Part shown: piece after piece, positions 1 to 64,000 of the stretch
How the letters are laid out: each line of letters opens with the position of its first letter
Position numbering within the stretch: the stretch's first letter is position 1
IMG/VR virus record: IMGVR_UViG_3300046507_000282
Location: 1-64,000 of that record
Reading direction: 5' to 3' (one strand)
DNA: 64,000 nt
DNA from: a virus
Notes under the pieces: model-generated
Database searches by the model: none
What the model saw: the letters and a program-made list of their open reading frames with translations, nothing else
What the model was told of the DNA's origin: nothing
Program-made: the position numbers and the translations under genes

Positions 1-96
1 ATATGCATTGAGCGCGTGCAGCGCCGCCGCGAAATGCGCATGGCAGAGATCGAGGACAAGCTGAAGCGTGACAGCAGGATGGGTAAGTGCCAATAA
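1..96 (+). CDS. C-terminal end of a truncated gene, unknown function
   Basis: An open frame enters from the left edge and stops at TAA (94-96). The visible 31 residues are highly charged (Arg, Glu, Lys rich) and probably helical. The next gene starts inside it at 87, a translational-coupling style overlap, which supports it being coding. The start and any domains lie outside the window. Confidence 0.5.
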   Translation: MCIERVQRRREMRMAEIEDKLKRDSRMGKCQ

Positions 97-314
97 CCAC
101 CGATGGGAGCATTTTGAATCTTCACCCCACACCCGAAGAACTGCGCGCCCTTCGCCGGGCCGCAGGCATCAGTCACTCGAAGGCCGCCGCGCTTGTCCAC
201 CTGGGCCACGGTAAGCGCTGGCACGAATACGAGGCTGGGTCTCGCAACATCGATAAGGCCCGTTTCGAGCTATTCCTGATTAAGACGGGCCAGCACCCCA
301 CCATCAAAGCCTAA
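87..314 (+). CDS. Small XRE-like helix-turn-helix protein
   Basis: This 75-residue protein starts with GTG, preceded by an AGGA Shine-Dalgarno. Residues 15-50 (TPEELRALRRAAGISHSKAA then WHEYEAGSR) have the spacing of an XRE/Cro-type helix-turn-helix, with the scaffold Trp-x-x-Tyr/Phe-Glu-x-Gly of that family. It is likely a small DNA-binding regulator. It converges on terL and the two stop codons overlap by 4 bp (311-314). The target is not known. Confidence 0.6.
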   Translation: MPITTDGSILNLHPTPEELRALRRAAGISHSKAAALVHLGHGKRWHEYEAGSRNIDKARFELFLIKTGQHPTIKA

Positions 315-2911
315 ACCTGTTCGAACATGTGGCATGCGTGCGCCGCTGGCATGACGATCACCTGCATTTCGTTGCAGTATTTGCGGTCGAAATCGAAGTG
401 AGCGCACCCGCCGCAGCGCTCCTCTGTGATTTGCTCCTTCTCCTGAATCAGCTTGTTCAGAATCGGGCTCTGCACCTGAGCGCTATCGCTAATCATAACC
501 TTGCCATCCCCTTCGTCAGCATCGGGAAACAGGAACGCCGTACCGCCGTGCGCGCGAGCCCACGCGACGTTCATCAACATGAAGGCGTAGGAGAAGTGGG
601 GGTCGATACCGACCTTCACCACTTTGCGCCGGAATTTCTTCTCTTCCTCGTCTTGCTCAACAATCAGCGCCGTTCGCGTGAAGTGCTTGAACACGCGTTC
701 GAGGATCGGCCCGAGTTGCTTCGTGCCGCGGATGCCGTTGTCTCCGTCGTCCGTCAGTTCCTGCAGCAATCCCTTCGGATCGGGGAACACGCATACGTGC
801 GCCGTGATGCGCGCGAGCGCCACCTGCATGCTCTTGTACTGGTCGAGCGTGACCGTGTAGCGGTCCTGCTCCTCTTCATCCGTCTTGCGCTCTGCCTTCG
901 TCGGCACGGCATCGCCCCAGCGCAGCGAAGCATCCTGGATGGTTGCGTAGCTCGCGAGAAACACGATGCCCTTGTGCCGGTTCGCGAAGCGGTGCGCATC
1001 GTTGTAATTCGGGAGGGTCTCACAGACGCAGACCTTCACGCCGTACTGCACGATCAGTTCCGAGCATCGCGCGAAGGGGTCGTCCGAATAGATTTCCTCT
1101 GCGTGGACGATTGCCATGTGGCCGCTAGCCAGCCGCTCGCAAATGATGATTACGTTGAACTTGCCCATTTGGTCGATACCGGCGAACGTGCCGCGCGCCC
1201 GGTCCTTCCACTCCACGCCGAGCCGCCGCCCCTCTTCCACGCACTCAGCGAGGATTTCAAGGTTGATCGGGATTTGCGTGGGGTCTGCATACGGCTTGCC
1301 GAGCTTCCGGTTATAGAAGTTCCGCATGTCTGCAGCGTTGTGATACGCCTCAATCATTTCGCGGGCGGAAATGGTCGGCGAAAGAGTCTGCGGAAAATGG
1401 ACGGATCGGTTGATGGCGTCCGGATTCTTCGCGATCCACTCGCCGCGCTGCGTGTCGTCAATCCAGCCGTCGCATTCCTTGCACTTGTAGCGATACTCGC
1501 CCGTGAGCCCGGCTTCGCGCTCGCGCTCATTCACGCGCAGCGCAGTCGGATCGTAGCCAATGCACGCCGGGAAGTTTTCATCTAGCACCTGCTTGACGAG
1601 GCAGTGCGGGCACTCCGTATGGAACTGGTATTGCTTCCCCTTTTTGAACCACCAGTGAATGTCGCCGTCGGGAAGGTTCGCGGTCGAGCCCATCAGCGTG
1701 TACTTCATTTTCGACGCCGACATACGCTCGCGGACCTTCTCCATGTCCGCGATCACCATTTCCTGCACTTCGTCAAAGCTAACCACGTCCATCGGATTCG
1801 ATTCCGTGGCCGTCTTGCCCGATGTCCAGAGGAAGTGATACCGCGATTCGCCGATGTTCCGCGTGAGCACGTTGCCGTCGCCGGTAACGCCGGATTCGGC
1901 GAGGCCCTCTTTCATCAGCCGGCGCACGGCGGGGATGGTCCGAACAATCGCCATGAAGCGGTGCGTTGACTTGCCCGCGGCGAGCATTTGCGACGGCATG
2001 AACATGCCGATCTTGGACGACGGGAAGCGCAGACCCAGGTAGATCATGGCGAGCATTTCCATGACCGTGAAACCCACCTGCGTACACTTCATGATGATAT
2101 CGACGCGCTGGTAGGCGTCTTTGACCGTGTGCGGAATCAGGTCGTAAATGAAGTGCATCGCCGGGCGATCATCCAGGCGGAACGGGTAGCCGTCCACGCG
2201 CAGCCCCTCGCGCGACAGGCGCTCACACCACTCGCGAAAGGTTTCGTCCGGGCCGATGATCTGCTGGCCGGGCGTCAGGTCAATCGGCGCATCCACGAAC
2301 TCGCCGAGGCGCTCTTGCCGGAACGTGTCGAGCGACATGTTCGCGCGGTCGAACTCGATAGCCGCGCGGTCGGCGTGTGGGTTACCTTCGCTCTTGAGTT
2401 GGAATGTCTCCCAGTCGCGTCCTGCGCCCCTGTACAGGGCCGCGAACGGCCCGCGCAGGCCCATGGGCTTACCGAAGTACCAAACCCGCCCATGGCGGTT
2501 TAAATGGACGCTCTCATGGAATTCCTGCACCCGGTCGATCTTGTGCGCGTCGTCCACGACGATAAGGTGGAACTCGTCGTAAATCGGTTCGGGCTTGTCG
2601 CGCGGAATGAACTTGATCGAGCCGCCGTTCACCAGGTCCCAGCGCATGTGCTCAGGACGGTTGATAAGCAGCGGGCGGATGACGCGCAGCAGCGCGGCCT
2701 TCATACGCTCCACGTCGTCGTCAGTGGGCACGACGAGCGCCGTCCTGAAGCCGTTGAGCGCGCCGAAGTGGGAAATCAGTAGGGTAACGAGCGCGAGCGT
2801 CGTCTTGCCTGAGTCGTTTCCGCCATGGACCAAGTTAAAGCGCGCAGTGCTGGCAAATGCCTGCGACTGCGCGCCGAAGAGAAGTGGAAGCCTGATTTCG
2901 TGCTGCTGCAC
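311..2911 (-). CDS. terL: Terminase large subunit, GpA-type, with an extra N-terminal ATPase domain
   Basis: This 866-residue packaging motor starts with GTG. The C-terminal 600 residues look like the GpA family: a deviant P-loop CTQVGFT (276-282), Walker B VVSFDEVQ (376-383), a zinc ribbon (C434/C437, C477/C480), and a nuclease region starting around GIDQMGK (579-585). Unusually, residues 1-210 form a second complete terminase-type ATPase: Walker A GGNDSGKTT (30-38), Walker B LIVVDDAHK (116-124), and the coupling-like segments GKPMGLRGPF and FRQERLGEFVD. Ordinary GpA proteins are about 600-700 residues, so the length fits a fusion. The acidic Cys-rich C-terminal tail (CGGCAHFDFDRKYC) may bind metal. 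terS is 24 kb away. Confidence 0.88.
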   Translation of the reverse strand: MQQHEIRLPLLFGAQSQAFASTARFNLVHGGNDSGKTTLALVTLLISHFGALNGFRTALVVPTDDDVERMKAALLRVIRPLLINRPEHMRWDLVNGGSIKFIPRDKPEPIYDEFHLIVVDDAHKIDRVQEFHESVHLNRHGRVWYFGKPMGLRGPFAALYRGAGRDWETFQLKSEGNPHADRAAIEFDRANMSLDTFRQERLGEFVDAPIDLTPGQQIIGPDETFREWCERLSREGLRVDGYPFRLDDRPAMHFIYDLIPHTVKDAYQRVDIIMKCTQVGFTVMEMLAMIYLGLRFPSSKIGMFMPSQMLAAGKSTHRFMAIVRTIPAVRRLMKEGLAESGVTGDGNVLTRNIGESRYHFLWTSGKTATESNPMDVVSFDEVQEMVIADMEKVRERMSASKMKYTLMGSTANLPDGDIHWWFKKGKQYQFHTECPHCLVKQVLDENFPACIGYDPTALRVNEREREAGLTGEYRYKCKECDGWIDDTQRGEWIAKNPDAINRSVHFPQTLSPTISAREMIEAYHNAADMRNFYNRKLGKPYADPTQIPINLEILAECVEEGRRLGVEWKDRARGTFAGIDQMGKFNVIIICERLASGHMAIVHAEEIYSDDPFARCSELIVQYGVKVCVCETLPNYNDAHRFANRHKGIVFLASYATIQDASLRWGDAVPTKAERKTDEEEQDRYTVTLDQYKSMQVALARITAHVCVFPDPKGLLQELTDDGDNGIRGTKQLGPILERVFKHFTRTALIVEQDEEEKKFRRKVVKVGIDPHFSYAFMLMNVAWARAHGGTAFLFPDADEGDGKVMISDSAQVQSPILNKLIQEKEQITEERCGGCAHFDFDRKYCNEMQVIVMPAAHACHMFEQV

Positions 2912-2912
2912 T

Positions 2913-2961
2913 GTGACGCCTCAAAAATCGTTGAGCTACATGCGATTTATGCTGGCGTCAC
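2913..2961 (-). promoter_or_regulatory. terL leader: GTGACGCC motif and inverted repeat over the ribosome-binding site
   Basis: Read on -, GTGACGCC (2961-2954) is matched by GGCGTCAC (2920-2913) directly before the GTG start. Inside lies a second pair, AAATCG/CGATTT. The Shine-Dalgarno GAGG overlaps the 3' arm, so a folded leader would hide it. The same motif precedes seven other - strand genes. Whether it is a promoter, a binding site or an RNA element is not established. Confidence 0.45.
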
Positions 2962-2966
2962 GACGG

Positions 2967-3200
2967 CTAATCGACGTTCTGTTGCGTTTCGTTGACCCAT
3001 GCGGATTCGGTCGCAACCAGCCATGCGGTTCCGACTTCGACGTACGTGTAGGTTTTGACACGGACGATAGCGCCCTGCTCGATGCACGTATCGGTCAGGC
3101 GATTGCCGTTCGTGTCGTAGGTGTATGCATGCGGCAGGGCGGCCGGCTCGAACGGCTTGCCCAGGTTGTCCTTGACGACGACGCGCATCGGTGCGGCCAT
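2967..3200 (-). CDS. Hypothetical 77-residue protein
   Basis: No family is recognised. The protein is predicted to be mostly beta (VRVKTYTYVEVGTAWLVAT), with no signal peptide or membrane segment. An AAAAGGA ribosome-binding site precedes ATG at 3200. It lies between a transcription terminator (3261-3286) and terL, so it probably begins the terL transcript. Confidence 0.6.
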   Translation of the reverse strand: MAAPMRVVVKDNLGKPFEPAALPHAYTYDTNGNRLTDTCIEQGAIVRVKTYTYVEVGTAWLVATESAWVNETQQNVD

Positions 3201-3242
3201 GGCTATTCCTTTTGGAAGTGGTGTATGGATGCCATGATCGTC

Positions 3243-3252
3243 ACGTCACGAA
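3243..3252 (-). promoter_or_regulatory. Copy of the TTCGTGACG leader motif
   Basis: On -, TTCGTGACGTGACGATC lies just downstream of the terminator at 3261-3286 and 43 nt before the start of the next gene. The core TTCGTGACG matches the other copies but the following CCA is replaced by TGA. Confidence 0.35.
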
Positions 3253-3260
3253 CGCAATAG

Positions 3261-3286
3261 AAAAAGCCCGCGCGAGGCGGGCTTTA
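3261..3286 (-). terminator. Rho-independent terminator (-)
   Basis: On -, the hairpin GCCCGC...GCGGGC is followed by a T run. It sits just downstream of the secreted-protein gene at 3312-3662 and would separate it from the next - strand genes. Confidence 0.75.
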
Positions 3287-3311
3287 TTGGGCTGAAAGTA
3301 GCGTTGCTGGG

Positions 3312-3662
3312 TCAGTTCATTGCGTGGGCGATTATTCCGTTCGCCACTTGCTCTGCGCACTTGTCCATGTCTACCTTTTCGCCGACCGTGGCAGCCGCCG
3401 ACAACTGGCAGATTTTCCTGGCCTGAGCGACGATCTGCGCCTTGGCGTCGTCCATTTGCGCAACTGCTTGCGCGGGATGCGGATCGCTAGACAGCGGGCG
3501 ATTCTGTTCATGTCCGTAGACAAGAATGTCAGTGTCAACCGTAGAGGCTTGCGACTGCGCCACGGCATCCGGCGAGTACGTTGCTCGCTCGGCTCGCTGC
3601 GCACCATACGCTAGGGCGAAAACAGCCAAGGCGGCGATTGATACGGCGATTGCTTTTTTCAT
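3312..3662 (-). CDS. Small exported protein of unknown function
   Basis: This 116-residue protein has an N-terminal signal peptide (MKK then a hydrophobic AIAVSIAALAVFALAYGA core). The mature part is Ala/Gln rich, helical, and has two cysteines near the C-terminus (KICQLSA and MDKCAEQ) that could form a periplasmic disulfide. It has its own promoter (3695-3723) and terminator (3261-3286), so it is probably monocistronic. Exported single-gene units in temperate phages are often lysogenic-conversion genes. That role is inference only. Confidence 0.7.
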   Translation of the reverse strand: MKKAIAVSIAALAVFALAYGAQRAERATYSPDAVAQSQASTVDTDILVYGHEQNRPLSSDPHPAQAVAQMDDAKAQIVAQARKICQLSAAATVGEKVDMDKCAEQVANGIIAHAMN

Positions 3663-3694
3663 GACTGGGGTCCCTCGCTGGTTTTAGTGCGAGC

Positions 3695-3723
3695 ATTGTA
3701 TTTTGCTCGAAAAGCGGGCGCAA
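3695..3723 (-). promoter_or_regulatory. Sigma70 promoter for the exported-protein gene
   Basis: On -, TTGCGC, a 17-nt spacer and TACAAT. The spacer ends CGAGCAAAA, a degenerate version of the GCAGAA half-site found upstream of other -10 boxes in this window. Confidence 0.6.
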
Positions 3724-3771
3724 GATAATCGTTGCACCGTCAATTTCTTTGTGCCGAGCAGATATGTCAAT

Positions 3772-3800
3772 AAAAAAGGGGCGGCTTTGGGGCCGCCCCA
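3772..3800 (-). terminator. Rho-independent terminator (-)
   Basis: On -, GGGGCGGC and GCCGCCCC form a hairpin followed by TTTTTT. It ends the run of small genes 5127 to 3836. Confidence 0.8.
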
Positions 3801-3835
3801 AACACACGCGCTAGACGGGGGACCGCCCGCGCCCT

Positions 3836-4018
3836 TTACAACGCTGTCAGTTTGATGGAGCGATTCAGTTCCTGCAGGTATTGCAGGATCGGGACCGCTT
3901 CATATTTCGGCTTCGGGGCGGACACCGCGCGTTCGTTGAACGTCTCACAGATGACGCGCCCCGTCTCTTTCTCGCGGATGACCCATGAGGCCGTCCGCGA
4001 CAGGCTTTGCGTGAACAT
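3836..4018 (-). CDS. Hypothetical 60-residue protein
   Basis: A short protein with a beta-rich N-terminal half (SWVIREKETGRVICETF) that resembles small phage proteins of unknown role. Its start overlaps the stop of the upstream gene at 4018, suggesting coupled translation. It is the last gene before the terminator at 3772-3800. Confidence 0.6.
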   Translation of the reverse strand: MFTQSLSRTASWVIREKETGRVICETFNERAVSAPKPKYEAVPILQYLQELNRSIKLTAL

Positions 4019-4239
4019 CAGCGCGCCAGAGTCAGTTCGTACAGCATCCCCTTTTCAATCGACATATCGACCGTGCCAGTGCGCCCGGGAAAGCACGCGA
4101 TGGAGCAGATGAAGTCGAAGGGGCCTTTGTACGCCAGCAACTGGACAATCGGCTGATCGCCGAACCAGGTGCGCACAACATCGCCCACCTTCAGTTCGGG
4201 ACCGAGCTTCCGGGCCACGATTGGGCTTTTCTCGCTCAT
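4018..4239 (-). CDS. Hypothetical 73-residue protein
   Basis: No family recognised. The centre (LKVGDVVRTWFGDQPIVQLL) suggests a small beta-barrel fold such as SH3-like or KOW-like, followed by an acidic end. It overlaps both neighbours by a few bases within a tight - strand operon. Confidence 0.6.
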   Translation of the reverse strand: MSEKSPIVARKLGPELKVGDVVRTWFGDQPIVQLLAYKGPFDFICSIACFPGRTGTVDMSIEKGMLYELTLAR

Positions 4240-4631
4240 GCGCCCCTCTGCTTGACGTAGGCAAGCGCCTGTTGAGCTATTGCGCGGGCCGCTGACAACT
4301 CATGTTCCTTGTACGCAATGCACGCGGCCATGAGGTACTTCGACTGCAACGAGTCTCCATGCACGTCGATATCGCCAGCGGCCTCCATGATGGCCTTCAC
4401 CGCCGCCTGATCTTCCTTGCTGAAGTCGTGGCCGATCCACTCCTGCGCCTCGCCACTGCCATCGCCGTAGGAATGGACGCCGGTACGCGAATCGTAGAAT
4501 CCGACATCGGCGCGTAGTTCCGCGCTATAGGTGAAATCGCGGAACACGTACACGCCGGGATGCGGCTCGGTCACGATGGCCGTCACGTTGCCGTTTGCGA
4601 CTACGCGCGCCTTTGCTTGATTCAGGTTCAC
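4236..4631 (-). CDS. Hypothetical 131-residue protein
   Basis: GTG start. The N-terminal half is beta-rich (TAIVTEPHPGVYVFRDF) and the C-terminal half is helical (LMAACIAYKEHELSAARAIA). No catalytic signature is visible. It follows the 42-codon gene at 4634-4762 and overlaps the next gene. Confidence 0.6.
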   Translation of the reverse strand: MNLNQAKARVVANGNVTAIVTEPHPGVYVFRDFTYSAELRADVGFYDSRTGVHSYGDGSGEAQEWIGHDFSKEDQAAVKAIMEAAGDIDVHGDSLQSKYLMAACIAYKEHELSAARAIAQQALAYVKQRGA

Positions 4632-4633
4632 TG

Positions 4634-4762
4634 TCAGTCATCCTCGCAGTAGAAATCGACCGCCAGGCTGTATTGGGGGTCTAGGATGCGCACGACACTC
4701 CCGAAGTCATCGGTTGTTTGCCGTGCGAGCCAGAGCGCCGTGAAAAACAGGTCGCTCGGCAT
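4634..4762 (-). CDS. Small 42-residue hypothetical protein
   Basis: A short frame starting ATG at 4762, two bases after the stop of the upstream gene. It ends TGA two bases before the GTG of the next gene, so it exactly fills the gap. The protein (MPSDLFFTALWLARQTTDDF...) is acidic at its end. Tight packing is the main support. Confidence 0.5.
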   Translation of the reverse strand: MPSDLFFTALWLARQTTDDFGSVVRILDPQYSLAVDFYCEDD

Positions 4763-4764
4763 GT

Positions 4765-5127
4765 TCAGCGCTGCGGGTGCTTGCGGAAGCCGTGGCGCGG
4801 ACGCGTGCCGTACGCCGGGACCTCCTGCAACTCCTCCATGACGTGCCAGACTTGCATGTAGGCGTCGTGCAGGTGGCGATCCTTCGTGCTGCCCTTGAAG
4901 TTCGTATAGTCGATTTGCATCAGCGATGCGGCGATCACCTGGCCCGCGATGTCGCGGCGGATGAAGGCACGGAACTGATAATCTCGGCCCGGAATCGTGG
5001 TCACTTCGACCGACGGTCCGAACACGGCTTCGAGGTCGCCGTGACGACGGGCGCGAACCATCAGAACGGTATCGTCGCGGTCGCTGTTGACGATGGACAG
5101 GAAGGCGTTATTAAGCATGATCCACAT
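4765..5127 (-). CDS. Hypothetical 120-residue phage protein
   Basis: The start is placed at ATG 5127 (MWIMLNNAFLSIV), eight bases after GAGGA, rather than at an upstream TTG that lies inside the Shine-Dalgarno. The layout (hydrophobic start, acidic DDTVLMVRARRHGDLEAVF, later DYQFRAFIRRDIAGQVIA) resembles a small protein common in temperate phages of proteobacteria, with no known function. Confidence 0.7.
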   Translation of the reverse strand: MWIMLNNAFLSIVNSDRDDTVLMVRARRHGDLEAVFGPSVEVTTIPGRDYQFRAFIRRDIAGQVIAASLMQIDYTNFKGSTKDRHLHDAYMQVWHVMEELQEVPAYGTRPRHGFRKHPQR

Positions 5128-5152
5128 GGTAGGAGTCCTCAAAAAGTTAGGC

Positions 5153-5314
5153 TTATTTTTTATCGCGGTTGATGCGGCAGATGTATTCCCGGTCGTCCTT
5201 GCTCAGTTCAATGGGCTTGACGGGACGGAGCACCAGGCGCACCACCACGAAAACGGTCAGAAGAAACAGGTCACACGCGAGGAACAGCAGAAACAGAATC
5301 GTGTTGTTGTCCAT
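5153..5314 (-). CDS. Small single-span membrane protein
   Basis: A 53-residue protein starting ATG at 5314 after GGGGGAG. Residues 5-30 are strongly hydrophobic (TILFLLFLACDLFLLTVFVV), followed by a charged tail (KPIELSKDDREYICRINRDK). It is probably an inner-membrane protein. The promoter with a repressor-like half-site is 35 bases upstream. Confidence 0.65.
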   Translation of the reverse strand: MDNNTILFLLFLACDLFLLTVFVVVRLVLRPVKPIELSKDDREYICRINRDKK

Positions 5315-5348
5315 CGCTCCCCCGTGTGTTGTTTCGTTCAGTGAGGCT

Positions 5349-5377
5349 ATTGTATTCTGCCTTTCTGGAAGAATCAA
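5349..5377 (-). promoter_or_regulatory. Sigma70 promoter with operator-like spacer
   Basis: On -, TTGATT, a 17-nt spacer and TACAAT. The spacer contains TTCTTC-N7-GCAGAA, the same arrangement as the promoter at 47249-47277. It drives the small-gene run from 5314 down to 3836. Confidence 0.7.
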
Positions 5378-5425
5378 TAGCCTTTGTGCTTTTTGCGCAG
5401 ATTTATTTTCGAGCGAAAACGGCGG

Positions 5426-6118
5426 TTAGAACAGATTGGTGCGATACGTGGCCATCAGCACCTGCGCGCCTGTTGCGAGCCCCGGCGTGCCGGTACTCCA
5501 ATCGGGGCGAATCTGATAGTAGCGATACGACAGCGAGAGATTGCCGCGCGATACGTTCGCGCCAGCGACGTAGCCGAACTGTGCCTTGGGATCGTGCTTG
5601 AAATGGTCCCAGTTATTCCCCAGGTCATACAGCGACTCGTGCCACGTCTGCCAATACACCCACGCGCCACCTTCAACGCCGAACCGGAAGCCGCGCCACG
5701 TATAGCCCACGTCGAGCGTCAGGGGCACGCCTTGCGTATGGCCCTGACCATTGAACGGGCTGTAACGCTCGCCAGCGGGCATGTTATGCACCGTGTGCGT
5801 CACAGGGTTGTAGTTGGCATCAGGCACGCCGTCAACGCTGGCCGTGTACGTGCCGAGATAGACGTAATCTGAGTGATAGCGAACATCGACGTTGCCACGT
5901 TGATAGAGCTTGCCCGTGAAGCCCGCCATCAGCGCCGGGCTGTTCAGATGCTCCTGATTGTTCTTCGCACCCTCTTGAATCCATGTGCCGTCGCCCATGT
6001 CGCTAACATGGCTTGCGCCGATACCGGCCTCTAGCTGAAACCAGCTTTCTGCATTTGCATGCGTTGCTTGCATTGCCATTGCTGAAACGAAAACACCAGC
6101 GATAACTGCCTTCATCAT
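5426..6118 (-). CDS. Outer-membrane beta-barrel protein
   Basis: This 230-residue protein has a clear signal peptide (MMKAVIAGVFVSAMAMQATHANA, cleavage near residue 23). Alternating amphipathic strands follow (GNVDVRYHSDYVYLGTY, PLTLDVGYTWRGFRFGVEGG), and it ends in Phe (ATYRTNLF), the usual outer-membrane assembly signal. It likely forms an 8-10-strand barrel. Phage-encoded barrels such as lambda Lom alter the host surface. Blocking superinfection or changing adherence is possible but not shown. It has its own operator-bearing promoter at 6154-6182. Confidence 0.8.
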   Translation of the reverse strand: MMKAVIAGVFVSAMAMQATHANAESWFQLEAGIGASHVSDMGDGTWIQEGAKNNQEHLNSPALMAGFTGKLYQRGNVDVRYHSDYVYLGTYTASVDGVPDANYNPVTHTVHNMPAGERYSPFNGQGHTQGVPLTLDVGYTWRGFRFGVEGGAWVYWQTWHESLYDLGNNWDHFKHDPKAQFGYVAGANVSRGNLSLSYRYYQIRPDWSTGTPGLATGAQVLMATYRTNLF

Positions 6119-6153
6119 TGCTGCCAGCCCTCTTGTCTGTTGAAAGTGAGGCT

Positions 6154-6182
6154 AGTTTATTCTGCTCGATACGCAGATGCAA
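6154..6182 (-). promoter_or_regulatory. Sigma70 promoter with TCTGC-N7-GCAGA operator
   Basis: On -, TTGCAT, 17 nt, TAAACT, with a near-perfect TCTGCGTATCGAGCAGA dyad in the spacer region. It belongs to the dispersed operator family and drives the outer-membrane barrel gene. Confidence 0.75.
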
Positions 6183-6209
6183 GCACTTTCTTCGCAGAAG
6201 GAAGATTTG

Positions 6210-6779
6210 TTACAGGGGCCGCAGGATGGTCCCGAACTGGCGGAAGTGCTCGGCGAACCGGCCAACGTCGCTATTCGTCGTGAAGTAGAGAAACGCCTGC
6301 CCGCGCGTGTTGGCGCGCTCGGCTTTGCCGTCCGTGTTGTAGAACTGGATGCGATGGTCAGTGAAGCAGATCGCGGATGCCTGAGCGGACAGTGCGCGGA
6401 ACATGCGGGTTTCCGTGGCGTTGTTCACCAGGACGATGCCGCGCTTGAACCGCTCGTAATCGAAGGCTTCCAGAAAGCGCGTGGCCGCATCGAGCGCAGG
6501 AGCGCCGGAATACGGCGGGTTCATCCAGCAGGAACCCACCTTCGGCCACGACACGCCGCGCGTCGGGTTCGGGTTGTCGAGCGTGCAGTACACGTCGGCG
6601 CACACGATCTGCTGCGCGTCGTCGCTGCTGTACGGGTCGAATCCGATTCCGCCGAGCACGGCGCGGGCCGCCTCGATGTACTTTGGCGGCGTGAACCACG
6701 CATCGGAATCGAGCCTCTTCGCGCCCGGCGAGCTACCCACGTAGCCGAGCGCGGCAGGGTTATCGGCGCGGCGCATCAT
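6210..6779 (-). CDS. dam: Phage DNA N6-adenine methyltransferase, Dam family
   Basis: 189 residues matching the phage Dam family (PF05869-type): WFTPPKYIEAARAVLGGI near the N-terminus, FDPYSSDDA, the catalytic NPPY at 87-90, then RGIVLVNNATETRMF and ICFTDHRIQFY. It transfers a methyl group from S-adenosylmethionine to adenine in DNA and probably protects phage DNA from restriction. It overlaps the stop of the upstream Nudix/kinase-like gene by 4 bp and shares its transcript. The target sequence cannot be read from the protein. Confidence 0.88.
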   Translation of the reverse strand: MMRRADNPAALGYVGSSPGAKRLDSDAWFTPPKYIEAARAVLGGIGFDPYSSDDAQQIVCADVYCTLDNPNPTRGVSWPKVGSCWMNPPYSGAPALDAATRFLEAFDYERFKRGIVLVNNATETRMFRALSAQASAICFTDHRIQFYNTDGKAERANTRGQAFLYFTTNSDVGRFAEHFRQFGTILRPL

Positions 6780-8320
6780 TTGAGTTTCATCAGGTCGGCG
6801 CGGCGGGCGATCAGCTTGCGGGCCAGCTCCGCCTTCTGTTCGGGGTTGCCGGGCCCGAAGTCCATGACGAGCGACTTGATCTTGTCAGGGCTCACGCTCG
6901 CGACCTTGTTGACGCCGTTCAGCAGTTCCTTGTGCGTGATGCCGCCAAAGACGCTCGATGCCTGTGGATTCGTGCCGTCCGTCAGGGTGTCCAGTTCGCC
7001 CACCTTGTCGCCGAAGTGCTTGCCCTTGGGCTCGCCCTGCGCTCGAAACACCAGCGATCCGCCCACGTCCACGCGCACCGCGTTGCCGTCCCTGTCCTGC
7101 AGCAGGTTGTCATGCGCCAGCCCCACCACGTCCCAATTGGCGAGCCATGCATCCACGGCGAAGCCGTCCATGACGCTCTCGTTGCCCTCACCGAAGTCTT
7201 CGAGCTTGTCGAGCCCCGGGACGATCTTCGACGCGATGGCGGTTTTGTCGCCGACCGTGACTTCCTTCAGTTCCGGCACCTTCACGCCGGCCGCCTCGTA
7301 GAGCTTCCCAGCGAGAATCTCGTTGCGCGCGATGGCGGTTGACTTCGGGACTTTCACGTACCAGTCATGACCTTGCGGGTCTTTGAAAAAGCCGCCCGGG
7401 TTCGAGCCGAGTTGCTTGCCCGTCTTTTTCCAGTCGTCCACCGACTCGCGCAGCGGGCCGCTCGGCGTCAGGCCAGCCAGATCGGCAAGCGTGCGGTCGT
7501 ACTGGCGGTTCGCTGCGGCGTGGACCTTCCCGGGCGGCACCAGCATGACGGCCTGCGTCTCCCATCCGCAATCCGTCGGCGAGCCGCCCACGCGCCGCGC
7601 GCTGTAGTAGCGCGTCATGGTCTGGCCGCGTTCCACGTCGCCGACGAGCCCGGTAATCTCCACCTGAAGCCCGGACTCCTCAAACGCCTCTTTGATGGCC
7701 GTCGCCTGCAGATTGATGCCGTCGTCAGCGTGGCCCTTCGGGAACGTCGTGGCGTAGCCTGCAAAGCCGTTGGACGGCTTTACCATCCACACGCGGCCAT
7801 CGGGCTCGGTAATGAGCACGCCAGCGGCGGGCTCTTTGCCCTTCAGGTCCATTTCCGGTTCTTCGAGATCGGGCATTTGCCCTTCGACGTGCTCCCAGCC
7901 CTCGATGGTTTTCGGATGGCCGGTCCACGGCGCGAGAGCGACGCCATTCAGCTTCGCGGGGGCGTGGCCGCCCGGCGTGAAGGTCGCCGTCACCTGCGGA
8001 TCGTTCCAGGTGGACGTGTCGGATTGCTGCGAGGGGTATTTGACGACTACGTGCTTGCCGTCGTCGTCGCGCTTCGGATGGTTGATCGCGCCGGGCGGCA
8101 TGGCCCATGCGGGGTGCAGCGCATCCTTACCTTTCGGCTTGGACGCGAGCTTCTCGGCGGAATGCGTGGCGTTGCCGTGCAGCGAGTTGGTCCACTTTTT
8201 GGGCTGCGCTGCCTTGACGGCCTTTACCTGCTTGACTGCGCTGGTGTCGTATTCCTTGACGACCGTGCCATCGCGCTTCGTGTACTGCTTGACGTGGGCT
8301 TTGCTGAAGAGGAGGAGCAT
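6776..8320 (-). CDS. Multidomain protein: Nudix hydrolase plus kinase-like domain
   Basis: 514 residues. Near the N-terminus is KQYTKRDGTVV (11-21), a short motif shared with the 1547-residue neighbour. Residues 165-265 form a Nudix domain whose box reads GHADDGI...KEAFEESGL (196-218), keeping the KE-x-x-EE metal ligands although the first Glu of the consensus is Ile. Residues 305-510 look like a protein-kinase-type fold: YVKVPK (Lys 323), FAVDAWLANWDVVG, a catalytic-loop-like HDN (403-405) and VDVGG with Asp 418, loosely like HipA or other atypical kinases. It may be a virion-delivered 'polyvalent' effector. Substrates are unknown. Confidence 0.75.
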   Translation of the reverse strand: MLLLFSKAHVKQYTKRDGTVVKEYDTSAVKQVKAVKAAQPKKWTNSLHGNATHSAEKLASKPKGKDALHPAWAMPPGAINHPKRDDDGKHVVVKYPSQQSDTSTWNDPQVTATFTPGGHAPAKLNGVALAPWTGHPKTIEGWEHVEGQMPDLEEPEMDLKGKEPAAGVLITEPDGRVWMVKPSNGFAGYATTFPKGHADDGINLQATAIKEAFEESGLQVEITGLVGDVERGQTMTRYYSARRVGGSPTDCGWETQAVMLVPPGKVHAAANRQYDRTLADLAGLTPSGPLRESVDDWKKTGKQLGSNPGGFFKDPQGHDWYVKVPKSTAIARNEILAGKLYEAAGVKVPELKEVTVGDKTAIASKIVPGLDKLEDFGEGNESVMDGFAVDAWLANWDVVGLAHDNLLQDRDGNAVRVDVGGSLVFRAQGEPKGKHFGDKVGELDTLTDGTNPQASSVFGGITHKELLNGVNKVASVSPDKIKSLVMDFGPGNPEQKAELARKLIARRADLMKLK

Positions 8321-8363
8321 CGTGACGCCTTATGACTGGTTTAACCCAGTCTGGCGTCACGAT
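8319..8363 (-). promoter_or_regulatory. Leader with nested inverted repeats over the start of the Nudix/kinase-like gene
   Basis: The arms ATCGTGACGCC (8319-8329) and GGCGTCACGAT (8353-8363) are an 11-bp perfect inverted repeat. Inside it GACTGG/CCAGTC form a second stem. On - the 3' arm covers the AAGG Shine-Dalgarno and reaches the ATG. The 5' arm is the shared GTGACGCCA motif. Confidence 0.5.
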
Positions 8364-8369
8364 CACCCC

Positions 8370-8843
8370 TTAATACTTGACGCCCAGCAGGCGCTTCGTC
8401 ACGTCATCCATCATGTCGTCCATGGTGGCCTTGATTTCCGCTTCCGGCGTGCCATCGTTCATTTCCTGCGTCAGCGTCATGGTCTGCGCCGCCACCCACA
8501 TGAAGAACCCCGTACCGGGGTCGCCAAAGGCGATAGTTTCTTCCGGAACCAGCACGCGCATGACGTTGCCGAGCCGGTTCGGCGTATTCCACGGCTGTGC
8601 ATCAAAGCGCTCGTCATGGCCTTGGAAAATATCACTGAGCAGCTTAGCCTCTGCAGTGATCGCCGGGAGCGGGTCGCGGTCGCCCTTCCCTGCGCGGAAG
8701 TCGGAGTATGCACCGATGCAGAACTTGGCGAAGTTGCGTACCAGCCACGAGACCGTGTGCAGATCGCCCAGCGACGGCTTCCCAGTCGCCACCAGGTCGT
8801 CCAGATAAAGCCCCGTCGGGGGCAGTTGCTTGGCTTCGCTCAT
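8370..8843 (-). CDS. Hypothetical 157-residue protein
   Basis: No family recognised. It is a soluble, acidic, mostly helical protein (LHTVSWLVRNFAKFCIGAYS, EIKATMDDMMDDVTKRLLG). It lies between the two large multidomain genes, overlaps the upstream one by 4 bp, and is therefore co-transcribed with it. It could be a partner or chaperone of the large protein. That is inference from position only. Confidence 0.65.
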   Translation of the reverse strand: MSEAKQLPPTGLYLDDLVATGKPSLGDLHTVSWLVRNFAKFCIGAYSDFRAGKGDRDPLPAITAEAKLLSDIFQGHDERFDAQPWNTPNRLGNVMRVLVPEETIAFGDPGTGFFMWVAAQTMTLTQEMNDGTPEAEIKATMDDMMDDVTKRLLGVKY

Positions 8844-11800
8844 TTATTCACCTTCGTAAGATTGTCAACGTAAGTCGGGTCAGGCGGCAGCATCAGAACT
8901 TCCAGTTCAAGACGCGGGGCTTTTTTGGACGACCCATGCTCAACGTCGGCGACCATTTTACGCGAAAGGACCATGAACCGCGCGCCGGGCAGCGTCGTGA
9001 TTTCCGCCTCTCCTGAGAAGCCGCCAGAACCGAATGTATCGGTCGCCGCGGCACCCTCTGCATAGTGGATCACAACACGATGCTTGCCAAACCCGCTCGT
9101 CGCCGTATCGTGCTGCGACGTACACATGGAACCCGGGTTCTGGAAAACCAGGCCCTCGGGGTTATCAAGGAACTGACTCACCATTTCATCGGACATTTCA
9201 ATCCACTTATTGATCGTCGTGCCCTCCTTGTGAGAGACAGCCGTTTTGTACAGGTCATCGAGAACCGTACGCGTTTTCTGGCCTTGGTTATCGGTTTCCT
9301 TGCCGTCGCGATACGGCTGGTTGTTCGAGCCAGAACCCTGCACCGCCTTAATGAACGTCGTAACGGTTTCTGGCAGCTTCTTAAACGCGTCGTAGGCCGC
9401 CTTCTTTGCCGCCTCTGTGAGCTTCACGCCTACGGTCTTCGGCCTGAACTTCTCAGGCGAATCCGCAACGCCCAGCGCGATCCAGAATCCCAGGCGCTCG
9501 CTTGCCTTCACGTCGGCAATCGAAACTCCATAGTCGTGCGGCTTGAACAGCGCAGACAGGGACGCCAGCGTGCTCGCCTTCTTAGCCGTGAAGTTGCGCA
9601 TCGGCTCGGGCGGGTTTGCAACCGTGTCCAGGTACGACACGACAGAGTCGTAATACTGCTTCACGTGATTCGAGCCGTGCTCACCAATCGGCTTCTTATC
9701 GCCAACAGCCTCGCCGGTCAACTTGTCAACCGGCTGAAACTGGTATTTCTTCAGCGCGATCAGGTCGCCCTTCAGCGCGAAGTCAAGGATGTCTTGCTCG
9801 GCCTTGATGTTGTGCTGTACGTACGGCTTGTCAGAGATCGGCTTGCCAGAGCCGCCCCAGTTCATGAAGTCGTGCATCGGCGGTACGAGCGCCGGGTTGA
9901 TTTTCAGGTTGCGCGGGTCCGGTTTCGCCTTATCGCCCTGCGCGCCAGCTTCCTTCTTTGCCTTGGCGGTCGGATACTGCTCGCTCATGTTGTGCTTGCG
10001 TGCGATCAACTTCGCGGCGAGGCGCGTCTTCTCGCTCGCCGAGCCCGGCCCGAACTCCATTACCAAGCCTTCGATTTCATGGTCAGGAATGTTGGCGATC
10101 TTTGCGACGGAGGCCGTGATGTCCGCGGCGCTCATTTTCCCGAACACAGCAGCCGTGTTGGCGTTCTTCGCCGGGTCCAGCATCGTCTTGAGGTCGGTTA
10201 CCTCGTTCTCGAAAGTCTGCTTCTTACCGCCTGCGCCGCCGTACAGCAGAGCGCCGCCCGCATCGATGCGCACAGCCGATCCATCGGGCTTGAAGAGGAT
10301 GTTGTCGAACCCCTTCCCGGCAGCCGGGTTGTTGCCCACCGTGTCCCAGTTCGCCAGCCATGCGTCGGCAGCGAAGCCAGACAGCAGGCCCGGCGCTTTT
10401 CCTTCGAGCAACGCGGACTTGTTCGCCACCGCGCCATCGATGATCTTCGACGCTAGCCCGATCTTGCCGCCCTGGTTGACGAGCTTGACTTCCGGAACTT
10501 CGACGCCAGCCAGCGCATACAGTTTCGTCGCAAGAAGTTCGTTTTTCACGATCTTCTCGCCGCCAGCCGGGAACTTGACGTACCACTTCTGGCCGCTCGC
10601 GTCCTCGAACGTGCCGCCCGGGTTGTAGCCTCCCTGCGGACCTACCTGCTTCCATCCATCCACGGATTCGGTTTCGGTCTTCGTCGTGCCCACCACCTTT
10701 GACGCGGCCTTCTTCGGTGCGGTAGCGGCAGCAGCCTCGCCGGCTCCTGTTGTGCCCGCCATAGCAGCCTTCAGAGCGAGCGCGTAGGCCGCCAGCGCCT
10801 TGCCGTTTTCGCTGGCATTGCCCGGCGCACCCTCTTTCCAGATTCCCCACTTGCCATCGTCCCCAGCGTCGATCATGACCTTGTGGCCGTTCGGCTTGCT
10901 GTCATAGATCGCCTTGTCGAGCCCAGCATCGCCATCCTTCAGGGCGATGGCTTGAAGCGCCTTGACCGTCTTGTTCATCTTGACGGAATTTTTGCCCTCA
11001 AACTTCGGCTTTGCTACCGACGCCACCTTCTTTACGAGTTCCTTTGGATCAGTGGCCTTCGGCTCGTCGCCACCCTGCTTGTGCCAGCGCCCATCCTTGA
11101 ACACCAGCATGCCGTCGGCACCCTGCTTCGTGTCGCCTTCCTTGGGGCCGCTATCGGCAGCGCCTGGCTGCTTCTCTGCCCACTCGGCGAGCGCGGAAGC
11201 ATATTGCTCCTCGGCGTCCTGCTGCGTCCCGGCGTCCACCTTGGCGAAGTTCTTCAGCTTCTCGATACCCTCTGCACCCTGCGTCGTCGCCCACTTCTTC
11301 AGGGTTTTGGCGGTCCCTTCATCGACGCCAGCCGACGGCTCAGGCATAACGCTCTGATCGGCTGAACCGATATGCTTCGCCTCTTCGCCCAGCGACGCGA
11401 GCGCATCCTTGGCGTATGCGGCGATCTTCTTATCATCCAGGTTGTTACCGGCGTAATCGAACGCACTGTAATAGTCCTGAAGGTTGCTCACTTGGCCGCC
11501 AACATGGCCGACGGCGCTACCCTTCGTAGTCAGGTCATGAATGGCCTTGGCGGCGTCTTTGTGAAGGTCACTCATGTCTGCGGTATCGAGGACCGGAAGC
11601 GACGGCGCAGAATCTGCGGTCATCTTCGTCGCGAGTTCGCCGATCTTCTTCGCGGCGTGCTCGGCGGTCTTCTGCATGCCGTTCTTCGCGGCGTAGGCTG
11701 CAATGTCCTTCAGCGTCTGCATGTCGCCCTTCTCGGCGGCAGCGTTGATGTCATCGAACAGGCCGCCAGTCGGCTCGGCGGCAGGCTTCGCGCCCATCGC

Positions 11801-13483
11801 GATCAGCACATTGCCGATCCAATCTTTGACTTCCGGAATGATTCCGTCTACCGCTTGCAGTTTCTTCAGGGCATCCGCATCGCCGTTGGCAGCATGCTTT
11901 GCAACAGAGTCCCATGTCTTCGGACCCATGCCATCCGGATGCGCGAGCAACGCGTCGGAAACAGCCTTCGGAAGTTCCGTGTCGGGAGCGGGAATGTCGG
12001 CTGGCGCGGACTCCATCGCGGGCTCATTGCCTTTGGCGTGCGCGAGCGCGGCATCGTAGAACGCCATCAGCGTCTTCGAGTTCGCCGTCTTGCCCTTCCA
12101 CGTGTTGCCGACCTTGCCGTTCTTCGGCGTCAGGCCGTCAGCCTTCATGTCTTCGAGCACCTGCACGTTTCCGGCTTCGGCGTGCTCTTTGATCTTCTTC
12201 GCGACTTTCGCGTAGTGCTCGGCATACTTGGTTTCGCCATCCTTGCTCGGGGCGAATTCGGGCACAGAGAGGCCGCCAGCGGTCGCTGCAGCGGCTTGCT
12301 CGCCTTGCTTGACCCAATGGCCGTCTTTGAGCACCAGCGTGCCGTCAGCGCCTTCCTTGGTATCGCCCTCTTTCGTGCCTTCGTCGGCAGCAGCGACCTT
12401 CGACGCGGCCAGCTTCTTCGACTCGGCCGCCAAGTGAGCGGTCGTAGCTTCAGACGGCTTTGCTGGGTTGAGCCACGACGGAGTCGGCTTCGCATCGGGC
12501 GCGGCGGCAGCGGGCTCCTGTTTCTTCTCACCTTCGTCCTTCAGCGCTGCATGCTCGCCCATCTTTTGGCCGGGCGCGACCGTGTGCTTCGAGCCCATCG
12601 CGGCGAGCGCCTCGTTGGCGAGCTTTGCAGCCTGCTTGCCGTACGTGTGCGACTGATAGCCGTGATTCAGGATGTCTTTCGGGTTGTCCGTCACCAGCGC
12701 GTGCGCAATCGCGTCCAGCTTCTTCTTCATGCCGGGCGTGATGTGATGGTCGGACGGCAGCTTCGCCTTGGCGGCTTCGATCTTATCGAGCACCGCGGCC
12801 TTCGCGTCGTTCTCAGCGCCGAGCTTCGCGCCCGTGGGCGGCTCTGACTTCGGTTCCGGCTTGGGCTCGGGTTTGGGTTCCGGCTTCGATTCTGGCTTGG
12901 GCTCAGGAGCGGGTGCAGCGGGCTTCGCTTCCTCTTTGGCCGCAACCACCTTCGGCGCTTCCTTTGGAGCCTCCTGCGCGGCTTCTGGCTCATCCTTGGG
13001 CGCACTCGCCTTCCATTGTTGGAAGCCCTCTGCGAACTCGTGCCACTTCCCGGCCTGCTTGAATGCCTCGCCAAACTCTTCCTGCTTCGCGCCGGGCAGC
13101 GAATGAAACGCCTTCCACTCGGCATTAATCGGCTTCTCGCCGGCAAGAATCTTTTTCTTCAGCGCGTTGGCGCGCGAGAGCATCGATGCCTTGTGTTGGA
13201 TCGCGGTCGCCTCTTTCAGGACGTGCGCCACCTTATGGTCGTGAGGCATCGCATTGAACCAGTCCTTTTTGGACAGCTTCTTATGCGCTTCCTTCTCGGT
13301 GTAGTTGCCTTGACCGGCGACAGCCTTGTGCTCGTCGTGGTCGGTCGAAACGTTGACCCAGTGCATGTGCCCGGCGACGGGCGTGCCATCGCGCTTGGTG
13401 TAGCCCGGAATCCACACCTGTTTCTTCGTCACCGCTTTCATGAAAAGCAGCAAAGGTGCGTACGGGCGAATGTCGTCGTTCAT
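8840..13483 (-). CDS. Giant polyvalent protein: helical repeats, kinase-like domain and C-terminal ADP-ribosyltransferase-like domain
   Basis: 1547 residues from ATG 13483, chosen because GGGG precedes it; an upstream in-frame GTG falls in the leader motif. The order is: a YTKRDGTPV motif (about 20-30); a Lys/Pro/Glu-rich linker with PEPKPE repeats; many short helical repeats with a GD-x-x-AL core; two copies of KEGDTK-x-GADG-x-LV-x-KDG-x-W linkers; and a kinase-like domain near 950-1170 (WYVKFPAGGEK, AWLANWDTVG, FDNILF, RIDAGGALL). The C-terminus near 1440-1510 has GSMCTSQHDTATSGFG, then GEAEITTLPGARFMVL, matching the S-T-S and E-x-E motifs of R-S-E class ADP-ribosyltransferases. It is probably an injected effector. 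Targets are unknown. Confidence 0.75.
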   Translation of the reverse strand: MNDDIRPYAPLLLFMKAVTKKQVWIPGYTKRDGTPVAGHMHWVNVSTDHDEHKAVAGQGNYTEKEAHKKLSKKDWFNAMPHDHKVAHVLKEATAIQHKASMLSRANALKKKILAGEKPINAEWKAFHSLPGAKQEEFGEAFKQAGKWHEFAEGFQQWKASAPKDEPEAAQEAPKEAPKVVAAKEEAKPAAPAPEPKPESKPEPKPEPKPEPKSEPPTGAKLGAENDAKAAVLDKIEAAKAKLPSDHHITPGMKKKLDAIAHALVTDNPKDILNHGYQSHTYGKQAAKLANEALAAMGSKHTVAPGQKMGEHAALKDEGEKKQEPAAAAPDAKPTPSWLNPAKPSEATTAHLAAESKKLAASKVAAADEGTKEGDTKEGADGTLVLKDGHWVKQGEQAAAATAGGLSVPEFAPSKDGETKYAEHYAKVAKKIKEHAEAGNVQVLEDMKADGLTPKNGKVGNTWKGKTANSKTLMAFYDAALAHAKGNEPAMESAPADIPAPDTELPKAVSDALLAHPDGMGPKTWDSVAKHAANGDADALKKLQAVDGIIPEVKDWIGNVLIAMGAKPAAEPTGGLFDDINAAAEKGDMQTLKDIAAYAAKNGMQKTAEHAAKKIGELATKMTADSAPSLPVLDTADMSDLHKDAAKAIHDLTTKGSAVGHVGGQVSNLQDYYSAFDYAGNNLDDKKIAAYAKDALASLGEEAKHIGSADQSVMPEPSAGVDEGTAKTLKKWATTQGAEGIEKLKNFAKVDAGTQQDAEEQYASALAEWAEKQPGAADSGPKEGDTKQGADGMLVFKDGRWHKQGGDEPKATDPKELVKKVASVAKPKFEGKNSVKMNKTVKALQAIALKDGDAGLDKAIYDSKPNGHKVMIDAGDDGKWGIWKEGAPGNASENGKALAAYALALKAAMAGTTGAGEAAAATAPKKAASKVVGTTKTETESVDGWKQVGPQGGYNPGGTFEDASGQKWYVKFPAGGEKIVKNELLATKLYALAGVEVPEVKLVNQGGKIGLASKIIDGAVANKSALLEGKAPGLLSGFAADAWLANWDTVGNNPAAGKGFDNILFKPDGSAVRIDAGGALLYGGAGGKKQTFENEVTDLKTMLDPAKNANTAAVFGKMSAADITASVAKIANIPDHEIEGLVMEFGPGSASEKTRLAAKLIARKHNMSEQYPTAKAKKEAGAQGDKAKPDPRNLKINPALVPPMHDFMNWGGSGKPISDKPYVQHNIKAEQDILDFALKGDLIALKKYQFQPVDKLTGEAVGDKKPIGEHGSNHVKQYYDSVVSYLDTVANPPEPMRNFTAKKASTLASLSALFKPHDYGVSIADVKASERLGFWIALGVADSPEKFRPKTVGVKLTEAAKKAAYDAFKKLPETVTTFIKAVQGSGSNNQPYRDGKETDNQGQKTRTVLDDLYKTAVSHKEGTTINKWIEMSDEMVSQFLDNPEGLVFQNPGSMCTSQHDTATSGFGKHRVVIHYAEGAAATDTFGSGGFSGEAEITTLPGARFMVLSRKMVADVEHGSSKKAPRLELEVLMLPPDPTYVDNLTKVNK

Positions 13484-13486
13484 GAG

Positions 13487-13522
13487 TACCCCATTGGAAT
13501 AGGGGTAGCTTGGCGTCACGAT
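13487..13522 (-). promoter_or_regulatory. Leader of the giant gene: motif plus hairpin hiding GGGG
   Basis: On -, GATCGTGACGCCA is followed by TACCCC-N9-GGGGTA, whose 3' arm contains the GGGG Shine-Dalgarno six bases before ATG 13483. A terminator lies directly upstream at 13540-13562, so a new transcript probably begins here. Confidence 0.5.
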
Positions 13523-13539
13523 CACACGGTTCAGAAACG

Positions 13540-13562
13540 AAAAAACCGCCCGAAGGCGGCAT
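13540..13562 (-). terminator. Rho-independent terminator (-)
   Basis: On -, CCGCC-TTCG-GGCGG followed by TTTTTT, a few bases after the FAD oxidoreductase stop codon. Confidence 0.85.
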
Positions 13563-13564
13563 TC

Positions 13565-15691
13565 TCAGTTGTAGTAGAGCGGCACTAACGCCATAGCGTC
13601 AGTCACCACATACCCGGTCGTGCCCGTGTTGCTCACGACGACCTTGTTATTTGCCGGATCGTTGGCCGTGAACGCATACGTGCCGAGCAACTTCCATGCG
13701 CCAGAAGTCGTGTTCAGTTCGTTGACGTTGATCGCCGCCTGCACTGCGCCAGCAGCCGTTACCGTGTGCGGCACCGAACCCGACCGCGTCCCGGTCGCAC
13801 CTTCCGGATAGAACACGTATGCGCTATACGTCCCGGCCTTTGGCAGGTTGAACTGGAATTCAACCGAGCACGAACCCTTGTTGGTCGATCCATCGCTCAG
13901 ATAGGTCGGGCCGAAAATGGATGCCTCGCTGAAGGTGCTAAGGGTCTGTAGTTCCTGCCACGCTCCCGCCACAACAATCTGACCGCTCCCATTAGGATCG
14001 GCGTACGTTCCAGCCGCGTTACTGCCCGGCTGAATATCGAGAACGACTGCGCCAGAAGGGTAATAGCCCATCGCTTCCTTGATCTTGTACGGGTCAACGG
14101 CTTGCACCGTCGCGCCCGTGTCGATTGCGCGGGCCGCAGCATAACCGGCTGCCTCGCCGAGTTGCATGGAGATTGGCTCAACACGAATCGATGCAAACGC
14201 CGCGTGTGACGCCGACACTGCGAAAGTGACCAGGAGGTTCGTGCATTCGGCAATTTTCGGGCAGAGCGCCTTGTAGCTGATCCAGTAGCGTCCATCAGCG
14301 CCGCCGCTCGCCGTCTTTTGAAAGAAGCCGCCTTCGAGCGCGACGAAGCCGTCATAAACGACCGTCTGGCAGTGGTGCGAGTCCATCGCGTAGAAGCCGA
14401 CTGCCACGCCATCGTTGACCGGCGCGATGCGCTGGCAGTGCTGGTCAGTCATAACGAAGTCGCCGACCATGCGCCTTCCCTCGCGTACGTAAAGCTGGCC
14501 CGGCAGGCCGCGCCGCGTCGGAATCTGCGAATATGGCGGCAGACCGAACCCGGCCAGCGTCGTCTTGATTCCAGCCGGCACGCGCGAATCTTCGCGAAGG
14601 AACTTGAACAGCCCCAGCGCCCAATCGACGTGCTGCTGATAGATGACGGCGCGCTGCGCATACGTCGCATTCGGCCATGCATCAGCGCCGCCAATGAAGT
14701 CGAGTTGCTGAAGCGCAGAGCCTGCATTCAGATCGGTCACGCCATCTTTGCAAAGGTGATCGTTGAACAGGCCGGGCGGGCTCGCGTTGTCACTCCATGC
14801 CGTGATTTGACCAGCAGCGAACTGACGACCGAGGATCTCGTAATTGAGCGGGTTGTAATTCGTCGGCTCGGGAAAGCGACGGTATGTGCCGGGGCCGCCA
14901 CTCGTTGACACGACATTCACACGGAACCCGTACGCCTGCACACGACTATCGCCCGTGCCCACGGCGGCGACTGTCGAATTCACGCCATGCAGCAATCCGG
15001 ATGCCGGCACGCCCGGCGTAACGTATGGGTCAATCTGCCATGCGCCCGCCTTGTTGTACGGCGTTACGACCCCGTTGTACGTCTCGCCGTACTGCGAATT
15101 AGCCTCACGCCCTACCGCGAACGAACACCCTGCGGCGGCCATCAAATCGCCTTCGTAGGTCGCGTCGATATAGACCGATGCGGTAACCGATAGCTGCGGC
15201 GCAGTCAGCGGCGTCAGCGCGTCTTCGAAGGTCACTGAGTCGATCTTCGTGCCCGACTTCTTTACGGCGGTCGCCACCACGCGATAGTTATTCCGCACCG
15301 CGATACGGATCGATGCGAGCATTGCCGTCAGTTGCGCGATTGTCGCTTTCGGCGAGCCGTTTAGGCTTTGCCCCCAAAAGGTCGGATAGTCCGTTGCATT
15401 CGCCGTGTAGTTCGCGCTCCAGATAGCGCGATAGAGGGTGTTGGCAAGCCCCTTCAAAACGTTGCAGTCACCGCCAGCGCGGTCGGTGTAACTAAGGCCG
15501 CCCTGCGCTGGCATGCCGCCGAATACGGCGTCAGGGTTGATTAGCTCAACCGACTTGCCATTCTGCGCGGCAGAGATCGCCGCCATGATGCCGCTAGCCG
15601 TCGCGCCATAGACACACACGTCCACGTTACGCGTTGCATAGAGGGCGTCCGCTTTGCTTTTGCTTACGCCGGGCGCGTCAAGAAATCCCAT
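13565..15691 (-). CDS. FAD-dependent oxidoreductase with C-terminal golvesin/carbohydrate-binding-like domain
   Basis: 708 residues. After a short N-terminal segment (MGFLDAPGVSKSKADALYAT) typical of tail-fibre attachment ends comes a Rossmann FAD site: DVCVYGATASGIMAAISAA (24-42), an acidic strand end VELINPDAVFGG, and later YIDATYEGDLMAAAG, as in the FAD_oxidored family (PF12831-type). Residues about 575-708 are a beta-rich domain (AGTYSAYVFYPEGATG...TGYVVTDAMALVP) resembling golvesin or xanthan-lyase C-terminal modules. With the 123-residue neighbour it occupies a tail-fibre-like position, so it may be a virion enzyme or tailspike. Substrate is unknown. It ends at a terminator. Confidence 0.8.
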   Translation of the reverse strand: MGFLDAPGVSKSKADALYATRNVDVCVYGATASGIMAAISAAQNGKSVELINPDAVFGGMPAQGGLSYTDRAGGDCNVLKGLANTLYRAIWSANYTANATDYPTFWGQSLNGSPKATIAQLTAMLASIRIAVRNNYRVVATAVKKSGTKIDSVTFEDALTPLTAPQLSVTASVYIDATYEGDLMAAAGCSFAVGREANSQYGETYNGVVTPYNKAGAWQIDPYVTPGVPASGLLHGVNSTVAAVGTGDSRVQAYGFRVNVVSTSGGPGTYRRFPEPTNYNPLNYEILGRQFAAGQITAWSDNASPPGLFNDHLCKDGVTDLNAGSALQQLDFIGGADAWPNATYAQRAVIYQQHVDWALGLFKFLREDSRVPAGIKTTLAGFGLPPYSQIPTRRGLPGQLYVREGRRMVGDFVMTDQHCQRIAPVNDGVAVGFYAMDSHHCQTVVYDGFVALEGGFFQKTASGGADGRYWISYKALCPKIAECTNLLVTFAVSASHAAFASIRVEPISMQLGEAAGYAAARAIDTGATVQAVDPYKIKEAMGYYPSGAVVLDIQPGSNAAGTYADPNGSGQIVVAGAWQELQTLSTFSEASIFGPTYLSDGSTNKGSCSVEFQFNLPKAGTYSAYVFYPEGATGTRSGSVPHTVTAAGAVQAAINVNELNTTSGAWKLLGTYAFTANDPANNKVVVSNTGTTGYVVTDAMALVPLYYN

Positions 15692-15700
15692 TGTTTTGCC

Positions 15701-16072
15701 TTACGTGATGGTGATAGCGGGTTGCGCCGTGACTGCGCCGTTGGCGTCGCGCGTGACTGCCGCCTGCGTGACGGTCTTTACGGTCGAGCCGTTGATGTAG
15801 GTCGCATGCCAAGCGTCGATTGCGCCAGGGAAAGCAGCGCTAGCAATGTCGGTAGTGAACTCGCCGGTCGAGCCATCCGGCCACACGATGCTTGCGGTGA
15901 CAATCGCGCCATTCGCGTCGCGCACGGCTTCAGTGGCGGCGAACGCCTGCGCATATGCCCATGCCAACAGCCCCGCGCTGGTCAATTGCTGCATCTTCGC
16001 AAGCGCCTGTTGCGCCTGATTCGCAGCCATGAACGCCTGCGCCAGCGAACTCTGGCTAATGTCCACAGTCAT
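15701..16072 (-). CDS. Putative tail-associated protein, 123 residues
   Basis: The helical N-terminus (SLAQAFMAANQAQQALAKMQ) could trimerise. A beta-rich second half follows with two copies of a DANGA turn (RDANGAIVTASIVWPDG; RDANGAVTAQPAITIT). Such alternating Thr/Ala repeats are common in fibre proteins. It lies 9 bp upstream of the FAD oxidoreductase in the same transcript. The role is inferred. Confidence 0.55.
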   Translation of the reverse strand: MTVDISQSSLAQAFMAANQAQQALAKMQQLTSAGLLAWAYAQAFAATEAVRDANGAIVTASIVWPDGSTGEFTTDIASAAFPGAIDAWHATYINGSTVKTVTQAAVTRDANGAVTAQPAITIT

Positions 16073-16076
16073 AGAA

Positions 16077-16116
16077 ACCCCTTCAATTCATTTACACGAA
16101 GGGTCGCGTCACGAAT
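16077..16116 (-). promoter_or_regulatory. Leader with TTCGTGACGC motif and hairpin over GAAGGGG
   Basis: On -, ATTCGTGACGCG (16116-16105) is followed by CCCTTC (16103-16098) and GAAGGG (16084-16079). The 3' arm is the Shine-Dalgarno of the gene starting at 16072. A terminator lies directly upstream (16186-16213). Confidence 0.5.
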
Positions 16117-16185
16117 TCAGGGGCCAATCATGGTGATCGGAGATTGTCCGATTAGGACAAGGTTTAGATGGCGGCAGGATAAATG

Positions 16186-16213
16186 AAAAAGGCCCGGGGA
16201 TTAGCCGGGCCTT
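16186..16213 (-). terminator. Rho-independent terminator (-)
   Basis: On -, AAGGCCCGG and CCCGGGCCTT form a hairpin followed by TTT. It ends the long run of small - strand genes starting at 23701. Between it and the gene at 16315 about 100 bases show nothing else recognisable. Confidence 0.75.
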
Positions 16214-16314
16214 CTCACTCAAGGTCTCACCCTTCGGTGTCATGGCACCATCCGGGTTCCTACTGCGACCGTGCGCCCCATGAGGCAATCGCTTTCGCGC
16301 TTGAGGACCGCAGA

Positions 16315-16701
16315 TTAGCAGTTTCCGCCTTCGATGTCCACATGCTGCAGAAGCTCGGCGGCGACGACGTTGAGGCAATCCAGCACGAGGTCATGCGAGT
16401 AGCTACGAACCGACAGCAGGTGGCGGCCATTGCGGATAGCCGTTTCGATGGTGGCACGTGACTGCGTGATCGGAGCCTTGCGCCCAATGGGCAGCGCAGC
16501 ATTGTGAATCGCGAGCGCATCAGAATGGAACGTCGCTTCAATAAAGCGTGAGCATTCCTTGTCCCAGTAGAAGCACGCGACCTCGCTCTTGCACCGCGCC
16601 GAGTTCACGACCATTTTCGGGCCGTCGATCCCCTTCAGCGAGACCTGGTCGCCTGGCTGAAGCGGGCGCTCATCGGGCGGCGTATCTTGATTGATGCTCA
16701 T
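16315..16701 (-). CDS. DUF2158-like small protein (YodC-type N-terminus)
   Basis: 128 residues. Residues 14-62 follow the DUF2158 pattern: LQPGDQVSLKGIDGPKMVV, then VACFYWDKECSRFIEATF and a final DAL. That family has a small beta fold and no established function. The C-terminal 60 residues are a helical extension (LDCLNVVAAELLQHVDIEGG). It is the last gene of the small-gene operon, upstream of the terminator. Confidence 0.7.
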   Translation of the reverse strand: MSINQDTPPDERPLQPGDQVSLKGIDGPKMVVNSARCKSEVACFYWDKECSRFIEATFHSDALAIHNAALPIGRKAPITQSRATIETAIRNGRHLLSVRSYSHDLVLDCLNVVAAELLQHVDIEGGNC

Positions 16702-16727
16702 ATAAGTATTTGAGTAAATGAGTTGAG

Positions 16728-16850
16728 TTACAGGCAGGCGACGATCAGGCCGCCGAAGCCCATGAAGTACGCGAACACCGGAGCGGTATCAACCGCGCAC
16801 AGTGCGCACACGAATGCCGCGGTGATTGCGAGTCCCTTCCCGATGCTCAT
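16728..16850 (-). CDS. 40-residue hydrophobic membrane peptide
   Basis: Starts ATG 16850 in an ATGA overlap with the stop of the coiled-coil gene. The sequence is almost entirely hydrophobic (ITAAFVCALCAVDTAPVFAY, then GFGGLIVACL), consistent with one or two membrane spans. Support is the coupled start and clean hydrophobic profile. Confidence 0.5.
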   Translation of the reverse strand: MSIGKGLAITAAFVCALCAVDTAPVFAYFMGFGGLIVACL

Positions 16851-18067
16851 GCCGATACCTCGCCAGTGAGCTTCACGTTGCCAGTGAACACAACCGGCGC
16901 TTCCGTCTCGACGTTGACGCTGCCATCCGCATGCACCAGCACAGCCAGCTTTACCGGATAAACGCGTGCAGACCTCGTCTTCAAGGCTTCGAGCGCGTAG
17001 TGCGTGACGTTGCGGCGCAGGCTTTCGAGCGCCTCATTCTTCTCTGCGATCACGCCCTTCAGCGTCTTTACGTCAAGCTGGCGCTCCTCTTCCTTCGCTG
17101 CCAGCAGCTTTTCCAGCGAGGCGAGGGTTTCATTGCGGGCGGACAGCGCGCGGTCAGCCAGGCGGAAACTGGCCTTCGCGGTTTCGCGCTCGGTAATGAT
17201 CTCGTTCAGTTCGCGGCGGAACGATGCCAGCTTGCCATTGGCGTCAGAGAGAGCCTCGCGGATGTCGTTCATAGCCTGGTGAGCGACACTAATTTCGCTC
17301 GCGGCGTTGGCAGCTTCCGTGCGGCGCGCGGCGCGCTCGGCGGCTAGTTCTTCACGCAGGCGGGCAGCTTCCGCGTCGAACGAGCCCGCGCGCTGCTGAA
17401 AGCCGATGATCGTGTTGCGCTGGCAGTCGATACGCTTCAGCAGGTTCTCGCGCTCGACGCGCAGGTCATCGACAAGTTCCTCAACGTCGCCCTTCCGGCG
17501 AGCGAGGATTTTCATGGCCTCTGCGTCGCTCGCTGCCTTCTGCAGATACGCACCGCGCTCGGCCTGGAAGTTGCCAATGGTGATAGCCTGGTTCTTCAGG
17601 TGGCGCTCGTTGTCTTCGAGCACGCCAGCCTGCTCGCCGATGCGCGCATCAAGGCGAACGTGCTCGTCGGCGAACTGCTTATTCGCGGCGCGCAGATCCG
17701 TGCATTGACCGATCAGTGCGTCGCGCTGGCTTGTGCGCTGAACCAACTCGCCCGTAAGTTCTTCGATACGCACATTAAGGCGCGCGTTCTCGTCGCAGAA
17801 CTGCTTGTTGGAATGGCGCAGCGCGGTATGCTCGCGCTGGTATTGCGCGTTCTCTGAAACGATGGCCTGCACGTCGCGCAGGAAGAAATCGATAGCGTAG
17901 CCATCCACAACGATGTTCCGGCCCGGGGTGCTGAACCTGCAGCCGTTCAGCGAGTTGTACGGGTCGCGAACTTCGAATTTGCACTTCGCCAGCGAGTCAA
18001 TCGCCGCGGCAAACTGAACGTCATTCAGTGCGCGGCGCGGCTTGGTATCTTCGGTATTTTCTGACAT
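16847..18067 (-). CDS. Long coiled-coil protein of unknown function
   Basis: 406 residues. Residues 1-70 are a compact N-terminal part (FEVRDPYNSLNGCRFSTPGR). Residues 85-360 are heptad-rich coiled coil with many Glu, Arg, Lys and Ala and no prolines. A short beta-like tail closes it (VYPVKLAVLVHADGSVNVET). There is no enzymatic motif, so it is probably a structural or scaffolding protein acting in the cell early in infection. Its start lies inside a possible overlapping 54-codon frame (18021-18185). Confidence 0.7.
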   Translation of the reverse strand: MSENTEDTKPRRALNDVQFAAAIDSLAKCKFEVRDPYNSLNGCRFSTPGRNIVVDGYAIDFFLRDVQAIVSENAQYQREHTALRHSNKQFCDENARLNVRIEELTGELVQRTSQRDALIGQCTDLRAANKQFADEHVRLDARIGEQAGVLEDNERHLKNQAITIGNFQAERGAYLQKAASDAEAMKILARRKGDVEELVDDLRVERENLLKRIDCQRNTIIGFQQRAGSFDAEAARLREELAAERAARRTEAANAASEISVAHQAMNDIREALSDANGKLASFRRELNEIITERETAKASFRLADRALSARNETLASLEKLLAAKEEERQLDVKTLKGVIAEKNEALESLRRNVTHYALEALKTRSARVYPVKLAVLVHADGSVNVETEAPVVFTGNVKLTGEVSA

Positions 18068-18185
18068 GTGGTTTCACTCTGAAGTTATAGACCGTCCTGC
18101 CCTTCGCCGTGCGCCCAATCTCTTCCGGCTCGCGCGGGTCGAAGAACAGGACGCAAAAATGCAGATAAAGCAGAACGGGGAACAT
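18021..18185 (-). CDS. Possible small 54-residue gene overlapping the coiled-coil gene start
   Basis: Frame from ATG 18185 to TGA 18021. The protein has a hydrophobic start (MFPVLLYLHFCVLFF) and a polar middle (DPREPEEIGRTAKGRTVYNF). It overlaps the first 47 bases of the coiled-coil gene in another frame. It would explain the otherwise empty 183-bp gap, but no strong ribosome-binding site is seen, so it remains uncertain. Confidence 0.3.
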   Translation of the reverse strand: MFPVLLYLHFCVLFFDPREPEEIGRTAKGRTVYNFRVKPHVRKYRRYQAAPRTE

Positions 18186-18250
18186 ATGGCCTTTTTAATC
18201 TGTGCCCGCCGCAGAACTGTATCCGCGACTAGGCACATGGTCAAGCGGTA

Positions 18251-18694
18251 TTACGCGGTTTGCGCAGGCGGAGATTGCTGGTTCATGCCGGCGAATGCGG
18301 ACATGATTGCCGCGGCGTCGCGGTCCATCCATTCCTTCTGTGCTTTCTTCTTCGCTTCGAGAATGCGGAGCCGCATGAGCGAGAGACCAAGGCAGGCGAC
18401 AAGCCACGCTACAGCAATGACGTAGTGCGTGAACCAGATCAGGCCGATCAGAATGAAGTACTGCGATACCACTTCCGCGCCGCGCCAGAACTTGCCAGCC
18501 AGACTCGCCTTAAGCGCCCCCTCGGGCTTCACTGGGAAGCACAGCGCCAGCAGCACCAGCAGAGCGACGCCGATCACATAAGCGCTCAGGACGTGCCCAG
18601 CGCCAGCGACGCCTTTAATCAGCCACGCGAACAACAGCGCCCACATGATGACGTTACGGAACAGCATGAAACAGGTTTTCAGGATTGACTTCAT
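18251..18694 (-). CDS. Multi-span inner membrane protein
   Basis: 147 residues with about four hydrophobic segments (NVIMWALLFAWLIKGVAGAG, VLSAYVIGVALLVLLALCF, FILIGLIWFTHYVIAVAWLV) and a charged cytoplasmic C-terminal tail (RILEAKKKAQKEWMDRD). Function is unknown. Multi-span proteins in early phage operons sometimes block superinfection. Confidence 0.65.
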   Translation of the reverse strand: MKSILKTCFMLFRNVIMWALLFAWLIKGVAGAGHVLSAYVIGVALLVLLALCFPVKPEGALKASLAGKFWRGAEVVSQYFILIGLIWFTHYVIAVAWLVACLGLSLMRLRILEAKKKAQKEWMDRDAAAIMSAFAGMNQQSPPAQTA

Positions 18695-18711
18695 CGTTCA
18701 AAACTCCAAGG

Positions 18712-19407
18712 TTAAGGGAACAGCTTCTTCAGGTTCTTCATGGTCAGCTTGCCCGTCTTGTAGCAGCCCGTATCCACGTAATACGTGTTTCCAAGGCTCG
18801 TCACTCGTTCGACGGGGGTATGACCTACGACTACCGCGTGGACGCCGCCAATGAGGCTGTCATCGAGCCGGTCGATCCTTCCGCGCGACCATATGGCCGT
18901 ATTGCGGATGGCCTGCGCCTGCATCGGCGGATATTTGTCGGCAAGCTCGGGCAATTGGGACTGGCGGAACGTGTCCCAGTGATCGAACGGGCACTGTGCA
19001 TGCACGATGCCAACCGTACGACCGCCGCCAATCTCTACCTCGATGGCGAGCGGCATGTTCAGCATCGCGTCAGCAAGAGCGACGCGCTCGGGATTCGTCT
19101 TGCCGACCATCCACGCGCCACCGATCCCGACGTACCAGTTCACATCGCGCAACGCGCCCATGGCGTACATGATCCCGGCGTCCTCATGGTTCCCCATGAC
19201 GGATACGAACCACGGCTCATCTAGCAGCTTCAGCGCACCCTCTGAGTCGCTGCCACGGTCAACCAGGTCGCCGGTTGCAAAGATGCGATCAACCGACGGG
19301 TCGAAGCGCTTTTCGTCCATCTTTGCGTGCAGAGCGTCAACGCATCCGTGCAAATCGCCAATGACGAAGTCGCGCCCGCGCGTGTTTTCAGGGTAGACAG
19401 GGATCAT
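18712..19407 (-). CDS. Serine/threonine protein phosphatase, lambda NinI-like
   Basis: 231 residues from ATG 19407 (ATGA overlap with upstream gene). It has the metallophosphoesterase motifs in order: GDLHG (17-21), GDLVDRGSDS (about 46), GNHE (about 71), VVVGHTPVERV, and a final DTGC. This is the lambda phosphatase/PrpA type, which uses two metal ions to hydrolyse phosphoserine, phosphothreonine or similar phosphoesters in the cytoplasm. Its cellular target is unknown. It might counter the kinase-like domains encoded at 6.8-13.5 kb, but nothing in the sequence shows that. Confidence 0.9.
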   Translation of the reverse strand: MIPVYPENTRGRDFVIGDLHGCVDALHAKMDEKRFDPSVDRIFATGDLVDRGSDSEGALKLLDEPWFVSVMGNHEDAGIMYAMGALRDVNWYVGIGGAWMVGKTNPERVALADAMLNMPLAIEVEIGGGRTVGIVHAQCPFDHWDTFRQSQLPELADKYPPMQAQAIRNTAIWSRGRIDRLDDSLIGGVHAVVVGHTPVERVTSLGNTYYVDTGCYKTGKLTMKNLKKLFP

Positions 19408-19565
19408 GCAAAGTACTTCCCGATATAGAACATGGCGAAAGGGACGCCGACGAATACCCACCACTGCCAATTGCGCAGGCCGATGCGCCGACTGCAAAGA
19501 GCGCAACCGACTGCGGACCACGATATCGTCACAGCCGCGATGCCGAGCAGTTTGTGCAGCACCAT
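19404..19565 (-). CDS. 53-residue membrane protein
   Basis: Fills the gap between 19568 and 19407 with an ATGA overlap into the phosphatase. Two hydrophobic segments (LLGIAAVTISWSAVGCALC and WWVFVGVPFAMFYIGKYF) flank a short basic loop (SRRIGLRNWQ), giving a small helical hairpin membrane protein. Confidence 0.55.
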   Translation of the reverse strand: MVLHKLLGIAAVTISWSAVGCALCSRRIGLRNWQWWVFVGVPFAMFYIGKYFA

Positions 19566-19567
19566 CG

Positions 19568-20170
19568 CTATGCCTTCATCAAGTCGAGCAGAGCCAAGCC
19601 TGCGGTCACGTCCTCCTCGCGCATTTCCTGCCAGCGCTGCAGCGTGTCGATAGCTTCCTTCACGTCTTGCCCGATGTCCTTACCCGCGCCGCGCCCGCCT
19701 GCGACCATCAGCTTTTTGATGGCGTGGCCCAGCGCCTGGTCGGTGATACCGAACAGCGAGAGGATGCGGTAGATATCGACGGCGTCGTACGGGCACTTGC
19801 GGAAGTAGTGTGAGTGCTCACGCTCGGACAGGTTGACGAGCGCGGGCTTGAACTTCAGGCGCGTGCGCTCCTCCAGAAACTCACCTTGCGAGAGGTTGCC
19901 GGGCGCGTGCGGCGTCACGGGGATGCCAATGAAGCGCTCGGTCTGCGCGCTCATGGTCTCGCCCTTCACGGTGCGCGGCTTGTCGTTCTCGTTGGCGTAG
20001 CTGGCCCTCGGTTCGCCCTTCGCGATCTCGGTATCGAGCCATGCGATGCACGCCTTGGTCGAACGCAGCACGTTGGCAGCAGTCAGGTTATTGAACGTGT
20101 TGCGCATCGCCTTCAGGTCGTCCAGCTTGACTCCGATAGTGTCCGAATACGCGCTTTTATTTTCGGTCAT
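19568..20170 (-). CDS. Phage protein with DUF3310-like C-terminal domain
   Basis: 200 residues from ATG 20170 (MTENKSAYSDTIG). The C-terminal part, CPYDAVDIYRILSLFG through ALGHAIKKLMVAGGRG to QDVKEAIDTLQRWQE, resembles the DUF3310 pattern (helical; 'GNAIKY...R...K...DL.KA..YL'), found in phage nucleotide-metabolism and replication regions. The N-terminal half is an uncharacterised helical region. The assignment is by motif shape only. Confidence 0.6.
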   Translation of the reverse strand: MTENKSAYSDTIGVKLDDLKAMRNTFNNLTAANVLRSTKACIAWLDTEIAKGEPRASYANENDKPRTVKGETMSAQTERFIGIPVTPHAPGNLSQGEFLEERTRLKFKPALVNLSEREHSHYFRKCPYDAVDIYRILSLFGITDQALGHAIKKLMVAGGRGAGKDIGQDVKEAIDTLQRWQEMREEDVTAGLALLDLMKA

Positions 20171-20210
20171 GTCCAAATGTTTCTCAGGTATAGATTTCGT
20201 ACAGTGTTGC

Positions 20211-20489
20211 TTAGGGCTGTTCGGAAACGGTCGATTGCGGACAGATAGCGCGGTGTTTGACGCGGCCATTGCGGGCCAGCATCGCGGTTACTTCCGGGTT
20301 CGCGCAGCCGCATGATTTGCTCCACCCCTGCACCAGGCTATCCGAACGAACGACAAGGCCACTCAGGCACTCGCATACGCATTCCCAATACTGACCGCGC
20401 CCCTTGGAACCTTCTGGGCGCGGAACGGGACCTACGACAAGCAAGCGCCCGAACGTCTGGCCGGTTAGGTCTTTGACGTACGGGTGCAT
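20211..20489 (-). CDS. Small Cys-rich zinc-ribbon-like phage protein
   Basis: 92 residues from ATG 20489 after GAAGGAG. DLTGQTFGRLLVVGPVPR, then WECVCECLSG, then SKSCGCAN follow the common phage pattern LTGQ-x-FGRL-x-V...W-x-C-x-C-x-CG...SCGC. These are putative DNA-binding zinc modules also found beside HNH or AP2 domains; here the module stands alone. Confidence 0.7.
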   Translation of the reverse strand: MHPYVKDLTGQTFGRLLVVGPVPRPEGSKGRGQYWECVCECLSGLVVRSDSLVQGWSKSCGCANPEVTAMLARNGRVKHRAICPQSTVSEQP

Positions 20490-20491
20490 GG

Positions 20492-20686
20492 CTACTCCTT
20501 CATGTTGAAGTCGAAACGCCACGACAGGCTAATCGAGCAGTCGCGATCCATGGCGCGCAGCGAGCGCTCAATGGCGGCAATGCGAGGCTTGTGCGCAGCT
20601 TCTATCTCTGACAGAAACGATGCAATGCACCGCTCTGTCAGACGCCCGTCATCGCCGAACTCAGGCGGCGTTTTGAGCGTCGTCAT
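20492..20686 (-). CDS. Hypothetical 64-residue protein
   Basis: A polar, probably helical protein (LTERCIASFLSEIEAAHKPR). Its last codons (NMKE-stop) carry the GAAGGAG ribosome-binding site of the next gene, showing tight operon packing. No family recognised. Confidence 0.55.
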   Translation of the reverse strand: MTTLKTPPEFGDDGRLTERCIASFLSEIEAAHKPRIAAIERSLRAMDRDCSISLSWRFDFNMKE

Positions 20687-21235
20687 TTACATGCCCGAAC
20701 GATCAAGCTGCTCGTACGGAACCGGCAGCGTGAGAATGCTCGGCTCGCTGCGCACCGGCAGCACCTTGCCTGCGGTCGTCAGGCACATCAGCAGCGTGCC
20801 CTCGGATGTGGCCGGCGAATACAGCCCAGTCGGATCGGCCTGGCCCACGACGGCGGTCGCAATGCCGCTGTTGCCCGTGTATTTCCATTCGCTTTGCAGC
20901 GGGTTCGTGTACTGCGTTCCCTCGTTGAAGCCGTAGCCCTGCGAGCGGCACAGCGGCACGGCCTTGCCGCTCAGGTTAACGATATAGCTGTACGTGATCA
21001 GGTTCGGCTGATCGAAGGCTTCGATGATGCTCTTAAGCTGTTTTTTTTGATTGAAATTGGTGATGTTCGGCATGCCCACGGTTGCCTGCGACTCGGCGCT
21101 CAGTTGCGCCTGTGCGCGTTGCTCGCGCTGATTGGCAGTCGGCGGCGTCGAGCCGTCGCACGATTCAGCGGTCAGGACGAAGAAAGCGCCGACGGCGATG
21201 GCGGATACGGCGAGGAGGCGGCGTGCTTTTTGCAT
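20687..21235 (-). CDS. Exported protein, possible lipoprotein
   Basis: 182 residues with an N-terminal signal (MQKARRLLAVSAIAVGAFFVLTAESC). Cys 26 follows a hydrophobic stretch but AES is not a canonical lipobox. The remainder contains FNQKKQLKSIIEAFDQPN and IVNLSGKAVPLCRSQGYGF. It is probably periplasmic or membrane attached. No function known. Confidence 0.65.
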   Translation of the reverse strand: MQKARRLLAVSAIAVGAFFVLTAESCDGSTPPTANQREQRAQAQLSAESQATVGMPNITNFNQKKQLKSIIEAFDQPNLITYSYIVNLSGKAVPLCRSQGYGFNEGTQYTNPLQSEWKYTGNSGIATAVVGQADPTGLYSPATSEGTLLMCLTTAGKVLPVRSEPSILTLPVPYEQLDRSGM

Positions 21236-21237
21236 GA

Positions 21238-21567
21238 TTAACGAAGGGATTGGACAAACGATTGAACATCGGAAGGGAGCGGGCAGGCGTCGCTGTTTTG
21301 CGACTCTGCATCCTGCAGCACACGCTGGCGCAGAACAGCCTTACCAGCGGCGTCTGCAGTGCCGTACTGGTCCTGGTACTGGCGAATCTCGCGGGCCATG
21401 CCGTCGCTATGCGACTGCGAGCATTCGAACGTGTTGTGGCGCACTTGCTCCTCGCGCGGTGCGTAGTGAGCGTCCATGCGCAGCGCGAACTCGCGGCCAT
21501 AGATGCCCAGCAGCGATATAGCGACGATCACGCCGACGATGGCGAGAAAGCCTTTGATGAAGTCCAT
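21238..21567 (-). CDS. Membrane-anchored protein with soluble helical domain
   Basis: 109 residues. An N-terminal transmembrane segment (FLAIVGVIVAISLLGIYG) is followed by a polar helical domain with two Cys (TFECSQ and DACPLPSD), probably periplasmic and disulfide linked. The stop lies 2 bp before the start of the exported protein at 21235. Confidence 0.6.
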   Translation of the reverse strand: MDFIKGFLAIVGVIVAISLLGIYGREFALRMDAHYAPREEQVRHNTFECSQSHSDGMAREIRQYQDQYGTADAAGKAVLRQRVLQDAESQNSDACPLPSDVQSFVQSLR

Positions 21568-21581
21568 AGTCTCTCTTGTGG

Positions 21582-21695
21582 TTAGTGAATCGTTTTGCGG
21601 CCCGGCAGCGACGTGTTAGGCGGCCACGGTTGAGGCCAATTGAACGGTTGCGGCGCGGGCGCGGCGGGCGGGATCGGAATCTGTTTAGGCAGCAC
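21582..21695 (-). CDS. 37-residue proline-rich peptide
   Basis: GTG start at 21695, inside the last codons of the gene ending at 21685. The product is strikingly Pro/Trp rich (QIPIPPAAPAPQPFNWPQPW). It ends before the ribosome-binding site of the next gene, and no other gene explains this 118-bp gap. Confidence 0.45.
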   Translation of the reverse strand: MLPKQIPIPPAAPAPQPFNWPQPWPPNTSLPGRKTIH

Positions 21696-22221
21696 TCGGA
21701 GCCTCGTAAATCACCTTGTAGGCGACGCAGTCGTATTGCGTAGCCTCTGCGGAGTGCAGGCCGGGCAGCGCGGTCGCGTTGTACCAGCGAACGCTATCAG
21801 CCGGGCGTGGCTGGGTTACCTCGCCGTTGCGCTTGCGGATGATGACCTTCTCATGCGGAAGCAGTGGCTGCGGGCCGCCGTCGTGATCGGTCCACGGCTC
21901 ATCGAGGAGCCAATCAATCCACGCCAGACGAGCGGCGCGCAGCGTGTCTGTATGCACGCGGCGGCGAACCTTTGTCGATAACCAGTCTTCGAGACCGTAA
22001 CGGGCCTTGCGGCTGCTCGCTCCCGCGTTAAGCGCGCCCATGATGAAAATGCTTAGGCGGCAGCGCGAGTCACTCACTTCGGCGTGGCGGCTTTTGGGCA
22101 TCGTCTTCGTGAGTTCGACGGCGGCGTCAACAAGCGCGAAGCAAATGCGACTCGTCTTGCCGGAAGCGATCAGCTTGCGCGAGTCGATAAACAGGCGGCG
22201 CTCAATCTGATTCAGTGCCAT
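21685..22221 (-). CDS. Hypothetical 178-residue protein
   Basis: Start taken at ATG 22221 (MALNQIERRLFIDSRKL), in a TGATG overlap with the previous stop. The N-terminal half is helical and basic. The C-terminal part (WTDHDGGPQPLLPHEKVIIR ... CVAYKVIYE) looks beta-rich and resembles small phage domains whose length and end are conserved. No catalytic motif. Confidence 0.6.
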   Translation of the reverse strand: MALNQIERRLFIDSRKLIASGKTSRICFALVDAAVELTKTMPKSRHAEVSDSRCRLSIFIMGALNAGASSRKARYGLEDWLSTKVRRRVHTDTLRAARLAWIDWLLDEPWTDHDGGPQPLLPHEKVIIRKRNGEVTQPRPADSVRWYNATALPGLHSAEATQYDCVAYKVIYEAPSAA

Positions 22222-22427
22222 CAGAAGCCCCCATGAAAGTACGTGTACATGGCGGCACTCAGAACTGCGCCGATGATGGCACCACAAGCAGCGGCGCTCA
22301 GTTTGTCATTGCGTACGCGGCGAGCTTTGCGCTTTGCTTCCGCTTGCGCGATCTCAATGCGGGCGCGTTCGGCAAGGAGGTCGCCCCTACTGTGCGCTGT
22401 CACGGCGCGGAACTCTGCGAGGTTCAT
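22221..22427 (-). CDS. Small membrane protein with N-terminal amphipathic helix
   Basis: 68 residues. A charged helix (RGDLLAERARIEIAQAEAKR) is followed by a C-terminal transmembrane segment (AACGAIIGAVLSAAMYTYF). ATGA overlap with the gene before it. Function unknown. Confidence 0.6.
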   Translation of the reverse strand: MNLAEFRAVTAHSRGDLLAERARIEIAQAEAKRKARRVRNDKLSAAACGAIIGAVLSAAMYTYFHGGF

Positions 22428-22594
22428 TTCGAAGCCTTGTAGGTCGTTTGGGCAGTCAGGTCGATAGCGTTGCGACCAGTCACCGATGCGGCATCGGCGA
22501 TAGCGCCAGATTCAGTGAAGCACCGACACGAATGCACCAGCACACCGGCGCGGTCGTACACGTACCACCATGTTTGCGATGCGTGGTTTCCCAT
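22424..22594 (-). CDS. 56-residue hypothetical protein
   Basis: ATG 22594, two bases after the stop of the upstream gene, and ATGA overlap into the next. Beta-rich (TWWYVYDRAGVLVHSC) then helical. It resembles the neighbouring 63-residue protein in having a short 'W..VYD..G' strand pair, so the two may be related small domains. Confidence 0.5.
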   Translation of the reverse strand: MGNHASQTWWYVYDRAGVLVHSCRCFTESGAIADAASVTGRNAIDLTAQTTYKASK

Positions 22595-22596
22595 GG

Positions 22597-22788
22597 TCAC
22601 TCAGCCCTCGTAGAGCGCGCGGTGAGCTTCTCGAAATCCAAGCTGCGCTCACGCGCGATCTCGCGGCGGGCGGCCTCTTCGTGGTAGCAGCCGTGCGAGC
22701 CGAGATACTTGCCATCGGCGTCGTACACGAAGAACTTGCGCCAGCCGTTAGGTATGCGTACGGCGGGCAGATCGCGGACTGACGGCAT
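22597..22788 (-). CDS. 63-residue hypothetical protein
   Basis: Start at ATG 22788 (MPSVRDLPAVRIPNGWRKFF). Contains GWRKFFVYDADGKYLGSHGC, a strand-turn-strand, followed by a charged helix (HEEAARREIARERSLDFEKL). No family recognised. Confidence 0.55.
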   Translation of the reverse strand: MPSVRDLPAVRIPNGWRKFFVYDADGKYLGSHGCYHEEAARREIARERSLDFEKLTARSTRAE

Positions 22789-22790
22789 GC

Positions 22791-23165
22791 TTACTCCTCG
22801 ATCTCGACGGGCACAGCAACGGCGAGAACCTTCCATGTGGTCTCGCGCAGGTTGTCCTCTGCGTCGCCCTTGTCTTTGTACGCGACGGCCTTGTACGCGT
22901 CCGATTCGCCGTCAATCGGCTTGTCGAAAATCTGCACGTACACCGTGCGCTTCTTCGGGGCCATGAACAGGTCTTCAGGGCGCTCGCAGCCGCCTATGTA
23001 AGCGCCGTCTTTGGCATGTGAGCGAAGCACGCCACCAACGATAGCAATGCACGAATACGCGTTGCCGTTCGTCGTTTCGAAGTGGTGAAATTCGTCAACC
23101 GAATCACCACAGCGCGTCACCAGCTTCTCGCCGCGCTTAGCGGCTTCAAGATTGAATGGCTTCAT
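22791..23165 (-). CDS. Hypothetical protein, tandem paralogue A
   Basis: 124 residues. It shares the frame MKPF-x-LE/A-A...G-x-KLVTR-x-G...FHHFE with the next gene upstream, and later DLFMAPKK-x-T and a final PVEIEE. It has small mixed alpha/beta character. The pair arose by duplication. Similar proteins are scattered in phages without known function. Confidence 0.7.
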   Translation of the reverse strand: MKPFNLEAAKRGEKLVTRCGDSVDEFHHFETTNGNAYSCIAIVGGVLRSHAKDGAYIGGCERPEDLFMAPKKRTVYVQIFDKPIDGESDAYKAVAYKDKGDAEDNLRETTWKVLAVAVPVEIEE

Positions 23166-23543
23166 TTAAACCTCAATCTCAATCGGAAGGGCGCGGACCA
23201 AAACAGGCATTTCATTGCGGTCTGCGTTCGTTTCGGCAGCGCTCTTGTTGTCGAACACGTACGAGTTATTCCCCTCGTAGCTGCCATTGCTGCTGCCGTA
23301 CACGTTCAGATACTTCGTGACGGCCTTCGGGGCCATGAACAGGTCGCGCGACGATTCTTCGCCGCTCGCGTAGAACATGCCATCTTCGCGGAACCAGCTA
23401 GCGTTGCCGTTATCGCCAATGTAAGCGGCGCACAGCTGCTTTGAGTTGTCGCACTCGAAATGGTGAAATCCTTTCACTTCGCGGCCATCGCGAGTCACCA
23501 GCTTTGCGCCAGCCTTTTCGGCGGCGAGATCAAACGGCTTCAT
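23166..23543 (-). CDS. Hypothetical protein, tandem paralogue B
   Basis: 125 residues from ATG 23543, which overlaps the stop of the zinc-ribbon gene (TAATG). It shares MKPF, LVTRDGREV, FHHFE, RDLFMAPK and PIEIEV with its downstream neighbour. The central regions differ strongly, suggesting diversified function after duplication. Confidence 0.7.
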   Translation of the reverse strand: MKPFDLAAEKAGAKLVTRDGREVKGFHHFECDNSKQLCAAYIGDNGNASWFREDGMFYASGEESSRDLFMAPKAVTKYLNVYGSSNGSYEGNNSYVFDNKSAAETNADRNEMPVLVRALPIEIEV

Positions 23544-23701
23544 TAACGGGGGTCCTTCTGTTGTACGCACGACGGGCACTGGGCCACGTGCGGCGCGTTG
23601 ATATGAGTGCATGCCGGGCATTTCCAGCCGGTCGGCACTGCTGCAGGGGTTGCCTTTTGCAGGGCGTCGAAGCCCTTCGGCAAGTCATCGATACGGAACA
23701 C
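23543..23701 (-). CDS. 52-residue zinc-ribbon protein
   Basis: GTG 23701 after GGAG. The product has GWKCPACTHINAPHVAQCPS with a final C: two C-x-x-C pairs spaced as in a rubredoxin-like zinc ribbon (CPAC, CPSC). It is the first gene after the operator promoter at 23762-23790 and so leads the long small-gene operon. Confidence 0.65.
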   Translation of the reverse strand: MFRIDDLPKGFDALQKATPAAVPTGWKCPACTHINAPHVAQCPSCVQQKDPR

Positions 23702-23761
23702 GTTGATTCTCCGGTTAGGCAGAATCCACGGTTCGTTATGGGATTCTGCGCCACGACCCGA

Positions 23762-23790
23762 ATACTACTCTGCTCGTAGCGCAGATTCAA
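23762..23790 (-). promoter_or_regulatory. Sigma70 promoter with operator dyad, head of the 23.7-16.3 kb operon
   Basis: On -, TTGAAT, 17 nt, TAGTAT. The spacer is the dyad TCTGCGCTACGAGCAGA. A further inverted repeat, GCAGAATCC / GGATTCTGC, lies in the leader between this promoter and the GTG at 23701. Confidence 0.8.
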
Positions 23791-23802
23791 GCGGAAAATG
23801 AA

Positions 23803-24303
23803 TCAGGTCTGCTCGTTGTACTTCTGCCCACAATGCGGGCACGTCGGGCGGTCATCTTCGGCCTTCTCGGGCTCAGGGTCCGGTAGCTCGGGATTGATCA
23901 GGTCGTTTAGCTCGACTTCATCGAAGCCGGTCAGCGACAGATCGCAGCCAGCCGCACCGAGTTCGAGCACTTCCAGCTTGAGCACTTCCAAGTCCCAGCC
24001 GCCGTTCAGCGTCAGCTTGTTGTCGGCGATCACGTACAGGCGCTGCTGCTCGGGCGTCAGGTGCGTGACATCGATGACCGGCACGCGCTTGATGCGCAGG
24101 TGCAGCGCGGCCAGCCGGCGGCCATGCCCGGCAAGAATCAGGTTGCTCGCGCCAACGATGATCGGGTTCGTCCATCCGAACTCGACAATCGACGCGGCGA
24201 TTTGCTCCACCTGCTCGTCGCTGTGCGTCCGCGCGTTGCGGTCGTAGGGCACGAGATCGGCCACGTCCACCAGGCGCGGCAGAATCAGTTCAACGGACTT
24301 CAT
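23803..24303 (-). CDS. ParB/Srx-like nuclease-fold protein with C-terminal zinc ribbon
   Basis: 166 residues from ATG 24303. LVDVADLVPYDRNARTHSDE, QIAASIVEFGWTNPIIVG, ILAGHGRRLAA and VPVIDVTHLTPEQQRLYVIA match the ParB N-terminal (ParB/sulfiredoxin) domain of phage proteins, which in that superfamily can bind CTP or ATP. The tail has CPHCGQKYNE, half of a zinc ribbon. Such proteins often accompany phage DNA methyltransferases and terminases, as here next to dcm. Role unproven. Confidence 0.85.
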   Translation of the reverse strand: MKSVELILPRLVDVADLVPYDRNARTHSDEQVEQIAASIVEFGWTNPIIVGASNLILAGHGRRLAALHLRIKRVPVIDVTHLTPEQQRLYVIADNKLTLNGGWDLEVLKLEVLELGAAGCDLSLTGFDEVELNDLINPELPDPEPEKAEDDRPTCPHCGQKYNEQT

Positions 24304-24590
24304 GATTGCTGCACTCCATACTTGACAAGACCAAACCAAACGCCGTCTTCGCAACCATGCCCAGCGAATGAGTTTACCGGGAAGAAGGCATCATCCGCCA
24401 CTTCATCGCCCGCGCACACGATCAGGAATTCCATAGCCTGCAGGCGGGCCTCGTTCGGGTCCACCCATACCCACGCATACGGCGAGCCTTCCCACGTCCC
24501 AATGCGCGCTACAAAGCACGCATACGGCAGCATTTCATGCCTCACCTGCCCGCGCGATTCGAGCAACACCTTGCGAATGACCCTAGCCAT
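24300..24590 (-). CDS. DUF7352-like small protein, copy 1
   Basis: 96 residues. The layout IRKVLLE...LPYACFVARIGTWEG, then AWVWVDPNEARLQAMEFLIV and a final GVWFGLVKYG resembles a small phage domain (DUF7352-like, recalled by pattern). It overlaps both neighbours. The adjacent 92-residue protein has the same plan, suggesting duplication. Confidence 0.6.
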   Translation of the reverse strand: MARVIRKVLLESRGQVRHEMLPYACFVARIGTWEGSPYAWVWVDPNEARLQAMEFLIVCAGDEVADDAFFPVNSFAGHGCEDGVWFGLVKYGVQQS

Positions 24591-24861
24591 TGATGCGGCC
24601 CACCACGAACAGCTTCGCGCCCAGGTTCACGCGGTCGTCCACTATGCCGATGAACTGCATGCCTCCATTGAACGACTCACCCTCGCGAACGACTTGCACT
24701 TCCCAGTAGGTTTGACCGCTCCCCCACGCCTGCCCTTCGGCGTACGCGAATAGTTGATCGCCCTCGTAACCGACGGCTACGAACTTCGAGCCGAACGGCA
24801 CTGGCACGCTTGTATAGCCGCCCATGCTTGCCGAGAGCGCATGTTTTTGAATCGTCTTCAC
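24583..24861 (-). CDS. DUF7352-like small protein, copy 2
   Basis: 92 residues (MKTIQKHALSAS, VPVPFGSKFVAVGYEGDQLF, ending AKLFVVGRING). It has the same order of elements as its downstream neighbour: start strand, 'P.G..FVAVG', long middle, short end strand. It overlaps dcm by 4 bp. No known activity. Confidence 0.6.
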   Translation of the reverse strand: MKTIQKHALSASMGGYTSVPVPFGSKFVAVGYEGDQLFAYAEGQAWGSGQTYWEVQVVREGESFNGGMQFIGIVDDRVNLGAKLFVVGRING

Positions 24862-26213
24862 AGAAAACCCCTTCCAAGTTCGTTGTTGAGATACTGCTTG
24901 AGGCGAAGCCCGATCCAGCCCATTACTGGCGTCGCCATCGAGTTGCCGATTGCCTTGTAACGCGGCCCATCCGCAGCGGGTTTGCCGCGGTGAGGCACGA
25001 GCGTGTAGCCATCCGGAAAGCCCTGCAGGCGCTCACACTCGACCGGCATCAGGCGGCGCACGCGCAGCCCGGATAGCGCGACAGGAGCCGCGCGAGAGCG
25101 ATCCTGGCTAGTGGTCAGGGTGCGAGCTACTGCGACCTCCTCAAACGTCCCTTCCTTGTAGTCAACGGCGCTGAATGCCACCGGCACGATAGGCTGACCG
25201 CGCCCCGTGCAATCCTCGCTCGCGTCGAATCCTTCAGCCTTCAGCGTATGAGTGATATCGCCGGTCACGCATACGGCAAGCGCGTCACCACCATCGCCGC
25301 GCGGTCGCTCCACGCCGCTCGTAATGGTCGGCGCGACTTCCGTAATGAATGTCTCGGTCTCGTAGTCGATCCGCCCCATACCGCCCGCGTTCAAGCAGTG
25401 TGATATGTCGCCCGTCGAAGCGATCAGGTGTCCAGCTTGGGCCTGGTTGTCGTCTGCGCCACATGTTCCAACGCCGTTTGCAGTGAGTGCGGCAACGTGC
25501 GTTTGCGATTCGCGGCGCGGCGCAGAATCCCGGCGCACGCCGTCCCACTCAAAAAGTACTGCGCTGGGATCGAAACCCTTACGAGCACTTGCGACAACGA
25601 AGACACGCTTGCGTTGTTGAGCCAAACCTGCATATTGGGCATCCAGGGTGCGCCATGCGACTGCGCGCTTGGGTCCAAGCACAAAACCAGCGTGCGCCCA
25701 TTTTTTCCCTGGCGCGACGAGGGGCACTTCTTCGCCGGCAAGCCCTGCAAGGAAGCATCCAAATGCGTTGTCTTTGGTTGAGAGGACGCCGGGGACGTTT
25801 TCCCACACGGCGATACAGGGAGGAAGTCCGGATCGTTGGCGAACAAAGTCGATTGCATCGAGGAGCCGCATGTAAGTAAGGGTCAACTGGCCGCGGTCGT
25901 CATCGAGAGCCTCGCGCAGGCCAGCAAGGGAGAACGCCTGGCATGGCGTACCGCCAACCAGCACGTCAGGGGCTTTGGCCTCGCCTACCAGGATGGCACG
26001 CGCGATCTTGCGCATGTCGCCGAGATTGGGGACAGCCGGATAGTGGTGTTTGAGCACGCTGCAGGGGTAAGCCTCAATCTCAGAGAACCATGCGGCTTTC
26101 ATGCCGAGCGGCTCCCATGCGACGGTCGCGGCCTCAATCCCACTGCACACAGATCCATAGGTAACAGCGGGCGGCATCGGATCGCGGCCCGTCTTCAGTT
26201 TTTTCCTCTTCAT
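24858..26213 (-). CDS. dcm: DNA cytosine-5 methyltransferase
   Basis: 451 residues from ATG 26213, in ATGA overlap with the previous stop. All main C5-methyltransferase motifs are present: GSVCSGIEAATVAW (20-33, cofactor binding), GGTPCQAFSLAGLR with catalytic Cys 91, ENV (138-140), QQRKRVFVV (199-207), a variable target-recognition region (about 230-390), and GNSMATPVMGWIG near the C-terminus. It methylates cytosine in a fixed DNA site and probably protects phage DNA. No cognate endonuclease gene is adjacent, so it is an orphan enzyme. Confidence 0.93.
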   Translation of the reverse strand: MKRKKLKTGRDPMPPAVTYGSVCSGIEAATVAWEPLGMKAAWFSEIEAYPCSVLKHHYPAVPNLGDMRKIARAILVGEAKAPDVLVGGTPCQAFSLAGLREALDDDRGQLTLTYMRLLDAIDFVRQRSGLPPCIAVWENVPGVLSTKDNAFGCFLAGLAGEEVPLVAPGKKWAHAGFVLGPKRAVAWRTLDAQYAGLAQQRKRVFVVASARKGFDPSAVLFEWDGVRRDSAPRRESQTHVAALTANGVGTCGADDNQAQAGHLIASTGDISHCLNAGGMGRIDYETETFITEVAPTITSGVERPRGDGGDALAVCVTGDITHTLKAEGFDASEDCTGRGQPIVPVAFSAVDYKEGTFEEVAVARTLTTSQDRSRAAPVALSGLRVRRLMPVECERLQGFPDGYTLVPHRGKPAADGPRYKAIGNSMATPVMGWIGLRLKQYLNNELGRGFL

Positions 26214-26455
26214 CTTTTGGTCTTGGGCTCGCGTTGAATTGCTTTCTTCAGTTCGACGGCGCAAACATCAGCCGCCTTGTCGCCATGGCTCGCGCGCACG
26301 GTCGCGATGATTGATTCGGACTGGCGATAGTCCCGGCGCTTGCCAGCCGCTACAGCGGCGTTAAAACGCGCCAGGCACGCCTCTTTGTCCCGATTCCATG
26401 CGTCCTCCTGCGCCTGTACCTCGGGCGGTACGGCGGGCCTTCCAAATAAGCTCAT
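26210..26455 (-). CDS. Hypothetical 81-residue protein
   Basis: A charged helical protein (EACLARFNAAVAAGKRRDYR) ending in basic residues. First gene of the dcm/ParB operon, downstream of an operator-like dyad. No family recognised. Confidence 0.6.
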   Translation of the reverse strand: MSLFGRPAVPPEVQAQEDAWNRDKEACLARFNAAVAAGKRRDYRQSESIIATVRASHGDKAADVCAVELKKAIQREPKTKR

Positions 26456-26483
26456 GGGGATTCCTTAAATCTGCGGGCGAAGC

Positions 26484-26512
26484 ATATCACTTTCTGCTGT
26501 ACGCGCAGATTA
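26484..26512 (-). promoter_or_regulatory. Operator dyad with weak promoter, dcm operon
   Basis: TCTGCTGTACGCGCAGA (26493-26509) is a perfect TCTGC-N7-GCAGA dyad. On -, a -10-like TGATAT lies just downstream, but the -35 (TAATCT) is poor. It may work divergently with the resolvase promoter. Confidence 0.5.
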
Positions 26513-26586
26513 GACCCCGCAAAAAAACATGCGTACGAAACCGCTCGATTTCGACCACGCCGTCAGCAGGTGTCCGAAAATTACCC

Positions 26587-26615
26587 TTGACACATTCTGC
26601 ACATAAGGCAGAATA
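26587..26615 (+). promoter_or_regulatory. Sigma70 promoter with operator for the serine recombinase
   Basis: TTGACA, 17 nt, AGAATA. The dyad TTCTGC-N7-GCAGAA covers the spacer and the start of the -10. Its consensus -35 makes this one of the strongest members of the operator family. Confidence 0.75.
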
Positions 26616-26650
26616 CGGACATCCATTCCGAACACCCCAGGAGATACCGA

Positions 26651-27229
26651 ATGCGCACCTTCCTCTACGCCCGTGTCAGCACCGCCGACCAAACCACGTC
26701 CAATCAAGTGTTGGAGGTAAGCGCTGCTGGCTTCGCAATAGAGCCCCATCGCGTCGTCAGCGAGTGTGTTAGTGGCAGCGTTCCAAGCGGCGAACGCGCG
26801 GGCTTCGTCAAGCTGCTCGACCGCCTTGAGACCGGCGACGTTCTCATAGTGACTAAGCTCGACCGGCTGGGCCGGAACGCGATGGACGTGCGCGCGACCG
26901 TTGAGAAGCTCGCCAACATGGGGGTTCGCGTCCACTGCCTCGCGCTCGGCGGAATCGATCTCTGCAGCCCAGCGGGGAAGATGACCATGGGCGTTATCAC
27001 GGCAGTCGCTGAGTTCGAGCGCGACCTGATCGTTGAACGGACGCAGGCCGGTCTCAAGCGCGCGATTGCAGAAGGGAAGAAGCTCGGACGCACCCCGGCG
27101 CTCAACGCGGAACAGCGGGCCACGGTCAAGGAACGCCTTGAGGCGGGAATCGCAATCGCCAGCATTGCTCGCGAATTCACAACGTCCCGCCAGACCATCA
27201 TGCGCGAGCGCGCCGCGCTGGCCGTTTGA
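26651..27229 (+). CDS. Serine recombinase (resolvase/invertase family)
   Basis: 192 residues. [16 protein letters not shown] carries the catalytic Ser 10 and the resolvase start. [16 protein letters not shown] and [20 protein letters not shown] are standard catalytic-domain motifs. The C-terminal helix-turn-helix ([20 protein letters not shown]) binds the crossover site. It is the only + strand gene in its region and converges on terS. No invertible repeat pair was found nearby, so it may be a resolvase, an inversion enzyme acting elsewhere, or a moron. Confidence 0.9.
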
Positions 27230-27230
27230 G

Positions 27231-27872
27231 CTAGACAAGTTTGCCCCCTTCCTGTTGATGCACAATGATCGTGGCGGCGGGCGGCGCATCATTGCCACCG
27301 CCACCACCGCCCCGGCTTACCCCAATCCCCCACGCCTGGCGCTCGGCATCGTGCAGCGCCCTGAATGCCTCTGTGAGCGTCTTAGCGACGCGCGCATGTG
27401 TCAGACCATCCTTCGTACCCGCCTTCTTCACCGCGCCGTATAGCTGCGCGCGGATCGCCCCCAGTTCGTGCCGATGGCGTTCAATGAGCGCGACACGCTT
27501 CGACTCCGCGGCGTCGCGCACGATTTCAGTCACCTTGTGGGGCGGCGTCCCGTCGGGAATGACGGGCATCGAGCGATCTAATTCGGGTTCGCGGGGCTTG
27601 ACTTTTGGATCGGTCCCGTAAACCTCATTTCCTTGCGTCCCGACTTCTACGGAACTTTCTGTAACTTTAGAATCTGCAATGCGATGCACTTTCCCTTCAA
27701 TGGCAATCGCATCTGTTCCCTTCTGCCACTTCTCACGGATAGCCCGCTGGCGTACACCCTGCCGTGTCACGCCTAGCGACTGGGCGATTTCCTCGAACGT
27801 GATAACCGGGTCGGCTTCCCAAATTGCGCGGACCTTTGCCCACGTCTCTTTGCTAATCGTCGGCGCTGGCAT
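27231..27872 (-). CDS. terS: Terminase small subunit-like DNA-binding protein
   Basis: 213 residues. The N-terminal helix-turn-helix (VITFEEIAQSLGVTRQGVRQ), a linker, a central helical region (AAESKRVALIERHRHELGAI) and a Gly-rich tail (SRGGGGGGNDAPP) match phage small terminases of the NU1/Terminase_2 style. It would recognise the packaging site and hand DNA to terL. The repeated CGACAAC elements around its own start and promoter are candidate binding sites. It converges on the resolvase with only 1 bp between stops. Confidence 0.75.
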   Translation of the reverse strand: MPAPTISKETWAKVRAIWEADPVITFEEIAQSLGVTRQGVRQRAIREKWQKGTDAIAIEGKVHRIADSKVTESSVEVGTQGNEVYGTDPKVKPREPELDRSMPVIPDGTPPHKVTEIVRDAAESKRVALIERHRHELGAIRAQLYGAVKKAGTKDGLTHARVAKTLTEAFRALHDAERQAWGIGVSRGGGGGGNDAPPAATIIVHQQEGGKLV

Positions 27873-28021
27873 GTTGTCACCTGTTGTCCGTGTGTTTCAT
27901 CAGCACCCACTCTAGGGTCACGACAACGCGAAACACCGACAACACCGACAACAAGCGGCAACTGGGCGATACCGGATTCCCATGTTGAATTTGAGAAACA
28001 AGGCGACAACATACCGACAAC
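27873..28021. repeat. Cluster of CGACAAC repeats upstream of terS
   Basis: Direct copies of CGACAAC lie at 27921, 27937, 27946, 28004 and 28015. Two inverse GTTGTC copies lie at 27873 and 27883, in the terS ribosome-binding region. Close copies are spaced 9-11 bp, about one helical turn, as expected for a multimeric DNA-binding protein. It could be a pac site, a terS operator or an origin element. The 250-bp interval holds no gene. Confidence 0.6.
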
Positions 28022-28036
28022 ATTTATCTGCGTCAA
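28008..28036 (-). promoter_or_regulatory. Sigma70 promoter for terS
   Basis: On -, TTGACG, 17 nt, TATGTT. GTTGTCGG repeats lie in the spacer and directly after the -10. The leader to ATG 27872 is about 130 nt. It is back to back with the + promoter at 28051. Confidence 0.65.
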
Positions 28037-28050
28037 GCGCCGAAAAGGTG

Positions 28051-28080
28051 TTGACAGTCATCTGCTGCATAGGCAGAATA
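28051..28080 (+). promoter_or_regulatory. Sigma70 promoter with operator for the 28-32 kb operon
   Basis: TTGACA followed by a TCTGC-N7-GCAGAA dyad (TCTGCTGCATAGGCAGAA) that reaches the -10 (CAGAAT or AGAATA, spacer 17 or 18). ATG of the first gene is at 28120. Confidence 0.7.
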
Positions 28081-28119
28081 ACTACATCGCAGCAAACAAC
28101 CCCTACCCGGAGATACCCC

Positions 28120-28458
28120 ATGGCCGCAACGAAGACCACAGCCGCAGCAATCGCCACCCGCGCACGTCTCGACGCAATCACGAAGCTGGGTAGACTTTTC
28201 AAATGCACGCCGCAGAAGGCAGAGGAGCGCATGCTGCGACCCAACCCGAAGTACGCGCCCTATCGCGTGGCGTTCTCGAATTTCGTGGATGACGCAATCT
28301 CGAACGTCTTCGCTCACGTCGATAACGGGCATTGCACCCTCGTGCCGATGCATTGGGCCGCTGTTGAGCGCGCCGATGCGAACGTGCAGGCAAATCCGCT
28401 GGGCCGCCTGCATGGCTCGAACGTCTCCTACTGGGTTCCGTCGAAGGCGGCTGCGTAA
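28120..28458 (+). CDS. Hypothetical 112-residue protein
   Basis: Start at ATG 28120 after CCGGAGAT. Alanine-rich, basic N-terminus (MAATKTTAAAIATRARLDAI), then a mixed fold (PYRVAFSNFVDDAISNVFAH). It is the first gene after the operator promoter. No family recognised. Confidence 0.6.
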   Translation: MAATKTTAAAIATRARLDAITKLGRLFKCTPQKAEERMLRPNPKYAPYRVAFSNFVDDAISNVFAHVDNGHCTLVPMHWAAVERADANVQANPLGRLHGSNVSYWVPSKAAA

Positions 28459-28577
28459 TGCATACGACCTTCAAGCAAAAGCTGTTCACGGCCTTCTGTG
28501 TGGCCTTCACGGGCACAGTTCTCGGCTCTTTCTTTTGGGCGGCGCTCGGCGCTGGCGTTTCTCACCTGACGCATTGA
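28458..28577 (+). CDS. 39-residue membrane peptide
   Basis: TAATG overlap with the preceding gene. The product has one hydrophobic span (FTAFCVAFTGTVLGSFFWAA) between short polar ends. It ends 8 bases before the next start. Confidence 0.55.
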   Translation: MHTTFKQKLFTAFCVAFTGTVLGSFFWAALGAGVSHLTH

Positions 28578-28585
28578 GGTATCGA

Positions 28586-28882
28586 ATGAATGCATCACAA
28601 ATTGCAGAAGGGCTCCAAGCTGCGACGGGCTGCACGAAGCTGGCAGCAGAGTCGGCGGCCTGCATGGCGCTCAGCTATTGCCGCAACGTCAAGACATATG
28701 CCGAGAGCATGAGCATCGTGCGCGCGGCTACGGCTATCCCGACGTTCGATCACCTCACCATCAAATGCACCACGAACCCGAACTTCATGGAGCAATGGTC
28801 ATTTGACGCGCGGGACCAAGCGAAAGACCGCTGCGACGAGTTGAATCGCAATCTCGCCCATCCGGCGTATTTCATCGCCTAG
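28586..28882 (+). CDS. Hypothetical 98-residue protein
   Basis: ATG 28586 after GAGG. Helical N-terminus (IAEGLQAATGCTKLAAESAA), then IKCTTNPNFMEQWSFDARDQ. Contains four Cys without metal-site spacing. No family recognised. Confidence 0.55.
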   Translation: MNASQIAEGLQAATGCTKLAAESAACMALSYCRNVKTYAESMSIVRAATAIPTFDHLTIKCTTNPNFMEQWSFDARDQAKDRCDELNRNLAHPAYFIA

Positions 28883-28883
28883 T

Positions 28884-28934
28884 AATCTGTGCCAGAAGTA
28901 GATTTTCCCTCAACCCTTGTAGGAAACGAAAAAA
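28884..28934 (+). promoter_or_regulatory. Duplicated leader, copy 1 (before the adenine methyltransferase)
   Basis: AATCTG..GTAGATT followed by CTCAACCCTTGTAGGAAACG closely matches 29681-29731. The start is a variant of the operator (TCTGT-N7-GTAGA). It supplies the ribosome-binding site TAGGA of the gene at 28935. Confidence 0.45.
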
Positions 28935-29666
28935 ATGAAAGTATCTAACGATGTTCTCGCCGTCCTGAGCGGAGCACAAACGAATGCAAACGCACTGGCG
29001 CTCGTCGGCCAACTGGATCGCAAGCTGTACGCAGCGACTAACAAAGTCATCGAAGCGGCTGGCGGCAAGTGGAACCGAAAGGCGAAGGCGCATCTGTTCG
29101 ACGGCGATGCAGCCGAGCGCATCGACCAAATCATCCTCACGGGCGACATCACAATTCCGCAGGACTTCGGCTACTTCCCGACTCCTACCGCTGTAGTGGC
29201 GCGGCTGGTCGAACTGGCGGACGTGCCGGGCAATGCACGACTGCTGGAGCCGAGCGCCGGGCGCGGAAACATCGCGAGCGCATATCTCGGCATCTGCTTT
29301 ATCGACTGCATTGAACTTCTGCCCGAAAACGTGGCGCATTTGCGCAAGCAGTCATTCGATAGCGTCACCGAAGCGGACTTCCTCACCATCGCGCCGACGC
29401 CGATCTATGACCGCATCGTCATGAACCCGCCGTTCGCCAAGCAGGACGACATCAAGCACGTCATGCACGCGAGCCAGTTCCTTGCGGTCGGCGGTCGCCT
29501 GGTATCCGTCATGTCGGCGGGCGTGTTGTTCCGTCAAGACAAGCGCACGACAGCGTTCCGCGAGTTCGTGGACGCACGCGGCGGAGTGTTCGAAGACGTT
29601 CCAGAAGGCTCGTTCAAGTCGTCCGGAACGATGGTCAACACGGTCATCGTCACCATCGACGCCTAA
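28935..29666 (+). CDS. DNA N6-adenine methyltransferase-like protein
   Basis: 243 residues. After a helical N-terminal region (NKVIEAAGGKWNRKAKAHLF) it shows a class I methyltransferase core: the cofactor motif LLEPSAGRGNIA (about 98-109), the acidic strand FIDCIELL, the catalytic NPPF (about 159-162), and a C-terminal beta region (VGGRLVSVMSAGVLF). It resembles DUF4942-type phage methyltransferases that modify adenine in DNA. It is the third DNA methyltransferase of the window and stands alone, without a restriction partner. Confidence 0.85.
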   Translation: MKVSNDVLAVLSGAQTNANALALVGQLDRKLYAATNKVIEAAGGKWNRKAKAHLFDGDAAERIDQIILTGDITIPQDFGYFPTPTAVVARLVELADVPGNARLLEPSAGRGNIASAYLGICFIDCIELLPENVAHLRKQSFDSVTEADFLTIAPTPIYDRIVMNPPFAKQDDIKHVMHASQFLAVGGRLVSVMSAGVLFRQDKRTTAFREFVDARGGVFEDVPEGSFKSSGTMVNTVIVTIDA

Positions 29667-29680
29667 CTTTTCGCCTGGGA

Positions 29681-29731
29681 ATCTGCTCACAGAGTAGATT
29701 CCACCTTCAACCTCTGTAGGAGAAGCAAAAA
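29681..29731 (+). promoter_or_regulatory. Duplicated leader, copy 2
   Basis: AATCTGCTCACAGAGTAGATT then TTCAACCTCTGTAGGAGAAG repeats the leader at 28884-28934. The first part is TCTGC-N7-GTAGA, a near-operator. Confidence 0.45.
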
Positions 29732-30025
29732 ATGACGATCAAATCCGCAATCATCGGCCTGTTTGTTACGCCGAGCGCCGAGCAGCAAGACAGAATCCGC
29801 CTCTCTCGCGCAAAAGTAGAGCTGGCCGAACTCGAATGCAACCTCGAAGCGACGAAGGCGCATCGCGACATGCTGAAGGCGCGCATCGAACGCCTCGAAG
29901 GCGTCGTTGAGATGCGCCCGGCGCGCAGCAGCACTCAAGCGCCGCATCCCGGACCGGCTCACTTCAATGCCGGTAGCGGTCAGTTCCCCGCGCCGATCAT
30001 GCGCGACCGCAGCGCGACCGCCTAA
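29732..30025 (+). CDS. Small coiled-coil protein
   Basis: 97 residues. Residues 17-60 form a continuous charged helix (KVELAELECNLEATKAHRDM, LKARIERLEGVVEM), probably a dimeric coiled coil, followed by a disordered Pro/Ser/Gly tail. Function unknown. Confidence 0.6.
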   Translation: MTIKSAIIGLFVTPSAEQQDRIRLSRAKVELAELECNLEATKAHRDMLKARIERLEGVVEMRPARSSTQAPHPGPAHFNAGSGQFPAPIMRDRSATA

Positions 30026-30047
30026 CCACGCACAAGGGAGCGCGACC

Positions 30048-30332
30048 ATGAATGGACGCCGCAGAGAACAATTCAAGGGCATCTATCCCGGCCCATACCG
30101 CGCACGGGAGCGCACCAAGTCGGATATCGCCGTGACGGCGGAAGGCCCGGAAGGTCCGGTTGTCGTTGGCCGCTTCTACGCGACCAAGTCGATTGACGCA
30201 GAGGCACAGGCGCGGGCGTACGCAGCGCTGCCTGACCTTCTCAATGCGCTTCGTGCCGTCCACTTGGCAATGCATCCTGACGTGCGCCTGCGCGAACAGG
30301 TTTGGGATGCACTCGAAAAGGCGGGGCTCTAA
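30048..30332 (+). CDS. Hypothetical 94-residue protein
   Basis: ATG 30048 after AAGGGAG. Basic start (MNGRRREQFKGIYPGPYRAR), a beta hairpin (VVVGRFYATK) and a helical end (LPDLLNALRAVHLAMHPDVR). Its tail resembles phage proteins with an 'A-x-x-LP-x-LL-x-AL' motif. Function unknown. Confidence 0.6.
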   Translation: MNGRRREQFKGIYPGPYRARERTKSDIAVTAEGPEGPVVVGRFYATKSIDAEAQARAYAALPDLLNALRAVHLAMHPDVRLREQVWDALEKAGL

Positions 30333-30553
30333 TGGCGCTGCACGGCTGCCACAACTTGCCGCGCGAAGGAAAGCCGTTGCTCGTACAGGACGGCTGGACT
30401 GTCGTAGGGAACAACTACAACTTCATGACGCATGAGCACTTCACCACGCGCAAGCCCGTCATGGTCGAAATCCCGTTCGTGAATTCAATCGATTGCAGGC
30501 ACGACAAGCGTTTGACCGATCCCGGCTGTACCGATTGCACCCATGCAAAGTAA
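30332..30553 (+). CDS. 73-residue protein with C-terminal Cys/His cluster
   Basis: TAATG overlap. Ends SIDCRHDKRLTDPGCTDCTH: three Cys plus His that could bind one zinc. N-terminal part is small and beta-rich (LLVQDGWTVVGNNYNFM). No family recognised. Confidence 0.55.
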   Translation: MALHGCHNLPREGKPLLVQDGWTVVGNNYNFMTHEHFTTRKPVMVEIPFVNSIDCRHDKRLTDPGCTDCTHAK

Positions 30554-31172
30554 TCAGCGAAGCATCTACATGCGCGGCCTGTTCGACGGGCTTCGCGAAG
30601 GAATGAGCAAGGAAATGACGCCGAAGAAGTTCAAGTTGACGCTCGACGGTATGAGCGCGATCTGCATCAAACTTTTCGATCACGTTCCGATTCAGGAGGC
30701 GTGGACGGCTAATCAAATCACGACCGCCATGCGCCGCCAGGCTGGCACGTCGCCCGACCTGAAAACGGTCACCGGCTGCCTCAACAGCCTGAAGGAAGCC
30801 GGGCTCGTCAAAGAGACTGAGCGCGGCCTGTTCCGCCAGGTAGTGCCTCGCGAGACGCCCGCGCCCATTGGCGAGCACATCGCCAGCCTGCCGAAGGTTC
30901 CGATCACGGCGTCACCGTCATTCACTGGCACTCTGACGACCACCGCAATCGCCGAGCGCCCCGAACCCCTCTGGACCCCGGCGCTGGCACGCGAAGCGAG
31001 CCCGGCGCAAACATTCGGCGTAATTGCCGATGGATTACGTATCCAAGCCGCAGGGCTCTTGAAGAAGGCGGATGAAATGGATGCTGCTGCGCTCGCGTTC
31101 GAGCAGCAGATCGAAGACGCGAACAAGCGCCTCGAACGCTTCAACCAACTGAAAGCGCTTCTCGCATCCTAA
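30543..31172 (+). CDS. Winged-helix-like protein with coiled-coil tail
   Basis: 209 residues. Residues 46-105 (EAWTANQITTAMRRQAGTSP, LKTVTGCLNSLKEAGLVKET, GLFRQVV) fit a winged-helix DNA-binding domain. The C-terminus (150-205) is a coiled coil. It probably binds DNA as a dimer. Starts 11 bp inside the preceding gene. Confidence 0.6.
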   Translation: MQSNQRSIYMRGLFDGLREGMSKEMTPKKFKLTLDGMSAICIKLFDHVPIQEAWTANQITTAMRRQAGTSPDLKTVTGCLNSLKEAGLVKETERGLFRQVVPRETPAPIGEHIASLPKVPITASPSFTGTLTTTAIAERPEPLWTPALAREASPAQTFGVIADGLRIQAAGLLKKADEMDAAALAFEQQIEDANKRLERFNQLKALLAS

Positions 31173-31222
31173 GCGCGTAGGGCTCCCCGGCCACTTACCC
31201 ATATTCAACAAGGATTTCAAGC

Positions 31223-31957
31223 ATGACGAATGAACTGAAAGAAGCGAACCCGGCACCGTGGACGCGCATTCAAGAGCCGACTATCACGCCCGGAAAATAC
31301 GGCGGAGAGCGCGAAACGAAGTACGAACACCCCGCGTACGGCATGATCGGCGCGTCGCGCGTGAGCGGTGGAACGATGCTCTATGGATCGGACTTCCAAC
31401 ACAACTCGTTCATTCGAATCACCGTGCGCGAGTCCTACCTGAAGCGCGGCCTTTCGACTGATTGGCCCCACGGCCATGACGAACTTATCGAACTCGACGT
31501 GAGCGAGGCGCAGTGGGCCCAGTTCGTAAGCGCTATGAATGTCGGATTCGGCGTCCAATGCACGCTGCGCCATGTGCAAGGCGAGTTCCGCCCCGGTCTG
31601 CCAAAGCCAGCGAGCCGCGTCGATCAATTTGCAGGCGAAGCCAAGGCGAAGCTCACCCGCGCGCTTGACGAACTCACGGCGCTCCACAGCGCGATTGACG
31701 AACTCAAACTGAGCGAGAAGCAGAAGAACGCGCTGAAGTCCCATGTTCAGCAGGCCCGCCAGCAGTTCACAAGCAATCTTCCATTCGTGTTGCAGCAGTT
31801 CAAGGAACACATGGAAGAAACGGTTCACAAGGCGCGCACAGAAGTGAATGCCTATGCGGTCCACGCTCTCATGAAAACCGGCCTAGCCGCGCTTCCTGAC
31901 GGCGGACAAAGCCTCAAGATGCTGCACTCTGAATCGTCAGAAACCGATAAGGAATAA
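31223..31957 (+). CDS. Hypothetical 244-residue phage protein
   Basis: Two regions: an N-terminal beta-rich domain (YGMIGASRVSGGTMLYGSDF, IRITVRESYLKRGL, ELDVSEAQWAQFVSAMN) and a helical C-terminal half (LDELTALHSAIDELKLSEKQ). The leader TATTCAACAAGGATTTCAAG recurs before the gene at 32247. No function known. Confidence 0.65.
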   Translation: MTNELKEANPAPWTRIQEPTITPGKYGGERETKYEHPAYGMIGASRVSGGTMLYGSDFQHNSFIRITVRESYLKRGLSTDWPHGHDELIELDVSEAQWAQFVSAMNVGFGVQCTLRHVQGEFRPGLPKPASRVDQFAGEAKAKLTRALDELTALHSAIDELKLSEKQKNALKSHVQQARQQFTSNLPFVLQQFKEHMEETVHKARTEVNAYAVHALMKTGLAALPDGGQSLKMLHSESSETDKE

Positions 31958-31964
31958 GGCTTTT

Positions 31965-32219
31965 ATGGCAACCCGCCTCGACCTCACGAAATGCCCCATC
32001 GCCGGCATCAAGCGCAAGGCGCGCGAGATTCTCGACGCGGTCGCGGGCGGCACTCACCCGCTGAAACTCGGCGGCCAGACACTCGAATCGACCGAGAGCA
32101 CCGTGATATCGGTTCCGGTCGGCCTGCGGTTCCGGCTGCTGTTCAGAGCGCGCACGCTTGAACCGTTCGATTTCATGACTCACGAGCAGTACAACAAATT
32201 CATCCGCAGTCGTCGTTAA
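31965..32219 (+). CDS. Hypothetical 84-residue protein
   Basis: A small mixed fold (KRKAREILDAVAGGTHPLKL, VISVPVGLRFRLLFRA, TLEPFDFMTHEQYNKFIR). The strand pattern recalls RelE/ParE-like folds but no catalytic residues or antitoxin partner support that. It lies 7 bp after the previous gene. Confidence 0.55.
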   Translation: MATRLDLTKCPIAGIKRKAREILDAVAGGTHPLKLGGQTLESTESTVISVPVGLRFRLLFRARTLEPFDFMTHEQYNKFIRSRR

Positions 32220-32246
32220 AACCCTTATTCAACAAGGAATTCAAGC

Positions 32247-32819
32247 ATGTCCAACATCATCGATCTGTCCGCAGCAACGCCCGCGACGCGCAACGCCGTC
32301 GGCGAGGCCGCGCACGACGCGCAACTGCAGCAGACCGTGCTGGCGCAAATGCTCAGCCTCATCAACATGAGCAAGACGAGCCTGCCCGCGCTTCAACTGC
32401 AGGCCATCGAGCTTCTGCAAACGGAAGGGATCGCCGTGGCCGTCGAATTCCTGGCGCAGAAATGCGACCTCGAAGGAAACGAATGGGTCAAGCTGATCCG
32501 CTCGCAGATCGTGGCCGCTCACGCCAAGGGCGCGGCGGATGCAGAGGCCGCCTACCAGGCGCAGCAGGAAGCCGCTGCAGCCGCTCCTGCGCCCGCGCCG
32601 AGTACCGATGGATACCTCAACGTTTCCGTTGGCTTCGCACCGACTGCAACCGCCGAGAACGCAGGCGCGATCCGCACGGCTCTGCTTCTGGCGTTTGTAC
32701 AGGTCTCTCAGCAGTTCCCCGATAGCGTCATCGAACCGGAAACGGCGCGCATCGCGGAGACATGGCTGCCGACTGAAGACGAGGGCGACGATTGCGAGGA
32801 AGGCAGCCGCCCGGCGTAA
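32247..32819 (+). CDS. Hypothetical 190-residue protein
   Basis: Helical N-terminal part (LQQTVLAQMLSLINMSKTSL), a low-complexity Ala/Pro/Gln linker near 100-120, then an acidic C-terminal domain (PTEDEGDDCEEGS). It is the last gene before a terminator at 32841. No family recognised. Confidence 0.6.
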   Translation: MSNIIDLSAATPATRNAVGEAAHDAQLQQTVLAQMLSLINMSKTSLPALQLQAIELLQTEGIAVAVEFLAQKCDLEGNEWVKLIRSQIVAAHAKGAADAEAAYQAQQEAAAAAPAPAPSTDGYLNVSVGFAPTATAENAGAIRTALLLAFVQVSQQFPDSVIEPETARIAETWLPTEDEGDDCEEGSRPA

Positions 32820-32840
32820 CCCGACCGCTCCCCAGCACCA

Positions 32841-32862
32841 CCCCGCTTAGGCGGGTTTTTTT
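32841..32862 (+). terminator. Rho-independent terminator (+)
   Basis: CCCGC-TTAG-GCGGG followed by seven T. Ends the 28.1-32.8 kb operon. Confidence 0.85.
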
Positions 32863-32887
32863 GCGTCCGCTTGTCTGTAAATTTCTC

Positions 32888-32916
32888 TTGTCTTCTGCGC
32901 TACACGCAGATACTAT
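32888..32916 (+). promoter_or_regulatory. Sigma70 promoter with perfect operator in the spacer
   Basis: TTGTCT, then TCTGCGCTACACGCAGA exactly filling the 17-bp spacer, then TACTAT. This is the clearest example of the operator family and starts the 33-38 kb operon. Confidence 0.8.
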
Positions 32917-32960
32917 TCTTTCGTTGCAGCAGATTCCCTTTACCTACCGAGGTTTTCGCC

Positions 32961-33131
32961 ATGAGCACCAGCAGACAGAACTACCGCATCACCTTCGCGT
33001 CCCAAAATTTCGACGCGATGGCAGCCGTGGATGTGAAGGCTTACGACGAAGCCCATGCGATCCGTCTGGCGGAATCTGCGCTGCATCCCGACTTCAACCC
33101 CCAACTTCACCATATCGAATTGCTCGCCTGA
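32961..33131 (+). CDS. 56-residue hypothetical protein
   Basis: ATG 32961 after GAGG. Sequence NYRITFASQNFDAMAAVDVK, AYDEAHAIRLAESALHP: strand-helix pattern like small phage proteins of the 'x-Y-x-I-T-F...A-x-x-LAE' kind. First gene after the operator promoter. Confidence 0.6.
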   Translation: MSTSRQNYRITFASQNFDAMAAVDVKAYDEAHAIRLAESALHPDFNPQLHHIELLA

Positions 33132-33132
33132 C

Positions 33133-34137
33133 ATGAAAGACTCAGACATCCAAGCCGTGGCGCTTAAGCACGGCCTGCCCATGACTCACGCATATGACCA
33201 CCCGTGGGCGTACACCGACCAGGTTATGGCCTTTGGCCGAGAACTCGCTGGCGATACGCCGCCGCGCCGCGTGTTTCCGCCGCTCCCCCTGTCCGTGTTC
33301 GAGCATCCGAAGCTCGGCGAAATGTGGATGCGCTTTGACCTGCACTCGTATGCCGAGCGCCACGCGCGCAATGTGCAGGACGAACTCGACGCACTGAAGA
33401 ACGCCGCGCGCACCGTGCTCGCAAACGGCACGCAGCACGACGTTGGCGGCGGAGACGTATTCCTTAGCACGTGTGACTCGACGGAAGCGCTACAGCGCGC
33501 GTGCGACTGTGCCGAGGGCAAGATTTTCAGCGACGTGGAACCCGATGGCTCGACGTGCCCGGCATGCACAGCTATTCACGAGATCGGCGGTCGCATGGTC
33601 TCCCGCATCGAAGCGCCGAAAGGCTTCAGGGTCCGCACCGTATCGGAAGGTCTCGGCGTCACGCTCGTTATCGTTGAGCCATCAGTGCCAGCCATTGAGT
33701 GCGCGGCACGCAAGCAAGGCACCGCAGGCGGCAACGCGCCCGCCGATTGCGACTGGCCCGGCTGCGACTGCGATCCGGAAGCAGGAAAGGTTATCGAAGC
33801 GTTGCTCGAACAGCACAACGTCGCCACGACGTTCGCGCAGCGTGACGTGTTGCGTGAGCGCAGCGAGCAAGGCACTCGCGAGGGATTCGGCCCGGCGCAT
33901 GACGACGCGCACCGCCCCGGCGTTCTCTCCAAGGCTGCGGCAGCGTACGCGCTCGCTGCGAGCGACGAACTGACGGGCGGCGCTGGTGGGTTCTTCCGGA
34001 TGCCGTCCCGCATGTGGCCTTTCTCCATGACCTGGTGGAAGCCGAAGAACCCGCGCACAGCGATGGTGAAGGCTGCCGCACTCCTGATCGCCGAAATCGA
34101 GAAGATCGACCGCGCAGACGCGCAAAGGACCAAGTAA
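33133..34137 (+). CDS. Hypothetical 334-residue protein
   Basis: A modular phage protein with no catalytic motif recognised. N-terminal HAYDHPWAYTDQVMAFGREL and FDLHSYAERHARNVQDEL; a Cys-rich middle (CDCAEGKIFSDVEPDGSTCP; CDWPGCDCDPEAGK) that may bind metal; and a C-terminal basic helical part. The first 60 residues resemble stretches repeated in phage early proteins. It overlaps the next gene (TAATG). Confidence 0.6.
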   Translation: MKDSDIQAVALKHGLPMTHAYDHPWAYTDQVMAFGRELAGDTPPRRVFPPLPLSVFEHPKLGEMWMRFDLHSYAERHARNVQDELDALKNAARTVLANGTQHDVGGGDVFLSTCDSTEALQRACDCAEGKIFSDVEPDGSTCPACTAIHEIGGRMVSRIEAPKGFRVRTVSEGLGVTLVIVEPSVPAIECAARKQGTAGGNAPADCDWPGCDCDPEAGKVIEALLEQHNVATTFAQRDVLRERSEQGTREGFGPAHDDAHRPGVLSKAAAAYALAASDELTGGAGGFFRMPSRMWPFSMTWWKPKNPRTAMVKAAALLIAEIEKIDRADAQRTK

Positions 34138-34898
34138 TGAACACTGAAAAATATTTCGATGAATGGCTGCACCGCGAATACGGACTCACGCCGAATTCAG
34201 CCAAGCGCGCGTCGTTTGGCCTGAGCGGGCTTATGGCCGCATGGCATGCCGCGCCCGGCGAGCGGTTCCAAGCGCGCGTCGCGCCGTGGATGCTTGCGTG
34301 CTTCGGCGAAATAATCGCGGGCGACCGCGAGGAGCGAAATCACCGCTTCATTGAAGAGGCGCTCGAACTGATTCAGGCATGCGGATGCAGCGCGAGCGAG
34401 GCGCATCAGCTTGTCGATTACGTGTTCAATCGTCCGGTCGGCGAGCCGCACCAGGAAGTCGGCGGCGTCATGGTCACGCTGGCCGCGCTGTGCCTCGCGA
34501 ATGATCTTGATATGCACGCGCATGCCGAAACCGAACTGGCCCGCGTGTGGACGAAGGTCGAAGCCATCCGTGCCAAGCAGGCAGCGAAGCCGAAGTATTC
34601 CGCGCTCCCGATTGCGCCACCGAAGTTCCTGTTCGTTGCAATGGACGACGACAAGCGCGGCCATCAGACCTACTGCGCCGACGAAGCCGCCGTGCGTGTA
34701 GCCGTGCGCAATGCGATCTATTTCGGCGACGCCGAGCTTACGCCAGAAGGCAATGAGGAAGTGGCCGGCATCACTGACGACCTGATCGAATGCGGCGCGC
34801 ATCACTTCGAAGGCGACGCGCCTCTCTACCTGTTCCGCCTGCCCGATCCGGTCGGCGACGAATCGCACCACTCGAACCTGAATGGGGGATCGCTGTGA
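34137..34898 (+). CDS. MazG-like nucleotide pyrophosphohydrolase
   Basis: 253 residues from ATG 34137. Residues 60-150 (RNHRFIEEALELIQACGCSA, VDYVFNRPVGEPHQEVGGVM, VTLAALCLANDLDMHAHAE, ARVWTKVEAIRAKQ) match the all-alpha MazG/NTP-PPase family in phages, with EEALEL and the later Glu/Asp helix providing magnesium ligands. It would hydrolyse nucleoside triphosphates or alarmones to monophosphate and pyrophosphate, shaping the nucleotide pool. The C-terminal 100 residues (FLFVAMDDDKRGHQTYCADE) are an extra domain. Confidence 0.85.
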   Translation: MNTEKYFDEWLHREYGLTPNSAKRASFGLSGLMAAWHAAPGERFQARVAPWMLACFGEIIAGDREERNHRFIEEALELIQACGCSASEAHQLVDYVFNRPVGEPHQEVGGVMVTLAALCLANDLDMHAHAETELARVWTKVEAIRAKQAAKPKYSALPIAPPKFLFVAMDDDKRGHQTYCADEAAVRVAVRNAIYFGDAELTPEGNEEVAGITDDLIECGAHHFEGDAPLYLFRLPDPVGDESHHSNLNGGSL

Positions 34899-35338
34899 GC
34901 GAACTGATCCCTGAACGCGTGCTCGACAAGCTCTGGCAGGGCGCGTTCCTGTCCTCGTATCACCCTGAAGGCGACCAGCGCTTCAAGCTGCTGAATTATG
35001 GTCGCGCCGTGGTCGCCGAGACCATCGCGCGCATTCCTAGCGGCTGGCATACCGGCAACCCCGACATCCCGAAGGGCACCGAGTGCGAATTCATCGTGGC
35101 CGTGCTCCGCAAGCATCGCAGCAAGCCGTTCGTGTTCTCCGCTCAATACGCGAATGAGTACACCGACGACGACAGCATTGAAGACCGCGACGGCAAAGCG
35201 CTCACGTTGAGCGGCTGGTATCTCTGCGGTCTCGACATGAGCGGCGAGTTCAATAACGTGTACGAAAAACTGACGATCAACGAAGGCGACGAGATCGTTG
35301 GCTGGCAGCCGCTCCCGACATGGGGCGAACCAGCATGA
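34895..35338 (+). CDS. DUF551-like C-terminal domain protein
   Basis: 147 residues from GTG 34895, in a GTGA overlap. The end, EGDEIVGWQPLPTWGEP, is the GW-x-PLP signature of DUF551 phage proteins. The front half is helical (RVLDKLWQGAFLSSYHPEGD). Function unknown. Confidence 0.6.
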   Translation: MSELIPERVLDKLWQGAFLSSYHPEGDQRFKLLNYGRAVVAETIARIPSGWHTGNPDIPKGTECEFIVAVLRKHRSKPFVFSAQYANEYTDDDSIEDRDGKALTLSGWYLCGLDMSGEFNNVYEKLTINEGDEIVGWQPLPTWGEPA

Positions 35339-35700
35339 GCAAGTTCGCAGTCCTCTTCCGCTGCAAGGAAGTACTCGTGCATGAGTCTCTGCGCAACTCC
35401 CGCGTCGATCCCGTAATGACGAAGGCTGGCATGCTCGCCTGGCTTGTCGATAGCGAAGGTTACTGGTGTGGCGAAACTTTCAGCGAGTACGGACGCAGGA
35501 CGGACAGGAAAAATATCCCGCACAACGTCGTCACGTTCGAGTCGCGTGAGAAGGCCGAAAAGAAGTGGCCGCCGTTCATGCGAGGAGAAAGCCACGGAAC
35601 CATCGGCCCGTGGTGGATCGACCCCGATGGCTGGTACGAGATTGTCGAAATTAAACCGAAGTTCAAACAAGTCCCCGACGGATACGAGGAAGTGAAATGA
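35335..35700 (+). CDS. Hypothetical 121-residue protein
   Basis: ATGA overlap start. Aromatic-rich (GYWCGETFSEYG; WPPFMRGESHGTIGPWWIDP, then DGWYEIVEI), probably a compact beta fold. No family recognised. Confidence 0.6.
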   Translation: MSKFAVLFRCKEVLVHESLRNSRVDPVMTKAGMLAWLVDSEGYWCGETFSEYGRRTDRKNIPHNVVTFESREKAEKKWPPFMRGESHGTIGPWWIDPDGWYEIVEIKPKFKQVPDGYEEVK

Positions 35701-35993
35701 ACGTCGAAATGCCGAAGTTTCTCGGCTGCCCGTTTTGCGGGAATCAGCCAAAGATCGAGATTCAAGAGCCCGTTGAATACGACACGCGCGGCGTATGGGT
35801 ATGGCTTCGCTGCAACTGCTTCGAAGTCCCGCAGCACAAGGGCGTCAATCGCTCGACGCATCGCCGCGAGAACTATCCGCACGGCGAAGAGACCCGCTAC
35901 CGCACCAACGAAGCGGCGGCGCAGGATGCACTTAACGACATGGCGCGCTATTGGAACACCCGCGCGCCGATCAACAACGAGGCAGCGAAGTGA
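35697..35993 (+). CDS. Lar-like zinc-ribbon protein (restriction alleviation family)
   Basis: 98 residues. LGCPFCGNQPKIE at the N-terminus, a middle Cys pair (LRCNCFEVPQ) and a final helix with YWNTRAP match the Lar family (CPFCG...C...A...WN-x-R). Rac-prophage Lar modifies type I restriction in E. coli. Many phage relatives are of unproven role. ATGA overlap. Confidence 0.75.
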   Translation: MNVEMPKFLGCPFCGNQPKIEIQEPVEYDTRGVWVWLRCNCFEVPQHKGVNRSTHRRENYPHGEETRYRTNEAAAQDALNDMARYWNTRAPINNEAAK

Positions 35994-36409
35994 GCGACAC
36001 CCTGAAGAAACCGAACAGCATCCCGGCAGCAATCGCGGCCATCCGCACGCTTGAGGCAGCGGGCTACACCTACAACGAAGGCGCGAGCCTTTGGAGGCCG
36101 CCGCTTGGCAAGCGTCCGGACTTCACGAAAAGCCTGCTCGCGCGCCAGGTTGAGAACGGCAATTACTGGGTCTACCAAGGCGACGGAGAAGACCACCTTG
36201 AAAGCCTGACGTGCCCCGTGATCATCAATCCGATGCGCCTGAAGGGCGCAATCGACAACTGCAATGCGTACGGAATTGCGCTGCAGAAGATCGGCTCGGC
36301 GCTGGACATCATGCCCGGCGAGGACATTGGTGAAGTAGCACTGAAGGCCGTCCTGAAAATTAAGTCCGCGCGCCACAACGCAACGCTCGCCGACGCAGGG
36401 GGCGTTTGA
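35990..36409 (+). CDS. Hypothetical 139-residue protein
   Basis: GTG 35990 in GTGA overlap. Residues 15-60 (ASLWRPPLGKRPD region preceded by IRTLEAAGYTYNEG) look like small phage proteins with a 'L-E-x-x-GY-x-Y-x-x-GA-x-LW-P' core. The rest is mixed alpha/beta. No known function. Confidence 0.6.
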   Translation: MSDTLKKPNSIPAAIAAIRTLEAAGYTYNEGASLWRPPLGKRPDFTKSLLARQVENGNYWVYQGDGEDHLESLTCPVIINPMRLKGAIDNCNAYGIALQKIGSALDIMPGEDIGEVALKAVLKIKSARHNATLADAGGV

Positions 36410-36666
36410 TGAAATACATCGTCGCCTCCCTAAAAGGCAAGGAAATGATGTTCGTGTTTCCGCGCAGCATCGACCACGACAAAATGTATGAGGCTATCGG
36501 CGCGATCCGCGTGGGCACAGATCGCGACTGGTCCCGCGACTTCCGCGGCGGCGAAGCAGTCTCGGCCGGCTTCATCGATGGCGGCGTGTGCCATGGCCGC
36601 AGCGAAACCCTTAACCTCGATTCGCGCGGCGCTGCAGATGCCGCGCTGCTGCGTGGAGTTCAGTAA
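36409..36666 (+). CDS. Hypothetical 85-residue protein
   Basis: TGATG overlap start (MKYIVASLKGKEMMFVFPRS). Contains AIGAIRVGTDRDWSRDFRGG and VSAGFIDGGVCHGRSETLNL, a pattern seen in small phage proteins with an 'S-AGF' motif. Function unknown. Confidence 0.6.
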   Translation: MKYIVASLKGKEMMFVFPRSIDHDKMYEAIGAIRVGTDRDWSRDFRGGEAVSAGFIDGGVCHGRSETLNLDSRGAADAALLRGVQ

Positions 36667-37082
36667 TGCAAATCCGCACGGCAACGCAGGCCGATTACGA
36701 AGGCTGGACGCAAATGGTCTCCGACTACGTGCCCGCCGCCGCGAGTAGCTGCCCGCGCGCCTGGGCCCGCTTCAATGCGCCGAACCCGAAAGATTTCTGC
36801 GTGGTGGCGATTGAAGACGGCCAGCCGGTCGCGTTCATGCAGTACACGTTCCACGACTTCCCGTTTGCCACCAAGCCGATCTGCTACATGGATTCGCTCT
36901 ACACGCGCCCCGAGTATCGCGGTCAGGGCATCGCGAGCGCGCTGCTCGGCTATCTGACGAGCATGGCGGCCATGAATGGCTGGGGTCGTGTGTACTGGGT
37001 AACCGAGACAAACAACCCGGCCCGCCCGCTCTACGACAAGATCGCGGCGAGCGGTTTCGTCCGCTATAACGTGGATCTCTAA
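36666..37082 (+). CDS. GNAT-family N-acetyltransferase
   Basis: 138 residues. VVAIEDGQPVAFMQYTFHDF, YMDSLYTRPEYRGQGIASAL (acetyl-CoA loop with R-G-Q-G-I-A), then WGRVYWVTETNNPARPLYDK and a final GF-x-RY are complete GNAT motifs. It transfers an acetyl group from acetyl-CoA to an unknown amine. Phage GNATs can modify host proteins or toxins. TAATG overlap at both ends shows operon membership. Confidence 0.88.
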   Translation: MQIRTATQADYEGWTQMVSDYVPAAASSCPRAWARFNAPNPKDFCVVAIEDGQPVAFMQYTFHDFPFATKPICYMDSLYTRPEYRGQGIASALLGYLTSMAAMNGWGRVYWVTETNNPARPLYDKIAASGFVRYNVDL

Positions 37083-37312
37083 TGCGCATCCACATTTCAT
37101 ACGGCCCGGCGCGCAAAAAGCCCATGGTCGGCGACCGCAGGACCACGAAGAAACACGGTGAGCAAATTCGTGTGTTCGAGCGGTCGCAAGGCTGCTACGT
37201 CGTGAGCAACGGACGCCCCTGCTATCAGTGGGTCCCGATCTCCGAAGCAAAGCAGCACATGGCAGACCACCACTGGACGAAAGAGGAGCGCGAGAAGTAT
37301 GCCGGTACATGA
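37082..37312 (+). CDS. Hypothetical 76-residue basic protein
   Basis: Starts in a TAATG overlap with the GNAT gene. Basic and mostly beta (GEQIRVFERSQGCYVVSNGR, YQWVPISEAKQH). Similar short proteins with 'G-x-x-Y-V-V-x-NGRP-x-YEWV' occur in phages. Function unknown. Confidence 0.6.
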   Translation: MRIHISYGPARKKPMVGDRRTTKKHGEQIRVFERSQGCYVVSNGRPCYQWVPISEAKQHMADHHWTKEEREKYAGT

Positions 37313-37460
37313 GGACCTGCCTCGTTATAAGGACGTGGCAGCGGCGAAGGGCTCCGAGCTATACGAAGCCCTCGCCATGAATGACCAAGGCCGTGCAGAG
37401 GCCATTTATCAACGCTGTGAGCGTGAATCCGCAGAACTGCTGAAGGACAAGAAGAAATGA
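37299..37460 (+). CDS. 53-residue hypothetical protein
   Basis: ATG 37299 inside the end of the previous gene. Charged helical product (YKDVAAAKGSELYEALAMND, YQRCERESAELLKD). Its stop overlaps the next ATG. The repeated coupling pattern supports it. Confidence 0.5.
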   Translation: MPVHEDLPRYKDVAAAKGSELYEALAMNDQGRAEAIYQRCERESAELLKDKKK

Positions 37461-37633
37461 TGACCGCGAAAGAACACGCATACCATGTGAAGCTGCTGAA
37501 GCTCATCAACGAGGCCAGCGCCGACGGCGTGACGCTCACGATTGATCTCGAACCGCGCTACCCGCTGGCGGCCGGCCACTACGACATGAAGCCCGGCGTC
37601 CGCACCCGAGACTACCGCAAGGAAGCGAAGTAA
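37457..37633 (+). CDS. Small 58-residue hypothetical protein
   Basis: ATGATG start at 37457. The product (AYHVKLLKLINEASADGVTL, TIDLEPRYPLAAGHY, DMKPGVR) resembles short phage proteins with a 'G-x-x-L-x-I-x-x-x-P-x-xP-LAMG-x-Y' pattern. Overlaps the next gene by TAATG. Confidence 0.55.
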   Translation: MMTAKEHAYHVKLLKLINEASADGVTLTIDLEPRYPLAAGHYDMKPGVRTRDYRKEAK

Positions 37634-37980
37634 TGCGCAAGCCGCCACACAATCGCCGTACCGACGAAGAGATTCAGGCCGCGCTGCTTGCGGCGCTCGA
37701 AAAGGAGCCCGGCACGCGTAGCGGTCTCGAAACCCGCGTCAATAGCGGCGGCGATATCGTACTGCGCTCGCTCACTGCCATGCAGGATGAAGGCTTAGTC
37801 GAAACGTACCGCGCGAGCGTGCAAGGAAGGACGTACGACTTCTATTGCCTCACCGGGCGCTCACCGAAGCCCGTGACGGCCCGCTTTGACTCGACGTGGG
37901 CCGATACACTCGCCGGGTTCCGTAAGGCCGTCCAAGAGGCTGTAAGCGCGGGACGCGATCCGTTCAAGGTGGCGGCGTGA
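37633..37980 (+). CDS. Winged-helix-like DNA-binding protein
   Basis: 115 residues. TDEEIQAALLAALEKEPGTR, LETRVNSGGDIVLRSLTAMQ, DEGLVETYRASVQGRTYDFY fit a winged helix ending in the beta wing. Possibly an operon-local regulator. TAATG and GTGA overlaps on either side. Confidence 0.6.
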   Translation: MRKPPHNRRTDEEIQAALLAALEKEPGTRSGLETRVNSGGDIVLRSLTAMQDEGLVETYRASVQGRTYDFYCLTGRSPKPVTARFDSTWADTLAGFRKAVQEAVSAGRDPFKVAA

Positions 37981-38177
37981 ATAAAACCAGCGAACGCATG
38001 CTCACTGCAATCGCGATGATCCGCGCCGGCGAGAAGGTCACCGCCGCGGCGAAGTTCTCCAAGCTCACGCACGTCGCGATCTACGTTTCCCCGCTCTACG
38101 CTGAGATTTGCGCCGAGCGCCGCGCTGCTGGTATCCCAGTGCGCCACGCGAAACACCGCAAGCGCCCCGCGCCATAA
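37977..38177 (+). CDS. 66-residue helix-turn-helix-like basic protein
   Basis: GTG 37977. RMLTAIAMIRAGEKVTAAAK then FSKLTHVAIYVSPLYAEI resembles the 'A-x-xLI-x-G-x-T-x-x-AA-x-x-xGVS-x-x-x-x-x-x' layout of phage homeodomain-like proteins, with a basic tail. Last gene before a bidirectional terminator. Confidence 0.55.
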   Translation: MNKTSERMLTAIAMIRAGEKVTAAAKFSKLTHVAIYVSPLYAEICAERRAAGIPVRHAKHRKRPAP

Positions 38178-38180
38178 AGC

Positions 38181-38208
38181 AAAAAGCCCGGTCTCCCCGG
38201 GCTTTTTT
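38181..38208. terminator. Bidirectional rho-independent terminator
   Basis: AAAAAGCCCGG-TCTC-CCCGGGCTTTTTT. T runs on both strands serve the 33-38 kb + operon and the dUTPase gene on -. Confidence 0.85.
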
Positions 38209-38651
38209 CATACTCCTGTACTTCCGAACCCGCCAGACCCGCGCGCCGTTTCCGAAAGATCGATGACCTCCTCGAACTCGATGCTCGGAATGGGCACGAT
38301 CATCGCCTGAGCGATGCGATCACCCCCGCTCAACTTTGCGCCGGGCGCATCGCCATCAGCACGCAGCGAGACATGGACTTCGCCGCGATAATCGGAGTCG
38401 ATCACCCCTACCGCATTGGATAGCCGCGTAGCATCCTTGAATCCGTGGCCCGAGCGGCTGAATATCAGCATCACATGGCCGCGCGGAACCTCGAACGCCA
38501 GACCCGTGCGAAAGATGATCGCGCGCAGGTCGGTAGGATGCGTCTTGAACGGCTCGCCGGGCAACGCGACCAAGTCGAAGCAGCCCGAGCCATCCGTTGC
38601 ATACTGCGGCACGACGGCGTGCTCGTTCAGCTTTTTGACTTTGAGCTTCAT
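38208..38651 (-). CDS. dut: dUTP pyrophosphatase (dUTPase)
   Basis: 147 residues from ATG 38651. All five trimeric dUTPase motifs are present: ATDGSGCFDL (I), FSRSGHG (II), GVIDSDYRGEV (III), GDRIAQ (IV) and RGSGGFGSTG (V). It converts dUTP to dUMP and pyrophosphate, keeping uracil out of phage DNA and feeding dTMP synthesis. It lies between the tRNA region terminator and the terminator at 38181-38208. Confidence 0.95.
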   Translation of the reverse strand: MKLKVKKLNEHAVVPQYATDGSGCFDLVALPGEPFKTHPTDLRAIIFRTGLAFEVPRGHVMLIFSRSGHGFKDATRLSNAVGVIDSDYRGEVHVSLRADGDAPGAKLSGGDRIAQAMIVPIPSIEFEEVIDLSETARGSGGFGSTGV

Positions 38652-38667
38652 TTTCGTCCTCAGAATG

Positions 38668-38697
38668 AAAAACGCCCGGAATATCCGGGCGGTGTTT
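38668..38697 (-). terminator. Rho-independent terminator (-) after the tRNA region
   Basis: On -, CGCCCGGATATTCCGGGCG followed by TTTTT. It would end transcripts of the tRNA cluster before dut. Confidence 0.8.
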
Positions 38698-38949
38698 GAA
38701 AGCAATCGTTTCTGGTGGCGGCGGGTCGCATGTCCGCATATTTCCACAAGTGGGCTGATCCTTTCGGACGCAACCACCAGCAATCACATGCCGCCTTCGT
38801 CCTCAGAATGCGAGAGAGGCTGAGTACCCATCAGCGTAGGGTCGGATGGACCGGACTAGCACAAAACTTCCGCCTAGTACCACGGTTGAATCCACCCTCA
38901 CAGATAGGCCAGGGTGACCATCTGAGCTAGGACGGACCATTACCCGTTT

Positions 38950-39046
38950 CCCGGCCTCCAGGAATCGAACCCGGCTGGCCCATCTGTGAGGGTGCTGGTT
39001 ACTTTCCACCAGCAAGTCAGGTGCGTCTCACGACGTTACCGGGCGG
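38950..39046 (-). other. tRNA-like segment, possibly degenerate Ser tRNA
   Basis: On -, CCGGG-TTCGATT-CCTGG is a good T-arm. Upstream TGCTGGT-GGAAAGTA-ACCAGCA is a strong stem containing GGA (a Ser anticodon), and a CCC...GGG stem could be a long variable arm. No matching acceptor or CCA is seen. Confidence 0.3.
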
Positions 39047-39073
39047 CTGCGACCGCCTTACACACTACGGGTA

Positions 39074-39147
39074 TGGAGCGGGATGCGCGAATCGAACGCG
39101 CCTAAGCGGATTGGAAATCCACGACCTAACCTCTCGGCCAATCCCGC
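39074..39147 (-). tRNA. tRNA-Gly (anticodon TCC)
   Basis: Acceptor GCGGGAT/ATCCCGC, discriminator T and encoded CCA. Anticodon arm GTGGA-TTTCCAA-TCCGC with TCC at 34-36. T-arm GCGCG-TTCGATT-CGCGC. A complete cloverleaf with normal Gly identity. Confidence 0.9.
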
Positions 39148-39154
39148 GAAATTC

Positions 39155-39229
39155 TGGCTCCAGGGATAGGGATTGAACCTATCTCGCACGGATTAACAGT
39201 CCGTTGCCACGCCCTGCGGCTCCCCTGGA
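39155..39229 (-). tRNA. tRNA-Asn (anticodon GTT)
   Basis: Acceptor TCCAGGG/CCCTGGA, discriminator G, encoded CCA. Anticodon arm CGGA-CTGTTAA-TCCG. T-arm ATAGG-TTCAATC-CCTAT. The D-arm is unusual (G at position 8) but the rest is canonical. Only 7 bp separate it from tRNA-Gly. Confidence 0.88.
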
Positions 39230-39800
39230 ATCGACGGCGCGCACCGGGAACTCCCAATACGCGCCGCAGAGCTATTGACGGTGCTATCCGGTACGTTAGA
39301 TGCGGAACGTACACCGCAGGAACTTGCGCATCCACTTGCGTATGATTCAGCGACGTTCTGAGTCGTCCGGAACCATCAACTGACCCACTCGATAAGCACA
39401 CGCACCGCATGCGCTTATCGGGTAAGTCTACGGCCCGCGTAGGCCGCATACCCGATCACCCCTGTTACACCCGTATTTTCGAGCCCGTCGATTGCACGCG
39501 ACTGCAAGACGTTCGTTTCACGATTACGTGCCACCGGTTAAGGTAGGAGTGAACCACCATCAATTCGTTGTCCCGTATCGCCGGGACCACGCGATGTCTC
39601 TTATGTTCGAAGGAACTTCAAATCGAACCTCACCGACACGGCATAACACAAGGCGATTCGCCAAGTGGGCTATTTTCAAGGCGCTGCTTGAGGCTTACCA
39701 CAGCCTCACTGTTTGACGGCGCTTGTCTCTGTGCCTTGCACCCGAGCGACACAGCTATATCCCCAATTTGTTGTCAACCGGAGCGGGCATATCAAAACCT

Positions 39801-39887
39801 TGGTGCATGCGGAAGGATTCGAACCTTCGAAGCCAGAGGCGGCGTATTTACAATCCACTGGTTTTAGCCACTCACCCACACATACAC
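39801..39887 (-). tRNA. tRNA-Tyr (anticodon GTA)
   Basis: 87 nt with a class II long variable arm. Anticodon loop TTGTAAA, T-arm GAAGG-TTCGAAT-CCTTC, discriminator A and encoded CCA. The acceptor stem has wobble pairs and one A-C mismatch, so stability may be reduced. Confidence 0.82.
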
Positions 39888-39897
39888 TGCGAAATCT

Positions 39898-39975
39898 TGG
39901 AGTAGGGTACGAGATTCGAACTCGCATCTAGCGGGATGAAAACCCGCTGTTCTAGGCCAATTAAACTAACCCTAC
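39898..39975 (-). tRNA. tRNA-Glu (anticodon TTC)
   Basis: Acceptor GTAGGGT/ACCCTAC, encoded CCA. Anticodon arm GCGGG-TTTTCAT-CCCGC with TTC at 34-36. T-arm CGAG-TTCGAAT-CTCG. Discriminator T is atypical for Glu, so charging is less certain. Confidence 0.85.
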
Positions 39976-40215
39976 ATCGCGGCCCTTTAACGTCGGGCAG
40001 ACGGCTGTACTTGTTCCCGGTCACGTGGGGCTCAGTCAGCTTCGAGCGACCCCGTTACTACCGCAATTCAGAGGGCCGTTTCGTGGACCCTTACGCCGCT
40101 TATCGTCTCGGATGACATGCTCCGCCCTCTCTGTTCTTCGCATTACGAGCGCGGCATCGCCACAACAGCGACCGGACACCCTTCTCAGCTTCTCATACCA
40201 GCGGCTTACGCATTC

Positions 40216-40294
40216 TGGCTCCCAGTCAAGGATTCGAACCTTGCGCCGCGACTACCCGGAGAGATATCGCGACCCCGCCCAAATCGGCCCGGGA
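40216..40294 (-). other. tRNA-like segment with unresolved anticodon arm
   Basis: CAAGG-TTCGAAT-CCTTG T-arm, ACTGGGA-G-CCA end and a partial acceptor (TCCCGGG). The central arm GCGAT...GTCGC leaves a 13-nt loop instead of 7, so no anticodon can be assigned. Confidence 0.4.
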
Positions 40295-40705
40295 ATTGAT
40301 CGTTGTGCGTATTTACTGCGGCGCACCCCGCAGCGGACTCCCCAGACCATCCTGAGCACTTCCGTGCAATTCTTTCGATCATCAAGAAAGAGCGAACTTC
40401 GCGGGTTACTCGCCCCTACCTGACATTAGGACTGCTTAGCGGACCCCCTCATCGTTTTTCAGTGGTCAGCCGCTCTTTCTTCATGATCGAAAATCCAGTT
40501 CTCTCCACTGGCAAGTCACGCCCAACGAGTATCGCAGCAGCTTCTACTAGGATACAGCGGCAGCTTCTACCGCCCTACCGTCAGCCCAAATCCTCGGCCT
40601 TGACGTTTAGCCCATCTTTACGAGTTAGGCCCTCGGACGCGGCTAGATGGCTCACCGCGACAGCATCGTTTTTACGACAGTAGGTTGTCAGCCCATCGAC
40701 GGAAC

Positions 40706-40811
40706 TGGTTGCGAGGCCGGATTCGAACCGGCGTCACCGCAGAGTTTCAGGACCAGGGTAAATCCGATCCCTACTAAGCCGCAGAGTCCTAGGCCACTAG
40801 ACGACTCGCCA
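40706..40811 (-). other. tRNA-like segment carrying a 42-bp duplication-like insert
   Basis: Acceptor TGGCGAG pairing with CTCGCAA, D-arm TCGTCTAGTGGCCTAGGAC and T-arm GCCGG-TTCGAAT-CCGGC are good, but the total length is 106 nt. CCGCAGAGT occurs twice (40737, 40779) flanking the region where the anticodon arm should be. Probably a disrupted tRNA. Confidence 0.4.
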
Positions 40812-40814
40812 CAC

Positions 40815-40891
40815 TGGTTGCGAGGGATGGATTCGAACCATCGACAAAGGGCGTATGAAACCCCCGCTCTACCGGACTGAGCTACCTCGCC
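40815..40891 (-). tRNA. tRNA-Met (anticodon CAT)
   Basis: D-arm GCTC/GAGC, anticodon arm GGGGT-TTCATAC-GCCCT with CAT, T-arm GATGG-TTCGAAT-CCATC, encoded CCA. Acceptor GGCGAGG/CCTCGCA has a G1-A72 mismatch. It could be Met or, if position 34 is modified, an Ile AUA reader. Confidence 0.88.
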
Positions 40892-41362
40892 AAATCATGG
40901 ACCGCTTACGGCGGTCAATCGAGCGAATGTTCATCGGCTTCTTGGTTGTACGCTGTTCCGCCAAGATACCCCGTGCCGACTTGGGGGCCAGTCCTATCCG
41001 GATACTACTGGCGTTCACAGGGATATGGCTCACCACAAGGAATGATGTCCGCACCGTGCCGGAAGAATTATTCTGCTTGCTACGCTGTTTCGTGTCGCGT
41101 TGGAAGAACTATAGCGCAGCGTTTTCTGCTGTGCAAGCATTTTTCCGCGTAAATCTGCGGTACATGCAGGGAATCAGGAATTAGGCGGCCCGTTGACGGG
41201 GGCCAGGCGGCTATGGCCTACCCTTACGCGATCTGCTGCGTAGAGGAATGCAGTGACGACGCATGACCGCCAGACCCACCACACGGGCACCCATAGCTGG
41301 GGAAGGTTACTGTACAGCGGCGCGACCACTACCCCAAACGCGCCAGGCATCACCTGCGGAAA

Positions 41363-41644
41363 CTATTTTTCGCCCTTCACGCGGCGAGCAAAGATCGGCA
41401 CCGGCTTTGCGGTAACGCGTGTGCTCTGCGGTTCGAGCCACTCCGCGCCCGTCTTCGGATTGCGTACGATGCGCTCCGATACCGGCGTGATCTTGATGTC
41501 ACAAAGCTGGGGAATCCGGGTCTCACCCGTTGCGGCGATCTCGGTGTGGCAGGTTACGCGGATGCCCTTGAGGCACGCCATTACCTGCGGAACCGTAAGC
41601 CGCGAGTTTGCGGCGACCGTCTTGATGAAATCACGCGCGAGCAT
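41363..41644 (-). CDS. HU/IHF-like DNA-bending protein
   Basis: 93 residues. FIKTVAANSRLTVPQVMACL (helical dimerisation part), GETRIPQLCDIKITPVSERI and VRNPKTGAEWLEPQSTRVTA (beta arm with the RNP-x-TG signature of HU) fit the HU family. It would bind and bend DNA in the cytoplasm, perhaps helping recombination or packaging. ATG is preceded by AAGGGGAG. A copy of the TTCGTGACGCCA motif lies 47 bases upstream. Confidence 0.75.
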   Translation of the reverse strand: MLARDFIKTVAANSRLTVPQVMACLKGIRVTCHTEIAATGETRIPQLCDIKITPVSERIVRNPKTGAEWLEPQSTRVTAKPVPIFARRVKGEK

Positions 41645-41690
41645 GATTGAACTCCCCTTGCTATGTCGTTGAATCGTTAGCCTTCAGATT

Positions 41691-41702
41691 GGCGTCACGA
41701 AT
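41691..41702 (-). promoter_or_regulatory. Copy of the TTCGTGACGCCA-type motif upstream of the HU-like gene
   Basis: On -, ATTCGTGACGCCAATC. Same core as the late-region copies. Here the following sequence forms only a weak 4-bp stem that does not cover the ribosome-binding site. Confidence 0.4.
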
Positions 41703-41732
41703 CTTTCGGCACAACAAAGGGAATAGGATGGG

Positions 41733-42485
41733 CTAGACGAGTTCGGTCTGACGTACCTGGTGTTTGGCCCACTCACCGGCAACCCACGAAATTCCTTTCG
41801 GCGTGAACTTCGCGGTGTTGTAGGCGTGATCGCTCGTGCGACTCACTCCCGCCTTGATTACGAAGCGGCCCGTGTGGCGTTGGTTCGCCATCGGCGTTAA
41901 GTTGCCCTCCAAGCGGTACATGAAACCCGATTCGATCAGCCATTCAACGAAAGCGCGCTCGTTAGGAACGTTGAGCAACTGCGCCACCTGGCGAACGCCC
42001 TTGTTTCCATCGGCGGCGACGTAGCGCTCAACGAACTCGACGGCAGGCTTCTGCGCTTCGAGTTGCATAGCCTTCTGAATCAGTTCCTCGGCTTGGTCAG
42101 CGGCAAGGCGCAGCGCCTCGGCGTAAGTCTTTGGAATCGCCGGGGCTGCAGCACTATACGAACCCGTCTTGCGAATCGACGGCAAAACCTCGCCGACAAC
42201 CCACTCTTCGAAACGCTCAGCAGCCGGGAGCTTCGAGCGCATGACAAGGCGATACACGTCGCGCTCAGGAATGGTGGATACGGCCTGAACGCCGCCCGGC
42301 GTAGGGGTATCGCGTTTCACGACCCCCTTGCAATGCCTGCCGATTGCATCGGCTGCATTTGAATAGCCGAGAGTCTTTGCAACATCGAAGGCGACGAACC
42401 ACGGCTCGCCATCGACATCGATGACGCGAACCGCATCCTCGCGTCCTTCATCCTGCTTAAACCAAAATGGGACCAATTTGCTCAT
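41733..42485 (-). CDS. ant: Antirepressor with BRO-N and KilA-C domains
   Basis: 250 residues from ATG 42485 after GAGGAG. BRO-N (residues 1-115): EDAVRVIDVDGEPWFVAFDV, AKTLGYSNAADAIGRHCKG, STIPERDVYRLVMRSKLPAA, EEWVVGEVLPSIRKTGSY. The C-terminal half resembles KilA-C/phage antirepressor domains (GVRQVAQLLNVPNERAFVEW, PMANQRHTGRFVIKAG). Such proteins bind and inactivate phage repressors. Its promoter overlaps a repressor-type operator, which would let the repressor hold it silent in the lysogen. Confidence 0.92.
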   Translation of the reverse strand: MSKLVPFWFKQDEGREDAVRVIDVDGEPWFVAFDVAKTLGYSNAADAIGRHCKGVVKRDTPTPGGVQAVSTIPERDVYRLVMRSKLPAAERFEEWVVGEVLPSIRKTGSYSAAAPAIPKTYAEALRLAADQAEELIQKAMQLEAQKPAVEFVERYVAADGNKGVRQVAQLLNVPNERAFVEWLIESGFMYRLEGNLTPMANQRHTGRFVIKAGVSRTSDHAYNTAKFTPKGISWVAGEWAKHQVRQTELV

Positions 42486-42532
42486 TGCTCTGCTCCTCAC
42501 ATAGATTGAAAGGCGCATTTCTGCGTAGTTAG

Positions 42533-42565
42533 ATCGTACACGGGTTAATCTGCCCGTCAAGCAGA
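42533..42565 (-). promoter_or_regulatory. Promoter and operator of the antirepressor
   Basis: On -, TTGACG, 16 nt, TACGAT. The dyad TCTGCTTGACGGGCAGA (42565-42549) overlaps the -35. Another TCTGC half-site lies just downstream. Confidence 0.7.
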
Positions 42566-42567
42566 TT

Positions 42568-42945
42568 TTAGAAGTCACCTAAGCGAACGGTCTTTTGCAC
42601 GCTGCGCTCGCGCTCCTGTGCCTCGCGCGGGACCTCGCGAATTAGGACCTCGTGCGGGTTTTCCTTCGTCACGTTCGGATTGCGCACGCACCTCAAAACA
42701 AATCCGATATCGCCACAGTCCGCGCCGCATGCGCAGATTTCATCCACTGGGCCCTGCGCATGCTCGCCGCACTCTGCGCAGCGCGCCTCCACTACCACAC
42801 CGCTGATAGAGCGCGTCAGGACGCGACCAAAGCAGAATTTGCAGCAGTGCATGGCAAGCTGCCAGCCGGGCGCGCTGCGGCGCTTCTTAAGCGCGACATT
42901 CAGCGGTACGCCAGACTCTTCGCCAAACAGGTCCATTTGATCCAT
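42568..42945 (-). CDS. Cys-rich zinc-binding protein
   Basis: 125 residues from ATG 42945 after GGGGAA. CCKFCFGRVL, CAECGEHAQG and CACGADCG give three Cys clusters, probably binding two zinc ions. The N-terminus (MDQMDLFGEE) resembles proteins next to replication genes in phages. Function unknown. Confidence 0.65.
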   Translation of the reverse strand: MDQMDLFGEESGVPLNVALKKRRSAPGWQLAMHCCKFCFGRVLTRSISGVVVEARCAECGEHAQGPVDEICACGADCGDIGFVLRCVRNPNVTKENPHEVLIREVPREAQERERSVQKTVRLGDF

Positions 42946-42947
42946 GT

Positions 42948-43529
42948 TTATTCCCCGCGCGCGACTGCAGGACGCGCCCACGCGACCGACTTGTGGCCGC
43001 GGCGAATCATCGTCAGCGCGACCTCGATGCGGTCGATCACCGGGTCCGTCAGATCGACAATGATGGCTTTGCCGTCGGCGACGTACGCGGCGCGCGTGAA
43101 AAACAGGCCGCCCCACTTCTTCGGCTTTGCGCCCTTCGAGTTGCGGCCGGCGATCACTTCCTTTTCGCGGTTGAAGCATGAAACGCAGATCGTGTGAGCG
43201 CGCACCAGGCGCAAGCGGCCAATGAGGCGGGTTCCCTGCGTCGTGCCGTCGCGGCGGCAGCGCACGCACACCGGGCGATACTGCAAAGACTGTTGAGCCT
43301 TCGGCGCGGCCTCGATCTTCGGTGCGCCAGCGTGAATACGGCCATGCTCGCAGCCGATGCACTTCTGCAGGCGGCCAGCGCGGGCTTGCTCAGGCGCTTC
43401 CGTGAAGTTGCGCGCACACGATCCGAGCGACAGCAGGCCATAGCCGCTCGGGCACGTGAAGTATTTCCCGGGAATCCCTTCGAGCGTCACGTATTGCAGG
43501 CTCTTGTCTTCATTTTTCGCCACGGTCAT
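42948..43529 (-). CDS. Cys-rich zinc-finger-like protein, 193 residues
   Basis: Several C-x2-C pairs: CIGCEHGRIHAG, CVRCRRDGTTQGTRL, TICVSCFNREKEVIAGRNSK. The C-terminus (ADGKAIIVDLTDPVIDRIEV) is a helical domain. It is likely a nucleic-acid-binding protein of the replication operon. Similar proteins are known in phages of Burkholderia relatives but not characterised, as far as I recall. Confidence 0.65.
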   Translation of the reverse strand: MTVAKNEDKSLQYVTLEGIPGKYFTCPSGYGLLSLGSCARNFTEAPEQARAGRLQKCIGCEHGRIHAGAPKIEAAPKAQQSLQYRPVCVRCRRDGTTQGTRLIGRLRLVRAHTICVSCFNREKEVIAGRNSKGAKPKKWGGLFFTRAAYVADGKAIIVDLTDPVIDRIEVALTMIRRGHKSVAWARPAVARGE

Positions 43530-43538
43530 TTCCTCGGT

Positions 43539-43748
43539 TCAGTGATAGGTCGGGTCGGGGAGGACCGTGATACGCACTCGCATGCTCACTGCTACTTCGT
43601 CAAACAATTCCATCGTTTCGTCTTCGTCAAGATCGAAAATTTCGCCGTAGTGCTTGAACGGGATATGGCCGCCATCCTTGATGAAAGCCTGCACCGCGTA
43701 GAAGGCGCGCATCCAGCGCCAGTCGCGTTTCATTTCGCGCGCACTCAT
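43539..43748 (-). CDS. Hypothetical 69-residue protein
   Basis: DWRWMRAFYAVQAFIKDGGH and LDEDETMELFDEVAVSMRVR form a helical, acidic protein. It overlaps the DUF1064 gene by 4 bp. No family recognised. Confidence 0.6.
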   Translation of the reverse strand: MSAREMKRDWRWMRAFYAVQAFIKDGGHIPFKHYGEIFDLDEDETMELFDEVAVSMRVRITVLPDPTYH

Positions 43749-44224
43749 TTCCAGAAGTCCTCGATGTCCCAGCCGCCGCCATCCTTCTTCGACTTCTTCC
43801 GGATCGCAATGAAGCGCAGTGGGAACGTGCCCTGCGCGATCTTTATTTTCTGGCGAGCGTCGTCAACCCAGTGCCCTTTTACTTCGTGCGCTTCCAGCTC
43901 ACCATTCGCGAGTTGAACGATGAAGTCGGGCGTATAGCGAACGCCGCCTGGCAGCACGAACGTAATCGCCTCGAACGCGTACCACACGATCTCACCACGG
44001 TAACGGCGCTCGTTAAGCAGCGCGTCGTATGCCTTTTCCGTCCCGTTCATTTCGCCTTGCTTCAGGCGACCGAGCGCTTGCATGCGTTGCAGCGGCGTTT
44101 GCGGCTCCTCTGCAGGCTTCGCGGCCTTCGGCGACACCTTCACAACCGGCGCGGGCGCGGCGGCCTTCTGGCGAGCCAAATGCGCCTCAAATTGTTCGGG
44201 CGTCCAGCGAAGGGTATTGCTCAT
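43745..44224 (-). CDS. DUF1064 PD-(D/E)XK-like phage endonuclease
   Basis: 159 residues. The C-terminal 95 residues read KAYDALLNERRYRGEIVWYA, GVRYTPDFIVQLANGELEAH, EVKGHWVDDARQKIKIAQ, a D-x(n)-E-x-K core (PDFIV...EAHEVKG) of the PD-(D/E)XK nucleases. DUF1064 proteins probably process DNA junctions or flaps during phage replication. The N-terminus is an Ala/Pro-rich linker. ATGA overlaps on both sides. Confidence 0.8.
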   Translation of the reverse strand: MSNTLRWTPEQFEAHLARQKAAAPAPVVKVSPKAAKPAEEPQTPLQRMQALGRLKQGEMNGTEKAYDALLNERRYRGEIVWYAFEAITFVLPGGVRYTPDFIVQLANGELEAHEVKGHWVDDARQKIKIAQGTFPLRFIAIRKKSKKDGGGWDIEDFWK

Positions 44225-44880
44225 TTGCCGCCCGTCAGTTTCTTCGTCACGCTCGCTGTCAGCGCCTTGACGTTGGAGCTAGTCACGCGAAGCGCGGTAG
44301 AGCCGTTGCCGTTGTGCATAATCTTCGCGGCAGCCATCGGGTCACCGATCAACGCAGGCGGATCGACTTGCATGCCCTCGACGGCGTTGTGCGATTCAGC
44401 CGCGCCGGGCAGATAAGGCGGATAGTCCGTGCCCACGCCGCCCGTTTGCATGAGCCCGGTGTAGCGCTTCTGGAATTCGAGCCCGCGAAACTTCAGATCC
44501 TCGACGGTCTCAGTGCTCGCCAGCTTCACCCAGCCGCCCATGTCGTCAATGAGCTTGTTGATGATCGGGTCATCGAAGCACACCGAGCGATAGTGGCCCA
44601 CCACGCGTACCGCCTTCTCGACCTTCGTCCATGCGCGCAGCGAGCGCGTCGCCGAGCCGCCGGCCAGGTGCAGAACAATATCGGCAGGCTTCGGCTGAAA
44701 CTTGCCTTGGTCCGGATCGAACACATGGCGATTCAGCGCCGTCGCAATGTCTTCGAGCGGGAACTGCATCAAGCCTTCGAACCAGAGTTCGATCACGTCG
44801 GGCGTCATCGCCGCACCAGGGTACAGCTTCAGGGTGCGCGTCAGCACCTTGCCAAAAGCGACTGCGTCTTGCGGTTGCAT
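44221..44880 (-). CDS. Phage replication-module protein, helicase-loader-like position
   Basis: 219 residues. The N-terminal helical part (FGKVLTRTLKLYPGAAMTPD, VIELWFEGLMQFPLEDIATA, FQPKPADIVLHLAGG) resembles a family encoded next to phage replication initiators (DUF6475-like, by recollection). By position it may load the host helicase, like lambda P. That is inference. It is 5 bp downstream of the initiator gene. Confidence 0.6.
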   Translation of the reverse strand: MQPQDAVAFGKVLTRTLKLYPGAAMTPDVIELWFEGLMQFPLEDIATALNRHVFDPDQGKFQPKPADIVLHLAGGSATRSLRAWTKVEKAVRVVGHYRSVCFDDPIINKLIDDMGGWVKLASTETVEDLKFRGLEFQKRYTGLMQTGGVGTDYPPYLPGAAESHNAVEGMQVDPPALIGDPMAAAKIMHNGNGSTALRVTSSNVKALTASVTKKLTGGK

Positions 44881-44885
44881 CCCCG

Positions 44886-45836
44886 TTACTCCATTTCAAA
44901 CGTGTTGCCGTCATCGGGCGGCACATAACCGGCTTCCGGCGCGGCGGCGGGCGTCCCGTATTTCGCCGCCATGTTCGCCGCGAACTCGGCGGCAGCAGCG
45001 TCTAGCTGCTCGCCCTGCACCTGCGCCTTGTTCTTTGGTCCCTTGGTATTGCCCGTAGTGGCCGGGGCCGTCACCGCGCCGTTACGCGGGCCGTAGTGGC
45101 CCGTATCGCCATCGTTCTCGACCCACTTCGCCATGAAGCCGCCCCAGCCCTTGCCAGCCGCGTAGGCGATTGCTTCAGGGAAGGTCCAGCCGAGTTTTGC
45201 AGCCTCGCTGGCCGCCTGTTCGAACGCCGTTGTCGTAGCAACGAGGTTCTTTGCTTTGCGGGCCTTCAGCCAGTCGGCGGCGTGTTGCGGATCGACACCC
45301 ATGCCTTCGAGTTCTTTTTGCTCGGCGCTAACCTTCTGAGCCGAAGGCGAAGAAGGTTTAGGTTTACTCTTCTTCTTATTCTTATCTTTATCTAGCTCCG
45401 ACTTTTGGCTCTTTTCGTCCTCGCCTTGTCCTGAATTTTGCGGACATTCTGCGGACGGATCGGGGAAAAGCTGCGCCGTTTCTCCGACAGCACCGCGCGC
45501 CAATGCTTTGCGCTTCGCGTCTTCGGCACGCTTTTTAGCGGACGCTCCGTTATGTTCCTCGAATTTCAGGATGGTCAGGCCGGTTGAGTCGGCGTAAAGC
45601 CAGCCGATTGAAACTAGCGCATCGCCGAAACCAGGGATTCCCGTCTTGCGGTCTACCGTCTTCAGATTCATGCCGGGCAGTTCGCCCTTTGCAGAATGCG
45701 AGTCTGCGGTTGCCCACAGCCAGTACAGGCCGCCGACAACCGTTGCCTCACCTACACCCGCCTTATCGCAGAGCGCACCAATCCGAGGGTCGTCCCACAA
45801 ATTCGTGCGCACCTTAATCCAGTCTGTTGCCGCCAT
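44886..45836 (-). CDS. Replication initiator-like protein with winged-helix N-terminus
   Basis: 316 residues from ATG 45836. DWIKVRTNLWDDPRIGALCD, VVGGLYWLWATADSHSAKGE, KTGIPGFGDALVSIGWLYAD form a winged-helix domain like phage replication initiators. A Lys/Glu/Ser-rich linker (DKDKNKKKSKPK) and a C-terminal helical part follow, as in lambda O-like proteins. It would bind an origin, possibly within its own gene, but no clear iterons were found. Two other replication genes follow. Confidence 0.7.
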   Translation of the reverse strand: MAATDWIKVRTNLWDDPRIGALCDKAGVGEATVVGGLYWLWATADSHSAKGELPGMNLKTVDRKTGIPGFGDALVSIGWLYADSTGLTILKFEEHNGASAKKRAEDAKRKALARGAVGETAQLFPDPSAECPQNSGQGEDEKSQKSELDKDKNKKKSKPKPSSPSAQKVSAEQKELEGMGVDPQHAADWLKARKAKNLVATTTAFEQAASEAAKLGWTFPEAIAYAAGKGWGGFMAKWVENDGDTGHYGPRNGAVTAPATTGNTKGPKNKAQVQGEQLDAAAAEFAANMAAKYGTPAAAPEAGYVPPDDGNTFEME

Positions 45837-45906
45837 TCTGTTTGTCCTACAGGTCTTGTGTTGCTTGCCGCACACATCCGGCACTATTTAGAGGGAGTCT
45901 GTAGAT

Positions 45907-45922
45907 TTTCTGATTGCAGAAA
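45907..45922. promoter_or_regulatory. Dyad TTTCTGATTGCAGAAA between the Cro-like gene and the replication operon
   Basis: A perfect 6-bp-arm palindrome with TCTG/CAGA ends, related to but shorter than the 17-bp operators. It may regulate the replication operon, whose -35/-10 boxes are not clear. Confidence 0.4.
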
Positions 45923-45935
45923 GTACCGATTCTGA

Positions 45936-46259
45936 TTAATGTGCAGATTCGGTGGTAGGATTCTCAGGTGCGGAGTCCTTCAGGTGCGCAAGTTTGAGGA
46001 CTTGAGACTGTGTCGGCTCCCAGCCTTTGTAACGCTCCGGATAGATCAGGTGCATTTCGGTCAGTTCGCTGCGGAACAGGGCGGAGATTTTTTCGGCGGC
46101 GAGCGGAGACGGGCGATTCAGGCCGTTCTCCAGCTTGGAAATCCAGCCGTTGTCCATGCCGACCATGGCACCGAGTTCTACTGTTGTGAGGCCGATGGCA
46201 CGGCGCAGCTTGCCGAGCGGCGTCTGAAACGAAAGGGGGTTTTCTGCTTTGCGCGCCAT
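45936..46259 (-). CDS. Cro-like XRE regulator
   Basis: 107 residues from ATG 46259. LGKLRRAIGLTTVELGAMVG, MDNGWISKLENGLNRPSPLA is a classic XRE helix-turn-helix. The tail (YKGWEPTQSQVLKLAHLKD) is short with no protease domain. It is transcribed away from the repressor gene from an operator-bearing promoter at 46291-46319, the usual position of cro at the head of the lytic replication operon. Confidence 0.8.
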   Translation of the reverse strand: MARKAENPLSFQTPLGKLRRAIGLTTVELGAMVGMDNGWISKLENGLNRPSPLAAEKISALFRSELTEMHLIYPERYKGWEPTQSQVLKLAHLKDSAPENPTTESAH

Positions 46260-46290
46260 AAAATTCTCTGAAAATGGTTGTTGAGCCGCA

Positions 46291-46319
46291 ATTATGCTGG
46301 GCAAGCAGATTTAAGGCAA
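46291..46319 (-). promoter_or_regulatory. Promoter of the Cro-like gene with operator variant
   Basis: On -, TTGCCT, 17 nt, CATAAT. TCTGC-N7-GCATA occupies the spacer end. In the same 193-bp gap, TTGTAT and AACAAT could be the + promoter of the repressor; ATTGAAA is repeated twice at 11-bp spacing. The gap has no gene. Confidence 0.6.
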
Positions 46320-46452
46320 GGCAGTACGGTCTGACCCCGTGAAATAGCGGAGAAATGAAACTTGTATCTGAGTTGCATCAAAGCAACAATTTAGCGACTG
46401 CTTATTGAAATCTAATTGAAAGTTTTACTGAATGTTACAGGGGAGTCTCTAA

Positions 46453-47181
46453 ATGAACCAGGAAATCGGCAGCATCATCAAACATCATCGCAAGCGGCTG
46501 GGCCTTACGCTGCTTGAGTTGCAGAAGAGGACGGGCATAAACAACGGCAATCTGTCGAAGATCGAGCGCGGGCAACAATCCCTTACAAATGACTCTATGA
46601 AGTCGATTGCGTCTGCCCTCGGAATGTCGTTGTCGGATCTTTTTTCTGCGCAACAAGCACAACCCGTAATTTTGGGACACAATAGCGCCGCGGCGAAGGT
46701 GCAACATCTGGTGCGGCTAGCCAGCGAGTTAGAAACATTTGACCAAATTTCTGAGGATGAAAACGTGGCAATCGGGATGGTTTCGCCTGTTGTGGACGCG
46801 GTTCGAGGTGGAATAAAAGTAGAGGTAGACGAGAAAAACGCCCATCTTTTTACGGGCAGCGAACTGAAGGAGATTACAAGCGCTCCGTCGCATGTTGGTG
46901 CATACGTGATCGGCGACGATTTGATGGAGCCGCGTCTGTACAAGGGCGATACCGTCCTGGTTGACCTGGCTGACACACAGATTCCTGCCGCTGGTGGCGT
47001 GTTCTGCGTGGTAATGGATGATGAGATCGGCGTGCGTCGTCTGCTGCCCTACCCGGGTCGCGGCATGCGCATAATTTGTGACAATTCGAAGTATCCGGAA
47101 GCGGTGCTCGACCAGCGTCAGGCGCTCGCTGTTCACATCGTCGGACGCCTCAAGATGGTCCGCAGCAAGCAGGGACTGTAA
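46453..47181 (+). CDS. cI: CI-like repressor with inactive S24 peptidase-like domain
   Basis: 242 residues. N-terminal helix-turn-helix (IIKHHRKRLGLTLLELQKRT, NGNLSKIERGQQSL) and a C-terminal S24/LexA-like domain (GAYVIGDDLMEPRLYKGDTV ... GVRRLLPYPGRGMRIICDNS). In cleavable repressors the first motif is GDSM-x-P and the second carries a catalytic Lys. Here the Ser is absent (GDDLMEP) and the Lys is Arg. Self-cleavage is therefore unlikely, and the antirepressor is the probable inducer. It likely binds the 17-bp TCTGC-N7-GCAGA sites. Confidence 0.88.
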   Translation: MNQEIGSIIKHHRKRLGLTLLELQKRTGINNGNLSKIERGQQSLTNDSMKSIASALGMSLSDLFSAQQAQPVILGHNSAAAKVQHLVRLASELETFDQISEDENVAIGMVSPVVDAVRGGIKVEVDEKNAHLFTGSELKEITSAPSHVGAYVIGDDLMEPRLYKGDTVLVDLADTQIPAAGGVFCVVMDDEIGVRRLLPYPGRGMRIICDNSKYPEAVLDQRQALAVHIVGRLKMVRSKQGL

Positions 47182-47204
47182 AGCCCTCGCCGCAGTAGAA
47201 ATGA

Positions 47205-47227
47205 AGCCCGGTTCGCCGGGCTTTTTT
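47205..47227 (+). terminator. Rho-independent terminator (+) after the repressor
   Basis: GCCCGG-TTCG-CCGGGC followed by TTTTTT. The same hairpin without T run recurs at about 47660 in the leader of the gene at 47692. Confidence 0.85.
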
Positions 47228-47248
47228 AATGCCCTCTGCAGATTCTGC

Positions 47249-47277
47249 TTGATTCTTCTTTTTAGGCAGAATAGAAT
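47249..47277 (+). promoter_or_regulatory. Sigma70 promoter with operator half-sites
   Basis: TTGATT, 17 nt, TAGAAT; spacer contains TTCTTC-N7-GCAGAA. Almost the same as the - strand promoter at 5349-5377. Drives the 47.3-48.6 kb genes. Confidence 0.75.
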
Positions 47278-47317
47278 GGTTTCCATCGCAGCAACGAACC
47301 CCGATGGAGACCAAGCC

Positions 47318-47650
47318 ATGAACCGAAATCAAGAAATCGCTCAAACCATCCTCTCGCAAATCGGCGGCCAGCGTCGCCTGGTTTTGATGACCGGCGCAAA
47401 GCACTTCGTCGCCATCGAGTCTGGCCTGCAATTCAAGATCGGCGGTGGCGCGAAGGACGGCATCAACTGCGTGCGCATCACCCTGACGCCGATGGATGAA
47501 TACAAGGTCGAATTCATCCGGACGCGCGGCATGAAGGCCACGCCGGTAGCGACGCACGACGGCGCACACGCCGAAGACCTCGTAACCCTGTTCCAGAAAG
47601 AAACCGGCTTCACGCTCGCAATCCCGCGCATTCGCGGCATCAACGCCTAA
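47318..47650 (+). CDS. Hypothetical 110-residue protein
   Basis: ATG 47318 after GGAGA. IAQTILSQIGGQRRLVLMTG, AKHFVAIESGLQFKIGGGAK, INCVRITLTPMDEYKVEFIR resembles a small alpha/beta phage protein family common in Burkholderia and other proteobacterial phages. No known role. Confidence 0.65.
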   Translation: MNRNQEIAQTILSQIGGQRRLVLMTGAKHFVAIESGLQFKIGGGAKDGINCVRITLTPMDEYKVEFIRTRGMKATPVATHDGAHAEDLVTLFQKETGFTLAIPRIRGINA

Positions 47651-47691
47651 GACAACCGTGCCCGGTTCGCCGGGCTCACCAGGAGACCACC

Positions 47692-48018
47692 ATGAAAGCA
47701 GACCTCAAAGTTCTCACCGCAATCGTCGGCGCACTCAACGTCCTAATCCACATGCGCGACACGTCCCGCTACAACGAAGCGGGTAAGATTGGCCCGGATC
47801 GTACCGCACGCGACCTCTGCCGCTCGGCTCGCAGCATCGCGCAGGAGGCTATTGTCTCGGCTATGCAAATCGACAATGATGGCAGCGACAAGGCGCAGGA
47901 AATCCTCTCAAACGCACGTAAGCAGTGCATCGCCATAATCGCCGCACTGAAGGAAATGGATACCGATCCGTCGTTTCGGATTGCCGAAGTGTTTGACCTT
48001 ATCGACTACTGCGCGTGA
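47692..48018 (+). CDS. Hypothetical 108-residue helical protein
   Basis: Starts after AGGAG. Mostly helical (VLTAIVGALNVLIHMRDTSR, AQEAIVSAMQIDNDGSDKAQ, CIAIIAALKEMDTDPSF). No family recognised. Confidence 0.6.
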   Translation: MKADLKVLTAIVGALNVLIHMRDTSRYNEAGKIGPDRTARDLCRSARSIAQEAIVSAMQIDNDGSDKAQEILSNARKQCIAIIAALKEMDTDPSFRIAEVFDLIDYCA

Positions 48019-48028
48019 GGAAAGCGAT

Positions 48029-48253
48029 ATGAAAGTCCTGACCCAATCTGAAGCGCAGTCGCTCTACACTGCGATGACGCACCTGAATAATCTCGACGCA
48101 GAATTCACCTTCTCTGTGACGAACGCATTCGGCGACGTTACCGTGAAGTCCATTAGCAATGGCTGGGGCGTCGCTGTCCTGCTCGGCGATACGATCATCG
48201 CGCAGTATGACAACCAGGCTGAATTCGCAACCGACTACGGCGTGAGCATCTGA
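48029..48253 (+). CDS. Hypothetical 74-residue protein
   Basis: ATG 48029 after GAGG. SLYTAMTHLNNLDAEFTFSV, VTVKSISNGWGVAVLLGDTI: helix followed by antiparallel strands. One base separates its stop from the next start region. Confidence 0.55.
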   Translation: MKVLTQSEAQSLYTAMTHLNNLDAEFTFSVTNAFGDVTVKSISNGWGVAVLLGDTIIAQYDNQAEFATDYGVSI

Positions 48254-48254
48254 C

Positions 48255-48623
48255 ATGATCGAAACGAACAACGAAGCGCCCGTGAGCCTGACAGAGGCAC
48301 TCAGCGCGCACCGCATCGGCCTGACCGCCGTCGCTGCGAACAAGGTATTGCACAGTGCGGGCATGACGGAACTGCGTTGGCGTGCGTCGTCCGTCGCCAC
48401 ACGCCCGCCGAAGTCGTACCGCGCAGCATCGCCGAAGGGCGAGCAATACGGCGCGATTAACGAGAAGAACTCAGTCCCCAGCGGCGACCCGATCTTGCTG
48501 AAGTATCTGCCGTCGCGCTTCGCTGCGCTGTGGAACCATCCTGACGTGCAGGAAACGCTGGCCGCGATGGTCAAGGAAGGCGAGGTTCGCTACCGCGCTA
48601 CGGATACCGCAGACGCTTTCTAG
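48255..48623 (+). CDS. Hypothetical 122-residue protein
   Basis: SLTEALSAHRIGLTAVAANK at the N-terminus, then a basic middle (WRASSVATRPPKSYRAASPK) and an acidic helical end. Last gene before the terminator at 48631. No family recognised. Confidence 0.55.
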   Translation: MIETNNEAPVSLTEALSAHRIGLTAVAANKVLHSAGMTELRWRASSVATRPPKSYRAASPKGEQYGAINEKNSVPSGDPILLKYLPSRFAALWNHPDVQETLAAMVKEGEVRYRATDTADAF

Positions 48624-48630
48624 TCATCCG

Positions 48631-48655
48631 AGCCCGCCGAGAGCGGGCTTTTCTT
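48631..48655 (+). terminator. Rho-independent terminator (+)
   Basis: GCCCGC-CGAGA-GCGGGC then TTTTC. Separates the small-gene unit from the recombination operon. Confidence 0.8.
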
Positions 48656-48688
48656 CGCCTGAAAACCTTCTTCTGCCGCAGAAAATGC

Positions 48689-48717
48689 TTGCCGACAATC
48701 TGTGATCTGCGTATAGT
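48689..48717 (+). promoter_or_regulatory. Sigma70 promoter and operator of the recombination operon
   Basis: TTGCCG, 17 nt, TATAGT. The operator-type dyad TCTGCGTATAGTACAGA overlaps the -10, flanked by AATCTG/CAGATT. Binding here would block the exonuclease-RecT-SSB operon. Confidence 0.75.
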
Positions 48718-48770
48718 ACAGATTCTAGTTTGTCGGGGGCTGGCTCCCGGTACGAATAAAGGTTATTGGG

Positions 48771-49598
48771 ATGTCCGAAGCATTCAAACGTGTTATTGAA
48801 GTCCGCGCATCCTCATGGGGCGCGCTGTTCGACTGCAGCTACAAATGGCAGGGCGAACACCTTCTCGGAATGCGCCGCCCTTCTGGCATCCGAGCACTTC
48901 TCGGCACCGCAGTTCATGCGGGAACCGCCGCATTCGATCAGGCAAAGATGGACCGCAGGCCGATCACGGCCATGGAAGCGGCAGACTATCTGCTCGAAGC
49001 GCTTCACCAGCCTACCGACGATGTCGATTACAAGCAGGACACGTCAATCAACATGCGCCAGGCCGAACAGATCGGCCTCACGCTTCTGACTAAGTACTGC
49101 CACGAAATCAGCCCGCGCTACGAATTCCGCGCCATCGAAATGAAGATGGAGCCGATGGATATCGACTGCGGCGACGGCCTGATTATCCGCCTGAAGGGAA
49201 CCATGGACCGTTCGCGCGTCGCGGAGTCGAACGACGGCGACGGCGATGTTATTCCGGACGTGAAAACGGGCGCTCGCCTGTTCGATTCTGAAGGTGGCGT
49301 TCTGCTGAAGGCGCGCTCTGCGCAGCTTGGCGCGTACTCGCTCATGTACGAGAACCAGACCGACCGCCATACCGTCGGCGGCCAGATCATCGCACTCGAA
49401 ACCGCGTCTCAAGCACGCGTCGGCGTGAGTCCAATTTTCAATGTCAAGCAGCCCATGACGGGAACGCCTACTCAGAAGGGTTTGATCGAGTACGCCGCTG
49501 GCATGTTCAAGTCCGGGGACTTTCTCCCCAATCCGCAAAGCGCGCTCTGTAGCGAGAAGTTCTGTGCGCGTTACAACACCTGCATTTTCCACGACTAA
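48771..49598 (+). CDS. PD-(D/E)XK exonuclease, RecB/Cas4-like, with probable Fe-S site
   Basis: 275 residues. GTAVHAGTAAFDQ (motif I His), GTMDRSRVAESNDG, then VIPDVKTGARL (D-x-K core), QLGAYSLMYENQ, and C-terminal cysteines CSEKFCARYNTCIF which, with Cys 22, resemble the four-Cys iron-sulfur clamp of the RecB/AddB/Cas4 nucleases. It probably degrades one strand of double-stranded DNA to supply single strands to RecT next door. Confidence 0.85.
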   Translation: MSEAFKRVIEVRASSWGALFDCSYKWQGEHLLGMRRPSGIRALLGTAVHAGTAAFDQAKMDRRPITAMEAADYLLEALHQPTDDVDYKQDTSINMRQAEQIGLTLLTKYCHEISPRYEFRAIEMKMEPMDIDCGDGLIIRLKGTMDRSRVAESNDGDGDVIPDVKTGARLFDSEGGVLLKARSAQLGAYSLMYENQTDRHTVGGQIIALETASQARVGVSPIFNVKQPMTGTPTQKGLIEYAAGMFKSGDFLPNPQSALCSEKFCARYNTCIFHD

Positions 49599-49611
49599 GA
49601 GGACTCCTGAA

Positions 49612-50886
49612 GTGGCAACCGCAATTTCAGCACTGAAGCAGCCGGAACAACAGGCTGTAGCGAAGAAGCCGAAGACGATTTTCGATCTTCTCACTGAAGA
49701 CAAGGCCCGTCGCGCGATTGCATCCGTGGCCGGTCAGTACATGACGCCTGAGCGCTTCCTGCGCCTGGCTATCAACTGCCTCAAAAAGACTCCGAAGCTC
49801 ATGGAGTGCGACCCGCAAAGCGTTCTCGGCTCGTTCATGGCGAGCGCGGCGCTCGGGCTCGAACCGAACACGGTTCTGCAGCAGGCGTTTCTGATTCCCT
49901 ACGGCGTGCGCGGCAAGATTCCCGGCACAAATGACTGGGGCATCACGCACTATGACTGCCAGTTTCAGATCGGCTATCGCGGCTTTATCACGCTGGCGCA
50001 CCGCTCGCCGCACATTACCACCATCGAAGCCGAAGCCATCCACTCGGGCGACCACTTCAAGCACCGCAAGGGCTCCGTATCCTTCCTCGAATACGAGAAG
50101 GCGCTTATCAATCGCGGCGACCTGATCGGCTCGTACGCTTACTCGAAGCTCGAAGGCGGCGGCGAGGCGGCAACCATTCTCCCGCTGGACGAAATCCACA
50201 AAATCCGCTCGCGCTCGGAAACGTATCAGGCGCTGATTCGCGGCGCGGACAAGCAGGGCTTGAAGGACTGGGAGAAAAAGAAGGCCGAAGAGAAGCTGGC
50301 CGGTACGCCGTGGGTTATGTGGGAAGACGATATGTCGGCGAAGTCAGCAATCAAAAAGCACTCGAAGCAGTTGCCGATGAATCCGGGCGACCCCATGGCC
50401 GCCGCAGTGTCGCTCGATGCCGACCGCGAAGACGGCAAGACGATTGACATGGCCGATCTCACCGACGTGGAAAAGATGCGCGCGGTCATGGAAGACGGCG
50501 ACGCACCGCCCGAAATGGCTGGCGATGCACCGGCAGCACTGACGAACGAACAAGGCGGCGAAACGCTGGACTTCGGCAGCGCGCAGCAAGGTGAGAAGGT
50601 GGACGTGGGCCACTTCAATGCGCAGCAGCGCGAGCAGGCTAAGCAGCAAGCGACGGACGTGGATTCTACGCCGAAGGGCAACGCACCAGAAGGTAGCGGT
50701 CTGGCGCAACTGGAGGCGGCGATCAAGTCGGAAACGAACACCGACGAACTCGACCTTCTGGCCGACCAAATCCGCTCGCTGGCAGCCGCAGACCAGCCGC
50801 GCATGAACAAGCTGTACCGCACTCGCCGCGCCGAACTCGCGAACGCAGGCAAGCCCGCTCAACAAGACGCTTTTTCGATGGACTAA
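49612..50886 (+). CDS. recT: RecT-family single-strand annealing protein
   Basis: 424 residues from GTG 49612 after GAGGA. The RecT core (residues 20-260) has SVAGQYMTPERFLRLAINCL, LGSFMASAALGLEPNTVLQQ, FQIGYRGFITLAHRS and WEDDMSAKSAIKKHSKQLP. It promotes annealing of complementary strands. The C-terminal 160 residues are a long acidic, Gln/Ala-rich extension (QQREQAKQQATDVDS) not needed in RecT and probably disordered. It pairs with the upstream exonuclease as in RecE/RecT. Confidence 0.92.
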   Translation: MATAISALKQPEQQAVAKKPKTIFDLLTEDKARRAIASVAGQYMTPERFLRLAINCLKKTPKLMECDPQSVLGSFMASAALGLEPNTVLQQAFLIPYGVRGKIPGTNDWGITHYDCQFQIGYRGFITLAHRSPHITTIEAEAIHSGDHFKHRKGSVSFLEYEKALINRGDLIGSYAYSKLEGGGEAATILPLDEIHKIRSRSETYQALIRGADKQGLKDWEKKKAEEKLAGTPWVMWEDDMSAKSAIKKHSKQLPMNPGDPMAAAVSLDADREDGKTIDMADLTDVEKMRAVMEDGDAPPEMAGDAPAALTNEQGGETLDFGSAQQGEKVDVGHFNAQQREQAKQQATDVDSTPKGNAPEGSGLAQLEAAIKSETNTDELDLLADQIRSLAAADQPRMNKLYRTRRAELANAGKPAQQDAFSMD

Positions 50887-50889
50887 CAA

Positions 50890-52692
50890 ATGCGCTTCAA
50901 CCATATCAAGATCAGCAATATCTTCGGCGCGCGCCATATCGACATGGAATTTACGACGCCGATCACCCTGTTTTGCGGCCCCAACGGGGCCTGCAAGTCC
51001 AGTATCCAAGAGGGCGTCCGGATGGCGTTCTCGGGCGACACGACGCGCGTCAATCTGAAGCGCGACTACCCGCTGATCGTCACCGAAGGCGCGAAGGCTG
51101 GCGGCGTGCGCGTGACGACTGACGAAGGATTCGCATCCATCGCCATGCCGAAGGGTCTGCATGCGCTCGGCGACGGGCTCGAAAAGGGATTACCTGACGC
51201 CCTGCCCTACGTCCTGAATGCGCAGCAGTTCGCCGGGATGAAAGAGGACGACCGCCGCACCTTCCTGTTCGGCCTGACGAATAGCCAGGTCACGGTTGAA
51301 TCGCTCAAGCGCATGCTGAAAGAGGCGGAGTGCGATGACGCCCGCGTGGCGCAAGTTCTCCCGCTGCTGAAGTCGATCATCGGGTTCCCTGCGGCAGAAA
51401 AGTTCGCAGCCGGGAAGGCGACCGAAGCAAAAGGCGCGTGGCAGCAAGTCACGGGCGAGAAGTACGGTTCGGTAAAGGGCGAATCGTGGGAAGCCGATAA
51501 GCCGACGTTCGACGTGGACGCGCTGGAGTACTGGCAAGAGGAAGTCACGCACCGCCGTGAAGACCTCAATAAGGCTTCTCAGGCGCTCGGCAGCCTCAAG
51601 ACGATGCACGCTCAGGCCGCGACCGAAGCGGGCCGCCGTGAGCTTCTTACGAACCGCGCAGGCCGCGTCGCGGAACTGACGGCCATCTTGAACAAGGAAA
51701 CGTCGTCGCTGGTTGATCTCGAAGAGAAGGTCAAGGAACTCGAAGCGATGGCTGGCGAGGCCCCGAAGGTCGGTATCGAGCACGACTTCGCCCGCGCCAT
51801 TGAATTTGCTCTCGATGCGCTCGGCGACGATCAGCGCGCAAGCGTCATGGCGACCGTCGAAAAGCTGAAGGTCCCGTTCAATGCATACGTGGCAAAGAAT
51901 GGCCTTCCGAGCAATAGCGGCGACGAGGCAGCGCGCGATGCGCTTCCGGAGGCACGCGCAAAGGTCACCGCGAAGAAAAACGCAGTACAGACCAACACCC
52001 GCGCGCTGAAGGAATGCGAGACCGCGGCGGCGCAACTGGCCGACATGGGCGAGATCGAGACCGTCACCGACGAAGCGCTCACCGAAGGCGCGGCGATCAT
52101 TGCCAAGCTGCAGGCGCACCTGGACGAAGCCAGCACGGAACTCGCCAAGATCGCGACGGTACGCGACGCCGCCGACGGCGCAGAGCAAAAGACGAAGGAT
52201 GCGAAGGCCGCGCACGTCGAAGCAACCGAGTGGACGAAGCTCGCGAAGGCGCTCGGTGCGGACGGCATCCCGGCGCAGATTCTGGCGAACGCGCTCAAGC
52301 CGATCAATACGGAACTTCGCAAGTCGTCGCTGGCGACTGGCTGGCGTCAGGCGGCCATCAACGCCGACATGTCGATCACCGCCGAGGGCCGCATCTATAG
52401 CCTGCTGTGCGAGTCTGAAAAGTGGCGCGTGGACGCAATGATTGCCGAGGCTATCAGCGGCATCAGCGGGCTCGGCGTGCTCATGCTTGACCGTGTGGAC
52501 GTGCTCGAACCGAAGGCCCGCCCGGAACTGATTCGCTGGCTCCATGGTCGCGCCACCGAAGGGGCGATCAACACCGCGATCCTCTGCGCGACCCTGAAGG
52601 AGCGCCCGAAGGGAATGCCCCCGACGATTCAGCCGGTATGGCTCGAAGAAGGCGAAGTCGTGGAAGCCGCAGAACTGGCGGCGGCAGCTTAA
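50890..52692 (+). CDS. SbcC/RecF-like AAA-type ATPase with coiled coil
   Basis: 600 residues. Walker A GPNGACKSS (30-38), long coiled-coil arms (about 215-460), a signature-like LCESEKWRVD near 505, and a Walker B-like VLMLDRVDVLEP near 530. This is the SMC/Rad50/SbcC architecture, without a CxxC zinc hook and with deviant signature and Walker B residues (a Cys in the P-loop). It probably cooperates with the exonuclease and RecT in DNA end processing. It starts 3 bp after recT stops. Confidence 0.82.
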   Translation: MRFNHIKISNIFGARHIDMEFTTPITLFCGPNGACKSSIQEGVRMAFSGDTTRVNLKRDYPLIVTEGAKAGGVRVTTDEGFASIAMPKGLHALGDGLEKGLPDALPYVLNAQQFAGMKEDDRRTFLFGLTNSQVTVESLKRMLKEAECDDARVAQVLPLLKSIIGFPAAEKFAAGKATEAKGAWQQVTGEKYGSVKGESWEADKPTFDVDALEYWQEEVTHRREDLNKASQALGSLKTMHAQAATEAGRRELLTNRAGRVAELTAILNKETSSLVDLEEKVKELEAMAGEAPKVGIEHDFARAIEFALDALGDDQRASVMATVEKLKVPFNAYVAKNGLPSNSGDEAARDALPEARAKVTAKKNAVQTNTRALKECETAAAQLADMGEIETVTDEALTEGAAIIAKLQAHLDEASTELAKIATVRDAADGAEQKTKDAKAAHVEATEWTKLAKALGADGIPAQILANALKPINTELRKSSLATGWRQAAINADMSITAEGRIYSLLCESEKWRVDAMIAEAISGISGLGVLMLDRVDVLEPKARPELIRWLHGRATEGAINTAILCATLKERPKGMPPTIQPVWLEEGEVVEAAELAAAA

Positions 52693-52740
52693 AGAACCAT
52701 GTCGCCCGGCCACGCGCCGGGCACTCACCGGGGAAACGAT

Positions 52741-53004
52741 ATGGCGGGCAAAAAGAAGGCCGCACTGAGTCCAGAAGAACTCGCGGCCATCGCAGAGGAA
52801 AAACAGAAGATCGAAGATATGCGCGAACAGATTTTGTGCGCGTGCGCATCGGTTCCTGACTACATCAAAGACAAGGCGGGCGTCGTCGCGGTTCGCAACT
52901 GGAAGGCGGCGATGCTGCGCGCACGACGCGCGGCAGCAAGGGGAACACTTCCTTCCATGACGAAGGCTTTCAACGCACTGAATGCAGCATCAATTAAATC
53001 CTAA
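52741..53004 (+). CDS. Small basic helical protein
   Basis: 87 residues from ATG 52741 after GGGGAAAC. Charged helices (LAAIAEEKQKIEDMREQILC, VAVRNWKAAMLRARRAAARG). A perfect GCCCGG...CCGGGC hairpin (about 52706-52721) precedes it. Function unknown. Confidence 0.6.
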   Translation: MAGKKKAALSPEELAAIAEEKQKIEDMREQILCACASVPDYIKDKAGVVAVRNWKAAMLRARRAAARGTLPSMTKAFNALNAASIKS

Positions 53005-53015
53005 GGATTATCACC

Positions 53016-53513
53016 GTGGCGAAAAGTAAGAACCTCTGCATTTTCATCGGGAACTTGGGGAAAGACCCGGAAGTGCGCTACATGCCGAGCGGCGACGCAC
53101 TGTGCAGCTTCAGCATCGCCTGCACGGAAACGTGGAAGGACAAGCAGAGCGGCGATATTAAAGAGGCGACCGAGTGGATTCGCGTTAGCGCATTCGGGCG
53201 TCTCGCCGAGGTCTGCGGCGAGTACCTGAAGCAGGGCTCGCGCGTGTACATCGAGGGCAAGTTCAAGACGCGCAAATATCAGGCGGCGGATGGCACCGAC
53301 CGCTACACGACCGAAATCAAGCTCGAAGAAATGATGATGCTCGATGGACGCCAGGCGGGAGAAGGTGGCGGCGAGCGCCCGGCGCGCAGCACGAACGCGG
53401 GCAACGGCAGCCAGCGGCAGCCGCAGGAACGCCAGGGCGCGAAGACGGGCAGCGCGGGCCGTGGTGGCGGATTGGGACCGGAAGATTACGACGACTCGGA
53501 CATTCCTTTCTAA
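53016..53513 (+). CDS. ssb: Single-stranded DNA-binding protein
   Basis: 165 residues from GTG 53016. OB fold: NLCIFIGNLGKDPEVRYMPS, WIRVSAFGRLAEVCGEYLKQ, GSRVYIEGKFKTRKYQAADG. Then a Gly/Gln/Arg-rich linker and the acidic C-terminal tip DDSDIPF that recruits partner proteins. It coats single strands during replication and recombination. Confidence 0.96.
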   Translation: MAKSKNLCIFIGNLGKDPEVRYMPSGDALCSFSIACTETWKDKQSGDIKEATEWIRVSAFGRLAEVCGEYLKQGSRVYIEGKFKTRKYQAADGTDRYTTEIKLEEMMMLDGRQAGEGGGERPARSTNAGNGSQRQPQERQGAKTGSAGRGGGLGPEDYDDSDIPF

Positions 53514-53545
53514 TTTTTCGCCCTCTAATCTGCTTTAGAAGCATC

Positions 53546-53986
53546 ATGAAACTTTGCAAACTTTGCGACGAGCAGAAACCGCTCTCCGACTTCTATTCGC
53601 AGGTGGCTCGTTGCAAGGAATGCCACAAGGCAGCAATGGCAAAGCGGCGCGCAGAAAACCTTGACGCGATCAGAGCATACGACCGGGCGCGGGGGAGTCT
53701 CCCGCACCGGGTCGAAGCGCGCACCAAGTTCCAAAAAACGGACGCATACAAGCGCTCGCACAAGGACGCAACGGCGAAGTACGTAGCCAAGCATCCGAAG
53801 CGGCGCGCAGCACAAATCGCGGTCGGAAACGCGATCCGCGACGGGCGGCTCACTAAGAAGCCATGTCAGGTCTGCGGATGCGAGCGCACCGAGGCGCATC
53901 ACCCCGATTACGACGCACCGCTTGACGTTGTCTGGCTGTGCGTTCCGCACCACGTAGAAGTCCACCAACTTGTAGAGACACACTGA
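53546..53986 (+). CDS. HNH-like endonuclease with two zinc sites
   Basis: 146 residues. N-terminal CKLCDEQKPLSDFY...CKECHK binds one zinc. C-terminal CQVCGCERTEAHHPDYDAPL, then VVWLCVPHHVEVHQ matches the beta-beta-alpha metal nuclease fold. A homing-type or junction nuclease is possible. The leader contains an operator-like TCTGC-N7-GCATC. The body is basic, fitting DNA binding. Confidence 0.8.
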   Translation: MKLCKLCDEQKPLSDFYSQVARCKECHKAAMAKRRAENLDAIRAYDRARGSLPHRVEARTKFQKTDAYKRSHKDATAKYVAKHPKRRAAQIAVGNAIRDGRLTKKPCQVCGCERTEAHHPDYDAPLDVVWLCVPHHVEVHQLVETH

Positions 53987-53987
53987 A

Positions 53988-54923
53988 ATGAACGAAGTAA
54001 AACTCCGCGACAGCACTATCACCTTCACGGACCCGGAGACCGGCGAGCAGCACACGCTTGATATCGCCGACGTACGCACCATGGTCGCAGGCATCGCAAA
54101 AGACGTTCCGGAACTCGGCGATATGCCGCCCGAATTGCGCCAACTGTTCGCCGACGGAAAGCACACCATCACGCTCGAAGCGCAGGACATGAATTTCAAC
54201 CCGGACGTGATCGAGGCGCTCGGGCTGAAGGATCAACTGGACGCGCAGCCGAAAACGCTGAAGCCAGACGTGCTTGAAGTCCAGGCCGCTCCCGCGCCGC
54301 GCGGAATGGTCTCGCCGAATCGCAAGCAGCGCCGCGCACAAGAGAAGCGCCGCCGCTCGAAGGTGTTTCAGAAGGCCGAAGCGAAGCGCCTGGAGCCGAT
54401 CCGCAAGAAAATGCAGGCGCAGATTGACGCTGAGCGCGCCGCGAAGGAGCAAGAGGCGCTGCAGGACGTGGTTTTCGCCGACCCGCGCCATATCGGCAAG
54501 ATCGTGAAGGTGTTCGAGCCTATCGAGAAGGCGCTGCATAACTTCGTGGATGGCGAAGTCGCCACCATGGACGACGGCACGACGCTCTTGTGGGCCACTG
54601 AAGACGGCTGCTGGTATCCCGCCGTCGCATGCCTGCGCAGCGTGCTCGAAACGTACGCGAAGCTCGGCGATACGTTCGGCTGGGCCAACCACAACGCCGG
54701 GCTCGCTCGCGTTGCGACCCTGCTGGAGAACGGCGAGCCGATCCACAAGGCGGACGTAGACGAAGCGCTGAAGACGGTCGAATGGATGAAGTACTGCACC
54801 CTGACGATCACGCCGCGCCAGTTCACGAAAGAGGCGGTCGAAATCCAGATCGCCAACGAACTGCGCGACGCCGGGCTCGCACCGGAGCCGACCGACGCGG
54901 ACCTCACGCGCGATGTCGTTTAA
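53988..54923 (+). CDS. Hypothetical 311-residue protein
   Basis: Acidic N-terminus (ITFTDPETGEQHTLDIADVR), basic middle (RKQRRAQEKRRRSKVFQKAE) and a C-terminal helical domain (FVDGEVATMDDGTTLLWATE, LETYAKLGDTFGWANHN). It lies in the recombination operon but shows no nuclease or ATPase motif. It could be a DNA-binding accessory factor. Confidence 0.6.
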   Translation: MNEVKLRDSTITFTDPETGEQHTLDIADVRTMVAGIAKDVPELGDMPPELRQLFADGKHTITLEAQDMNFNPDVIEALGLKDQLDAQPKTLKPDVLEVQAAPAPRGMVSPNRKQRRAQEKRRRSKVFQKAEAKRLEPIRKKMQAQIDAERAAKEQEALQDVVFADPRHIGKIVKVFEPIEKALHNFVDGEVATMDDGTTLLWATEDGCWYPAVACLRSVLETYAKLGDTFGWANHNAGLARVATLLENGEPIHKADVDEALKTVEWMKYCTLTITPRQFTKEAVEIQIANELRDAGLAPEPTDADLTRDVV

Positions 54924-55368
54924 CTCGACGTTTAAGAGCCCCGGCAAGGGGCTCGCGCGCAGTAGCTTCAAGCGCAAGAGCCCCATGTCGAAGACGGCCA
55001 TCGCCAAAGCAGCCGGCGAGCCCGTGAAGGCGAAGCCGCGCGCCGCGCTGAAGGCGACACGCCCGAAGGCCACGCCGATCCGTCAGAGCGCTCGGCACGA
55101 GCACTGCACCCTGCGCCTGTTCGGCGTATGCCGCGAGGAAGAGGGGAACGTCGTGTGGGCTCACTCGAACCGCGGCGAGCACGGGAAAGGCGGCGGCCTG
55201 AAGGCCGAAGACCAGTACGGCGCGTATGCCTGTTTCTTCTGCCATGGCGTTTATGACAGGCAGATCAAGCGCCCGGCAGGTATGACGCTGGAATACGTCG
55301 AAGACCGCTTCACGGCGGGCATGAATGAATCGCGCGAGAAGCTCCGCGCCAAAGGATTGTTGCGATGA
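54913..55368 (+). CDS. DUF1364 (YbcO-type) nuclease-like protein
   Basis: 151 residues. ARHEHCTLRLFGVCREEEGN, WAHSNRGEHGKGGGLKAEDQ, GAYACFFCHGVYDRQIKRPA match DUF1364: C-x-LRL-G-C...AH...G-G-K-x-D...CHD/GVYD. The family is a zinc HNH-like putative nuclease found in phage recombination or nin regions. The N-terminus is a Lys-rich DNA-binding tail. Overlaps both neighbours. Confidence 0.85.
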   Translation: MSFNSTFKSPGKGLARSSFKRKSPMSKTAIAKAAGEPVKAKPRAALKATRPKATPIRQSARHEHCTLRLFGVCREEEGNVVWAHSNRGEHGKGGGLKAEDQYGAYACFFCHGVYDRQIKRPAGMTLEYVEDRFTAGMNESREKLRAKGLLR

Positions 55369-55637
55369 ACACTGTCTTCCTTCTCATGGCCCAGTACAAC
55401 GGCCAGGCAATCGTGCCGGCAGAGCGCGTGTGCGAGGACTACTTCGCCCCACTGAAGCCGGTCAACTTCCTGCGCAAGATCGCCGCTGGCGAGATTCGCT
55501 TGCCGCTCGTTCGCATGGAAGAGTCACAGAAGGGCGCGAGGGGTGTCCACCTGAGCGACCTGGCCGCATATATCGACGCCAAGCGCGCGGCGGCGGTCAA
55601 GGAATGCGAGAAACTTTGCGGTGCAACAAACGGGTAA
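55365..55637 (+). CDS. PrtN-like DNA-binding protein (pyocin-activator family)
   Basis: 90 residues. MNTVFLLMAQYNGQAIVPAE, RVCEDYFAPLKPVNFLRKIA, AGEIRLPLVRMEESQKGARG, VHLSDLAAYID cover nearly the whole PrtN family (PF11112-type), small MerR-like winged proteins. PrtN activates pyocin genes in Pseudomonas. Here, just upstream of the integrase and the repeated GGTGCAACA elements, it may serve as excisionase or as a late activator. Either is inference. Confidence 0.8.
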   Translation: MNTVFLLMAQYNGQAIVPAERVCEDYFAPLKPVNFLRKIAAGEIRLPLVRMEESQKGARGVHLSDLAAYIDAKRAAAVKECEKLCGATNG

Positions 55638-55885
55638 CATCAAATTCACTGAGGCCGGAATTCCTTTGCGTACCGGGCGTTCCGGACAAGTGATCGTTCC
55701 CATCCATCATCGGGGCCACAGATACTCGTCTTGGCGTTGATTTCATTGAGAATCCAGATAATTCAAGGGTTTCAGCCCCACTCCATCGGTGCAACATTCA
55801 TGCGGGTTTACGTGAGTTTTTGCAGGTTTCAGAGGACTGGGGTAACATTGTTGCACCACTCCCCACTCCTGTTACACCGAAAACC
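55638..55885. other. Candidate attP region with repeated arm-type sites
   Basis: GGTGCAACA occurs at 55620 and 55788, its inverse TGTTGCACC at 55849, and a variant TGTTACACC at 55870. GGGTAACAT occurs at 55632 and 55840. Such paired repeats beside an integrase gene look like integrase or excisionase arm sites. The core crossover sequence cannot be identified without the host. No gene seen in this 248-bp gap. Confidence 0.5.
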
Positions 55886-56968
55886 ATGGGCACAATCATG
55901 CAACGCGTCCGAAAGGACGGAAGCATAGGATACACCGCAGTCGTTCGCGTCAAGCGCGGCGGAAAGGTCATCCACACCGAGACTGAGACCTTCGACCGCG
56001 AGCCGCCCGCGAAGGCATGGATCGCAAAGCGCGAAAAAGTGCTGGCCGCGCCGGGCGGAATCGAGAGCGTCGTGAAAGAGGACCCAACCCTTTCCGAGGC
56101 GATAAAGCGCTATAAGAAAGAGTCGAAAAAGGACATTGGTCGGACGAAAGCCCAAGTCCTGCGCTGCATAGAAGAGGCTGAAATTGGCGCGCTGAAGTGC
56201 TCTGAGGTAACGAGCCAGACAATCGTCGCATTCGCCCACGAACTCAAGGTGAAGCCTCAGACCGTCAGTAACTATGTCTCTCACCTGGCCGCCGTCTTCA
56301 CCGTCGCGAAACCGGCTTGGGGCTACCCGCTCGAAATGCAGCAGATAAACGATGCGCGAGTGGTCCTGAAGAAACTGGGCTCAAGCAGCCGATCACGGGA
56401 GCGCGACCGCCGCCCGACAGTCGGCGAAATGGACCATATCCTCGCCCACTACGCAGAAATGGAAAAGCGCGAGCGGGCCGAAATCCCGATGATCAAGATC
56501 ATCCTGTTCGCGATGTTCTCGGCTCGCCGCCAGGAAGAAATCTGCCGACTCGCGTGGGCCGACTACGAGGGAGACCGCGCGCTGGTACGCGACATGAAGC
56601 ACCCGGGCCAGAAGATCGGGAACGATACTTGGGTTGACCTTCCGCCCGAAGCGCGGCGCATTATTGACTCGATGCCACGCACCGGGGCGCTGCTGTTCCC
56701 GTACAACCACCGGAGCGTCAGCGCGAGCTTCACAAAGGCTACCAGCTTCCTCTCAATAGACGACCTTCATTTCCACGATCTGAGGCACGAGGGAGCCTCT
56801 AGGCTGTTCGAGCTAGGCTGGAACATCCCGCACGTCGCCGCAGTCACCGGGCACCGCTCATGGGCGTCCCTGAAGCGCTATTCGCACCTGCGCCAGACCG
56901 GCGACAAGTGGGCGGGCTGGGAATGGATCGAAAATCTGCAAGACGCATCGCAAAACGTAGCCGCTTGA
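55886..56968 (+). CDS. int: Tyrosine recombinase (phage integrase)
   Basis: 360 residues from ATG 55886 (MGTIMQRVRKDGSIGYTAVV). An N-terminal arm-binding three-strand domain (residues 4-50), a SAM-like core-binding domain (about 65-170) and a catalytic domain. Catalytic residues: Arg in FSARRQEEICRL (about 214), Lys in DMKHPGQK, HDLRH (about 298), GHRSW (about 322), and nucleophile Tyr 332 in KRYSHL. It integrates and excises phage DNA. Confidence 0.95.
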   Translation: MGTIMQRVRKDGSIGYTAVVRVKRGGKVIHTETETFDREPPAKAWIAKREKVLAAPGGIESVVKEDPTLSEAIKRYKKESKKDIGRTKAQVLRCIEEAEIGALKCSEVTSQTIVAFAHELKVKPQTVSNYVSHLAAVFTVAKPAWGYPLEMQQINDARVVLKKLGSSSRSRERDRRPTVGEMDHILAHYAEMEKRERAEIPMIKIILFAMFSARRQEEICRLAWADYEGDRALVRDMKHPGQKIGNDTWVDLPPEARRIIDSMPRTGALLFPYNHRSVSASFTKATSFLSIDDLHFHDLRHEGASRLFELGWNIPHVAAVTGHRSWASLKRYSHLRQTGDKWAGWEWIENLQDASQNVAA

Positions 56969-57010
56969 CCCTTCAATTTCGCACTAAACTAGAACAAAGG
57001 AACCAACCCC

Positions 57011-57238
57011 ATGACGGTAGCCGTGATCGATACCCTAAAACTCGTCAAGCGCCTGCGCGAGACGATGGACCCCAAGCAGGCGGAAGCATTCGCCGAAGCT
57101 CTCAATGAATCGCTCGGCGAGAAGGTCGCTACTAAAGCCGATATCGAAGCGTCCGAAGCTCGGCTCACCAACAAGCTGTACGCAGTCGGATTAACGGTCG
57201 TGCTTGCGACCGGCGTCATGCAGCACTTCCTCAAATGA
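57011..57238 (+). CDS. DUF1640-like small coiled-coil membrane protein
   Basis: 75 residues. LVKRLRETMDPKQAEAFAEA, TKADIEASEARLTNKLYAVG then a short C-terminal hydrophobic segment (LTVVLATGVMQHFL) is the typical DUF1640/CCDC90 layout. It is probably membrane anchored. Function unknown. Overlaps the next gene. Confidence 0.7.
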   Translation: MTVAVIDTLKLVKRLRETMDPKQAEAFAEALNESLGEKVATKADIEASEARLTNKLYAVGLTVVLATGVMQHFLK

Positions 57239-57453
57239 TAGGCCCCGGAAAATACGACCGCCTCTGCACAATCGTCCGCGAGGAAGCTGGCGCGGCCGGC
57301 GCTCTAGTCCTGGTGATCGACGGCGAGAAAGGATCTGGCTTTTCGGTGCAAGCAGACATCGAAACGCAAATGCGGCTGCCCGATCTGCTTGAGGCGATGG
57401 CGCGGCAAATCCGGATGGATACAAGCGACCCCGCCAGCTTCGCGGGACAGTAA
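57235..57453 (+). CDS. Hypothetical 72-residue protein
   Basis: IGPGKYDRLCTIVREEAGAA, GALVLVIDGEKGSGFSVQAD, ending with helix LPDLLEAMARQIRMD. Short proteins of this shape with 'GPGKYD' are common in proteobacterial phages. Function unknown. Followed by a terminator. Confidence 0.65.
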   Translation: MIGPGKYDRLCTIVREEAGAAGALVLVIDGEKGSGFSVQADIETQMRLPDLLEAMARQIRMDTSDPASFAGQ

Positions 57454-57468
57454 AAAGAGCAAACGAAG

Positions 57469-57508
57469 ATGCACGCCGACGGCCCCGCGCCACGGCGTGC
57501 ATTTTTTT
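57469..57508 (+). terminator. Rho-independent terminator (+)
   Basis: ATGCACGCCG...CGGCGTGCAT followed by TTTTTT. Ends the integrase-containing operon. Confidence 0.8.
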
Positions 57509-57519
57509 GTCTAATTTTC

Positions 57520-57549
57520 TTCCCTAAAAGCAGATTCGTGGGGTATTAT
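57520..57549 (+). promoter_or_regulatory. Probable promoter for the 57.6-58.8 kb genes
   Basis: A good -10, TATTAT, with a weak -35 (TTCCCT, spacer 18) and a GCAGA half-site in the spacer. A second GCAGAA lies just downstream. Confidence 0.5.
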
Positions 57550-57584
57550 TCTTTTCAAGCAGAAACGAACCGGAGCAAACCCCT

Positions 57585-57806
57585 ATGACCACCAAGATCG
57601 AAATTCAAGTAATCAGCGACGAAAACTTCACCGTCCTAGTTGACAGCGAACCCCAAGCACGCCGCGACAACGCATCGCAAGCAACCCTCTACGCTCTGCA
57701 CCTGTTCTTCGGCTTCATGGAAGACGGCTTTCGCGCTCGAATCATCTACCCGGAAGCGGACCCGCGCTTCGGTCGCCTCACCCGCGTCTATCAGGAGTTC
57801 GCATGA
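57585..57806 (+). CDS. Hypothetical 73-residue protein
   Basis: IEIQVISDENFTVLVDSEPQ, ARRDNASQATLYALHLFFGF: beta hairpin then helix. Preceded by CCGGAG. ATGA overlap with the next gene. No family recognised. Confidence 0.6.
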   Translation: MTTKIEIQVISDENFTVLVDSEPQARRDNASQATLYALHLFFGFMEDGFRARIIYPEADPRFGRLTRVYQEFA

Positions 57807-57997
57807 CGACTGCCTACGTCATCTCCTGCGCCCCTAAGGACCGCAAGCCATTCCGCATCGAGTGTCCGGACACGATGACGCGAGCCGACGTGAGAAAGAT
57901 TGCACTTGACCTGATCGGCATTTACACCCCGGAGCGCGTGGCAGTGAGCGCCGTTTCGTTCACCAACATTGACGAAGACCTTTTCGGCGACGCCTGA
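57803..57997 (+). CDS. Hypothetical 64-residue protein
   Basis: TAYVISCAPKDRKPFRIECP, DVRKIALDLIGIYTPERVAV. A small alpha/beta protein in a coupled operon. Function unknown. Confidence 0.6.
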   Translation: MTTAYVISCAPKDRKPFRIECPDTMTRADVRKIALDLIGIYTPERVAVSAVSFTNIDEDLFGDA

Positions 57998-58005
57998 GAA
58001 TCCCC

Positions 58006-58287
58006 ATGACCACCAACACCAAACACGTCGAAATCATCAAGCACATGCTCGGCATGGGCAGCAGCCGCCGCCAATCGTGGGGCACGCGCAACTACTTCGC
58101 CACCTACAAAGACGGCACTGAATTTCAGACGCTACAGGACATGCAGCGCGCCGGTCTAGTCAAGGAAACGCAGGTATCGCCGAGCGGCATGCACTACTAC
58201 GCTGCGACAGACAAGGGCCTGACTGCGGTCGGCATGCGCCGCGCTAACAACGGCTACCTTATTCCGACCGAGGAAGTGGTGGAATGA
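58006..58287 (+). CDS. Hypothetical 93-residue protein
   Basis: VEIIKHMLGMGSSRRQSWGT, RNYFATYKDGTEFQTLQDMQ, MHYYAATDKGLTAVGM. The pattern resembles small phage proteins with an 'RN-x-F-x-x-x-G' motif and a winged-helix-like end ('YYAAT-x-KG'). Possibly DNA binding. Overlaps the 48-residue gene. Confidence 0.6.
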   Translation: MTTNTKHVEIIKHMLGMGSSRRQSWGTRNYFATYKDGTEFQTLQDMQRAGLVKETQVSPSGMHYYAATDKGLTAVGMRRANNGYLIPTEEVVE

Positions 58288-58430
58288 TGGATGACTTCGG
58301 GAACACGTTCTACGACTGGTTGACGAAGCCAGAATCTGCGGCAGCGTTCATTCGGTTCACACTGAGCGACGAAGCGATTGCCGCACGCACCCGCGACGAA
58401 GACCTTCGGCAATACGGCGTGATCGCCTGA
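58284..58430 (+). CDS. 48-residue acidic protein
   Basis: ATGATGG start overlapping the previous stop. DDFGNTFYDWLTKPESAAAF, then AARTRDEDLRQYGVIA. Support is the overlap and clean codon use. Confidence 0.5.
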   Translation: MMDDFGNTFYDWLTKPESAAAFIRFTLSDEAIAARTRDEDLRQYGVIA

Positions 58431-58489
58431 GTCGGGACCGCAAAATAAACGAGAGCCCCGCACCGGGGCCGTTAAACGGTAGAAAGAGA

Positions 58490-58753
58490 ATGAGTCAGGA
58501 AGATACCGCGCAAATCCATGAGGCTATGGATTGGGAGCGCAACAACCGCCCGCGCGAGGTCGCCGCGACGTTCGCACCAGCAGACAAGGGATACGGCCCA
58601 GCGACGTGCAACGGGCGCGAGAAGCGCACCGGGCCGGGCGTGCAATTGGAGGATGATTGCGGGGAAGAGTTGCCGCCCCTGCGTCGCGCAATGGGGCGGC
58701 ATTTGTGCGTGGCCTGCCAGGAGTTGCTTGAGGCAGGAAGGCTGTTCGGCTAA
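58490..58753 (+). CDS. DksA/TraR-type zinc-finger-like protein
   Basis: 87 residues. GPATCNGREKRTGPGVQLED, DCGEELPPLRRAMGRHLCVA, CQELLEAG has the spacing of the TraR/DksA C-terminal zinc finger (C...D-C-G...I/LP-x-RR-A...C-x-x-CQ). TraR-like proteins bind RNA polymerase. It overlaps the lipase stop codon by 4 bp (convergent genes). Confidence 0.65.
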   Translation: MSQEDTAQIHEAMDWERNNRPREVAATFAPADKGYGPATCNGREKRTGPGVQLEDDCGEELPPLRRAMGRHLCVACQELLEAGRLFG

Positions 58754-59379
58754 GCGGTGGCGTGCGCTAGAGTGGCGGAAGCCGCGCGCACCGTCGATAG
58801 AGCAAGTGCGAGCGTGACGCGATCAAGCATATGATCGGTCACGTTTGGAATCGGCAGAAACGCATGGCCGATATCCGACACCTTTGCAGCATGATCCAAA
58901 TGAAGCGGGACATCGGGAACCACGTCGTTCCCGTTTTTTGTCAGAAGGATCGGAACACCCTTCAGCAGCTTCGCAACGCGCGGACCATCGCACACACGCG
59001 GCGGCTCGAAGCCGTAGACGGCAACAGGCGGATTCCCCGACGCCGTCATATCCGCCGCAGCCATCAGCGCAATAGCCGCGCCGAGAGAGTGCCCAACGAG
59101 CGTCACCGGCTGCCCGGCGATGGCCGCAAGAACCGGCACCCGGATAGCCTGCCACGCGTCCCAAAATCCCTCATGAACCTCACCCACACCCGGGACGTTG
59201 ACCGTCAGGATATCCAGATCGGCGAGCCATGATGCGATGTTGTTCGTGCCTGGGAAGGCCACGACAAAGCCAGCGGGCGTATGCCGCAAGATCGCGCGAG
59301 AGGCGCTATCCGCAATACCGATATCCGGCACAGCGTCATATGCCTCCTGCGCGATCAGCGCAAAGTCGCGCGGCGTCAT
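58750..59379 (-). CDS. Lipase class 3-like esterase
   Basis: 209 residues. RHTPAGFVVAFPGTNNIASW, EVHEGFWDAWQAIRVPVL, VTLVGHSLGAAIALMAA with nucleophile Ser 98, and VYGFEPPRVCDG, NGNDVVPDVPL follow the lipase-3 alpha/beta-hydrolase pattern (G-H-S-L-G-A). Possible catalytic Asp and His lie near 150-175. No signal peptide. It closes the lysis cassette after the lipoprotein gene, so it may act on lipid during lysis. That is inference. Confidence 0.82.
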   Translation of the reverse strand: MTPRDFALIAQEAYDAVPDIGIADSASRAILRHTPAGFVVAFPGTNNIASWLADLDILTVNVPGVGEVHEGFWDAWQAIRVPVLAAIAGQPVTLVGHSLGAAIALMAAADMTASGNPPVAVYGFEPPRVCDGPRVAKLLKGVPILLTKNGNDVVPDVPLHLDHAAKVSDIGHAFLPIPNVTDHMLDRVTLALALSTVRAASATLAHATA

Positions 59380-59757
59380 TTACGACGAGGCCGCCGACGG
59401 CGCGGATGCGGCGACGGGAGCCGACGCGCCGGGCGACGCGGCAGCGGCGGGAGCCGAGGCACCGGGAACGGCAGAAGCCGGGGCGGTCGCCGCGATGGCC
59501 TTGTTCACGGCGCAAAACACGCCGTTACCAGCCGCGACAACGGACAACGTCGGGTCAGCTACAGCAGCGGCAGTGACAGCAGCCTGACCGACCGGGCACG
59601 CTGCGTTCACTGCAGCGGCGGTAGTCTGGAGCGCGCCGACCGCTGCGCTGTTCACGGTTGCGACGTTGTTCGCCGCGGTCTGGATTTGCGTGGCCGAGCA
59701 CGCGGCGAGCATTGCGATGCCCGCCAAAGCACAAGCCATCAAAAGACGCTTTTTCAT
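59380..59757 (-). CDS. Lipoprotein in the lysis cassette
   Basis: 125 residues with a signal ending in LAAC (MKKRLLMACALAGIAMLAAC), a lipobox giving an acylated N-terminal Cys. The rest is Ala/Val helical and then an Ala/Pro/Ser-rich low-complexity tail. Its position after the endolysin and holin suggests an outer-membrane spanin-like or other envelope role. Usual o-spanins are shorter and proline richer, so this is uncertain. Confidence 0.75.
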   Translation of the reverse strand: MKKRLLMACALAGIAMLAACSATQIQTAANNVATVNSAAVGALQTTAAAVNAACPVGQAAVTAAAVADPTLSVVAAGNGVFCAVNKAIAATAPASAVPGASAPAAAASPGASAPVAASAPSAASS

Positions 59758-59805
59758 ATCGATTCCTTTACCGATGGTTTTAAGAGACGGTCTAGCCGAC
59801 CGAAT

Positions 59806-60027
59806 TTATGCTGGCGTCACGTCCGTCTTGACAGCGACAGGAGCGTTGCGCGACAACCACTTCTGAATGAGCCAGTGGCCTGCAGTGACGACGCCGATAG
59901 CAATGGATACCTGTTCCTGCGGATCGATTCCGAGCTTCCAGTGAGCATCGAGAACGCCGAGCGCGGCAACGAGGCCAGCGGTGATTGCGCCAGCCGCGCC
60001 GGTTGCAGCGGGAGAGGTTTGGTTCAT
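59806..60027 (-). CDS. Putative holin
   Basis: 73 residues from ATG 60027. Two hydrophobic segments (TGAAGAITAGLVAALGVLDA and VSIAIGVVTAGHWLIQKWL) with a short polar loop between them and a basic C-terminus. Adjacent to the endolysin. Size and layout suit a pinholin or class II holin, which permeabilises the inner membrane. The last codons overlap the TTCGTGACGCCA-type motif. Confidence 0.65.
   Translation of the reverse strand: MNQTSPAATGAAGAITAGLVAALGVLDAHWKLGIDPQEQVSIAIGVVTAGHWLIQKWLSRNAPVAVKTDVTPA
59813..59822 (-). promoter_or_regulatory. Copy of the GTGACGCCAGCATAAAT motif in the holin 3' end
   Basis: On -, ACGTGACGCCAGCATAAAT, identical over 17 bases to the terL leader copy (GTGACGCCAGCATAAAT). 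It overlaps the holin stop (codons for VTPA and TAA), then a CGGTC-GGCTA-GACCG hairpin follows before the lipoprotein gene. Confidence 0.4.
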
Positions 60028-60044
60028 AAGTACTCCTATTCGAA

Positions 60045-60557
60045 TTAATGCGAGGTATGACAGAGAGAACAATGCGCACCCAGCCTGAAAAGTGCGGCTT
60101 CGGCACTGCGCCGCTTCACAAGCCCGGCCAGCACCTTTCCGCCTGCCTTATTCCACACCGAGAACTGCGCAATCGCGCCATCGATGTCGCCGGCATTCAA
60201 AAGGCGCAGAAGCGTCGATCCGTCGAAGTTGCCCGTACCGATGTTGAATGTCAGATCGCACAGCGCAATGAACTCGTCTTGCGTAAGCGGTATTTCCACC
60301 ACTGCGCGGACATTCGCTTCGGCTACCGACATGTCCTTCAGAAGCTGCGCATCCGCTTGCTCCTGAGTCCATACAAGCCCTTCGTGGACTTCGGGGCCGG
60401 TATGCCCCCAGCCGACAGTCCACGGAGCCCCTGAAGACCCCCTTCCTAGCGCGAGCGGAGAAGCTGGGTCCGGGTATGCCTTGAGCCTGCAGCTTTCGCT
60501 CTGCTTTGTGATGGTCAGGTCGCCAGCACCGAGCACAAGCCCGCTATTGACGCCCAT
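60045..60557 (-). CDS. Endolysin, GH24 phage lysozyme
   Basis: 170 residues. ITKQSESCRLKAYPDP has Glu 21 (general acid) and Asp 30, and PWTVGWGHTG has Thr 47: the catalytic E-D-T triad of T4-type lysozymes. Later LTQDEFIALCDLTFNIGTGN and KRRSAEAALF are typical. It cuts the glycan strands of peptidoglycan. There is no signal peptide or SAR anchor, so export needs the holin. TAATG overlap with the upstream gene. Confidence 0.92.
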   Translation of the reverse strand: MGVNSGLVLGAGDLTITKQSESCRLKAYPDPASPLALGRGSSGAPWTVGWGHTGPEVHEGLVWTQEQADAQLLKDMSVAEANVRAVVEIPLTQDEFIALCDLTFNIGTGNFDGSTLLRLLNAGDIDGAIAQFSVWNKAGGKVLAGLVKRRSAEAALFRLGAHCSLCHTSH

Positions 60558-60907
60558 TACTTGTCCTGCTTCGTGTCTACTTTCCCGTAGAGATCCTTGA
60601 ACCCTTGGCGCGTCTCCTGCATGTTGTCTTTGACGGCCTGCACGAGAGAGCCAATGGTTACCTCAAGGTTTTTGATTGCCGTCGTCAGGCCCTCTTGCGT
60701 CACGTATGTGCGGGCGCAGTAGAGTTGATGGGCAGCAAGGGCTTCAGAAGCCCTCTTCGCGTCTTCTGAGGCCGCCTTCGCCGCATCAGCGCCAGCCGTA
60801 GCCTCCTGCTTCAGGTCCCGAATCATGTATGTGGCAAAGAAGCCGATGATCAGGAAGAGAACGTTGATAACCGCGAGGGCTACTTCAAAAATCTGTTTGC
60901 TATCCAT
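60557..60907 (-). CDS. Membrane-anchored coiled-coil protein of the lysis cassette
   Basis: 116 residues from ATG 60907. An N-terminal membrane span (IFEVALAVINVLFLIIGFFA, TYM) is followed by a polar coiled coil (DAAKAASEDAKRASEALAAH ... QETRQGFKDLYGKV). Such proteins could be i-spanin-like or antiholin-like. It is preceded by a leader with a 12-bp inverted repeat over its weak ribosome-binding site. Confidence 0.65.
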   Translation of the reverse strand: MDSKQIFEVALAVINVLFLIIGFFATYMIRDLKQEATAGADAAKAASEDAKRASEALAAHQLYCARTYVTQEGLTTAIKNLEVTIGSLVQAVKDNMQETRQGFKDLYGKVDTKQDK

Positions 60908-60910
60908 TAA

Positions 60911-60983
60911 AAATCCAATGAGTGAAAAGGGAAAAGTGAGGCCCTCTATGTGGCTCATTGGATTTCATGTTGGCGTCACGAAT
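60911..60983 (-). promoter_or_regulatory. Leader with TTCGTGACGCCA motif and 12-bp inverted repeat
   Basis: On -, ATTCGTGACGCCAACATG, then AAATCCAATGAG (60965-60954) and CTCATTGGATTT (60922-60911), a perfect 12-bp inverted repeat with a 31-base loop. The 3' arm contains TGGAT, the only Shine-Dalgarno-like sequence before ATG 60907. A terminator lies directly upstream. Confidence 0.55.
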
Positions 60984-60989
60984 ACGCGT

Positions 60990-61014
60990 AAAAAAGCCGC
61001 CTCACAGGGCGGCA
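60990..61014 (-). terminator. Rho-independent terminator (-)
   Basis: On -, GCCGCC-CTGTGA-GGCGGC followed by TTTTTT. Ends the tail-fibre transcripts before the lysis cassette. Confidence 0.85.
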
Positions 61015-61037
61015 TTTTCAAGCGCTACTGGCGCGTT

Positions 61038-61775
61038 TTACGGCCAGACAATTGCCTGTACGGCGGCGACAGTTTCAGCCTGCGAAACCTGCGTTGATAA
61101 CTGAACGTTCGTCGCCATGTTCGCGAGGATCGCCTGCTTGCCGTCCTGACCGACCTTCTGGATTTGCGGCGACGTGTGATTCACGAATGCCCAGTTACCG
61201 CCGCTATCCGAGCACCAGAACGGCGTCACCCACAGTTCCCACTGAGCGCCGCCATCGCTGGCGATCTGACCGGACACAGTGGGCCATACGGGCTCTGTAG
61301 CGCCGCTTGGACCCGAAACTACGCACGTGTAAAGCTGGCCGCCAGCGGAGACGATATGGCCCGCTTCGAATGCCGTATCAGCAGTCCACGGATACGCCTG
61401 ACCTGCTGCGAGCAACGCCGCGATAACTGACGCGGACAGGTTCGCCTGGTCGGTCGCCTTCGACGGGTACGTGTAGGGCACGCCGAGCGCCGAGGATGTG
61501 AAGCCTGCCACGATAGCAGCCGCGCATGCCGAAGAAAGTGCTGCCAGTTGCGACGATTGCGCCGCGGCGAGAAGCTCTGCAGCCGTCGGCGGAAGCGGGG
61601 CGACGAGCGCGCCATTTGCTACCGTGAACGGCGGTTGCGAATTGATGCACACCAGCCATTGCGCCTGCGTGATCGCAATGACGCTGGTGACGCCAGCGGG
61701 AACCGGGCTATCGACGCTATCGTAGAAGCCGATGATCGCGCCTTGCGCGTTATATGCTGCGAATTTTTGACCCAT
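61038..61775 (-). CDS. Tail fibre assembly-like protein (second copy)
   Basis: 245 residues from ATG 61775. It starts MGQKFAAYNAQGAIIGFYDS, as does the other copy (MGQKYAHLDDAGFVIGFYAD). PPTAAELLAAAQSSQLAAL resembles the helical core of tail fibre chaperones. The second half is beta-rich with a chitin-binding-like module (YPWTADTAFEAGHIVSAGGQ, LYTC...W) and could be structural. It may be a chaperone fused to a binding domain. Confidence 0.65.
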   Translation of the reverse strand: MGQKFAAYNAQGAIIGFYDSVDSPVPAGVTSVIAITQAQWLVCINSQPPFTVANGALVAPLPPTAAELLAAAQSSQLAALSSACAAAIVAGFTSSALGVPYTYPSKATDQANLSASVIAALLAAGQAYPWTADTAFEAGHIVSAGGQLYTCVVSGPSGATEPVWPTVSGQIASDGGAQWELWVTPFWCSDSGGNWAFVNHTSPQIQKVGQDGKQAILANMATNVQLSTQVSQAETVAAVQAIVWP

Positions 61776-61777
61776 GA

Positions 61778-62554
61778 TTAGTTTCCGATTGCGATCCATG
61801 TACCCGTGGTTGCCAAACGAACCGTCGAACTAGCCCACGTAGACCCCGAGAAGCCAGTCAGAGACCCAGTCCCCGTAGTCGTTCCGAAAGAACCCGCACC
61901 GGACGCAGTCCATGAAGTGACATTCAGTGACAGAGCAGCATTAGGAAATGCGATAGGATAGGTTACGGGCGTATCAGCCGATCCACTCCCATTGAACCTA
62001 CCCCACTGGAAAATCAGGCCGCTCGGCAGCTTTTGATAGCCGTTGGCAGCGAGGGATGCGCCGAACGATCCCGATCCCTTGAGTTGCCCCGCCCCGTCTA
62101 CGGCCATCCAGACATTTGAGCCGTTCGAAACAAGGGTTACCGTGTCACCGGCCAGAAGCGGGTAGCTTGCGACCGACGCTGCACCATTATTGATGACCCC
62201 GTTCCCGCCAGTCGCAGCAAGCGCGAGGGTTCCCGTACCGAAATTAAGAATCTCGATTCTGGCTCCGGCAGGAACCGACGACAATACTGGAAGATTGAGC
62301 GTGCCAGCTCCCGCCACAGTGCTGATGACCGTCGAACCAATGGCCGCAAGCCCAGGGGTAAAAGATGCGGCACTGTTCGAGATGACCGACGCAGACTGCA
62401 TGCCAAGTTGGCGGACAAACGACGTCGTCGCCACATTAAGCGAGTTGTCAAACTGCGGCGGCGACTGCGCAATCTGAATATTGCCGAGGCCGTCAGGCAG
62501 AAGCAGCGCGGCAACCGCCGCCAGAATTGCGGATTTAGTACCAGCGAACGCCAT
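61778..62554 (-). CDS. Tail fibre-like protein B
   Basis: 258 residues. QFDNSLNVATTSFVRQLGMQ (a 'DNS..VATTAFV' fibre motif), a beta-repeat middle, and a C-terminal tip [20 protein letters not shown] with repeated Gly/Ser/Thr strands, matching phage tail fibre or gp53-like C-terminal domains. It is a shortened paralogue of the fibre at 63000-64000. Probably a receptor-binding protein. Confidence 0.75.
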   Translation of the reverse strand: MAFAGTKSAILAAVAALLLPDGLGNIQIAQSPPQFDNSLNVATTSFVRQLGMQSASVISNSAASFTPGLAAIGSTVISTVAGAGTLNLPVLSSVPAGARIEILNFGTGTLALAATGGNGVINNGAASVASYPLLAGDTVTLVSNGSNVWMAVDGAGQLKGSGSFGASLAANGYQKLPSGLIFQWGRFNGSGSADTPVTYPIAFPNAALSLNVTSWTASGAGSFGTTTGTGSLTGFSGSTWASSTVRLATTGTWIAIGN

Positions 62555-62997
62555 TATTTGGCTCCAATGAAATCAGGTGCAACCGGCAGCGCAACGTTCG
62601 GGAATCCCTTCGCCGACGGCAGATCGCGCAGCGCCTTGCGGTATGCGCCGAGCGCCTTTACTTGGTCTGGCGCGAGCGTCGTGGTCTGCATCGCCATTTG
62701 TTCGTCCATGTGGCGGCAGGCAAGCCAGTCCGTTGCGGCGAGAGCGGCATTGCGCTGTACGCGCAGGGATGCGGCGAGTTGATCGGCGGTCGGCGGCGCA
62801 GGGTCAACGAGAAGCGGCTTGCCCTTCTTATCGACCTTCATGCGCTTGCCCGATGCCTGACCTTCGATGAGCGCAATGTGATGCGCATCGTCAATCGGAA
62901 CCGCGCCAGCGGGAATTTGATGATCCGCATGGATGTCATCGGCATAGAAGCCAATGACAAATCCGGCGTCGTCAAGGTGTGCGTATTTTTGACCCAT
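62554..62997 (-). CDS. Tail fibre assembly-like protein (first copy)
   Basis: 147 residues from ATG 62997 (MGQKYAHLDDAGFVIGFYAD). DPAPPTADQLAASLRVQRNA, ALAATDWLACRHMDEQMAMQ, KALGAYRKALRDLPS match the tail fibre chaperone/DUF4376-like C-terminal helix region. It would help the adjacent fibre fold or trimerise. It overlaps the next gene by 1 bp. Confidence 0.75.
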   Translation of the reverse strand: MGQKYAHLDDAGFVIGFYADDIHADHQIPAGAVPIDDAHHIALIEGQASGKRMKVDKKGKPLLVDPAPPTADQLAASLRVQRNAALAATDWLACRHMDEQMAMQTTTLAPDQVKALGAYRKALRDLPSAKGFPNVALPVAPDFIGAK

Positions 62998-62999
62998 GA

Positions 63000-64000
63000 T
63001 TAGAACCCCACCGCGAAATACCACATTTGAACCCCGCCAGCCGTCGAGCAGAGAACCGGCACTGAGCCACCTGCCGCTAAGAACGCATTCCATGTAAAGT
63101 TGGTTGCGCTCTTGAAGTTGACGACGGCGTATGCCTGCGAATTACCGGATGCCTGGTTGCCGCTGCCGGCGACGTTAAGGCACGAATTCGGGAAGGCAAT
63201 AGGAAACGTCGTAGTAGTAGACGTGTTAGCCGCGCAAGGCGCTTGACCCCACTGAATAATCAGGCCGCTCGGCAGCTTCTGCCATCCACCGCTTCCGATG
63301 AGGGATGCAGAGCCGACGCCACTAATGACGAGCCAGTTTGATCCATCGCTCACCATGTCGAACGCGCAGCCTGATGGGATGGATACCGACGTGGAGCCCG
63401 TCAACGCATTGAAGATCACGCCGCTTGGCGTAGCAATAGTTCCAACCGCCGTAGATGCGTTGTAGAAGGTGAAGCGGAGGTTTTGCGTGGTAGGCGGCGG
63501 CAGCGTGGCCGTAATAGCCGATGAGCCAGACAGTTCAATGAGCGACCCCGTCTGAGACGACGAGAGAACACCCGATGCGGCCAAAATGGTATGCGCCTGG
63601 AAATTACCGAGCGCACGCTGCACAAACGCAGTCGTCGCCAGCGACAAATCGTTATCGAACTGCGCAGGCGTAACGCCCGTATCTCCGCCGAACAGTTGCA
63701 GCGCACCCTGCATCGTGCCGCCCGCCCACGTCACGGCATTCGATACCGTGAACGATGAGAACGCGAGCACCTGAATTTCGTCGTTGAGCGGAGCGGCGAT
63801 ATCCAGAATGACGTTCGCGCCGTCGGTCGCCGTATAGTTCGCCGAGGCGAGCACCGCACCATCCTGGATAACCATGATGTTGCCGGGCGTGTACGAGCAC
63901 GGGAAAGTGGTCTGCCCTGCCGTCGCCGTGAACGTGTGATACGAGAACGACGAGGATGCGGCAGCGCCCGCCAGAATGACGTTGACGCCGTCCGAGTAGA
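63000..64000 (-). CDS. Tail fibre protein A, C-terminal part (truncated by window edge)
   Basis: The frame runs off the right edge; 333 residues are visible. It contains two copies of a GANVIL/GVNVIL strand repeat, [20 protein letters not shown] (typical fibre repeat), [20 protein letters not shown], and [15 protein letters not shown] close to the C-terminus, like fibre B. Ends [13 protein letters not shown]. Receptor-binding role inferred from the family. The N-terminal baseplate-attachment part is outside the window. Confidence 0.8.

What the first reader, a model, noticed from the sequence alone, without database searches (positions are those of the whole stretch)
13565..15691. FAD-dependent oxidoreductase in a tail-fibre-like position
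A 708-residue protein with an intact FAD site and a C-terminal golvesin-like beta domain sits after a small fibre-like gene and begins with a short fibre-type N-terminus. A redox enzyme carried on the virion or made late in infection is unusual. It might modify surface polysaccharide or generate peroxide.
Basis: partly seen in the sequence, partly recalled or inferred. Interest (0 to 1): 0.6.

Follow-up and report, generated by a model that had tools for sequence, protein, structure and literature searches.

The report
Flavin enzyme in phage surface-enzyme cassette
This phage carries a flavin-dependent redox enzyme in the swappable two-gene slot where related phages carry enzymes that act on the bacterial surface coat, so it is probably a virus-particle enzyme that oxidises the host's surface sugars, a type of chemistry not described for phage particles in the papers searched.

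Summary
The 708-aa ORF is real. It lies on the minus strand: adaptor residues 1-21, PF12831 FAD_oxidored 24-540, Golvesin_C 566-703. It is under strong purifying selection (dN/dS about 0.08) and keeps 89% of the columns that are near-invariant in bacterial relatives.

The gene upstream and the N-terminus MGFLDAPGVSKSKAD form a widespread phage cassette. The same small-protein C-terminal domain sits directly before MGxLDAPG-starting proteins in many phages. Thirty-one such cargos gave GDSL/SGNH esterases, pectate-lyase, BNR, GH43 and deacetylase domains, and no other flavoenzyme. The cassette follows the same upstream motif as portal, tape-measure, terminase and holin genes. PF12831 domains are also fused to other phage N-termini, once to a tail-fibre shaft beside a collar gene. 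Most bacterial relatives have a signal-peptide-like N-terminus; some lie in SusC/SusD-type loci. The phage protein lacks such a segment.

Best reading: a late, virion-displayed flavoenzyme that oxidises host surface glycan. Not shown: presence in the virion, bound FAD, substrate, reaction. In this genome it is not in the tail-gene cluster.

The parts
13565..15691 (-). 708-aa protein: phage adaptor N-terminus + FAD_oxidored + Golvesin_C
   Evidence: ORF; Pfam; AlphaFold model pLDDT 85.4, pTM 0.87; dN/dS 0.075-0.095 over the whole gene among the four close orthologues
15629..15691 (-). Residues 1-21, MGFLDAPGVSKSKADALYATR: adaptor peptide shared with phage surface enzymes
   Evidence: replaced by a different N-terminus in orthologue L004
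14072..15622 (-). FAD_oxidored domain (PF12831), residues 24-540
   Evidence: E 1.2e-76; conserved columns; fold
15590..15607 (-). Dinucleotide-binding loop G-A-T-A-S-G, residues 29-34
   Evidence: G29 invariant; T31 and G34 near-invariant in the family
13583..13996 (-). Golvesin_C beta domain, residues 566-703; the only close solved relative is the C-terminal domain of Paenibacillus xanthan lyase
15701..16072 (-). 123-aa partner gene: helix 7-41 + beta module; C-terminal part homologous to the end of minor tail proteins of Arthrobacter and Gordonia phages
16104..16114 (-). Motif TCGTGACGCGA, 42 nt before the partner gene, shared with portal, tape measure, tail, TerL and holin genes
   Evidence: 12 copies against 1.7 expected
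16186..16216 (-). Terminator-like hairpin upstream of the cassette (12-bp stem, T run)
   Evidence: 5 terminator-like sites found, 4.2 expected in shuffles; weak alone
13545..13560 (-). Terminator-like hairpin directly after the stop codon
   Evidence: same caveat

Best explanation
The two genes 16072-13565 are a late-expressed receptor-binding-enzyme cassette. The 123-aa protein (helix plus beta module) and the first ~20 residues of the 708-aa protein form the attachment to the virion. The payload is a secreted-type bacterial flavoenzyme, FAD_oxidored plus Golvesin, that has lost its signal peptide. FAD is loaded in the infected cell before release. On contact the virion-borne enzyme binds host surface glycan (capsule, exopolysaccharide or O-antigen) and oxidises a sugar hydroxyl, giving a keto sugar that alters or weakens the barrier; the flavin is re-oxidised by O2 or a surface quinone. 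Shown here: the domains, the cassette homology, cargo swapping, the late-type motif, the fusion to a tail-fibre N-terminus in another phage, purifying selection, signal-peptide-like N-termini in bacterial relatives. Inferred: virion location, FAD occupancy, glycan substrate, the reaction and the electron acceptor.
For: (1) The partner module alone was used as query: in 21 of 22 viral loci where the next gene could be read, that gene begins M[GS][IVL]LDxP. The reciprocal DNA search for MGxLDAPG, independent of the module, gave 16 loci with the module directly upstream. (2) Pfam on 31 cargos: GDSL/SGNH 15, rhamnogalacturonase/pectate lyase 2, BNR, GH43, polysaccharide deacetylase, beta-helix; named examples are Hum25 gp26 esterase, MoiGyank gp6 hydrolase and Phistory gp36 minor tail protein. 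(3) The same FAD payload (81-83% identity) sits in otherwise largely different phages with changed N-termini. (4) Other phage FAD proteins carry other N-terminal parts: L126 has a tail-fibre N-terminus and lies next to a collar fibre gene; Rhizobium phages and L121-L123, L128 have about 290 or more extra residues and lie among head, tail or lysis genes. (5) The late motif stands before portal, TMP, head-tail, tail, TerL, holin and this cassette. (6) 65 of 79 bacterial relatives have a hydrophobic N-terminal segment; the phage protein does not. (7) Neighbours of bacterial relatives include SusD, GH42, GH3, sulfatase; two plasmid loci read ECF sigma-FecR-TonB receptor(-SusD)-FAD enzyme. (8) dN/dS 0.06-0.08 in the FAD domain; 89% of the most conserved columns kept.
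Against: No proteomics. In this genome the cassette is about 40-50 kb from tail and fibre genes and stands next to ADP-ribosyltransferase and NUDIX genes. The adaptor peptide is short (~20 aa). Eight family-typical residues are changed (F112G, E113S, N323A, S328Q, D388S, E389Q, R443T, N452L), so substrate or activity could have shifted. Neighbour counts for the bacterial relatives are modest and were not compared with a background. No PF12831 enzyme with a known substrate was found.
Confidence: 0.6

Rival explanations
1. The flavoenzyme fold is used only as a carbohydrate-binding head; it is displayed on the virion but catalytically dead.
For: Some family-typical residues are changed; Golvesin_C could bind glycans, as its relative sits at the end of xanthan lyase.
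Against: 89% of columns at least 98% conserved in bacteria are kept despite ~37% overall identity; the dinucleotide motif and the DxxYEGD, GRE, VREGRR, MDSH and SASH segments are intact; dN/dS 0.06-0.08.
Confidence: 0.13
2. A cytoplasmic or ejected enzyme that alters host metabolism or redox state during infection, grouped with the neighbouring ADP-ribosyltransferase and NUDIX proteins.
For: In this genome the cassette lies directly before the ADP-ribosyltransferase homologue and the NUDIX gene, which carry the same late motif.
Against: In orthologous phages the cassette is beside TerL (L002) or in a fibre gene cluster (L003) and not with an ADP-ribosyltransferase; the adaptor is shared with surface enzymes; the bacterial relatives look secreted.
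Confidence: 0.12
3. A virion-borne oxidase whose useful product is hydrogen peroxide (local killing or sensitising).
For: Many FAD oxidoreductases can use O2; a virion has no soluble acceptor (general knowledge).
Against: No oxidase signature can be read from sequence; the nearest folds include reductases and dehydrogenases (flavocytochrome c3, ketosteroid dehydrogenase), weak global TM 0.2-0.3.
Confidence: 0.08
4. A lysogenic-conversion gene (moron) that changes the lysogen, not a virion part.
For: The unit is flanked by terminator-like hairpins and the phage encodes an integrase-like protein.
Against: The upstream motif is that of the structural genes; no signal peptide for export; the terminator scan is near chance level.
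Confidence: 0.07

Closest known systems
Two-gene tail cassettes of Arthrobacter and Gordonia phages (Hum25 gp25 + gp26 esterase; MoiGyank gp5 + gp6 hydrolase; Phistory gp35 + gp36)
   Same: Homologous C-terminal module in the upstream protein, start MG(I/L)LDxP in the downstream one, contiguous genes
   Different: Their cargo is an SGNH esterase/hydrolase or a NodB-type deacetylase; none carries a flavoenzyme
FAD oxidoreductase-like proteins of Rhizobium phages RHph_Y55, RHph_I72, RHph_N3_19
   Same: PF12831 domain in ~850-aa proteins encoded beside portal and head genes
   Different: 30-34% identity, a different ~290-aa N-terminal part, no Golvesin_C, no partner gene of this type
Bacterial secreted FAD_oxidored + Golvesin_C proteins (Planctomycetota, Verrucomicrobiota, Bacteroidota)
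   Same: Same two-domain order, about 31-42% identity, conserved family residues
   Different: They begin with a signal-peptide-like segment; the phage protein begins with a virion-type adaptor; substrates unknown
Virion-associated polysaccharide enzymes (review PMC5380687: hydrolases EC 3 and lyases EC 4; SGNH deacetylase RBPs, PMC13123978, with phage G7C gp63.1 cited there)
   Same: Receptor-proximal, swappable, act on surface glycan, may modify without cutting the chain
   Different: Hydrolytic or eliminative chemistry; the review names no oxidoreductase or oxidase, and the 2026 survey does not contain the word oxidoreductase
Flavocytochrome c3 fumarate reductase, Thi4, 3-ketosteroid dehydrogenase (fold level)
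   Same: Rossmann-type FAD-binding core, Foldseek E down to 2e-11
   Different: TM normalised by query about 0.2-0.25, 10-18% identity; the rest of the protein is not matched

Membership tests
PF12831 FAD_oxidored | Profile score above the curated cut-off over nearly the whole model | tested here: met
   259 bits against 27; model 1-415 of 416
PF12831 FAD_oxidored | Dinucleotide-binding motif and family-invariant residues | tested here: met
   GATASG; 89% of columns at least 98% conserved in bacteria are kept
PF12831 FAD_oxidored | Bound FAD and redox activity | not testable with these tools
   needs purified protein
PF25275 Golvesin_C | Profile score above cut-off, full domain | tested here: met
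   59.7 bits against 31.6, model 5-131 of 132
MGxLDAPG two-gene phage cassette (defined here) | Upstream partner module and MG(x)LDAPG N-terminus in adjacent genes | tested here: met
Phage receptor-binding enzyme / depolymerase | Part of the virion | not testable with these tools
   no proteomics; supported indirectly by the cassette and by the L126 fusion
Phage receptor-binding enzyme / depolymerase | Encoded in the tail-fibre gene cluster | tested here: not met
   not in this genome; met in L003, and for the wider family in L126
Phage receptor-binding enzyme / depolymerase | Expressed with late structural genes | tested here: inconclusive
   shared upstream motif, 12 against 1.7 expected; no transcription data
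Classical tailspike depolymerase | Right-handed beta-helix fold | tested here: not met
   the model is a flavoprotein fold plus a beta domain
Moron / lysogenic conversion gene | Own promoter and terminator, expressed in lysogen | tested here: inconclusive
   terminator-like hairpins at both ends, but the motif is shared with structural genes
Anti-phage defence protein | Match to PADLOC models | tested here: not met
   no match at E 0.01

The most novel reading that the evidence does not exclude
Phages carry a third chemical class of receptor-directed virion enzyme, oxidoreductases (EC 1), beside hydrolases and lyases: a flavoenzyme domain that has been attached to several different tail or structural N-terminal parts and oxidises host surface glycans to allow or control adsorption.
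Probability: 0.5. Interest if true: 0.8.

Novelty: new variant of a known kind. Interest (0 to 1): 0.62.

Why it matters
Virion-borne polysaccharide enzymes are described as hydrolases or lyases, plus deacetylases that modify without cutting (PMC5380687, PMC13123978). A redox cargo in the same slot would add a third chemistry, suggest that oxidised surface sugars matter for adsorption, and give an experimental handle on a large secreted bacterial flavoenzyme family (PF12831) for which no substrate turned up in this work. It also shows that the function of an unannotated phage gene can be read from the cassette it sits in.

Tried and rejected
PHROGs had no family for the protein. phmmer against PDB found only the Golvesin part; profile search gave only weak Rossmann matches besides it. 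NCBIfam gave only short N-terminal matches far below cut-off; PADLOC nothing. Foldseek of the 123-aa partner gave nothing significant, so its fold is not assigned. The tree puts all phage rows on one side of a branch but with support 41 and very long branches (L124, L125, L126), so the number of captures is not resolved. A phylum-wide search meant for Proteobacteria returned hits like the Bacteroidota enzymes and gave no host information. The terminator scan is close to the shuffle level and is used only as a hint. Literature searches for flavoenzymes in tailspikes or receptor-binding proteins found no paper; the one mention of an FAD-dependent oxidoreductase in alphaproteobacterial phages is a list entry for T4-like phages. 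First considered and dropped: an auxiliary metabolic gene, because of the adaptor and the secreted-type relatives.

Full report
WHAT IS THERE. The window is bases 1-64000 of a 93,887-bp virus record. The ORF 13565-15691 is on the minus strand, starts with ATG and encodes 708 aa; the plus strand is full of stops. Pfam gives FAD_oxidored at 24-540 (E 1.2e-76, model 1-415 of 416) and Golvesin_C at 566-703 (E 4e-16). An AlphaFold model built on 61 homologues has mean pLDDT 85 and pTM 0.87; the FAD-binding beta-alpha-beta unit is predicted with block pLDDT about 96-97, while residues 1-9 have pLDDT under 50. Foldseek finds xanthan lyase for the C-terminal domain and flavocytochrome c3, Thi4 and ketosteroid dehydrogenase for the flavoprotein core; the rest has no good solved match.

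IS IT A WORKING GENE. Orthologues in three other viral contigs are 81-83% identical. Pairwise dN/dS is 0.075-0.095 over the whole gene, 0.06-0.08 in the FAD domain and 0.055-0.12 in the Golvesin domain (synonymous sites are near saturation, so these are rough). Of 79 alignment columns at least 98% conserved in bacterial relatives, 89% are kept, against about 37% identity overall. Eight otherwise well conserved positions differ (F112G, E113S, N323A, S328Q, D388S, E389Q, R443T, N452L), so the substrate may have changed.

THE CASSETTE. Nine bases upstream ends a 123-aa gene. Its C-terminal ~73-90 residues match the ends of minor tail or hypothetical proteins in 41 Arthrobacter and Gordonia phage records. 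In Arthrobacter phage Hum25 the next gene is an esterase whose N-terminus matches the N-terminus of the window protein. This was tested in both directions. Starting from the partner module alone, 23 viral loci were fetched; in 21 of the 22 whose next gene could be read, that gene begins M[GS][IVL]LDxP. Two of these are cut by the contig end shortly after the match, L032 ends before a next gene, and in the exception, L021, the next gene is a second copy of the module. Starting from a degenerate DNA pattern for MGxLDAPG alone, 31 stretches were found; 16 have the module directly upstream, one is orthologue L002 itself with its upstream side cut off, and most of the rest are short or unrelated ORFs. 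Of 31 cargo proteins, 15 match GDSL_2, two the rhamnogalacturonase/pectate lyase family, and single ones BNR, GH43, polysaccharide deacetylase and beta-helix. M1, L4, D5 and P7 are invariant. Genes near such cassettes include portal, neck, tail, fibre and endolysin families. hhalign aligns residues 1-18 with the cargo profile at 78% identity, E 0.0085. The only flavoenzyme cargos are the window protein and orthologues L002 and L003.

MOBILITY OF THE PAYLOAD. The orthologue-bearing contigs share few other genes with this genome. In L002 the cassette directly follows TerL. In L003 it lies in a run with a fibre-like 203-aa gene and a 976-aa phrog_37372 protein. In L004 the partner and the adaptor are missing and the payload begins with another short N-terminus after a lysozyme-like gene. 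Outside this group, PF12831 domains occur in Rhizobium phages next to portal and head genes with a different ~290-aa N-terminal part and in viral contigs L121-L123, L125, L127 and L128. Contig L126 encodes 887 aa with a tail-fibre-type N-terminus (phrog_38670, 2.6e-5; phrog_13481, 9e-5) fused to FAD_oxidored, next to a tail collar fibre gene (phrog_523, 3e-41). One viral copy, L124, instead begins with a signal-like segment with twin arginines, so not every viral copy is virion-type.

EXPRESSION. The motif TCGTGACG[CT][CG]A occurs 11 times on the minus strand (12 hits in all with a slightly looser pattern, 1.7 expected in shuffles). Each minus-strand copy lies about 20-56 nt before a gene start: portal (89171), a head-tail gene (79897), tape measure (75753), a tail gene (69716), a holin-like gene (60981), TerL (2963), a 77-aa gene, the NUDIX gene, the ADP-ribosyltransferase homologue, a 93-aa gene, and this cassette (16114, 42 nt before the partner ATG). 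L002 has the motif 35 nt before its partner gene. This makes late co-expression likely; it is sequence evidence only. It also suggests that the ADP-ribosyltransferase ORF starts at about 13483 rather than 13525.

BACTERIAL RELATIVES. The best genomic relatives (80 loci) come mostly from Planctomycetota, Verrucomicrobiota and Bacteroidota; most cover both domains, 31-39% identical in the best segment. 65 of 79 have a hydrophobic stretch of signal-peptide strength before the domain; the four closely related phage proteins have none. Among 88 immediate neighbours, Pfam finds further FAD_oxidored genes (10), GH42 (5), SusD (4), sulfatase (3), Gfo/Idh/MocA (3) and GH3 (2); no background was computed. 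Two plasmid loci read ECF sigma - FecR - TonB receptor - FAD enzyme (Sphingobium) and the same with SusD and two FAD enzymes in a row (Spirosoma). The family therefore looks like an extracytoplasmic enzyme, in part tied to glycan uptake.

MECHANISM. The most economical reading is an extracellular-type enzyme delivered by the virion instead of by a signal peptide, in a slot otherwise used for esterases, lyases and deacetylases. FAD would be bound during assembly. Sugar oxidation is the inferred reaction; O2 or quinone as acceptor is a guess. None of the chemistry is shown.

KNOWN OR NEW. Both component kinds (phage surface-enzyme cassettes; secreted FAD_oxidored-Golvesin proteins) exist in databases; their combination was not found in the papers searched. 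The Rhizobium phage genes carry the name FAD dependent oxidoreductase in GenBank. I therefore call it a new variant of a known kind. Limits: the library lacks most subscription papers; the host is unknown (nearest terminases are from ~86-95 kb phages of Aeromonas, Pseudomonas, Enterobacter, Yersinia, Morganella and Bordetella).

Noticed in passing
window 8840-13525 (-): 1561-aa protein with weak HipA_C match; its C-terminal half is 44% identical to the ADP-ribosyltransferase ST4_109 of Aeromonas phage ST4. A late motif suggests a start at about 13483.
   Followed up: partly
window 6776-8320 (-): 514-aa protein: NUDIX domain followed by a segment resembling the HipA-like part of the neighbouring 1561-aa protein (by eye).
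   Followed up: no
16114, 13521, 8362, 3251, 2963 (-) and six further minus-strand sites in the genome: Motif TCGTGACG[CT][CG]A before late genes, a likely late promoter or activator site of this phage group; single or few copies also in L002, Bordetella phage PHB04 and Pseudomonas phage Dolphis.
   Followed up: partly
window 55820-56968 (+): Integrase-like gene (phrog_1, E 5e-42) in a genome whose terminase relatives are mainly from large phages; RecT-like gene nearby at 49564-50886.
   Followed up: no
L003:6185-9115: 976-aa protein (phrog_37372, E 2e-216, unknown function) in a fibre gene run; by eye its middle resembles GH114-like glycosidases.
   Followed up: no
L178:8590-10338 (Rhizobium sp. 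AB2/73 plasmid): An FAD-dependent oxidoreductase of this family lies between a VirA-like sensor kinase gene and the virB1 gene of a type IV secretion operon.
   Followed up: no
L179:8932-10512 (Pararhizobium qamdonense plasmid): A relative directly follows a type II secretion operon, which fits a secreted enzyme.
   Followed up: no
genome 91272-92486 (+), L009:7272-8486: RtcB RNA ligase homologue, 73% identical to that of Bordetella phage PHB04, in a plus-strand block between portal and terminase.
   Followed up: no
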